From Halichondria panicea (lineage: Eukaryota > Porifera > Demospongiae > Suberitida > Halichondriidae), in contig NC_087380.1 in assembly GCF_963675165.1 (NCBI RefSeq), positions 7,450,517-7,514,516 on the forward strand: 64,000 nt of DNA, in the 5' to 3' direction. Both the position numbers and the translations under genes were made by a program. Positions 1-64,000 of this stretch are shown in pieces. A model generated the notes under the pieces. The model was given only the letters and a program-made list of their open reading frames with translations, was not told where the DNA came from and did no database searches. Position 1 is the stretch's first letter, and the number at the start of each line of letters is the position of its first letter.

Positions 1-24
1 ATCATTTTCATGTCCCTCCTCCAG

Positions 25-1117
25 ACTGCAGAGTATACGGTGGTGCTAGAGGAGGATCTGGAGGTGTCTCCAGATCTGTTCAGTTACTTCAGTCAGACAT
101 TACAACTACTGAGGGAGGATGAGACTGTGTACTGTGTGTCAGCATGGAATGACCAGGGCTATGACCACTCTTGTCAAGACCCCACCATGCTGTACCGGGT
201 GGAGACAATGCCAGGACTGGGATGGTGAGAACTAGAGCTCTGCAATCTCCCTCTTTCTTCCTCACCACTATTATTAGGATGTAATTATTATTGTTCAGGG
301 CTGCAACATTAGTTAATGAACAAAAGATTTTGCATTAATAACAGTGTACACTGAATGTATGTCACTACCGTATAGCGGGTAATTTTCGTCGGGTAAAAAA
401 TTCGTTTAACTCGAAAACGAGTGAAAATTTCGTTTAGTCCATTTCCTGCACTGCATTCCTACGTTCTGGTAAGCCACGCCTACGTTAAAATTTCGTAGAG
501 GTCAGCTTGCCCACAAAAATAATGAATATTTTGCCCCACGAAAATTACCCGCTATGCGGTACTGTATTATCATTTCATAATTATGCACAGGCTGTTAAAG
601 AAGAAGCTGTTCAAACAAGAGCTTGAACCCAACTGGCCTGGACCTGACAAAGTAAGCAGTGCACTATAAGAAGATTACCTTTGACCCCACACCCACCCCC
701 TCCTTTAGCTGTGGGACTGGGACATGTGGATGCGGATTAAGGAAGTTCGTAAAGGTCGCGAGTGCATAATCCCGGACATCAGTCGGACCTACCACTTTGG
801 AGCCTCTGGAGTGAACATGAACCCGTACTTCCAGGAGCACTATTTCAAGAGACATACTCTCAACCGCCTGGCCCAGGTCACCCTCAACAGTGTGGACAGG
901 TGAGGCTGGCTGTGCTAGAGCAACACATCCAGAATAATTATGTGTTCTTAGCCCCCAAACAAACATTTTTTTTATTAGTATCTACTGTATGGATGTGTTT
1001 GGATCAATGTTGTATCGGCAGAGTACATTGTATAATAGCAATTTAAAATTGATTAGTGTCCATGAAGTGATAGTGTGTATTTTGTCAGTTCATGTGATAT
1101 AATAATGACCCACCCAC

Positions 1118-1159
<42 letters not shown>

Positions 1160-1764
1160 GCGGGCGGAAGACTATGAATTTGTGATCCTCAGTTTATTCC
1201 GAGAGTCAACTGTCCTCGACCACAGCAAGAATCCGTGCGACGACGACTTTATTCCAGACACCAAGGCAAGATAATAATATTAGATTGCAATTTTAGTCTG
1301 TGTTTATGAGTGTTGTGCTTACAGGACAAGGTGTATGTTATATTCATTGCTATGGCAAAGGAGAACGACTTTGACAACTGGATGAAGCTAGCTACAGTAA
1401 GTGTGTCTAACCTGTAGCCCCACCCACTTATGCACCTGTATATATTATCTCTGTACTATACATACAGTGCTTTCACTTGTGGGACTTGGATGCAAGAGGT
1501 TTTCATAAGGTGGGAAATATAATTATATGGTCTCTTTGATATCCACCGCCCCCTCTACACACCACACACACACCGCCCCTAAGCTACACACACACACTCA
1601 CTCCCACTCCACACTCCTCACACACACATACGCTGCAGGGGGTATGGCGTTTCTGGCTCAAGGGCAACCAGGTGATGGTGGTGGGCCATCCTTACTCTCT
1701 GTACTCAAGCAGACACAAACCCTCAGATGTCCAACCGCTCACTCTAGCCAACACCAAAGGATAA
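25..1764 (+). CDS. POMGNT1: POMGNT1, protein O-mannose beta-1,2-N-acetylglucosaminyltransferase (C-terminal part)
   Basis: Exons 25-224, 591-651, 709-899, 1157-1265, 1325-1396, 1468-1509 and 1639-1764 join in phase to give the last 266 residues; the 5' part lies outside the window. The enzyme adds GlcNAc to O-linked mannose on dystroglycan-type glycoproteins in the Golgi. Seen: the metal-binding acidic motif in VVLEEDLEV, then [41 protein letters not shown] and VLDHSKNPC, all in the order of animal POMGNT1. MGAT1 shares the fold, but these strings, and the C-terminal [18 protein letters not shown], fit POMGNT1 better. The intron after 1265 appears to use a GC donor (AAG|GCAAGA). The acceptor of the exon at 1157 is the end of a (CA)n tract. 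Confidence 0.9.
366..561. repeat. MITE-like inverted-repeat element, family TACCGTATAGCGGGTAA
   Basis: Lies in a POMGNT1 intron. The left end TACCGTATAGCGGGTAATTT is mirrored by AAATTACCCGCTATGCGGTA on the right, giving about 23-bp terminal inverted repeats around 150 bp of non-coding DNA. There is no ORF. Related ends occur at 4539-4692, 45031-45258, 52096-52262 and 54868-55070, so this is a dispersed non-autonomous family. Confidence 0.8.
1117..1156 (+). repeat. (AC)n microsatellite ending in a splice acceptor
   Basis: About 19 AC units run directly into the AG acceptor of the POMGNT1 exon at 1157. No conventional polypyrimidine tract separates them. Confidence 0.85.
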
Positions 1765-2309
1765 ACTATATTTAATCATTTCATGATCAATGATAATTAT
1801 TCTTTTTGTCAATCATTTTTTCACTTTTCACTTATTTCAAGACAAAATTTTTTATTAAGAGAAACAATCGATTATAAAACAAAAAGAAAAATGTGAAAAA
1901 AAAAAGTGCACTGTCAGCAGCTATCTAAGATTGACAGTGTTAAGTGTTTCACTCGAGTCATACTTCTCTCTAAGCAGGAGAGAGCGTGGTCTATCCCTCA
2001 CACTCAGGGAGGTGTGTCTCTGTACTTTCCTGTCAGATCTGCTGTGACCTTTAACCTCTTGAGGGGAGGGTGGGAGACGCTGAGCATAGAGCTCCGGATA
2101 GGCCTTCTGAAACTGTGTGGTGTGTGTGGTGTGGGAAGGGACGTAATCAATTTACAAGTAATTACTGCCAAACCTTACATTGTATTATAATTAGAGAAAA
2201 CATAAGTCAACCACTTAGCTACAGTGTACACAATGAGACCACACTACATTTGAGGTCAATCAGTACAGCTTTTAAAATTCGTACAGTTACATGTATGTCT
2301 TCCGTGCAG
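1765..2309. other. Convergent 3' intergenic region, no gene seen
   Basis: AT-rich DNA between the stop codons of POMGNT1 (+) and the DEPDC1-like gene (-). It must hold both 3' UTRs. I see no coding exon, RNA gene or clear repeat. Confidence 0.6.
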
Positions 2310-5300
2310 TCAACGTACATCTTTTAGTCTGTGTCTCTTATCCTTGCTGCTCATGCCCTGGTCTGCAATAATGGTGTCCAGTAGACCTAGTAGAGCATTC
2401 TCTGATGCACTTGCCCCCTCGGTCTCGTACACCTGGGAGCTGACTCGTGAGCAGCAAGCACTGCCCGCACTGGGCATAATGTCATCCTGTGCATGGAGCA
2501 GTAGGAGTATAGTTAGTGTAGGGGTGATAGTGGACCCAATCCATCATTATGACACGCACGCACACGCACACACACACACACACACACACACGCACGCACA
2601 CACACGCACGCACACACACACACGCACGCACACACAAGGGAAGAGAATAGGGAAGAATAAGGTTTCTGACCAACTGACCTTGCCAGTGGAGATGGCATCG
2701 AGTCGTTTCTGCACTTCTTTCTTTAAATCCTCAGGAACCTGCAGTAGCAATGAATGAACTGAGTGTATGTACTGTACAACACTAGAGTATACACTCTGCT
2801 GCTGGGGCTACTGTACAATACCATGTCATGAATTCATGCACTCCTGATAATACTAACAGGACACACTGACCCGACCCAGCCTTAATGAAGCATCTTAGAA
2901 CGGCCATAAAATTAGTTTGGTTGATCCAATTACATTAATTTGATTTTCTGAAAGCTTAGAGAGAGGCTTTTCAGATGGTATGATCAAACTCAAATTTGTA
3001 ACGGGTCATAATTTTCATTTTCGGAAAAAGACCATAGGCTATGGACCAACGGAACTAAAGTTATGGCCATTCAAAGATGCTTCATTTAACACCTGCATCC
3101 AATGCCATCATGCGTACATTGTACAAACCTTAAATATGTGCTGGTAGTTCTGAGCCATGAATGTGACGAGTTGCTCCACTCTCTGTCTCTCTGCCATTCC
3201 CACACGACTCAGCTTGGAGCACGATCGCAGGATCACGCTGGTAAAGTGCTTCACTAGTTCCTCCATATTTCCCTTCCCCTGACACAGTAACAGCCGACTA
3301 TTGGTCGAGGCTTTGTACAGAAAGCGTAGCATTCCATGAAGGTGTGTCCGATTGGCTTGCGGGAGTAGGAGGGTGCACAGTTGGAGGGCATTCGTGACTC
3401 CCGCCTTGTTCCCGGTAACTAGGTCTGTGTCACGGGAGAAGAGAAGGGTTAGTGGACACTGATTATATACACTGTATATACATGTAAAATGGATCTGAAA
3501 GCAATCGTTGAGATTCGTTACGCACGGCTTCATATTAAGAAATGGATGGCTATCATACAGTTGAATAAGGCTGCATGGCTAGATGTATAATTATACAGTA
3601 AATCCTATATAGAAGCCATCTAACGATTGAAGCCAGGCTGCCTACATGTATTATATAGACACCACCCAGACCACTCACTGTTGACTGCCATGAGGAGGTC
3701 AAATAGCTTAGTGCTGATGAGTGGTTCAGCCAGACCATGGAAATACTGGACCAGAGATTGTAGGACGCCTAACTCAAAGCCAGCGTACACTGGCTTCCCA
3801 CCCATCAGCTCCTCTGTACAAGCATCAGGCCCTGTCATGTGATACCAAACAATAGATAAATATGTATTGTGAGACAAAAATATTGAAGTGTAATTATAAG
3901 ACATGTATGGAAACAGAGGAGGTAGGACATGAGTACCTCGATTAGGCTTGGTCACGTGCAAACTTCAACAGTAAAGTCATTGTTGCATGTGATCAAATAC
4001 CACAATTTTTAGCCTAATCGAAGTACTTGTGTCAGACCTCCTCTGGACACAAACACACTTACATTTTGCGAGACACTTCATGGCCAGGACCACCCACTGT
4101 GGAGCATCCGTCACAGACTCTGTTGAAATACACACGCGCAGTATTAATAATACACACTATCTCTTTGATGTGGTTAAGGAATACTAACATTGAATATTGA
4201 ATCAGAGTTGTGCATGATCATGCTCACCATCGTGAGGAGGTGGAGTGGAGATTTGTGGATCTGATTTTATTTTAGTGGAAAATCTTCGTAGGTGATGGTG
4301 GTGCGTGGTTTCAAGGGTGTGAGGGGTGGAGGGGGGTAGGGGGGGCTTTTTATCCGCCCCCCCTCTTATGGAGCGTCTGAATTTAGCGGCCGCCTTGTTG
4401 AGTAGGCTACGCCCAGTCAGGAAATTGCTCTGGATTAGCTTACCATCCACTGCATTGTGATCCAGCACTGTGTCCAGGGCTGGCAGTTCCACCAGGCGCA
4501 ATAATCTGTGGGCACAAAGATGAAAGATACCATATTATTATAGCAGGTAATTTCGAGGGCGCAGATTTCAAATTTAAAACGTGAAAAATGCATGTTTAAT
4601 ATACAAGCCGCTAAAAAAACTTGCTATCCTCGAACACAAAAATGGCCAATTCGCGAAAATTTAGACCCTAAAAAATTACCTGCTAAACAGTATTAGCTAA
4701 CTCCATGTCCACACACACTGGGGGCAGAGTATGTACGATGTGAAAGTATTTAAGAGTTGTTTAAATCATTGTGTCTAGTGCTATATTATGGGGACTAGTT
4801 GATGAAAGGCTGCATGTGATACCATGGCAGTGTATGCCGAGATACGATGTTGACAACTAATGGCCTGAGTGTAAACAGCTAGGAGGGTGAGTGAAAGCTG
4901 TCAGACAAAACAGCACGAACTGAATGGTGGGTATAGTGGAGAGGGACACAACACGCTATCACATTGCTAGAAGACACAATAATATGCACTCTGGCAATAA
5001 CAAATTTCAAACAGCAACAGCTTCGTGTACTGATTCAGAATTAGGTACCAGCATAATTATATATACTTATAGTATGGATGCGTGTGTGTATAGCTAGCTA
5101 GTGTGGTGATGACTTTATCCTCTCCATTCACTAGAAGCCCTCCAGCTGCTCTGATACTAGGGAACCAAGGCAATGGTGGAGGAAGTGAGAGGGCTTCAGT
5201 CTACACTACATCAGCACTGAGGTGAACCCAGCCACACCACCACCAGATGCTAAACTTCCTGAGTAAACACTAATCAAACACACACCTTGATAAAGTGACC

Positions 5301-7113
5301 TCTTTCCAAGTTTCAGCCACTTGCGCTGGTGATAGCGTCTTTCGGATGTCTTGAATATTGACATCCCTTACTCCCAGAGGTTGACTAAGACATCCTTCAC
5401 TACGACTTTTCTTAAGAGGGGATATAACCATAGCCTCGTTGTTGAAGGCATACTCATTTGTGAAACAGGCACCAGTCGGTTCTGTCTCCATATACAAGCT
5501 GTTGCAACGGTCACGCTTGCCGACAGGGGATAGGGGGCGTGGCAATTCAACTTCCTCCTCAATAAAGTTAAACGGTCCAGGCTCTGTCACAAACTTATAC
5601 AAGTACGTTGTGTCTTCTTCAAAATGTGATAGCCTATTTCGAACTTCTGTGATGACATCACTGCTCAGAAACTTCTGTAGTAGCTTCACAGCCTGCAGGG
5701 AAGTAATAAAAATAGCGTGGTTACTTTTTTTGGCAAGCTTGATTTTGTATATATGGTCATTTTGTGTTTACAAGTCATATAAAGACACTTTGCTATGGTA
5801 GAGTGGGCGTTGTATGCAATGGTTTCTCTTCAACAAATTAATGATCTGCTTTGTATAGTACTTAGCACCATTTACAGTTGATGAGTGAGCATCCTTGCTA
5901 AATAGTCGCACACACAACACATTGCATGCTGAGGACTAGCACATATAGCATGAGGAGATGATACCGTGTATTAACTACAAACATAATTATGCAAGCGTTG
6001 ATCACTTCGCAACAATAAAAACCTAAACTAGTACTGGTAATGACACACGATCCTTACCCGAACGCAATAGTTAAAATTGCGCAAAGGGTCAACTTTTCTG
6101 CTGATTTGGCTCATTCGCAAGGTTTTTTCACCCATAAAATATTCTAGTAATACGGTATATACGACTGCTATATGGAGTAGTGAGCGTTGAGGCCATAGGG
6201 CTAAGCTGCTGACGTATATAATATAATGTGTGGGTGGGATGATCAGATAATATCTAAAATATTACTGTGTGAAATTGCATACCGTAGCTATAAATGTTGC
6301 ACTTTCCATTGTGTAATGTTGAAGGGTCAGTATCAAACAGGATAGAGTGGCTGCAATATTTCCTAACATAAGGTAGTTACAAAGGAAGTACCCAGAACTA
6401 GTGTACATGTGTGGTGTGTGTGTAGAGTTGAGAGGCTTGGGTTCCCCCAGGTGTGTGTTGGCTAGCAGGAAGGGGATACATGTATAATGGCCGTGTGTGT
6501 GCGGGTGTGTGAACGGAATAAACTCTGCTAGGATTGTTTAGACACTGTAACCACCATGCAATGACACACCCCTGGACTGATTAGATCAACGTGTGCATTG
6601 ACTAGACACAATACAGCCACAGTGCTAGTACACAGCATGGCAACACTTACAGAAGAATGATAGTGAGATATTTCACAGCAAGAAGCAGTGCTAATACATT
6701 GGGAGAGCTTGTTCTACAGCATTCATTTTAATACCCCAAGATGTGGTTAAACTACAAGACACAGTATAATGCCACTATAATAATGTATGCAACTCCTCCA
6801 GCTAGAACACTCATACCCTCATACAATGTGCACAATGTATACCTGGTCTTTGCAGACTGATCCAAACTTGCCACTGCTCTGAAGGTAGCTATGCAGCCAC
6901 TCCACTGCCTCTCGGCCAGTGAAGCTATCATCATACCAACGCATCTTGAGACGATGCTTGCAACGAGGCATGGACAGTCTAAAGCTCAATATTAGTTCCT
7001 GCCACTGCAAAAAATAATGCAATGATAATGAAAGTTGCTCTGCAGCTAGCTAAAACAGCTCTACAAGATCTTACCAATTCTGTTGCTCTAAATGAATGCT
7101 CTTGGGTCTCCAT
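2310..7113 (-). CDS. DEPDC1: DEPDC1/DEPDC1B-like protein (DEP + RhoGAP-like)
   Basis: Minus-strand exons, 5' to 3': 7113-7075, 7004-6843, 5692-5286, 4505-4228, 4119-4063, 3831-3679, 3424-3129, 2738-2679, 2486-2310. They total 1629 nt (542 aa, close to human DEPDC1B) with all phases matching. The start is an ATG at 7113 (METQEHSFRATEL). A DEP domain occupies roughly residues 8-90 (MPRCKHRLKMRWYDDSF, REAVEWLHSYL). Later exons carry the RhoGAP-like part (WVVLAMKCLAKW, YAGFELGVLQSLVQYF, LAEPLISTKLFDLLM, NALQLCTLLLP) and the family's C-terminal tail (LLGLLDTII...KDKRHRLK). The family is linked to Rho signalling and mitosis; whether GAP activity exists cannot be read here. One ancestral gene probably corresponds to both vertebrate paralogues. 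Confidence 0.88.
2569..2636. repeat. (CA)n/(CGCA)n microsatellite
   Basis: CA repeat with interspersed CGCA units in the last intron of the DEPDC1-like gene. The apparent His-Thr and Cys-Val ORFs here are low-complexity artefacts. Confidence 0.85.
2882..3088. repeat. Palindromic interspersed element (family 'GAAGCATCTTTGAACGGCC')
   Basis: The left end TAATGAAGCATCTTAGAACG is mirrored at the right by GCCATTCAAAGATGCTTCAT, with the shared core TGATTTTCTGAAAGCTTAGA inside. The whole unit could fold into a long imperfect hairpin. The same family recurs at 14190-14545, 34950-35115, 43477-43800, 46975-47545, 48270-48515, 57082-57345 and 59936-61060, always in introns or spacers here. It is non-coding and MITE-like. 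Confidence 0.75.
4539..4692. repeat. Short MITE-like inverted repeat
   Basis: The ends ATAGCAGGTAATTT and AAATTACCTGCTAAACAGTA are imperfect inverted copies related to the family at 366-561. It lies in a DEPDC1-like intron and has no ORF. Confidence 0.6.
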
Positions 7114-7479
7114 TTTAATTTCAGTGTTCATTTTCTTGCTGCAAGGAATGGGCCAGCTCTTGGGTTCTTGTCTTTATTTCTCCATAGTCCTAGATCCTGC
7201 AGCTATAAATGCAATAGTGCGTTACTAATGGAGACATATATAAACCTGCATATTGATTGGTTTGCGGTCGTTACGTGTACCATATTAGCCTCGATTATAT
7301 TCCGGCCTGAAATCGAGGCCGGATAGAGGGAATAATAGGCGTGGTTTTAAAATGGTATCTAGTGGGCGTGGTTGGCATGACCTTTATGATCGGCTGTAAT
7401 TTTAATTTAGTAGCTACTGTCTAGCCGCGACTGTCTAGCTAGCTAGCTACGAATATTGACTCACTACTGGCTCGAAGAG
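7114..7479. promoter_or_regulatory. Divergent promoter region, DEPDC1-like / OSBPL9-like
   Basis: 366 bp separate the two start codons, so 5' UTRs and promoters of both genes must share it. It contains an inverted-repeat segment around 7285-7325 (CTCGATTATATTCCGGCC facing GGCCTGAAATCGAGGCCGG), which resembles the ends of a dispersed 'AGCCTCG..CCAGGCC' repeat. No core promoter motif is obvious. Confidence 0.5.
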
Positions 7480-13030
<5,551 letters not shown>

Positions 13031-13235
13031 GAGACTGTTGTTTTAGACTCCATTATGATATTGTGTGTGTGTGTGTGTCAGCTCAGTTGATCGTGCACAT
13101 CTGAATTATTTCATTGTACATATATTATTATTATAGTATGTGTCATACAAATACAAAATACATGTAATCATTGCATGAAGAGGGAATGAAGATAATTTTT
13201 AGTTTTTGTATTTGATAAATAAATTGTTAGTGTTC

Positions 13236-19931
<6,696 letters not shown>

Positions 19932-20186
19932 TTTACAGATGAGAGCAGTCCTGATGGCATGCAGTGCACCATGCAGTGCAGAGTCTTCTGTTCTACAGTG
20001 GTTCCTGCACACACAGTAGTCTAATCTGCAGTAGCTAAATAGTAATAGGTAAAGACGGGAGTAGATAAAAGAACATATCACACATTTCATGAATATAATT
20101 ATCAAGTATGCAAGCACTAATAGCTACTAACTCATAGAAGTGACAGTCTACTAGGCTAGCTGTGACTGTGACAACCAGCAGCACTT
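19932..20186. promoter_or_regulatory. Divergent promoter region, ERCC4 / receptor guanylyl cyclase
   Basis: Only 255 bp separate the two start codons. The 5' UTRs and promoters of both genes must lie in or overlap this spacer. I see no recognisable core element. Confidence 0.5.
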
Positions 20187-23100
20187 ATGTATCTCTATCA
20201 CTTGGCTCCTTGGAAACTTCTATTGCTGGTAAGGCCCAGTAGATAGCTATCAGTTGAGCCTGTAATGTAAAGTTGACATGCATAATTATACTTTGCAGGC
20301 ACATCTTTGCAGTGCATATCATGACACCAGTAATGTGTTGTATCACTGTTGGCCACTGAATGCTGACAGTAGCACTGCAACTGTTGACTGCCAAGGTGAG
20401 TCTGATGGAATATTAGCTAGATAGCAAAACTGGTATGAATGAAAAGAGACGTGCCTGTTGTAAATATTAAAATGCAGGATTGAGTTTGGAATGGGTTGAT
20501 GGAGCTCCTCCAGAGCGGATGAACCAAGGCCAGCTATTTAACGTATCCTATAGAGCAAGGGTGGACCCTGAGTTCTACACACAGTCAATGGCCTTCCCTA
20601 CTCACAAGTGAGTTTACAATCATACTGAGATCATCATAGCCGTACTGCGTATCTGACTGTTAAAAAATTCAATGCAGCGAGACCTTTGTCCGTGAGTTCT
20701 GTGGCCAGATATGCTCTGATAGAGTCGGTGACATCAATCTGAACACTTGCTGTGTTTGGCATGCCAACATCCATACCTGTCATCCCTCACTATCAGTAAA
20801 CACACAATTAATGCTGATTGTTAATTACGATATTTATCACTATAATTATATTTTTGCAGAATCCTCAGTGCAATTCTACACCAAGAGTGTGCGGCCCGTG
20901 GGTGGCGTACGATGGAGTGTTGTCCACTCACACGCTTTCACAATATGGACCACTTAACCGGACATTTACAAGCGTGAATGTTCATGTTGACTTTGAGGGA
21001 GTGAATGTAATCATAGCTCATCTCAAAATCGGGAATATCCAGCTGGTTCTAGGACAGGAGATCCTGATAATGTCATCTAGAGGTCAGCTATGGTATTGTG
21101 TTTGCAATCAATAAACAGATATTGTGTTGTTAAAAGTGCATGGGTAATGTATATCCGACATTATCGCATGAATGTAATCCATCCAAAGGTAATACAATAC
21201 AATGTCATCTTACGTGTATGTATGCAGAGTGTGGGGATGGTGTGTGTGCCAGTGAAGTGGGAGAGACCTGTGAGACGTGCTCTGTCGACTGTTGTCCTCA
21301 ACAACAGAGCACCATCAACACACAGGGGATCATTGTTGGCATCTTTGTACCTCTTGTTCTACTGTCTTTATCTACCGTTGCCATAGTTGCTGTGAGCGAG
21401 ATTATATATTTGCAATAATTATACAGTTTAATATGCAGGAAGTAAGTAATAATTACTCCATATGATTTGATATTGTTTTGCAGCTCTACTATGTGCACAA
21501 ACGGAAGATGTTTTTCGATGAGAGTTGGATTATCAGTTACGATCGTTTACAACACAGGGGACCAAATCACGCCCACTCTAAGAATAGCGGGGGCAGGCAC
21601 ATGTCATTGGAGCCGACGAGGAAACTATCACTAGAGAGTGCCAACGCAAGAACTTTGTATGACTTTAATATCTCACCAACAACATTTACAGATATTGGAA
21701 TCCAGTAAGTCCTTCAGATTATATATAGCCTTGTAATCTGTGATCATGTGACCTACATCATTGTGCAGCGAGGGTCAAGTGGTTGCTATTAAAATGATAC
21801 GCAGACGAAGCATTGCACTGACCAGCAATGTTCGGAAAGAGGTGTTGCAAATACGGTAATTATTTATTAAAAATCACATTATTTATTTATTGACCCTGTA
21901 TTAATTTGGTTGTAGAGTACTGGATCATCCCAATATATGCAAGTTTGTTGGAGCTACGTTGGGCGACCCAACAAAGCAAGCCATAGTAACAGAGTATTGC
22001 CCTAAGGGTAGCTTACGTGACGTGCTCATTAATAAAGACATTTCACTAAATTGGGGATTTCGATTTTCCTTTATGTCTGATATTGCACGAGCCATGTCGT
22101 ATCTCCACCAAAAGAGGATATATCACACAAGACTCACTTCAAACAACTGTCTCATCGACAATCGCTGGACTGTGAAGATCACAGGTAATTTAATTAGCAG
22201 AAAAAAAACAAATTGTTCACATGTGTATATTTCAGATTTTGGATTACCTACCCTCCGATCAACTGAAGATACGCTTGGTCATAACAAGAGCGGGTCGCTA
22301 AGTAGCCTGTACCGACTAAAGAGGAGGACTGCAAGTACAGAGTATCTTAGTCCCTATTTCCCGAATCAGACGCTACGTATTTATCAGCCACCAGAGATAA
22401 AAGACGATCCATTAGACGCACTTGTTCCTCGGCCAACAACAGATGTGTACAGGTGCCGTGATAACATTCTAATTCTGCAATTGATGTACGTTTGATTGCT
22501 TCTAACTTTTCTTGCAGTTTTGGAGTTCTACTAGTTGAAGTGGCAACAAGAATTGACCTCTATACTGTAAGCTGTGTGCTCACATAATATTTATGCATTC
22601 TGGCAATATGCCCCCCCCCCCCTTGTACACAGATGGATGAGTCAAAGTTGGGCTCCAACTTCAAGCCAGTGATTCGACTCTCGGACCTAACAAGCTCCGA
22701 GGCACCTTGTCCCTGCCCTCTGGACTATCTTGATGTGAGATAGCTGCCGTGCATAATATTGTGTAGTGTCTCTAAGTTCTCGTTTGATTTTCATAATTTC
22801 TACAGCTCATAAAGAGATGCTGGTATCAGCCTGCTCTTCGAAGACCAACCTTTGAGCTTGTTAAGAAAACTCTCACTCAGATCAACCCACACAAGGAGAA
22901 TCCAGTGGACATGATGATGGCTATGGTAGGTATCCTAGCTCTCTTATAGTCTACGTACCCATGGCTATGGTAGGTATCCTAGCTCTCTTACAGTCTACGT
23001 ACCCATGGCTATGGTAGGTATCCTAGCTCTCTTATAGTCTACGTACCCATGGCTATGGTCGGTATCCTAGCTCTCTTATAGTCTACGTACCCTGTTCTCT

Positions 23101-24594
23101 GATTACAATTATAGATGGAGAAATATTCCAAACACCTCGAGGCTCTTGTGGCTGAGCGAACTTACGAGTTGGAACTGGAGAGAAACAAAACGTCAAGTGT
23201 TCTGCACAGTGAGTGTATACATTGGTTGCATGTATTCCTAAATTACAATATCCTTATGTACATTGTTTGCATGCATTTCTTATAAATTTATACAATGTTT
23301 GCATATAATTTATTTATTATTTGCCTGCATTCTTTACACACATTGTTTTCATGCGTTCTTACATTGTTTGGATGCATTCTTTACACGTTGTTTGTATGTA
23401 GGTATGCTACCAAAGACTGTAGCTAATGATCTAATATACGGCAAGCCTGCCCCGGCAACCAGCTTCCAATCTGCAACCATTTTTTTCAGGTAAATTATAT
23501 TTTGTGTATACCAGATTTCATTATCCTCCGGCATTCGATGCAGTGATATTGTGGGCTTCACCAAACTAGCGAGTTCCAGCACTCCCATGGAGATAGTCAC
23601 ATTCCTCAACGAACTATACACTGTGTTTGACAGCATCCTGGACCATTTCAATGTCTACAAAGTCGAAACAATTGGTGATGCGTGTAAGTTAGAGTTCCCA
23701 TATACTTTTGTTTTACATGTAAACTAGTTGAGATTTGATAATACTTTCACCTCCCTTGAAATAAGCAAAATGCAGAAAATTGACCATGAGAGCCTATACC
23801 TACCGAATCAACTAGCCATGAAAATAGATGGCACTGAAGCGTTGTACTTATATAGTACTGCATGTGTGGTCCATCCCATTGTGTACACTGTTGTGGGTTG
23901 AGGTTTGAATTTCAAAATACAAATACTTGGCATTCTGATAATTATACAACTAAGCACTATAGTACATATATATTATAATGATTGTGCGTTCACTGCAGAC
24001 ATGGTAGTGTCTGGCGTCCCCAGTGAGAATGGAGACCGCCATGCAGGGGAGATAGCCAGTATGGCCTTGGAGCTCCTTGCTGCCAGTAAGCTGTTCAGGA
24101 TCCCGCACAGACCAGAGATGACACTAGAGATAAGGGCTGGAGTACACACTGGTCCTGTTTGTGCTGGCGTGGTGGGTATGAAAATGCCTCGATACTGTCT
24201 CTTTGGGGACACAGTTAACACGGCCTCGAGAATGGAGTCCACCAGTGAAGGTGACCCAATAGTGTATAGCGATTCCACCAGCACACGTTACACACTTAGC
24301 TGATGTGACAGTAAGCTGTTTACTGCATGCATGTATTGTGTGTGTCTTTTATGTCCATGCAGCAATGAAGATTCAATGCAGCTCTGATACGTACCAGTTG
24401 CTGATGAAACTGGGAGGGTTTCATTTGGAGAGCAGGGGAGAGATTTCAGTCAAGGTACGTAGTTGCCATGGTTATGTCTCATGCAGTATGTACTTCATCT
24501 AAGCAACAACACAACACAGGGGAAAGGTGTCATGGACACTTGGTGGATAATGGGGAAGCTCAGCACTGAACAAGTGAACATCATATTCGAGTGA
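20187..24594 (+). CDS. Receptor-type (membrane) guanylyl cyclase
   Basis: Nineteen exons: 20187-20228, 20299-20395, 20478-20607, 20678-20795, 20860-21082, 21228-21391, 21484-21704, 21769-21855, 21916-22184, 22236-22452, 22518-22566, 22633-22734, 22806-22925, 23115-23208, 23402-23489, 23544-23683, 23999-24250, 24363-24454, 24520-24594. Total 2580 nt, 859 aa. The ATG was chosen because it opens a hydrophobic signal peptide ([20 protein letters not shown]). A short Cys-rich ectodomain (~20-235) includes [20 protein letters not shown]. One membrane span follows near 237-258. The kinase homology domain keeps VAIK and DFG but has HTRLTSNN where active kinases have HRD, so it is probably a pseudokinase. 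The cyclase domain (~650-850) has DIVGFT, VETIGDAYMVVSG (Glu specifies GTP) and [15 protein letters not shown]. It makes cGMP. No natriuretic-type ligand domain is visible. Confidence 0.9.
22917..23092 (+). repeat. 44-bp minisatellite, 4 copies, containing the splice donor
   Basis: Unit start ATGGCTATGGTAGGTATCCT. The first copy is the end of the cyclase exon (GCT ATG) plus its donor GTAGGT. Three further copies follow in the intron, so the donor is repeated at 44-bp spacing; the last copy has GTCGGT instead. Confidence 0.9.
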
Positions 24595-24664
24595 TCATAC
24601 ATAAAACTGTTACAACACAATGATTTCGTTATTTTTTTATTATCAAAGTAGATCTATTTTGTGT

Positions 24665-25420
24665 ATACCGTACCCTCGCGAAAATAAGCCCATCTTGAAT
24701 AAACGCCCATCCCCTCTTTTGCTTCAAAGTTCTTGCACGAGGGTATTTTCACTCGATTATAAGCCCACCCAGAATAAGAAGTTGAGCATGCGCAGTAGCT
24801 GAATGCCACATGTTTACTATTAATTTTAGTGAAGAAAGGAAGTTTTAGGTAGTAGCTAGTAAGACTATACTCCTTGCTGGACCAAGATCAGACATTATAA
24901 CTTTCTCTGTATGGATCTGTTTGCCCCTGAAGATGTATATGCAGGGAACAAGTAGTCCTATATGCTGAGAAAGGAAACACAAAGTCTAAGAAAGTTATCA
25001 CACAGGCTAATTTTGCAGGTTACCTTGCCTTGCTTTTCTGAAACAAAGTACCTGATAGCTGCGCTCTGTAAGAGTATGACCTACCATCCTTCGAGAAGTT
25101 TCTACTACATCTAACATCAACAAGCAACGAATAGAGTCAGACTCAGAGTCCACTTCTTCATGTTCATTCTCTTGTCATGTTTTAATCATACTCATGCATT
25201 AGTTTATAACATTGTTGTTGTCAATAAAATGTTCATACTATGTATTAAAATGAAAATACAATAAGAATTGGCATAGAGCAAAGTGTAAACCTCGATTTGA
25301 GGCCGCGGGTGGGCGTATATTCGAATGAAAACTCGCCGTTCGCGATTAAACGCCCAGTCCCCTAATAAGCCTAGACTTCTTGCAGAAAAGGGTGGGCGTA
25401 TTTTCGCGAGGGTACGGTAT
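24665..25420. mobile_element. 756-bp inverted-repeat element (MITE or deleted DNA transposon)
   Basis: The left end ATACCGTACCCTCGCGAAAA and the right end TTTTCGCGAGGGTACGGTAT are perfect inverted repeats of at least 20 bp. Internal segments (AAGCCCA, AAACGCCCA) are also mirrored. There is no convincing ORF. The end sequence TACCGTA..CGCGAAAA is reminiscent of the smaller family at 45031-45258. Confidence 0.8.
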
Positions 25421-26933
25421 TATACTGAACATCAAACATGCTAGCCTCCTTCACAAGGCCCTGGGTACAGACATGCTATATACTGTGTTTTGCAAGTTGC
25501 TTGTCATTGTGCACAGTAAATGGGCGTTGTCTATAGTACTACTGTGGTTACTAGATTTAATCAGGAATGTGCTGACTCATAACTTTCTTTATGTCCTCTA
25601 ATCTCTACCTGCTCACTTCTATAACTAAAACAACTGCCATACTGGCTTCATGCAACAGAGGTATAGCAAGTCAACAGAGTACTGCATGTGCATATACACT
25701 AACAGCTTAGCTAACTAAGTTAGCAAATTAATTTTTTTTTGCTGAATAGACACATTCACTTTACTACAGACTCAGTAGTACTATGCTGTGCACAATGAAA
25801 AGCAACTTGCAAACACAGTACATGGTTTTACAGTGGTACATGCATTGCTAGGCAATTTTTGTAGCTTGCTAACTCATCAAGTGTGTTTGTCTGGCACGTC
25901 TTTAGAATGGTGCTTGTAGTCTTGGAAGTTGTTCACCCAGACATGTTACATACATGGTTTGTGCTTGTGTACACTAAACCAATGTCCCGTGAGGCCCAAG
26001 GTCACTTCCCAGCATACCTTGCATAGTTACACCTCTTATTAGTTTAGCAGTGCAAGCATCTGTTCCGTAAATGGCTTGACGGTAATGAAGTGTAGCATCA
26101 CCAAATACTACTTGCACGTTTGGACCACTGGGTATGACTAGGTGGCGTGTAGCAGGTAGGTGGTCTAACCTGCTGTCGATGTCCTGTTTGGAATTTTCTT
26201 CATTCTTGACACCTAACCTACTCTGAGGACGGAAAATATCCACCAACGATTTAATAGCATTTTACATCACAATTATTGCAAATTATGTGTATGTACATAC
26301 GGGTTTGTATTCCCCAGTGATGGTTGACTATCGTGCTTTTCCATGCAGGTACTCGGTGTTCCTCTGTATTGGAAGGCGCCTCTGTTCGTTGCCAGCCTGG
26401 GTAAAGCCAAAGACAGAACCACAGTGACCTTTCCAATACTGCAGAAGATGTGGAGAAGGTGTGTTGCAATTGAGCTCACTGTATTTACATCAGTAGTCTG
26501 TGGAGGTTGTTGTGTGCTACATGTACATGATTGGTCAAGGCACAGGTGTGTGTATTAAGAATTAGCTAGTGTGATCCAAAGTTAGTGTGATCCAAGTCTG
26601 CAATTTATGAACATGGGGTCGAAACCAGCTCTGTAAGCATGTACACAAAGGTATACAGTATGTACATTGCAGGCCTGAGTGTGCAGTTGTGTGACATAGT
26701 AAGTACTGTGTTTTGCAAGTTGCTTTTCATAGTGCACAGTAAATGGGCGTTGTCTATAGTACTGTCACGAAAATTTTGGTCCGCCGATAATTTCAGTCCG
26801 GGGACTGAAATTTTCGGTCCCCCGGACCAATTTTAGCTGATAATGTTGGTCCACCCTCGAAAAAAGTAGTCCTGGTTGCTGCGCAACTTGCACAGCTTTT
26901 GATGCAGCTGAAAAGTTTGTTCCAGTTATTCTT
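25421..26933. other. Repeat-rich intergenic region, no gene recognised
   Basis: A ~60-bp sequence (TACTGTGTTTTGCAAGTTGC..GCACAGTAAATGGGCGTTGT) occurs at 25481-25540 and 26704-26763 in direct orientation. An inverted copy of about 45 bp lies at 25776-25820. A small palindrome around TCAGTCCGGGGACTGA is at 26790-26815. Short ORFs on both strands at 25974-26560 show no family I recognise. Confidence 0.5.
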
Positions 26934-27131
26934 ATGGAGCTTGAGCTACACACAGGGGAGGAAGAGCTGATAGAAGAGGTATTCCACTATGTAACCACCA
27001 AGGAGTACCCTGACGACTGTAAAGAGGGAAGAAAAAGGGTCATCAGAAGAAAGGTCAAGCAGTTTGTAGTGAACAATGGTGACTTCATGTACAAACACAA
27101 GAGCCTGAAAGGACAGAGTGAGTTGGTGTAT
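26934..27131 (+). mobile_element. Retroelement integrase fragment (H2C2-type N-terminal region)
   Basis: A truncated ORF with VTTKEYPDDCKEGRKRVI and RRKVKQFVVNNGDFMYK resembles the segment just upstream of the zinc-binding domain in Gypsy-like integrases that are abundant in sponge genomes (from memory, not a search). It stops before the HHCC finger. No LTRs or other domains are visible, so this is a dead fragment. Confidence 0.55.
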
Positions 27132-27164
27132 CTGTAATGTAGTTGAAATTACAATCATTACAGG

Positions 27165-27242
27165 AGTGGCCAGGTGGAAGGGAGTCATACCATCGTCAGT
27201 ACACTCTACAAACCATAACAGGTCTGTTCCCAAGTCCTTCAA
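27165..27242 (-). pseudogene. Ankyrin-repeat fragment
   Basis: On the minus strand DDGMTPFHLA matches an ankyrin repeat of the ROCO protein at 29381-33520. At DNA level about 30 bp (for example GGTGGAAGGGAGTCATACCA) are identical to 32440-32470. It has no ankyrin context on either side and lies beside the integrase fragment. Confidence 0.55.
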
Positions 27243-27979
27243 ATGCCATCTCTTCGATCACACAATACAGATAAAGATACTTGTGTTCCACTTTCTAATA
27301 CCTAAACTGTGTCTTAGAGCACTTCAAACTAGATTACCATGTACAGTAAGAGCAGGAGAGGTACGCAAACTTTCTGGACTTCGGACAAACGTTTCATGGT
27401 GCTGCTACTACTTCACTGCATTGAGAGCTGGAAAATATGCTTTGTTCCATGCAGTTATAAACACACTTTAATTCTGTGAAACGTACATGTTATAAAATTA
27501 TTTCATATTGGAGATAGAGGTACATAAACTGACAAATCGGTGTTTTTTCACACAAATCAAGCTGAATAAAAGAAAGCTCGGCACTAACATAGCAGCTGTA
27601 CCCTATCAGTAGTGCTGGGTGTATGTGTGCATGATGCCTGATTGCTTTGAATTTCTCTTTTAGGCCCCCTACGAGAAAAATAAGCAGATATAGGGATCAT
27701 TGTGTACTTTCTTGAGCCTCGCCTCCAACCGGAGGGTGTGACGTCACACACTGCATTTACCTAGCATCACGTGGGGCGTTGCCTATCCCTTTCTTTTGTG
27801 TATCTATGATCGATCGGGGCTAGTCTGCAGCCCACAGTACGCGGCGTTACCCCGAGGTAAATTTGTTTTAAAATTATCGGTACTTTGTCAATCCGGCATT
27901 TACATGAATCGATCATTACCAGTATCTATTAAACTTTCATACATATATAAAGTTCATCTCCAGTGTACAGCACTTTGAT
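27243..27979. other. Intergenic spacer and FAM32A 5' region
   Basis: AT-rich DNA with no gene I can support. The FAM32A promoter and 5' UTR must lie in its right part, near the GC-richer stretch 27720-27860. Confidence 0.5.
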
Positions 27980-28086
27980 ATGTCTGATTCGTACGATGAA
28001 TGTGTGAGAGGGTCCCTGAAGCTCAAAGGAAGTGCTACTCTAGGTCCTAAACTAGGAGGAAAGATCAAAAAGTAAGCCATAAAGCT

Positions 28087-28118
<32 letters not shown>

Positions 28119-28995
28119 CCCACTCCCACCACACACACACCACCCACCACTCACACACACACACCCACCCCCACCACACACACACCACCCACATACCAGA
28201 AAGAAGAAGAAGAACAAGGCAAAGGAGTTCATTGAGAAGCTGGAGGGTCTGGAGGAGAGGTCATCAGGTGATGCGGGGAGGAGTGGAGGGTCGACTGAGG
28301 CCAATGGTGGTGATGAGAGGACCAAGGCAGAGCTAGCATTCGAGAAGGTCCAGGAAAAGAGAGTGAGTGTGTGTGGTTACTGTAGGGATTATCTATACAT
28401 GTGGTTACTGTAGGGATTATCTATACATGTGGTTACTGTAGGGATTATCTATACATGTGGTTACTGTAGGGATTATCTATACATGTGGTTACTGTAGGGA
28501 TTATCTATACATGTGGTTACTGTAGGGATTATCTATACATGTGGTTACTGTAGGGATTATCTATACATGTGGTTACTGTAGGGATTATCTATACATGTGG
28601 TTACTGTAGGGATTATCTATACATGTGGTTACTGTAGGGATTATCTGTACATGTGGTTACTGTAGGGATTATCTATACATGTGGTTATTGCAGAAAGCCG
28701 AACGTATTCTCAAGAAAGCGAGGAAGACACACAAGCAAAGAGTGGAGGTGAGGAACTAGGGGAATACCTTGTGGTTATGTGTAGGGTATGGGGTATGTGG
28801 TATAAGTAAGTATGTGTACAGTATAACTGTTGTTCATTTCAGTGAGCCTGAGTTCCTATCATAGTATTACCAGTCTGTGCTCTTGTTGCTCCAATGGTTG
28901 ATATACTGTTTTGTTTTATTGTACAGGAGTTCAACAGTCACTTGGACACACTCACAGAACATTTCGACATCCCTAAAGTCAGCTGGACCAAGTGA
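27980..28995 (+). CDS. FAM32A: FAM32A
   Basis: Exons 27980-28071, 28200-28362, 28694-28747 and 28927-28995 give 378 nt, 125 aa (human FAM32A is 112). Seen: SLKLKGSA near the start, a lysine run (KKKKNKAKE), AFEKVQEKR, and the highly conserved tail ERILKKARKTHKQRVEEFN and DTLTEHFDIPKVSWTK. FAM32A is a small nuclear protein; in human spliceosome structures it supports the catalytic step of exon ligation. The start is the ATG that begins the conserved reading frame. A 28-bp minisatellite fills intron 2 and supplies its acceptor. Confidence 0.95.
28373..28693 (+). repeat. 28-bp minisatellite, 11 copies plus a partial copy that is the splice acceptor
   Basis: Units begin GTGGTTACTGTAGGGATTAT. After eleven near-identical copies a twelfth, partial copy reads GTGGTTATTGCAG and is the FAM32A intron 2 acceptor. 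Each complete copy contains the decoy acceptor TTACTGTAG. Confidence 0.92.
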
Positions 28996-29380
28996 ACATT
29001 CGTTCAACAGACTCTCATTTCAGTATAAAAACATTTCCTTTTCTCAAATTCTGTTCTTGTATATGGTATGTATTATCTTGTTGTTGGAAAAATTAATGTT
29101 TGTTTCAAACAATCACTCGACAATTGCAAATATAATTATGATACCAAAAATTAATGAAGAATTAATTAAAGATGACAATAATTGTTGGATTTAGTTCAGT
29201 TCTTAGCTAGAGGGATGGGGGTCTGCACTCAGTGTGTGTGTGTACTCACACCCTCAGGCACCTACAGCATATTGGGAAAGAAAGTACATTGATATAGAGC
29301 TAAAAAAAACACTAAACCATCAATAATAATAATTATGTACATCAATAATGCCCCAATTTGTGTGTCTTATATTATAGGCT
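28996..29380. other. Convergent 3' region of FAM32A and the ROCO gene
   Basis: 3' UTR sequence. On the minus strand GCTGTAG|GTGCCTGAGGG at about 29255-29264 could start an alternative last exon of the ROCO gene; otherwise I see nothing. Confidence 0.45.
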
Positions 29381-32300
29381 CTAACCACCAACATGATATG
29401 TATACACACTTACCATGACGTTGATATGGTGACCAGTAAACAGACTGTACTGCCCCAGAGATTCCCTTAACGCACAAACACTACCACCGCCATCTTTACT
29501 GGCCCACTTCTTCAGGAGAGACAAAATACTATCCGTTCTGCTCACATTAGAGCTGGTTGTCATAGCTACTCGGAGTATTCTTGCTAACGAAATCAAACCG
29601 AGTTCACTTGCACTAAAATCGGTTGCAATTTGTTCCAAATCAGCCTCTGAAAGTTGGCACAAATTATCGTCTTTAGTGAGTAGGTCCTTGAGTAGCACAG
29701 CATTGAGTAAAGTATACGCTTCAAATCCAACAATATCGCTAAGAGTCACATGATCTAGTGTTGTATCAGACTCTGGTATATCTGAAGCAATCGTACGATG
29801 TGTGCACTGGACTAAGTCAGCTCCAGGAGTGAGCAGTGTCTGTGCTATATCCTCCATGGTACACACTGTGTGGTTGGGCGTAGGTGATGGATACCGGGCA
29901 GCCATTACAGGAAGGAGCACACACTCCTTGACTTGTGCTCTGGGGCATACTTTATCTTTTATCAATCGCATCTCCTTCAATACCAGTCCCCTTAACTGGT
30001 AGTAATCCATCTCACAAGTGGCGTCTTTCTTGCATCGAGTTAGAACGGTGGCAGTCGTGGAGTTAGGGTCTAGATCGACTAACACTTGAATCCCTCGACT
30101 GTCCATCCATGAAAGCCCACGGCTCCAGACATGAGTCAGCTGTTTACGTGTGGGAAACGGAGAATTTGGGTCAGTATTGAACGGAAACAGTGCGGCTATT
30201 CGGAGGACGATCATTTGGACAAATCGAGGAGTGAAGAAACAAACTGATTCAACGCACTCCATTTTCCAGCCAAAGCAGCGACCCCAGTCCTCACTAGGCA
30301 ACCAGATGTCCGTGGGGATGTCCCCGGTAATTAGATGTGGAAAGAACAAGTGGTCTTCCAAAGGGTTCGGGGGGTCAAATCCGACAATCGAGTAGAGAAC
30401 ACGTCTGTCCACAACTCGGAGACAAAATTTCATCCTCAGAAAATATTGAATGACCAGTGTGAGATTGAAGCCCATAGCTCCTAGTGTCTTCTCTAATTGT
30501 GATACCGGTAAGAGTCCAACTTTGTTTGTGAGCTCGACAAGTTTTTGGAATCCATGAATCATTGACAAAACGGCCTCTTGGTTCAAAATTATCCAACCAG
30601 CTTCAGGAGATTGGCCATCGGGTAGGAAGAGAAGATAGCCTCGAGAGTGGAGCATTTGACATGTTCTGTAGAGCGTTTCGTTCTGCTTGATGCAAGGTAT
30701 GTCGCTGTGTGTGATGTACTCAAACAGATCTCTGTACTCGATGATTATGGGGCTCTGAAACTTGTGCTGCATGAACGAACGAAGGAGACTGCATTCAAAA
30801 CTTGGCTTGAAATTTGCTCGCACTTCATCGCACGTTTGAGAGAGAAGTTGACGCAATTTATGCATATTTGTGGAGGCAACTCGGCGGCAATCGATAGTCA
30901 ACCATCCCTTGTACTGTAAGACTTCACTGAGACTTTGAGTGGCTTTCTCGAGCAAAGCTGGCTTCTGTTTCGATCCGTCCTTGGTGAGATCGTTTTCACG
31001 GTTGCCTAGCACAATGCCAACACATTTTGGGGCTTCTTTCGGTAGTGACATCTCTACAAGCTGCGACCAATATCTGATAGAGTGTTCAATCTCTGTAGGG
31101 GTTGTGCGTAGATCCACCATGGTGATAAAAATGGGAAGTGAATCGCGACAGGCCAATTTTAGCACAGCAGAATGACCGGCAAAGTAACCAGGGTAACCAG
31201 ACATATCGTACAAGACAACCTTCCCAAAATGCCGGCTCTCAAATGTCGTAACATTGATTCCAATCGAATCCCCGTTTCCAGATCCAATGCGATGAAATCT
31301 CCCCGATAACCATTCAGTGACAAAGCCTTCTCCTTGTAGGGCTTTGACGAGTGTTGTCTTGCCAACACCTGAATCTCCAAGTATGAAAACTTTGACAGCA
31401 GGAGAGAATTGGTTCCAATGTTTCAGGTATGGGAATCGAGATGTTATGGAACTTTTCGAGGGGTCAACTCCTAATTGAAGGAACTCGCCGAGAATTTCAG
31501 AATTAGTGACTTGATCGAGAGGCATTCGACCGACTTGGTTTCTGAGCGTCATGTTTTCTTTTGAGTAGGAAAGAAGTAGTTTCACCATCGCCAACTGCCC
31601 CTTCTGGCAGGCTAGATGCAGAGGGGAATTCCCAAACTTGTTTTTAGCAACAGGGTTGCACTGTTTCTCATCAACAAAGTAGCGAACGACATCCAAATGT
31701 CCACTGGCAGCTGCTCGATGCACAGGGGTAGAGTTGAACTTATCAGTGCATGATGGGTTCAAATTTTTCTCCTCGACAAAATAGCGGACGATGTCCAAGT
31801 GTCCAGAGCCTGAGGCCATGTGCAGTGGGGTGGCTTTGAGGCCTTTGTCTATGCAGGAGGGGTCGCAATCTGGTTGATTAGCGAGCAATTTCACCATTTC
31901 TAGACCCCCTGCTAAAGCGGCAATGTGTAGGGGGGTACGTCCAGTCTTGTCTCGGCACATAACGGGTATCAGCTTCTCGTTTAGTATGTAACGGACAATT
32001 TCCAATCTTCCCTTATAGGCAGCCAGATGAAGTGGAGTGTATCCGTGCTCCTCAGTGCTAGAGGCATTGCACTGGCTATTACTGAACAGGTACTTGACTG
32101 TTTCCAAATGCCCAAACTTGGCGGCTAAGTGAAGAGGCGTGGTTCCAGTTTGATCGACACTGTTGATATTGCATTTGAGTTCTTCGACTAGCAGTTGCAC
32201 AATATCAGTACACCCGTTTCTTGCAGCATAATGAAGAGCCGTACGTCCTTCCGTGTCCATCGCATTCAAATTGAAACTGCTGTTCTCTGCCAGTTGCTTC

Positions 32301-33362
32301 ACTAGTTCAGTGTTTCCGCTGAGAGCTGCGCAATGCAATAATGTACGTCCATCCTCTGTTGTCAGTTTACTGAATTCGCTAATGTTGAGCTTGAGAAAAA
32401 ACTGTACGATTTCCATGCGCCCTTCCTGACATGCCAGGTGGAAGGGAGTCATACCATCGTCATCTGTGCTTCGAGGATTACAAATCTGCTCGTTGACTAG
32501 GTACTCCACTACGGCTTTATGGCCCCCAAAACTAGCGTAATGGAGTGGAGTCTTGCCCGAAGATATGCTAGCTGCTCTTTTTCGATTATTGCTATAGGTT
32601 TTCGACTCGATATTGCAGGTTTTCTCGTTGGCTAGGTATTTGACAATTTCCAAGGAGCCACTCTTAGCGGCCAAGTGAAGGGGGGTGCTCCCAACTCGAC
32701 CGTCTTTGGCCGCAGGATCACATTGTTTCTCATCGATGAGGTATTTGACTATTGCCGTGTGACAGTGCTTAGCAGCAATGTGTAGGGGGCTTTCCCCTTT
32801 CTTGTTGCCGATGGAGAGCGGATGTTTGGCTTCATCGCAGAGGTAGGCAACAACGTGAAGATGACCGTGTGCACACGCATGATGCAGAGGTGTGTTGCCA
32901 TCGTGATCGGCAACTGAAATTCGAGATATTTTCGATTGAACGAGAGATTTCAAAGTGTCCAAATGTCCGTTATCAGCAGCCATATGAAGTGGCCCAACCA
33001 CACCCCCTTTTAATGACGAGTCCATTCCATTGGCTAAAATGTAATCCACTATGTCGGTAGATCCACAGGCAGCTGCCACTTGTAACGGGGTCGGAGCCAC
33101 GCCCCCTAACTGATGGAGGTCGTATTTGTAATCAGTGACAAGTTTTTCCACGATATCGAGACGACCGTGCTGACAGGCATAGTGCAGGGGGGTGAGTTGG
33201 TCGGGGCCAAGTCTTAGTGGGGGGTCCACTGTGGGAGGTAGGCTTAGTGGGGGGTCCACAGTGGGGGGTAGGAGATCGAATAACGTATCAAATTGTCCAT
33301 TTTCGAGTGCTTGTAGCAGAGGTGAGTTATCGTCAGTGGTTGGGGTTTGAGTGTTGGGATCG

Positions 33363-33407
<45 letters not shown>

Positions 33408-33520
33408 GATGTAAAGTAAAAGGTATCCCTAATAATTATTTTAATTAGTAATAATTTCAGCGATGAATATTAAACAAACTGTATTTAGCTGCTTACTTAC
33501 TCTGATTGCTCTTGCGACAT
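29381..33520 (-). CDS. Ankyrin-ROC-COR-Death domain protein (ROCO/DAPK-like, no kinase)
   Basis: A 20-nt first exon (33520-33501, MSQEQSD) joins a 3982-nt exon (33362-29381): 1333 aa. About 16 ankyrin repeats run from residue ~60 to ~630. The ROC GTPase follows, with P-loop LGDSGVGKTT near 668, switch DMSGYPGY and a variant GNREND in place of NKxD. The COR region comes next (IIIEYRDLFEYI, GYLLFLPDGQ). A Death-like domain sits at the end (ILSLLKKWASKDGG). The order resembles DAPK1 without its kinase. The near absence of introns contrasts with all neighbours. A good donor (ATG|GTAAGT at ~29413) could instead splice to a short exon near 29260 and change the last residues. A cytosolic scaffold or signalling role is inference. 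Confidence 0.88.
33363..33406 (-). repeat. (TG)n microsatellite ending at the ROCO acceptor
   Basis: About 21 TG units on the plus strand, read as (CA)nCAG in the ROCO sense. They run directly into the acceptor of exon 2. Confidence 0.9.
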
Positions 33521-33995
33521 TTTTCCAAGAATGGCGTGAGTTGTTTTATCAGTTAATATCACCTGCAAAACAACAGTTTATCTGTATGTCCATAATTATG
33601 CATGGTGGACGTATAATAATTATGTTGTGTGGTGTGTATGTGCTAGTCTCCTGTGCAGTGATTCAATGAAAAATAACTACTAATAGACTAATAATCAATT
33701 AAAAGCGTTGTGTATTCACATACATGATAGATCAACCTACCTAGATGTGTACAGAGCCTACAAGAGTCTCCACTGCACTGGATATTTCTTATTATGGCTG
33801 AAAGTTGAGACAGCTCTTGAGGTGAGCCACTCCCCCTTCCTACGCTGCAGCCATACAAGAAAAGGAGAGTGGCTCACCTTAGCTAGCTAGGGGATCCCCA
33901 AGAATGTGCAGAGTTATCAAGTCTTGTGTAAAGAAAGCTAAAAGACGTTGCTTTGTGTACAGTATAGTACAAGTGCAGTCGAGCCCAGTCCAACC
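33521..33995. promoter_or_regulatory. Divergent promoter region, ROCO / beta-trefoil gene A, with hairpin
   Basis: 475 bp between start codons. A perfect 13-bp inverted repeat (AGGTGAGCCACTC at 33820-33832, GAGTGGCTCACCT at 33867-33879) with a 34-nt loop lies ~120 bp upstream of the gene A start codon. Confidence 0.5.
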
Positions 33996-36900
33996 ATGTC
34001 TTATCCGTCTGCGCCGCCGCAGTTTGGAGGGCAGGCTCCCCCAGGGACCTACCCAGCCCCCACTTACCCTCAGCAACCCTCTACTGGACCTCCTCCCCCC
34101 TACCAAGTGTACCCAACAGGACCAGCAGCTGCTCTGCCCTCTAAAGAGCCCTTTGGCAGTCCGGCACCAACACAGCCTCCTTATCAGCATCCCGGGTCTG
34201 CATATGCACCACCACAGCCTGGATATCAACCACAACAGCCTGGCTATTCGTCTGGGTACCAACCACCACCACAACCTGGATACCAACCACCCGGGTACGG
34301 ATACCAACCACCTCAGCCTGGATATCAACCACCACAACCTGGATATCAACCACCACAACCTGGGTATCAACCACCACAACCTGGGTACGGCTACCAACCA
34401 CCCCCGCAGCCCCCAGTGTCTCAACCACAAGGATACGGGGTAAATGCCACTAGTTGGGACAACACACACACACACACACTCATACTAGACACCTCATGCT
34501 TCTTTGCACAATTCAGGCCCAGCAAATCTCTGCTCAGATGACAGGAATGAGCCTACAGCAGCAGCCAAAAGAATCTTGTGGTGTGGTGGTAAGCAACCCA
34601 TCTGGTGTGTACAGTGTATACATAGTTTCTCTCTTCCCTCTCCCTAGAGTGGTTTTGCTGAGGGAAACGTGATCATACTCAAGTCCTGTGCCAGTGGCAA
34701 GACTCTCAGGATCCTTGCAGATGGGACAGTAAACGGTCAAGGCGGTCACGGACAGCTTGCTCAGTTCAAAGTTCATGTGAGACGCCCAGGAGTGGTGTCT
34801 CTACAGAATGTACAGAGTCCCGACTACTGGCTGGCCATATTCCAGGGTAACACCATTGGAACGGTGAGGAAAGAGTAGACGCTTTTATTGCACAAGTACA
34901 CGTAGTATATACATTACCAACATTGACCTAGCGTTTATAAATAAAGCATCTTTGAACGGCTATAACTCTAGTTATTTTCTGGTAGCTTAGAGATAGGCCT
35001 TTCAGATGATGTGTTAAAACCAAAAGTCTATTTTTGGCCTGTTTTTGACAAAACACCACGGGCCATATTTGTTTTGAGCTGAACGGGCTTAAACGTAATA
35101 CATGCGCTAACTTTTCTGTAATTTTCTGTTTTTGTTTTTACAGGGGACTGGAGATCCTTACTGTGACCTCATCGTTAATGACGTCGGTAAGGTTTAGACT
35201 AGCTACCGTTAGTTCTGATTCAGGTCATCATAGCTATTCATTTCTTGCACATGCATGTACGAGCCCTAGTTGAACTATTAATACAAGCACTTGTATATAA
35301 ACATATGATGATTATACCAAGACCACTAAACTTTTGTGTATCAGAATAATTAATTGGTTCGTTTGTCTCCAACAGATGGGAAGTTTGCTTGTCTTGAGTC
35401 TGTGATGACCCCAGGGCAGTATGTTGGTGTACTCCCCTCTGGCCAGGTCAAGCCAGCCACACAAACCAAGACTGGACAACACGGACGATTCATTGTCAAA
35501 GTTCAAAAGGATGCAGCTTCTAGTGGAATGGAGGTGTGGTCAAAACCTTAGACGTAACAATTATTCGTAGAATCTCTCAATGCACTAGCACGATAAGATC
35601 ACAATGACAGTATATACACTTGTGTTGTTTTATGTGTTATACATTGATATTGACAATTTATGGACATGACATGCTGAAATGTCCATGCCAATTCCCTAGG
35701 CAAGGAAACGTTTTTTACCTTGCTACAAGGTTGTTTTTCATCAAGAATTTTTCACTGTGGCAGTAAGCCTTTCTTTTATGTACTAGAGCTGTTCACTGAG
35801 TCTGTACACTAGCATGTTCCACTACACTCCATACCACAGACAATCTTTGCTGATGGCAATGTAGTGATTCTGCGTTCGTGTGCTTCAAACAAGCATCTGG
35901 TGATCAATACAGCTGGTGGTGTGCAAGGTAATGGTGGCAGGGGAGTAACGACACAGTTCAAAGTTCATGTGAGACGCCCTGGGGTGGTAGCTCTACAGAG
36001 TGTACACAAGCCTGTATACTGGCTGGCCATTCATCAGGGGAACACCATCGGAACAGTGAGTGCAGAATGTATAGCCACATATGTAACATTGTAAGGCTGT
36101 AATAACATCAACCCCTCCATAGGCGTTCAGTCTGCATGTAGCAGCTTTATACTGCTTGTCAAATGTTTTTTCTTGCTGTAGGGGAAGGGTGGTTTGTACT
36201 GCGACTTTGAGCTGAAGGAAGTTGGTGAGCTCACAGATAATATATACATAATAGCTATACGTCACTGTACATGTATCTACGTACATGCAATATTCTTACA
36301 GAGCAAGTAAGCCAGCTGTATTTTAGAACACCCTTTTTAAATTTAGCCATTTCCTACACATGATATCCTAAATACTAGCAATAATTATAGTCAGCCTGTT
36401 CCAGTTCTCCACTAATATTTACAGCCATTTCCCAGTTATATAATTTCCTTCATTGTATATGCTCTCCTGCAGAGGGTCAGTATGTGTGCCTGGAGTCTGT
36501 CATGCACCCTGGCGAGCACGTTGGTATCCTCCCCAATGGCAGTGTTAAACCTCCCACCCAAACTGGGAAGGGACCACACGGAAGGTTCACACCCTCAGTG
36601 CACCTTGCCTCTAGGAAGCAGCTAGCCTCGATCCCAGGCCGCACTTCACTGCTGGTGAAGGAGGCTAGGAAGCAGCAGAAGCCGAAGCAACCAGACAATA
36701 GGGCCTTGATTATGGTGTGTTCATTGTTGTCTCTTCTGCTAGTATATAATAATGCATAAACATGCCTGGAGGAATGTGCATGTGTAGTTTTCATTAACCT
36801 TAATCTCAAATACTATGTTGTACAGTAGTGTGCTTTCAGTGGCTAGCTCTCTCCCTGCATTTCCACTTTATTGGGCCGTGTAGTTTTCATCAAATACAAT

Positions 36901-37974
36901 GTTGTACAGTAATGTGCTTCCAGTGATTCATTCATGCTAGCTCTCTCCCTGCATTTCCACTTTATTGGGCCTTGAGAACCTATAATTATGATTATGCATG
37001 CTTTCTCATTTTGTACATACTTTTTTCATGTTGTTGTTGGCTACGTGTGCGAGGTGTACAAAGCTTGTTTTCTTTAATGCAGAATATGTTCAGCCAAGGC
37101 AACGTGGTGATTCTCCAATCCAAAGCCAGCAAGAAGTCCCTGAGGATTAATGATGGTGACGTTGAGGGTAATGGTGGCAGGGGAGAGTTGGCACAGTTCA
37201 GAGTTCATGTGAAACGCCCTGGAGTGGTGGCTCTACAGAATGTACACGAGTCTTATAACTGGCTAGCTATATTCCAAGAACAGACCATTGGAACGGTGCG
37301 TTACACAGTTACACATACATAGGCAAATGTCTAGTTCCTATGATATTCATTTTGTCAAAGCATTTTTTTTAAGTATGTTTGATTTCTCCCATTACTTCAC
37401 TGCAGGGCAAGGGTGGGGCCTTCTGTGAGTTCAACTTGACAGTAGTAGGTGGGTGAGAGCTAGTGTGCTGTTGCATGGTGGTCATGTGCACACTCGGCTG
37501 TTTAGTCATCATTCAGTAGTACATATGCTTCAGATCTTATAATCTAGTCATTTCCAGACAATCATATAACTTTGTTTGATGCAGGAATAGTGCATATACG
37601 TAAATGTGTTATGTAATTATTTACACACCATTCCCTCTTCCCTCCCTCCTCATACACACCATTCCCTCTTCCCTCCCTCCTCATACACACCATTCCCTCT
37701 TCCCTCCCTCCTCATACACACCATTCCCTCTTCCCTCCCTCCTCATACACACCATTCCCTCTTCCCTCCCTCCTCACACACCATTCCCTCTTCCCTCCCT
37801 CCTCACACCATTCCCTCTTCCCTCCCTCCTCATACAGATGGCAGCTTTGTTTGTCTGGAGTCAGTGGCGTGCCCCGGCCAGTATGTTGGTATCAAGCCTG
37901 ATGGATCAGTGAAGCTACCTAACCAAACCAAGACTGGCCCTCATGGCAGGTTCATCCCCTCTCTGCATATATAG
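33996..37974 (+). CDS. Pro/Tyr-rich protein with three FGF-like beta-trefoil modules (gene A)
   Basis: Eleven exons: 33996-34439, 34517-34588, 34648-34863, 35144-35186, 35376-35533, 35840-36055, 36182-36224, 36473-36714, 37083-37295, 37406-37448, 37838-37974 (1827 nt, 608 aa). Residues 1-172 are disordered, with tandem QPPQPGYQ units and no signal peptide. Three modules follow (~173-311, 312-478, 479-608), each made of exons of 213-216, 43 and 137-242 nt. Each module reads GNVVIL..LRI..DG..G..A.F.VH..RPGVV.LQ.V....WLAI, then C.F....G.F.C.ES, then QYVGI.PDG..K..TKTGPHGRF. The spacing matches the beta-trefoil of fibroblast growth factors (LRI..DG.VDG, YVA.K..G..K.G.KTGP). Fascin-like trefoils are the alternative. 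Function unknown; it is probably cytosolic or non-classically secreted. Confidence 0.75.
34950..35115. repeat. Palindromic interspersed element, partial copy
   Basis: AAGCATCTTTGAACGGCTAT at the left, with the family's CTTAGAGATAGGCCTTTCAG core, in a gene A intron. The right arm is missing or diverged. Confidence 0.55.
36613..36675 (+). repeat. Exonic 54-bp insertion with inverted ends and 9-bp direct repeats
   Basis: Within gene A exon 8, AGGAAGCAG occurs at 36613-36621 and again at 36667-36675, 54 bp apart. Between them the sequence starts CTAGCCTC and ends GAGGCTAG. The related copy at 38178 lacks the insert. It adds 18 codons in frame. Confidence 0.75.
37624..37837 (+). repeat. 30-bp minisatellite, about 7 copies, ending in a splice acceptor
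   Basis: Units of CACACCATTCCCTCTTCCCT.. plus CCCTCCTCATA run to CCTCCTCATACAG, the acceptor of the last gene A exon. The duplicated pseudo-module has a single unit at 39213-39246, so the array expanded or shrank after that duplication. Confidence 0.9.
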
Positions 37975-38177
37975 CTAGTGAAAACTACCAAACAACTGTC
38001 AACTTTATTGTAGTTTGGATAATGTGATTATTCTGGCTGTGCAAAGCTATTAGCCCCTCCCCTTTATTGCAGTGTGTCAAAATTATTAGCTAGCTAGACT
38101 TCTGACTTCAAAAGGCTAAGCAGCTTAGTATTCTACTGTTTCAGTAGGTTCAGGTTCATATAAGACGATCAGTACAC

Positions 38178-39382
38178 ATGGCCTCTAGGAAGCATCAGCG
38201 GCATGAGAAGCCAGACGGGATTATGGTAGGTTGGGCCATATCCAACTACATAATTATTGGTGTGCTAGCTTGGAGGAAGTGCATGATGGCTGATATGATG
38301 TGCATGCTAACTGTTGTACAGTACAAATGTAGTGTATGTTCCAGTACGTGGTTCATTAATGCATGCTAGTCTCGCTCCCAGGCTTTTCGTTGGGTGTGTG
38401 GGAGATGTACAAAGCTTCTCTCTTTTAATGCAGTCCATGTTCAGCCAAGGCAACGTGGTGATTCTCCAATCAAAAGCAAGCAAGAAGTCCCTGAGGATTA
38501 ATGATGGTGACGTTGAGGGTAATGGTGGCAGGGGAGAGTTGGCACAGTTCAGAGTTCATGTGAAGCGCCCTGGAGTAGTGTCTCTACAGAATGTACATGA
38601 GTCTTATAACTGGCTGGCTATATTCCAAGAATAGACCATTGGAACGGTACGTTATAAGGCACACACAGTTACACATACTGGAGTTTGCAGCAACACACCT
38701 GTAAAAGTGTTGAGCGTTACGTGTTCCTTATATGGAATATTTGCACACCACTAGTCTGTTGTGTGTGGAGCATTGTCAGGAGTGCATGAATATTGGCATT
38801 GTCCACAGGAACACACAGTGCCAACACTTTGTTTGTGTGTTGCAAAGATTCTGCAAACTCCAGTTACATAAGAGTTGATGGTCTGAGAACATGATTATAA
38901 TTGTTGAGAATTGTCTTTTTTTGTAGAATTTGTCCAGAGCAGCTTTTAGTATAACACTGACTTGATATGTTGATTCTCACCGCAGGGCAAAGATGAGGCC
39001 TTCTGTGAGTTCAACTTGACAGTAGTAGGTGGGTGAGAGCTAATGTGCTGTTGCATGGTGGTCATGTGCACTCAGCTATCTATCTATATATATGTAGTTG
39101 TTATCTAGTGCAGTCATAATTATGCACGCCTATACTGTGTACTGGAAAAAATCACGGTCACCTAACTTAGTTTGATGCTTCACAAAGAGTGCAGATATTG
39201 TAATTATTTTCACACACCATTCCCTCTTCCCTCCCTCCTCACACAGATGGAAGCTTTGTTTGTCTGGAGTCAGTGGCGTGCCCTGGCCAGTATGTTGGTA
39301 TCAAGCCTGATGGATCAGTGAAGCTACCTAACCAAACCAAGACTGGGCCTCATGGCAGGTTCATCCCCTCACTGCATATATA
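38178..39382 (+). pseudogene. Inactivated tandem copy of the last beta-trefoil module of gene A
   Basis: Exon remnants at about 38178-38225 (end of exon 8), 38434-38646, 38986-39028 and 39247-39382 are close copies of gene A exons 8-11, with introns also alike. The main exon has an in-frame TAG at 38632-38634 where gene A has CAG (FQEQTIGT). It has no start of its own and lies downstream of the gene A stop. If spliced onto gene A it would truncate the module. Confidence 0.85.
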
Positions 39383-39640
39383 GCTAGATAGTGAACTGAA
39401 CAATTCCTTTATATTGTGTGTTTTGTGTGTTTTGTAGTATGGATGATTTATTCCATTTATCTATGGTTTTATGCAAAGCTATTAGCCCCTCCCCCTTATT
39501 GCATAACTCACTGCTTTTGCACATGATATTTATAATTATGTGTACGTGAGACAGTGCACGATCGATTAATCAACTATCTAGCTAGAATTAGATCTCTAGA
39601 CTTCCATAGCAGTTTTGGTTCTACTGCGCAGAGGTTCAGT

Positions 39641-42379
39641 ATGTCCTACCCACCTCCGCAAGGCTACTATCAGCAAGGCGGGTACCCACAGGCCCAGGCA
39701 CCACCGCCTGGAGGTCAAGGTTACCCCCCACCAGGAGGACAGCAGCCTGGAGGTCAAGGTTACCCCCCACCCCAGCAACAGCCACCAGCTTATGGCCAGC
39801 CTCCTCCAGTATCTCAAGGATATGGGGTGAGGTGGTAAAGGCTCTGTGAGACTATTATATACCTCGCTCAATCATAATTAAATATAAACGATATTCATTT
39901 GTGATATTTTTGAATGTCGACTAGCTGCCGTATAACGTCTAATAAAATAAAGGCGCGACTTTAATCTTAGCGGCGCCAACTTGAACACTCTAATTTTTAT
40001 TGGCTCTAATTATGCGCCAAATGAAGCCATCAAAGCATTTATCCTGCATTGAACGTGGGCGTCACTCTAAATGAGTGCGCCAGTTAAGAGGCTCATGTAT
40101 TTTTCATCTCTGTTCTATTTTGTGCACCAAAGAAAATCTAATTTTTTGTGATGCCTTATTAACGGTAGCTATCTTTAAAATTGTAGAGAATGTGTATCGT
40201 GTGGAGATTGCATGATGTTATGTTATATACTCGGCACTTTACCTTATTCATCACCCCCCACACTCACACACGCCCACACACACACCCACACACTAGGCCC
40301 CACAGCTCTCGTCCCAGATGTCCGGAATGAGCCTGCAACAGGGACCACCCCGTGCTGGAGACACTGCTATACTGGTGAGCTACTCCGTATATAGTATCTA
40401 GTATAGTGTCCATGGAAAACCCTTGAGCTGTCTAGCTGGCCCAGGGGGGAGGGTGGAACAGGGCCAAGTACTGTTAATGCTGTGTATTGTATAGTTAGGT
40501 TTATAGAGCATGGTGGACTGTATGACCTGATGCACACTGTAAGGCATGGTTTCAATACTTTAGCTTTGATAGTGTGTATTTGGTGATTGTTGACTGTGAG
40601 AGGTGGAATACTTTGATGAAATTGGAACTCAAAATAAGAGCATAATAATCTATGTTTTGCCAACAGCTGACCATTACAATAGTCCCATCCTATGGCTACC
40701 ATGGTGTCCCTATGGCTATGGTGGTGTCCCTATGGCTACCATGGTGTCCCTATGGCTATGGTGGTGTCCCTATGGCTACCATGGTGTCCCTATGGCTACC
40801 GTGGTGTCCCTATGCTACCATGGTGTCCCTATGGCTATGGTGGTGTCCCTATGGCTATGGTGGTGTCCCTATGGCTATGGTGGTGTCCCTATGGCTATGG
40901 TGGTGTCCCTATGGCTATGGTGGTGTCCCTATGGCTATAGTGGTGTCCCTATGGCTATGGTGGTGTCCCTATGGCTATAGTGGTGTCCCTATGGCTATGG
41001 TGGTGTCCCTATGGCTATAGTGGTGTCCCTATGGCTATGGTGGTGTCCCTATGGCTATAGTGGTGTCCCTATGGCTATGGTGGTGTCCCTTTAATACACT
41101 GGCTTTGGTATATGTGGGAATTAGCAGACTATGTGTGTTGTGGGTCTGCACCTGATAGAGAAACTACATGTACTTACAGCAATGCATATCCTGGTTGAAG
41201 CTATATAGAGAGATGAAGCTATATTGAAAGGCTTAGCAATGTGTAATTAATGACTGTCACTATTCAGGTTAAGTTTCTAATGTTCTTGTATACAGTATTG
41301 TGTAGATGGAAGTATGTTATTGTGTGTGGATTGTTTCCATCATCACCTTTAGGTGTGGTGATACACCCTACTATGTGTGATATCATCATGTCATGTGCTG
41401 GCAGTACAGTTCCAAATAGCATACTTTACATCATGTGATCCCTATACAGAGCATATAAATGAATGTGTTTATTCCCTAGACAGAGATGTGTCTATTGTAT
41501 TCACATTTACCATGAATGATTTCCACACACACAAAAACAGATGTTGTATTGTATTTTGTATCGCCATGAGAATACTGCTCTGTACACGTACATGACTGCA
41601 TGCTGGAACAACCACATTGATACTAATATCTTAGCTGGCTAGGAGTATAACCATCTATTGTCAATGTGCTAGCTTGTATTTGCTTAATTCTGAAGAAGCT
41701 ACAGTTGTATATATATATATATATATATATATAGCAAACTTAACGGAATATCAAACAGCTGTCTTTCCATTTGTGCTATAATAATTATGTAAGTTTATGT
41801 TTTACTTTTCCTGGCACAAGTACACAGCTGTGATTAACTCTTATTGACCTCCCCCCCCCCCCTCCTCTGCCCCTGCAGTCTTGCTTCACAGAGGGCAATG
41901 TGGTGATCCTTCAGTCTCGTGCCAGCGAGAAGTCCCTCCGTGTATCACAGGACGGGGAGGTCCAGGGGACAGGGGCACACGGACCATTCGCTCAGTTCCG
42001 TGTCCATGTGAAACGCCCTGGGGTCGTATCACTGCAGAATGTGAAGAACCCTGATTACTGGCTGGCTGTGTTCCAGGGGAAGACAGTGGGGACGGTAATT
42101 AATGTTTATGAAAATGAAACCTTGTTGTTGGTTGAATATATTATGTGTACCTGTACCTACCTACTGTACATGTACTCATGTCATGGTTGTTGTCTCTGTG
42201 CAGGGCAAGGGTGGTCCCTACTGTGAGTTTATGGTCAACGAAATTGGTGAGTTAATTCTAATAAATATTTGTGTACTAAACTGTTTGTATACCCCCCTCC
42301 ACACATGCACACACACCCACACACACACACACACATACACCCACACACACACACCACACATACACACACCCACATACAC

Positions 42380-42438
<59 letters not shown>

Positions 42439-45400
42439 GGTCGCTTCGTAGCCCTGGAGAGTGTGAGCACTCCTGGACAGTATGTGGGTATCCTCCCTGA
42501 TGGTTGTGTCAAACCACCTGATCAGACACGCACTGGAAAACACGGTCGCTTTGTAGTCACGGTGCATGTTCGTGTAAGTACAGCCAGCCCCTGTACCAAT
42601 ACTATCCTCGTTCTCGGCCCAACTTGTCTCTATTGTAACGAAGAGTGTTTTAATCGGCCTGGGAACGAGGCTAATACTCAATGCTCTGGGTATAATAATT
42701 ATAAGGCTTTGGCTATTGTGTCATGTTCATGCTTTCATTGTTCTATCTAATCCAAATCATATTTCTAATTTATGCAATGTTACTGCACTGCTCTCCCTCC
42801 AGGCTGGCCCGGCCCCTCAGGCCCAGCCGTCGCCCCCGCAGCCTCACTACCCACCTCCGGCTCAGCAGGCCCAACCGTCCCCCCCGCAGCCTCACTACCC
42901 ACCTCCGGCTCAGCAGGGACCACCCCCAGCCCAGGTAACTACATAACAGAGCCTCTCCTAGTAACTAGCCTCCAGGCTTGCCAACAAACGATAGATTTTC
43001 AATTGATCCCCCCCCCACACACACACAGTACCCTGTGCCTGGGTACCCCCCACCTCAGCAATTGCCCCCCCCCCCCCACTCACACACACAGTACCCTGTG
43101 CCTGGGTACCCCCCATCTCAGCAATTGACCCCCCCCCACACACACACACACAGTACCCTGTGCCTGGGTACCCCCCACCTCAGCAACAGCCAGCAGGCTA
43201 CCCCCCACCACAAGCTGGGTACCCCCCACAGCAACAACAGCCCCCTCCCGAGCACCAGCTACCGTATGGATACAAAGTGACGGATGCCTTCCAGGCTGGC
43301 AACGTTGTTCAGCTCATATCCCGGCCGACAGGCCTACCACTTCAAGTGCTTCGTGGATTCTTCACTTCTACTGCAGGACAACTTGGCACCACTGACAGTG
43401 AGTGGTTCTCTATCAGTTGCTACTAGAGTAGTCTCAACTTTGCCAACTCCAGTACTCTCAAAATGAAGGAGACCTTAGCGTTAAATCTTTGAATGGCCAT
43501 AACTTAAGTTGCGTTGATTCAATAACGTTAATTTTAAGATTTTTTGAACGCTTAGAAAGATACCTTTCAAATGGTGTCATCAAAGTTCATATTTAAGAGA
43601 TAAAAGTATTTGCCAATTTGGCCATAACCATGGATAATAATAGCCCATGGTCCAAGACCAAAAAATGACAAATTACGGCCCATTCCAAATTTGAGATTTG
43701 AGCATGCGATCTGAACGAGCTCCTTCTAAGCATTCATAATATCATAAAATCGTTGAATTTGGACCATCAGAACTCTAGTTACAGAGCCAACTCTAGTGTT
43801 CTGTTTTTAACCACCCCTCCCAGGTCAATGGAATGTCGTTGTGCCCCAAGGCTGTGCCCCTGGAGTGTTCATGCTACATAATGTCAAGTGGCCTGGAATG
43901 TACCTTGCTGTGAAGAAGGGGAAAGTTCACAATGTGAGTCGTATAAAAAATGAAGCACACTCGCCAGTTAGCCCTGCCCATTTCGTCCTTTGACCTTTCC
44001 AACAGCTAAATTAAGGGCAGCGATAATCTGTTTCCATAAGTCATTATATAGCTGGATGGAAACTAAAGTTACTTCATTAATTATGCAAAAAGACTGAGGT
44101 ACATGTATAATCCTTCTAGCTGAAGTTTTGTCGATACTTGCTAATGACGTATAATTACTAGTTTCCTTGTCAAAAGGCTGTTTTAAATATCTCCCTCCCG
44201 TGTATCTGTTTCTCAGGGCAACGGTGGACCATTCTGCCATTTTGTAGCGCGCACTCATCCGGACAACTATGTTAGCTTTCTATCAGTGGCCAACTCCAAC
44301 CAATATCTAGCGTTTGCTGAGCATGGCAACGCTGTCGCCACTAACAGCGTGGCAGAGTCTGACATCCGCACTCAGTTCTACATCAGGATTAATGTAAATA
44401 TCTCCTATTGTACAGTTCAGTTAATTGTCTACAGTATGCACACTTTAGTAGCCCAATGTGTAATATTTTGTGTGAACATCTTGAATTATTTCTCCCCCTT
44501 CAGAAAATGAGACACGGTCACTCATCCACCATCAGCACTCCCTTTGGAAGGGCCTCCCTGGCAGTAAGTACACAACACTGCTGCAAGAGTTAGTATCATA
44601 TAACATCTATGCACACGCTGCGATTTTGTAAAAGTCTTGCTATTATTGTCACCTACAGTACACAGGTTGACCTCTTGTAATTATTTGCTTGTAATTTTGA
44701 CAAAAGCAAAGGCCCAATATATTCAGCCTATTTGGGTAGCTCTGTTTAAGGGCCTGCAATTTGTGTTCTGATTGTCCAATTGTCCAACTTTGTACTGCCC
44801 TGCCCTACCCTGATATATAATTTTCCCTTTAACCCCTACAGAACCTGATATATAATTTCCCCTTTAACCCCTATACAGAACCAGCTGACGGATGGCTGTG
44901 TAGTCCAGCTCTACCTCAAGTCCAACAACTTTTATCTGTCGATCAATGCTGCTGGAATTTTGCAGAATATTGTCAACGGGAACGACAAACACAGTACGTT
45001 GCTCAGTTGTCTCAAGCACATTACGTATAATACCGTATAGCGCGAAATTTTCGAGGGGCTTAATTTTCGCGGATTTCGTGGGTTAGAATCCTACACGAAA
45101 ATTAAGTCCACGAAAATTGAATTACCTGCTATAGCATGCATAGATTTAAAGGCGTGGCTTCCGGTAAGCAGTCATTCCGCGAACATTGTGCAACGAAATA
45201 GCTTTTAGAGGCTAATCCACGAAATATAAGTGCCTCGAAAATTTCGCGCTATACGGTAATAGCACCTAAAACTATAAAGTGATATGCCTTTCTCTCCCTC
45301 CCAGCATTCTTCAAGGTATCTGATCGTGGGATGGGCATATACTCACTGCATGCTTACAAGTACCCAGGGTACAGAGTTCGGATGCAGAATGGAGCTCTCG

Positions 45401-46118
45401 TGGGGAAGGTGTGTGAGGGGTGTGTGTGGGGGGGTGTAGTGTGTGTGTGTGTGTGTGTGAGGGGTGTAGTGTGTGGGGGGGGAGGTTATCTACAATGAAT
45501 GCTCTACAGTCTTTTGTGTGGGATGATATTTCTTGTGTTCAAGCTATACCGACAAGCTTCTCTCAATATGTGTGTGTGTGTGGGCGTGTGTGCCTCCCTA
45601 CGAGCACACTAAGTACAACCTTCACCTCACAGGGTTCTCCGGACTTGGCTAGCGACTTTCGTCTCAAGGAGAGCGTTGATGGGACAGTCAGCTTTGAGAG
45701 TGTGATACAATCAGGATCATACGTCGGGATAAAGGGACCGGCTGGATTCCAGACCAAGCTCTACATATTCCTCGTGGTAACTATGGATACTCTACAACAT
45801 TATAATTGTGTTTTAGAAAACTCCATAAAAAAATTACTCTGCGTTAGTTTGTTTTTGTGTTGTTTTCTAGTAGCTGCATTAGCATGTGTGTGAGTACTAG
45901 AGCTTGCACTAGCTAATACGCTTGTTTTGTTTCTCTTCTCTAGACTATCCAGAAGTTTGGTGGATCTGAAACTATTACAAAGTAAGTTTTGTACTAGCTA
46001 CAGGTGCCTTATTACTAGAATGTCTTGCTGGTGAAAAAACCTTTGCAAATGAGCCAAATAAGCAGAGATCAACTACATACAATGTGTCCTCTCTTTATGC
46101 AGGACTCCTCTGAACTGA
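39641..46118 (+). CDS. Pro/Tyr-rich protein with FGF-like beta-trefoil modules (gene B, paralogue of A)
   Basis: Fifteen exons: 39641-39826, 40297-40374, 41879-42094, 42204-42246, 42437-42573, 42803-42934, 43154-43397, 43824-43933, 44217-44393, 44504-44563, 44879-44993, 45305-45408, 45633-45776, 45944-45981, 46103-46118 (1800 nt, 599 aa). A PY/Q-rich N-terminus ([14 protein letters not shown]) leads into one module almost identical in layout to gene A (exons of 216, 43 and 137 nt; [10 protein letters not shown]). A second PYP-rich linker (~221-300) follows, then two diverged trefoil-like modules ([55 protein letters not shown]). No signal peptide or membrane span. The gene A/B pair arose by duplication, as shared exon phases show. 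Exon 7 has two decoy upstream acceptors. Function unknown. Confidence 0.75.
40686..41092 (+). repeat. 20-bp minisatellite, about 20 copies
   Basis: Unit TATGGCTATGGTGGTGTCCC, with TACC and ATAG variants, in gene B intron 2. It is open in all three forward frames, which yields spurious Trp/Tyr/Pro-rich ORFs. Confidence 0.92.
42376..42436 (+). repeat. (CA)n microsatellite ending in a splice acceptor
   Basis: About 28 CA units end as CACAG, the acceptor of the gene B exon at 42437. Confidence 0.9.
43010..43195 (+). repeat. Threefold repeat of a splice acceptor plus exon start (62-63 bp unit)
   Basis: CACACACAG|TACCCTGTGCCTGGG occurs with the exon starting at 43029, 43092 and 43154. Only the third opens the long in-frame exon ([10 protein letters not shown]). 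The first two run into C and CA tracts after CAGCAATTG. Confidence 0.88.
43477..43800. repeat. Palindromic interspersed element copy
   Basis: In a gene B intron. It starts TTAAATCTTTGAATGGCCAT, has CTTAGAAAGATACCTTTCAA, and ends with a TTGGACCATCAGAACTCTAG block shared with 48270-48515 and 61000-61060. Confidence 0.65.
44811..44882 (+). repeat. Tandem duplication of a splice acceptor, 2 copies
   Basis: TGATATATAATTTTCCCTTT..CTACAGAACC is followed by a second copy whose CTATACAG|AACC is the acceptor of the gene B exon at 44879. The unit (35-37 bp) includes four exon bases. Confidence 0.8.
45031..45258. repeat. MITE-like inverted-repeat element (TACCGTATAGCGCGAAATTT)
   Basis: The ends TACCGTATAGCGCGAAATTT and AAATTTCGCGCTATACGGTA are perfect 20-bp inverted repeats flanking 190 bp without an ORF, in a gene B intron. 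Confidence 0.88.
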
Positions 46119-46380
46119 GAGACTGTGCCACTTAATGTGGATATTTTGTGACAATATTTAATCTATTATAGTGATTGTTAGTACTTTGCACAGTAAATGC
46201 TTAAATTGGACATGCAGTTTTTTTATTCATAATAATACTGTTTTTTGATCTGTGAATTGCGATGAAAAAATGATTAACTCACAGAAAATACATGTCCATA
46301 TATAAATCACAGGTTAATATATTGGACAATTAGAAAGAGAAGGTTGAGGCTATTAATAATGTATGTAGCTATAGCGTTTA

Positions 46381-49300
46381 TCATTGTTCGTCGTCATCCT
46401 GTTCTCTCCATCCTGTTGGTTTCCAGACAGTGACAGGGCCGTGAGATCCAGCTGATAGGAGGGTGGGGCGTGTGGGGTGCCAGCACAGGGAGTACACTAT
46501 AGGGGGTTTCCTGTCCCCCTTCTTGCTCAGCTGTAGCGTGTGTACCAAGTGGCCCTGAGGGGATATAGATGAGTCAATATGCAACAGTAGACATTTAATG
46601 AAAGAATGCTGCAACTATTTTACTATAATTATTATATTCCATTCTACATAATTACATACATGTAGTTAGACACTGTTCAGGAAGTTTCCATGTGATTTAG
46701 AAGCCAAATTACTTGTAAGCAAAATCGTGTTGTAATATAATAAATTTTTGGTATGTAAGTAACATACTTCCACGAGGTCCCAGAAGCACACTCTCCCGTC
46801 CTCTGAGCCACTGATCACATGACTATCATCTTGAGACAGACAACTGTCCAACTTGTAGTCTGAGTTCACATGACCACTGTACCTGTACATACACGCACAC
46901 ACACACACGTGTAATAGTTACTGTCATATGAGAATGAATGGACGCTTATAGCAAACAATACAATGACACAATACCAGTTGTTTGTACAATAAAAATATTA
47001 TGTTTTTCTGAAAGCTTAGAAAAAGACCTTTCAAATAGTGTCATCAAAGTTCATAATTGAGAGATAAAAGTAGTTGCCAATTTGACCGTACCATGGATTA
47101 TAGCCCATGGTCCGAGGCCGAAAAATGACAAATTAGGGCCCTGATGAAATTTTGGATTGAAATACATCATTTGAAAGGTATTTTCCTAAGCTTTCAGAAA
47201 ATCATAACAATTTTGACATTGGATCAATTGTACTGAAGTTATGGCTGTTGAAAGATGTTCAACTACACCCCCACCCCCTCAGTTCAATCAATTTCTTTCA
47301 GCTGCTATAACTTAAATTCTGTCAATCCAAAGTTAAAAATATTATGTTTTTCTGAAAGCTTAGAAAAATACCTTTCAAATAGTGTCATCAAAGTTCATAT
47401 TTGAGAGATAAAAGTAGTTGCCAATTTGACCGTACCATGGATTATAGCCCGTGGTCCGAGGCCGAAAAATGACAAATTAGGGCCCCGATGAAATTTTGGA
47501 TTGAAATACATCATTTGAAAGGTATTTTCCTAAGCTTTCAGAAAATCCTACAGTGAATTATGACATGCTCAAAACAATATGAAGCAGTACTGTACAATGG
47601 CAGGGAAATTTTTGGCAGTAGAATACTGTCCTACTGTCCTTATATAGAAACTAGTAGACACCCGAGATATTGTATATACCTTGAGAAACTATTCAAAGGG
47701 AAGTCTATCACATGACATGCTCTTAAGAACGAAAATCTGGACTACTAAAAATCAATCAATTTTGGTACTATAATTATATTGACTTGTGTTTTTTCTCAAA
47801 ATGAGGCATTTCGACAATTAATCAACTGGGCAAAACTCCCTCACACTCCTCACACTCCCTCCTCCACTCCCCACCCTCCACTCCCCACCCTCCACTCCTC
47901 ACACTCTTCACACCCCTCACAGGACTCACTCGTTGAGCATTTCGCCGCTGTCCTTGTCAAAGAGCCTCAGTTTACTGTCGAGAGTGGAGACCAGCACACA
48001 ATGGCCGTCGTGGGAGTGGCTCACACATGTCACAGACTCTGTGGGGGGTGGTGTGGGTGGGGGTAATGGTTTTAACGCTAAAGGAAGACTCACGTCCAAT
48101 GGTGTCTGTGAAGAGTTTCCCAAACCGCATGTCATAGCGACGAACCTTACCATCCACAGAGCTAGCATAAAGTAGGGAAATTGAATTAGTTTACGTACTT
48201 AAAGAACCAACTCTAGTAATATCGAAATGCAGACGACCTACATGTATAGCTACGAAGCAAGTATTCAATTGAAGCATCTTTGAATGTCCATAACTTTAGT
48301 TCTGCTGGTCCAATATCGTTAATTTTTGAACGTTTAGAGAGAGGGGCCTTTCAGATGATAATATTAAAAGTCTATTGTTTTTGAGAAACTAGCCCATATC
48401 ATGGTATGTTCCCCATTCCAAATTTGGAATTTGAGGATACTATCTGAAAAAGCTCTTTCTAAGCTTTCAGAAATCATAAAATCGTTGAAATTGGACCACC
48501 AGAACTCTATTTAAAGACGACGTAATGTACTGCATGCTGATTAGTTTTGACTGACCCAGTGAGTATCTCGCTGTTAGTCAACCTAAGAGATGTGACGCTG
48601 TCCTTAGCCTCGTCCATCACCTGCACAGGGTCGTGAACCCTAGTACGGCAGTCCCATATCCGAACACTGGCGTCATAGGAACCTGTGTGGGAGGAGGGTA
48701 TATACGAACTGAACTTTGTACTGAGCTCACCTGATATGATCAAGGTGGCCTCTTCATTGAATTTGACACAGTTGATTCTCTGTAGAGGAATAACAGTTAC
48801 ACAAGACCTGTCGTTTATTTAGCCTTAGCTGCAACCACCTCCCCCACACACACACGTACATATCCCCCACACACACAAGTACATATCCCACACCCACACA
48901 CCCACACACGTACGTGCCCTCCCGTGTATTTAGGATGTATAATAAACCTAGCAGCTAGTCTATAATTATTAGATAGTGGTCACTATTGGGCAGACACTAA
49001 CAGTGGCTGTAGTGAAGAGGTGAACACAGGTCCCACATGCTATGGATACTTTGGGTTGGAGACCCAGGCTGTATTATAGATGAGTGACCCTGTCATAATA
49101 TCATGTGATGGATTACATGATCACTTACGCTGAGGTGTCCCCTCAGTTTTCTAATAGGTTGTCCGGTTCCCACGTCTAGTAGTAGCACCAACTTGTCCAC
49201 TCCCCCTGACACTATACGACTGTTGTCATGTGATCTGCAGTAGCAGCAACCAATCATAATGAGTTGGATATAAATATAGCAAATCAGAATGCATCCGCTA

Positions 49301-49759
49301 ACTGCTTAAAATTTGGCCCACTTTGCAAAGAAAAAAAAACTTTTTTTATAGAGTAAACAGGGAATACAGCAAAAAGATACCAAAATGATAATCAATGAAT
49401 AATGACAGTATTTGTGTGTACTTACGAATCAGCGTCGAGCACCTCTGCACCGTGACCCGAGTACGACTTGACGGGCAACCCCTTGTGGGGGTTCCAGAGC
49501 CTCACAGTACGATCACTGCCACACGTCAGACAGTAACTGCCAGTCCCTGTATGCATGTACACAAGTATTAGGCCACAGTCATGTTTACTATTAATATTAT
49601 TCATAATTATTCATATTTTCTCGAAGACGCATGCATGGAATTGCCCTAGTTCTCAATAAATGCATGCTCACTATTAAACCTGACAGCTCTCACGGCCCCT
49701 TGGTGTCCAAGCAGCTCAAATGCAACTTCTGTAGGTAGTGCATTCTCTGTGGAGGCCAT
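46381..49759 (-). CDS. WDR83: WDR83/MORG1, WD40 scaffold
   Basis: Nine minus-strand exons: 49759-49672, 49546-49426, 49234-49129, 48779-48731, 48682-48556, 48161-48094, 48038-47930, 46882-46768, 46554-46381; 957 nt, 318 aa (human 315), phases all matching. Seven WD repeats are visible through strings such as GSYCLTCGSDRTVRLWNP, YSGHGAEVLDADS, NCVKFNEEATLIISG, YDASVRIWDCRTR, LTGSVDGKVRRYD and HVISGSEDGRVCFWDLVE. In human cells it scaffolds MAPK signalling and associates with spliceosomes. The start ATG is the first in frame and gives MASTENALPTEVAFELLGHQ. It lies head-to-head with RAD23 across 254 bp. Confidence 0.93.
46975..47545. repeat. Two tandem copies of the palindromic interspersed element
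   Basis: In a WDR83 intron. A ~300-bp unit (TATGTTTTTCTGAAAGCTTA, AGTGTCATCAAAGTTCATA, GACAAATTAGGGCCC, AAAGGTATTTTCCTAAGCTT) is repeated almost exactly at 46975-47270 and 47330-47545. Confidence 0.75.
48270..48515. repeat. Palindromic interspersed element copy
   Basis: Starts AAGCATCTTTGAATGTCCAT and ends near TTGGACCACCAGAACTCTA, in a WDR83 intron. Confidence 0.65.
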
Positions 49760-50013
49760 GTTTGGTTAGGTACAGAAGGTGTATTAATAGGCTACATACA
49801 GAGTTATCTGGGCATGCTCCAAAGAAGGCGCTAATCACTGAGTCAGCACATTCTGCCACGCCATTTATGAGGGAAACCAGCTCATGCTGACAGACCATAG
49901 ATATATAGAGTGTTTATGCTGTGTTGTATACAAGTGAGTGAGCTTTGTAAAATATCCTGAACTGTCTGTAGTACGCGCTCTGTGAGCTAGAAAACTGGTA
50001 AAGAATTATTAAG
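49760..50013. promoter_or_regulatory. Divergent promoter region, WDR83 / RAD23
   Basis: 254 bp between start codons. No core motif recognised; shared promoter inferred from spacing. Confidence 0.5.
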
Positions 50014-53000
50014 ATGAGTGGTATCAAGATAAAGACATTACAACAGAAGACCTTCGAGGTTGACATTGAGCACACAGAAACAGTGAGATACTATTAAACT
50101 ATCATTTTCAGTGTCTAGTTGTGATGTACGTGCACGCGTATATAAGTTTTAAAACTATGAATCCAACATTTTGTATGTACTGAATACCATCTCCACCTGT
50201 TATTATAATTATTGCGCAAACCATTCAGTAACTATGGAATTATTGATATCATTTTTGAATTTGCGTTTGTATTAAGCTAGATTGAATTCAACTGTGCACA
50301 CTAGCTAGATAATAATTATCGCGTGTAGTCTTCATTAATAATAATATTTTGACGCTTGCAGGTGAGAGCTCTCAAGGAGAAGATCGAGGAAGATAAGGGA
50401 ATGGAGTTCCAAGCCGATTTATTAAAGCTTATATATGCTGGTGAGAGACTTTAGTTACTAGGGGTCTACATGATTTATAGGTTGTATAGATAAGGTCTAT
50501 TGAGGTTAAATTAGTGACTATCAAAATCTGGGTTATCTCTGCCTCTGTAGCTCAGTGGTTAGAGCACTGGTCTTGTAAACCAGGGGTCGAGAGTTCAAAT
50601 CTCTCCAGGGGCTTCTTTTTTTGCTCCTGTACACAAGTTCCAGTTCTCAACATGTATGTTACGAAATTTATTTGCAGGAAAAATACTGGAGGACAGCCAA
50701 CCATTGTCTAAGTATAAAATACAACCGAGTGGCTTTGTCGTTGTCATGGTGAGCAAGTCTCGTCCCCCTCCAAAACCAGCAGCAGAAGAGGTATTCATAA
50801 TATTATAGCTTTACAGGAAATCCCGTAGATTATATTTCCTTGTGATTTTCATCAACAACAATAATTATTGTGGTTGCATTTTGGATTCTCTTTTAGTTTT
50901 AACACTAGTAAGCTACTTTATGTGTTCTCTTTGTGTGTGCAGTCATCTGAAGCCACGACAACCAGCGTAGAAGCATCTACCACAGCACAAGAAACGTATG
51001 TTATATAGAATTTTAAACCATAGTGTGAAATGCATTCTGTAGCTCTAAGAGAGAGGCCTCTTTCATACACACACCACCCACACACACACACACAGGCCCA
51101 CCAGTCAGCAGCCTCCAGAAGCAACGGCCACCACTTCAGAGTCTGAAGGAGGGGTCTCGAGGATGGAAACAAGTGAGGCCACACCCACAGTCACGCCCTC
51201 AGCCCAAGGGTCGGACACCATAGAGAGTAGGAGTGAAGGGTCTCTCCTTCAAGCTGGCTCTACTCTAGGTGAGTGGAGGCTCTGTGTGTGTGTGTGTGTG
51301 TGTGGGGGGGGTGGGGGGGTGTGTGTGTGTGTGTGGGGGGGAGGTTGACAAAATATCACAGCAATGGTCATTTTCAGGAAATAGGAAGTCATAGCCCGTT
51401 CCAAATTTAGGATTTGATCAGTTGAATAGGCTTTTAATCATAAAATCTCTAAATTTGGACCATCAGAATTCTAGTTCACAGTGTTAATATTCTTTATCTT
51501 TGCAGTGACTGGCCCGGACCTGGATGAGGCTACAAGCAACTTGATGGCACTGGGCTATGAGCAAGACCAAGTAATCAGGGCCCTCAATGCAAGCTTCAAC
51601 AACCCGGACAGGGCAGCCGAACTGCTCATGACTGTGAGTGTGGCCTGCCTATTGGGCCTGGTAGACACACATGTGTGAGTGTGGCCTGCCTGTTGGGCCT
51701 GGTAGACACACATGTGTGAGTGCGGCCTGCCTGTTGGGCCTGGTAGACACACATGTGTGAGTGCGGCCTGCCTGTTGGGCCTAATAGACATAGTATAGTA
51801 TGTGTATGGTGTTCGGTTATGATGGGGGAATAACGTGTACATGTGACTGTTTGTATGCTTTGTAACTACATAGTTTATGGTTTAGTGTGTAGATTGTTAT
51901 CTGTATAATCATGCTGTACTCTCTTCCTGTGTTTAGGGTAATGTACCAAACGACCCTATACCCACTGCTCCGGAGGGGATGGAGGAGGAGCCGGGGGAGC
52001 AGCCCTCTAGGGATATCCCCCCTGGCCAACAAGGGGAGGGAGAGTCTGCCGGTGGACCACCGCCAGGTGAGCTAACTGAATACCATAATTATTATACTCA
52101 TTTTTCGTATGGTGAATTTTTGTATTATAAAAAAACTGGGAAATATTAATGTATAGTACGTCACCATCCTGAGCTGTACGCATATTTAGAATACGAAATA
52201 TTAAACTTGTTAGTTGATACGAAAATGTACACTGGTCAACGAAAATTACCCGCTATACAGTAACTATCTTGGTTCTTCAAATTGACAAATGTCACCTTCA
52301 GTGTATTGCACTTAACACTGACTATTATACTATTATACTATTTGCATAACTTGATGCTTTTGTTTATCTAATACAAATACAGCAAATCCTTTTGAGTTTC
52401 TTCAAGACAGACCTCAGTTTCAGCTGCTGCGTACTTTGGTCCAACAGAACCCTGGGTCCTTGCCCAATCTCCTCCAACAGATAGGACAGGCCAATCCACA
52501 GCTCTTGCAGGTATACTGTACATGTCGTGCTCTCAACATAATTATGGTACTGAAATGTTCATAGAGTTCAGCTTGCCCCCCAAAATAACAAATATTTTAC
52601 TCCACTATACGGTGGTAGTGCAAGGAACTCAAATGGTTTTTTTACTTATCTCCCCCTCCCACACACACACACGCACGCCCACACATACACATACACACAC
52701 ACACACGCGCGCGCCCACACATACACACACACACACACACACACAGTTGGTCTCATCTAATCAACAAGCTTTCATTGACATGCTCAACCGTCCCTCACCA
52801 GGCGAGGGGGTAGGGGCAGGTCCAGTGGCGGGAGCGGGGGCGGGGGCTCCCCCTCAAATACCACAGGGGCTTTCCCCTCAAATACCACAGGGGCTTCCCC
52901 CTGGAGCAGTATCCATACAAGTGACGCCAGAGGAGAAGGAAGCCATTGAAAGGGTGAGTTACGTTGATACAGTTACGATAACTGTAAGTGGTGAGTGTTT

Positions 53001-53424
53001 TAATTAGGCGATTTGGTGGATTTTACAGAAGATCGCCAAATCTAAAGAACTGTCAAATTCAAAAACACCATCATTTGACCATTTGAACTGACTTGGCGTT
53101 TTTTAATTTGGCGTCTCAGGCATGGCTACTACAGCAAGACGTTGTATCCATCGGTAAACTTTAATTTTAATTTGACGGTTTTAAATTTGGTAAAATTCAC
53201 TCAATCACCAAGTTTCCCTGTTATCAGGTATCAAATGTTAGGTTGCAATATAATTATAGCGGATAGTTTTTGATATTGAGATAATTATGTTATCTGTATT
53301 AACTCCATTGCAGCTGAAGGGGCTCGGGTTTGCAGAGAGTGCTGTGATCCAGGCCTTCGTTGCTTGTGACAAGAACGAGGAATTAGCTGCCAATTTCTTG
53401 CTTAGTGAAAATGACAGAGACTGA
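50014..53424 (+). CDS. RAD23: RAD23, ubiquitin-receptor and excision-repair factor
   Basis: Ten exons: 50014-50082, 50362-50440, 50678-50790, 50943-50995, 51096-51268, 51506-51633, 51937-52066, 52383-52510, 52747-52953, 53314-53424; 1191 nt, 396 aa, the usual RAD23 length. A ubiquitin-like domain (1-~78; [33 protein letters not shown]) is followed by a Ser/Thr/Pro-rich linker, UBA1 (~165-205; [19 protein letters not shown]), the XPC-binding domain (~250-315; [31 protein letters not shown]) and C-terminal UBA2 ([15 protein letters not shown]). RAD23 stabilises XPC and shuttles ubiquitinated proteins to the proteasome. A tRNA-Thr gene lies in intron 2. Intron 6 begins with four tandem copies of its own splice donor. 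Confidence 0.95.
50541..50613 (+). tRNA. tRNA-Thr(TGT)
   Basis: 73-nt cloverleaf: acceptor GCCTCTG/CAGGGGC, D-arm AGCTCAGTGGTTAGAGC, anticodon stem CTGGT/ACCAG with loop CTTGTAA (TGT), T-arm GAGTTCAAATCTC, and a T discriminator as in many eukaryotic tRNA-Thr genes. A T7 run follows. It sits in RAD23 intron 2 on the same strand as the host. Confidence 0.95.
51634..51786 (+). repeat. 41-bp minisatellite, 4 copies, each starting with the splice donor
   Basis: The RAD23 exon 6 donor GTGAGTGTGGCCTGCCTATT is repeated at 51675, 51716 and 51757 with one or two changes. Each unit therefore begins with a perfect GTGAGT. Confidence 0.92.
52096..52262. repeat. MITE-like element, imperfect inverted ends
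   Basis: Right end GAAAATTACCCGCTATACAG matches the family at 366-561. The left end (TTTTTCGTATGGTGAATTTT) is a weak inverted match. RAD23 intron. Confidence 0.5.
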
Positions 53425-54069
53425 CTGTAGCTGTTTGGTGCAACCATTTACTACTTCTATGTATACCTTTATAGCCTCTATTATGTTGTGCTTCTAAATT
53501 ATTGATGTATTAATTGTTATTGCCAGTTTCAATTTGTGGTCATCTTGCACATGTGGATTATAACCCTGCATGAGCTACACTATTATGGTGTGTACTGCAG
53601 CTTGGTTGGATCCCCCAGTTTTTTTGTCATTGAAAAATTATGGGAAAGATCGTCTTTATAAGAAGCGGTTATCTAGTGAAAAGGTCGTCATAGAAAAAGC
53701 TGTTGCAGTGTTTATGTGAAAGTCTAATTACTGCCCACGTGTGAATTTCTTTGACCTCGTGAGTTAGGTATCCACATCTCTGTCTGGTTTACTGTACCTT
53801 ACTCCCACTCTGTCTTACTCCCTGCTCAGACCTGCTGATGGTACGTTCATTAAATCCATACCAATTAACGTAGTGCATAAAAACCATAGGTACATGACAC
53901 TCCACCTCCAGTGCCTACCCGGCCGGCCCCTTACAGTGTGTGTATACATGACACTCCACCTCCAGTGCCTACCCGGCCGGCCCCTTACAGTGTGTGTATA
54001 TGTATACAGCTAGCTCTCAGTACATACTTTGTAGGCATCACCAAGCCAACCATTCTCTCTCCCTCACAG
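53425..54069. other. RAD23 3' UTR and 5' region of the zinc-finger gene, with a 53-bp tandem duplication
   Basis: At 53891-54000 a ~53-bp unit (ACATGACACTCCACCTCCAG, then TGCCTACCCGGCCGGCCCCT) occurs twice. Each copy looks like acceptor CCTCCAG, a 24-nt open segment and a GTGTGT donor. It could be a duplicated micro-exon of the downstream gene. ATG|GTACGT at about 53837 is a candidate first exon end. Confidence 0.5.
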
Positions 54070-56118
54070 AGTTATTCCAGTCCTCACCAGCAATGGCCGC
54101 CTCCTCTACCCGGACCCGTGTCCCGTATCACCGTTACCAGGGACTACGCTCACGGTAAGACCACCCCTCGTGACGATAATCAACTGGACCTCTTCAGTAA
54201 AGGCCTAGCGGATATTGAGAGGCGACGTGCACTGCGTCATAGCCGAAAACACGCTAGGAGTAGTGCCAGCAGTGATGATCACATAAAGAAGGAAAGATTT
54301 GAGGGGGATCATGGCCACAGCTACAGTACACACAGCATTAACAGTGCCTATCAAAGCCAAGATGCAACCAAACATGAATTCTCTCAAGGGTTGCCCGATC
54401 ATGATGGACGCTACTATGACCAACCCAGCGGAGGTAGCTATGGCAATGGAGACAAGACGTACCGTTACGAGCACGACTACCAGAATGGTGGCAGTAGTTA
54501 CTGGGACGACCAAAAAGGGGGTTACCCTAATCACGAATATGTCCCCGAGAACAATTACAATCATCCTGCTGCAGAGATGTTTCAAGAGGAGCTGCAGTAT
54601 CTTGATGGCGATATTGAACGTGAGAGAACGGACCCAGCTGTCGGCTACGAGTGTGATGTGTGTCGCATCTCTGTGAACAGCGTGTCCGTACTGCAGACCC
54701 ACTTTGCTGGCTCCAAACATAAGAAGGCCCTGGCTAAGAGGGGCATGTCCAATGCTCTGGACGATCTCGTGAAGCTACCAAAAGATGAGACAGTGAGGAA
54801 GAGCATACTGAGATGTACGCTATGCAACGTCATCATCCAGGTGAGCCAGTAAGTATTGTACATGTATATATCGTATAGCGGGTATATTTAGAGAGTATAA
54901 ATTTTCGCGGATGTGCCTTTAGAAAGGTTTTCGCGGATTTAATTTTCGTGGAATAGCGCCTTTTTTGCAGCATGCATGCATTAAATATTAAATTCGCGGT
55001 TATAATTGTTCGCGGTTCATGCCTAATCCACAAAAACCACGAACATTTATACCCTCGAAATATACAGTTACTGATTGAGTGATTTTGCCATAATTATTGC
55101 AAATTCAAATTCTTAAAATTTCTGCTGATTTAGCTCATTTACAAAGGTTTAATATTTTAGTAATACAGTATGTATGTCTACCTGAGATTATTATAACTTT
55201 TTTCTTCTTTCTTTATTACCACTGCAGGGAACAGAAATGTACTTGCACTCCATGAGCGAGCAGCATCAGGAAATGCTCATTAGTGCCACTCCGAAAGAGA
55301 TGATCGACAAAATGACCAAAACGATTGACGGAGAAACAGGTTGGTATGAAACAGTAGACGTTCAAAATGAAGGCGAAACAGAATATCAAAGATACAAGTG
55401 TGCCGTGTGTGACCTCATGCTCCCAAACAGACAATCATACGAGCTCCATGTACAAGGAAAAAAGCACGAAAAGAAACTTCGATGGACAAATTCTGACAAC
55501 CGAGACCCTGATGACGGAGGATACGAAAGTGCCCAGTTTTGGTGCAGTATTTGCTGCGTTTTTTGCTCGACTGCTAACGATCTTGACAAGCACTTCTCTG
55601 GTAAGCAGCATGCCAAGATATTACGTACAAAAGGTGTGAGCAAAGAGGTGATTCATGATACTCTACCTGAGAACACGAAGCTTTTCCCGACCATCCCTGA
55701 CCCACCCACCAGAGCACTCAATCTATATGATAAGAATCTCTGCGAGACCAAGCCCAAGCCCAAGAAGGGATTGTATGGCTCTCTGCTCAGTGAAACGTTG
55801 CCCTCTCCTCATTCGTCGTTCAGTAACGAACAACGTCCATCCACCTCCTCACAGCTGCTAGTGTCTCCACCTGTGGCAGCTGGAGCTCCTCCACCACCAG
55901 AGGATTCTGGAGAACGTACCTTATCCCTCTCAGTCGGTGCTTTCCTGCGGTCTATCAACGGGGAGGACCCTACGCCTAAGAAGAAGCAATCAACCACGAC
56001 CAGTCACGGCGCACAGTCGTCAGTGGTGTCACAGCTAGCCTCGAAGAAGCACTTCACACACAGAAACCCAGCTATGTTAGTACAGTATCCTGTCATCAAG
56101 CGTCGTCGGTACACATGA
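54070..56118 (+). CDS. Four-finger U1-type (dsRNA-binding class) C2H2 zinc-finger protein
   Basis: Two solid exons, 54070-54840 and 55228-56118 (554 codons with stop), join in phase; the N-terminus is not certain. Four fingers of the CX2C..HX5H type are seen: YECDVCRISVNSVSVLQTHF..SKHKKAL, LRCTLCNVIIQ..EQHQEML, YKCAVCDLMLPNRQSYELHV..KKHEKKL and FWCSICCVFC..KQHAKIL. The first half is low-complexity and Asp/Gly/Tyr/His-rich. This finger class binds double-stranded RNA or RNA hybrids in ZNF346/ZMAT and ZFR proteins; no DZF domain is present, so ZNF346/ZMAT-like is the nearest description. An AATAAA at 56248 is a likely polyadenylation signal. Possible upstream mini-exons lie at 53837-53935. Confidence 0.8.
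54868..55070. repeat. MITE-like element, imperfect ends
   Basis: TATCGTATAGCGGGTATATT at the left and ATACCCTCGAAATATACAGT at the right, in the zinc-finger gene's intron. It is related to the TACCGTATAGCG family but diverged. A further AT-rich repeat (AATTTCTGCTGATTTAGCTC) abuts it and recurs at 6095-6125. Confidence 0.55.
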
Positions 56119-56662
56119 GCCAACTGAACAGTATCTGTAATTGTAATAGCCAATTGATGTTTAATTTGTTCTTGATCATTATTTATCTGGTTTGTATTAT
56201 ATGACTGTCTTCTTTGTTAAGAAAAGATTGTTAAGAAATTATTGCTAAATAAAGTATGCAATAATTTATTATTGGGTATAGATAGATGGCACATATATAT
56301 AATTATGTACGAACATTATGAGAAAAAGGTATGATGTAGATATGGAACCCATCCATGCATGGTCCTCTCTAGCTGAGTCAGCAAACTACATGTACAGCTG
56401 CTACAGATCATGTGCATGGTTACCCATATTGTACATTGACAGTGGATATAATAATTATATAGTATGTTGATTCAACCCCCTTAATTGTTCTACTGTAGTC
56501 AGTTTCAAATATTAAAATAATAACCAATAAATAATTACTTGTTGTTCAAATAAAAGTACATACAGTGTAAGCTTATACATTGTAAAGTGAAGCAATTAAA
56601 ATCAAAACCACACATTAAAGACAGTGAACTACAGCTGATTGAGTTCACTACAGACTAGTAGT
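56119..56662. other. Convergent 3' region, zinc-finger gene / HOOK
   Basis: AT-rich 3' UTR sequence with the AATAAA at 56248-56253 for the plus-strand gene. No further gene seen. Confidence 0.55.
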
Positions 56663-62924
<6,262 letters not shown>

Positions 62925-63133
62925 TAATATCAGTGCTACAGTCTCTGAGTCTCTGTAAGGGCTTTCTTTTTCCAAATTTCTTTGGCTTGTCTAAAAAGAT
63001 AAGTAGTTATTAGCCTCGATTCCAGGCCGCCCTCGAAAGTCGCGGCGACCCGGAGATCACCGAGTTGACATGCGCGATACAAAAACCACGTGCTTTCTCT
63101 TGCCCCTTCTTCTCGACCCAAGGTGAATCGAAT
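62925..63133. promoter_or_regulatory. Divergent promoter region, HOOK / RPS28, with a 5'TOP-like tract
   Basis: 209 bp between start codons. Just upstream of RPS28 a pyrimidine-rich run (CTTTCTCTTGCCCCTTCTTC, about 63090-63112) resembles the 5'TOP element that begins ribosomal-protein mRNAs and confers TOR-dependent translation. An AGCCTCGATTCCAGGCCG repeat-like segment is at about 63013-63030. Confidence 0.55.
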
Positions 63134-63440
63134 ATGGACAAACCTAGGTACGCGAAAGTAAGTTGTCTCTCAACCTTGCTGAAGTGTTGACGGACAAATC
63201 ACCTGTACATTATTGTGACCATAGGTTATAAAGATCTTGGGACGCACAGGGAGCCAAGGACAGGCTACACAAGTGAGTGATCCATCCTGTGGTACATGGT
63301 GATATTGAAATTGTGTTTAGGTACGCGTTGAGTTTCTGGACGATGGCCGTGCAATTATCAGGAATGTGAAGGGACCAGTTCGAGAAGGAGACGTACTGTG
63401 CCTCCTTGAAAGTGAAAGAGAAGCAAGGAGATTACGTTGA
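63134..63440 (+). CDS. RPS28: 40S ribosomal protein S28 (eS28)
   Basis: Exons 63134-63157, 63225-63272 and 63321-63440: 192 nt, 63 aa. Seen: [35 protein letters not shown] and the invariant tail [12 protein letters not shown]. The N-terminus (MDKPRYAK) is a few residues shorter than the human protein (69 aa). It is a small-subunit protein near the mRNA exit region. Confidence 0.97.
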
Positions 63441-63846
63441 GTGAGTGCAGTCCCTAATCATTCAACACATGCGCGCACAAGGCATACATGAAAAGCATAT
63501 TTGTCTTGTCTTGTACTGTTTACCTGAAAAGCTACTGTTGCATAATTATAGATTAGGCTTATGTATTTCTCTCGATGGATATATGTGTGTCTTTCCCTTG
63601 CAGATGTACGTATCAATGTCAGCAGTGAAGCGCTCTCTTCAGCTAGTGTCTGTCTGTGAACATTTTACTATTGAGAATGATTTTGTGGTGTGTATACTGT
63701 TGGCTGTAAAAGTTGATGACATTTTCAGCGACGACCTATACCAATCATAAGTTACATAATACAATGTGTATATCAGACGACCAATACCAACTCATCGGGC
63801 AGGTGAAACGATACATACCTAAAATACATTTATTTCTGCATGCACA
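63441..63846. other. Spacer between RPS28 and the last gene
   Basis: RPS28 3' UTR and the 5' region of the next gene. No coding exon supported. Confidence 0.5.
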
Positions 63847-64000
63847 ATGTCAAGTAGCTACCTGCCCTATCAACAATTTGAGAGCGATGCCAGAGAGTTG
63901 GTGGATATCTCAGCTCGGATAGGAGATGGCTGGGAGCTCAAAACCATCAAGATCTGCTCTGAACCAGAAACTATATTCCTTTCAAAGACCATTACCAACC
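63847..64000 (+). CDS. ATG10: ATG10-like autophagy E2 enzyme (N-terminal exon, truncated by window end)
   Basis: An ATG at 63847 opens a frame to the window edge (51 residues): MSSSYLPYQQFESDARELVD, then SARIGDGWELKTI. The FxxxxxxxVxISxxIGDxWE pattern resembles the start of ATG10, the E2-like enzyme that conjugates ATG12 to ATG5. The catalytic cysteine would lie outside the window, so the assignment rests on a short match only. Confidence 0.5.
   Translation, partial: MSSSYLPYQQFESDARELVDISARIGDGWELKTIKICSEPETIFLSKTITN

Follow-up and report, generated by a model that had tools for sequence, protein, structure and literature searches.

Splice-site-copying minisatellites in short introns: a probable set of lancelet-type mirages with no significant excess of junction crossings

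Minisatellite-like duplications of intron-exon boundaries, called mirages, have been described in lancelets for Adh3, the globins BflGb6 and BflGb9, troponin C, and PGBD5 (PMC3087553, PMC3902484). In these accounts, mirages occur at both 5' and 3' ends, many of their units carry AG/GT sites, and the first repeat of PGBD5 adjoins a 5' splice site; splicing is reported to be regular for Adh3, the globins (by RT-PCR), and troponin C (PMC3087553, PMC3902484). A copy number that is unstable between haplotypes counts as a further trait of mirages. A minisatellite in the human gene IFI6 (6-16, G1P3) is described as supplying several donor sites, with its units used as alternative donors (PMC4526556). 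Tandem duplicates have also been linked to intron gain in fission yeast and potato, the fission yeast intron being described as spanning four 24-bp duplicates (PMC4974935). The literature we searched, mostly in the form of listed records, contained no study testing across a whole genome whether repeat edges coincide with splice sites.

We examined a stretch of 64,000 nucleotides (the window, meaning the whole stretch that was analyzed) from a genome of 131 Mb. An earlier note on this DNA had named nine introns, that of RAD23 and eight others, in which the same logic seemed to apply, namely that the repeat unit includes a real donor or acceptor. Each was inspected individually, and TRF returned 64 rows for the window. 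The real splice dinucleotide is copied in seven of the nine introns (RAD23 included), at three donors (51634, 22926, and 61668) and four acceptors (28693, 43153, 44878, and 17941), while the arrays at 37622-37836 and 9465-9579 do not follow the proposed logic. Outside these introns, the window holds seven wholly exonic arrays (at 8808, 33213, 34208, 34265, 39706, 42818, and 52843) with periods that are all multiples of three, and the array at 34208-34388 encodes PPQPGYQ-like repeats. A 335-bp unit is tandemly duplicated (95% matches) within a long predicted intron at 60262-60950.

The three donor arrays share a simple arrangement. In RAD23 (51633-51790, plus strand; 41 bp x 3.9 copies, 96% matches in TRF), the exon ends with CTC ATG ACT and is followed by the GTGAGT donor, which occurs four times, at 51634 (the real site), 51675, 51716, and 51757, with the decoys thus lying at +41, +82, and +123. 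The unit had been said to begin exactly at GTGAGT; the four donors are indeed present, but the array begins one base upstream, on the last base of the exon, so that its unit copies the donor and one exon base. The intron array of a receptor guanylyl cyclase gene (22917-23092, plus strand; 44 bp x 4.0) copies the donor at 22926 with nine exon bases, and that of a HOOK-like coiled-coil gene (61331-61674, minus strand; 40 bp x 8.6) copies the donor at 61668 with six. The assignment of the latter gene comes from a Pfam HOOK match (E 1.2e-8) of 34.6 bits, slightly below the cut-off of 35.

Among the acceptor arrays, that of FAM32A (28372-28687, plus strand; 28 bp x 11.3) fills its intron, the real acceptor of which ends at 28693. 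Its unit contains a TGTAG acceptor-like site and the array begins 9 bp into the intron, so the acceptor is covered and the donor is not. Two further plus-strand arrays, with junctions taken from the gene models, copy an acceptor together with exon sequence: 43000-43186 (62 bp x 3.0; acceptor ending at 43153, 33 exon bases) and 44809-44882 (35 bp x 2.1; acceptor ending at 44878, four exon bases). The compound array of XPF (ERCC4; 17901-18185, minus strand) has periods of 33, 76, and 109 bp and copies the acceptor at 17941 with about 40 exon bases. Of the two exceptions, the pyrimidine-rich array at 37622-37836 (plus strand; 31 bp x 7.1) adjoins an acceptor in an intron that ends at 37837; here the pyrimidine tract is repeated, the AG is not, and no decoy AG exceeded the score limit. 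The other consists of degenerate repeats of 26-28 bp that run up to the acceptor at 9465-9579 (plus strand; TRF reports 9465-9535) in an oxysterol-binding-protein-like gene (Pfam Oxysterol_BP), where the AG is likewise not repeated and no decoy AG passed the score limit.

Judged from the DNA sequence, these arrays are a new set of mirages, a structure already described in lancelets. As in lancelets, the unit spans the exon-intron boundary (of the window's 18 intronic arrays, six reach at least 1 bp into an exon, and the dinucleotide is copied in seven of the nine named introns), both kinds of boundary are affected (three donor and four acceptor arrays), and the unit lengths, mostly 28-62 bp here, are similar to the 10-72 bp given for Adh3. 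The present case differs in that several mirages lie close together, in 64 kb of a genome of 131 Mb, a size that argues against a lancelet, and in that a single assembly was analyzed and splicing is judged here from protein homology.

All of these comparisons depend on the position of the exon borders. Genes were predicted ab initio with a hidden Markov model self-trained on the sequence, in two versions: model A used all sequence except masked microsatellites, and model B additionally treated minisatellite arrays as neutral. In their final form, both versions returned the nine junctions just as the earlier note had placed them, with model A adding small exons within the arrays at 43000 and 17901. 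An early model without microsatellite masking missed three of the nine (RAD23, 43153, and the whole gene at 61668) and put the RAD23 exon end at 51672, 39 bases later and in frame. We compared the joined exons of four genes with homologous proteins of solved structure. FAM32A aligned gaplessly (E 4e-25), the junction was free of gaps for XPF (E 9e-30) and for the guanylyl cyclase against a natriuretic peptide receptor (E 9e-8), and RAD23 aligned to RAD23B (E 8e-12) with a one-residue gap adjoining the junction. The predicted exon-proximal junction thus fits the homologues in all four genes compared. Outside the window, where the gene models sometimes merged neighboring genes, all six sequences checked against Pfam (from five models) had matches, one of them being a likely merger of two genes.

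To evaluate how often arrays would meet junctions by chance, each array was collapsed to one unit, which was then placed randomly on positions touching an intron, either given the introns that were hit (conditioned null) or without that condition (unconditioned null). The outside sample comprised 290 kb of the 131-Mb genome, taken at fixed places on four contigs. After removal of TRF rows with periods of 9 or less, low-complexity units, or overlaps with other rows, 96 arrays were retained (25 in the window, 71 outside). Of these, 10 lay wholly in exons and 16 between genes, and setting them aside gave 18 intronic arrays in the window and 52 (model B) or 49 (model A) outside. Predicted introns of at least 3 kb were excluded. 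The XPF array, entered as 17946-18185 with a period of 109, was reset to 17901-18185 with a period of 76 in the unconditioned-null and exon-overlap counts only. Two of the outside arrays, at 20780 and 76506 in the block sampled from contig C1, are copies of one segment, and each was counted.

Junction crossing was not significantly enriched in the window or outside. Under the conditioned null, five of the 18 window arrays crossed a junction against 7.3 expected (model A, 8/18 against 9.2), and under the unconditioned null six did so against 5.5 expected (P=0.48; model A, 8/18 against 5.6, P=0.15). Outside, the counts were 4/52 against 8.7 and, with model A, 3/49 against 7.6. The absence of a significant excess follows from the short introns, whose median length in the window after collapsing is 179 bp, relative to units that are mostly 28-62 bp long. 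In three of the named introns, collapsing leaves 43-66 bp for units of 28-44 bp, so that edges close to both ends are nearly forced. The premise that minisatellites placed at random would not repeatedly fall on splice sites is therefore wrong for introns this short, given crossings at chance level in both the window and the 290 kb.

The arrays are probably lancelet-type mirages that arose by local tandem duplications, placed largely at random relative to splice sites in a genome of short introns, and that then survived selection. A unit of 28-62 bp falling into an intron of 43-200 bp would often overlap one of its ends. Where the duplication spans a donor or acceptor, the exon-proximal copy would preserve the exon border and leave the protein unchanged, and the remaining copies would become intron; duplications that alter the exon would be removed, and deep exon overlaps are presumably trimmed by selection. 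The surviving arrays could later expand and homogenize, as any minisatellite does. The periods of wholly exonic arrays were multiples of three in 10 of 10 cases, compared with 20 of 70 intronic arrays, although the gene finder favors such exons; this suggestive contrast fits indiscriminate duplication filtered by selection. In a search of the genome (131 Mb, with simple repeats skipped), the four array-bearing loci searched matched only themselves, which indicates that the arrays probably arose in place and argues against a dispersed element as their source.

The sampled and searched contigs had repeats and expansions of other kinds as well. The two C1 segments (20780-20824 and 76506-76550 of the block) are very similar, lie 56 kb apart, encode near-identical predicted proteins, and carry the same acceptor-abutting repeat; one of the two proteins matches both Arf and the DNA primase large subunit. 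In the same block, a 130-bp duplication (96712-96987) led the gene finder to place a 30-nt exon twice with flanking splice sites, and a 45-bp satellite of about 65 copies (63521-66446) lies between predicted genes. Contig C3 has dozens of close-packed matches to protein kinase domains at about 0.87-2.46 Mb, which looks like a large tandem expansion.

A narrower statistic, the number of arrays with an edge within 10 bp of a junction, was modestly above expectation in the window. With the unconditioned null, seven arrays had such an edge against 2.8 expected (P=0.015), or against 3.6 when deep exon overlap was barred (P=0.05); model A gave nine against 2.9-3.7 (P=0.001-0.005). The P-values of the conditioned null were overall weaker (0.012-0.23): eight arrays against 3.9 (P=0.018) and, with deep overlap barred, 8/17 against 6.1 (P=0.16), and with model A eight against 4.5 (P=0.047) and 7/14 against 5.6 (P=0.23), respectively. 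Outside the window, the excess at the main threshold was not significant (9/52 against 5.6-6.2, P=0.10-0.16; model A, 6/49 against 5.4-5.8), and at a lower TRF threshold the counts were 15/93 against 9.2 with model B (P=0.03) and 12/90 against 9.1 with model A (P=0.17). Pooling the window and the outside sample gave 16/70 against 8.1-9.2 (P=0.006-0.019; model A, 15/67, P=0.01-0.03), an excess that stays nominally significant, although the window had been chosen for the pattern. The comparison of repeat edges with random positions, proposed in the earlier note on a genome-wide scale, returned on the sample used here a modest excess in the window and none that was significant outside at the main threshold.

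This excess is what speaks for a different origin, in which duplication is seeded at the splice sites themselves, for example by R-loops, by transcription or replication stalled at the donor, or by GT-rich or CA-rich sequence beside splice sites. The edge counts in the window (P=0.001-0.23 across gene models and nulls), the pooled counts (P=0.006-0.03), and a cluster in the window of four arrays that carry 1-9 exon bases would all agree with seeding, but crossings show no significant excess, the outside edge excess falls short of significance at the main threshold, and none of the 52 outside arrays carries 1-10 exon bases. Nor did the sequence of the sites favor it. In 268 array-free introns of at least 200 bp, 5-mers from splice sites recurred 15-75 bp into the intron no more often than 5-mers from the interior: the recurrence at donors was 0.108, like that of the intron interior, and at acceptors it was lower, 0.052. 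Donor flanks likewise had no extra microhomology. Seeding, as the earlier note had put it forward, therefore found no support, with crossings at chance level, the pattern absent from the 52 outside arrays, and no 5-mer excess, and we regard it as unlikely.

The pattern of arrays that take in a few exon bases belongs to this window, which was itself picked for looking striking. Between 1 and 10 exon bases are included in 4/18 window arrays and 0/52 outside (Fisher P=0.003, a post hoc test), and exon overlap of any depth (at least 1 bp) occurs in 6/18 and 2/52 (Fisher P=0.003, also post hoc). Intronic arrays with periods of at least 25 are about four times as dense in the window (20.3 per 100 kb) as in the 290 kb outside (5.5). 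Chance placement alone does not explain why the window stands out. Its high minisatellite density may reflect a chromosome-end effect, since contig C4 ends 0.3 Mb away from the window and subtelomeric enrichment of such repeats is described for human (PMC7608644), but the last 1.5 kb of C4 contain no telomere repeat. Contig C1 has TTAGGG repeats at both ends among the matches listed. A further reading, to which we give a small chance of being right, is that the region has a raised rate of short tandem duplications that prefer exon borders, and that its introns carry from two to eight near-equal tandem splice sites, with splicing confined to the exon-proximal one.

Copies of real splice sites are plentiful in the arrays regardless of how they arose. 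Counting only such copies, there are 32 decoys, 13 donors and 19 acceptors, with six of the acceptors in the XPF array. The decoy donors of RAD23 score below the real one (4.2 against 5.3), and its array contains two weaker sites, at +27 and +39, which would keep the frame without a stop. At 61668 in the HOOK-like gene, seven decoy donors have a score identical to that of the real donor, as do two at 22926 in the guanylyl cyclase gene. This equality of scores is one reason to consider that the decoys are used, either to tune expression through a graded set of isoforms that are for the most part unproductive or as small extra exons inside the arrays. Such use would also be in line with the small exons that model A places in the arrays at 43000 and 17901, with the in-frame exon end of the early RAD23 model, and with human IFI6, in which downstream repeat units are reported to serve as donors (PMC4526556). 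The conserved proteins, however, match the exon-proximal site in the four alignments, and 31 of the 32 decoys would change the reading frame or introduce a stop, the exception lying 84 bases upstream of the FAM32A acceptor, where the frame is kept without a stop. The lancelet mirages of Adh and troponin C are likewise said to give no aberrant mRNA (PMC3902484). Because decoy use would mostly give faulty mRNA, the survival of the arrays suggests that such use is rare, and we consider regulatory or exonic use of the decoys very unlikely. The resemblance to IFI6 accordingly lies in a minisatellite offering multiple donors, and the difference in that the units of IFI6 are used as alternative donors whereas homology here supports only the exon-proximal site. 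The suggestion that extra splice sites are tolerated in this genome was supported at the level of sequence and protein, with decoys that equal the real site in score and yet four aligned junctions that fit the exon-proximal one.

The HOOK-like intron (61309-61668) could also be read as having been born by tandem duplication of exonic sequence (the Rogers model), with the array as a relic of intron gain. It measures exactly nine units (360 = 9 x 40), and GTGAGTGG stands at the intron start and again one base into the next exon; together, these features are a weak hint of such a birth. Against it, the two flank copies are out of register by one base, 8-bp flank matches were found in 5 of 641 introns compared with about 1.4 expected for matches of at least 8 bp when flanks were re-paired, and the stretch after the last copy, comprising the last 22 intron bases and the start of the next exon, is no more similar to the unit than chance would give (0.44 of random segments do equally well), so that the intron as a whole is not made of duplicates. 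The RAD23 intron similarly continues for 146 bp past its array and is not wholly duplicated. The cases of intron gain in fission yeast, ATP2A1, and potato RdRp share with these loci the presence of tandem duplicates within or across introns, but theirs are new introns from exonic sequence, whereas the units here are mostly intron sequence in genes for conserved proteins, and the one hint of such an origin, which we judge very improbable, comes from the HOOK-like case.

We conclude that local duplication in short introns, followed by selection, probably accounts for the arrays, and the known range of lancelet-type mirages now takes in an apparently different, compact genome. However striking it is to find repeats on splice sites, such a finding has to be judged against a null that takes short introns into account. 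Tandem sites of equal strength, such as the eight donors of the HOOK-like gene, offer natural material for testing how the spliceosome chooses among identical sites. If the reading of a raised duplication rate with a preference for exon borders were true, position alone, and not site strength, would decide splicing in these introns.
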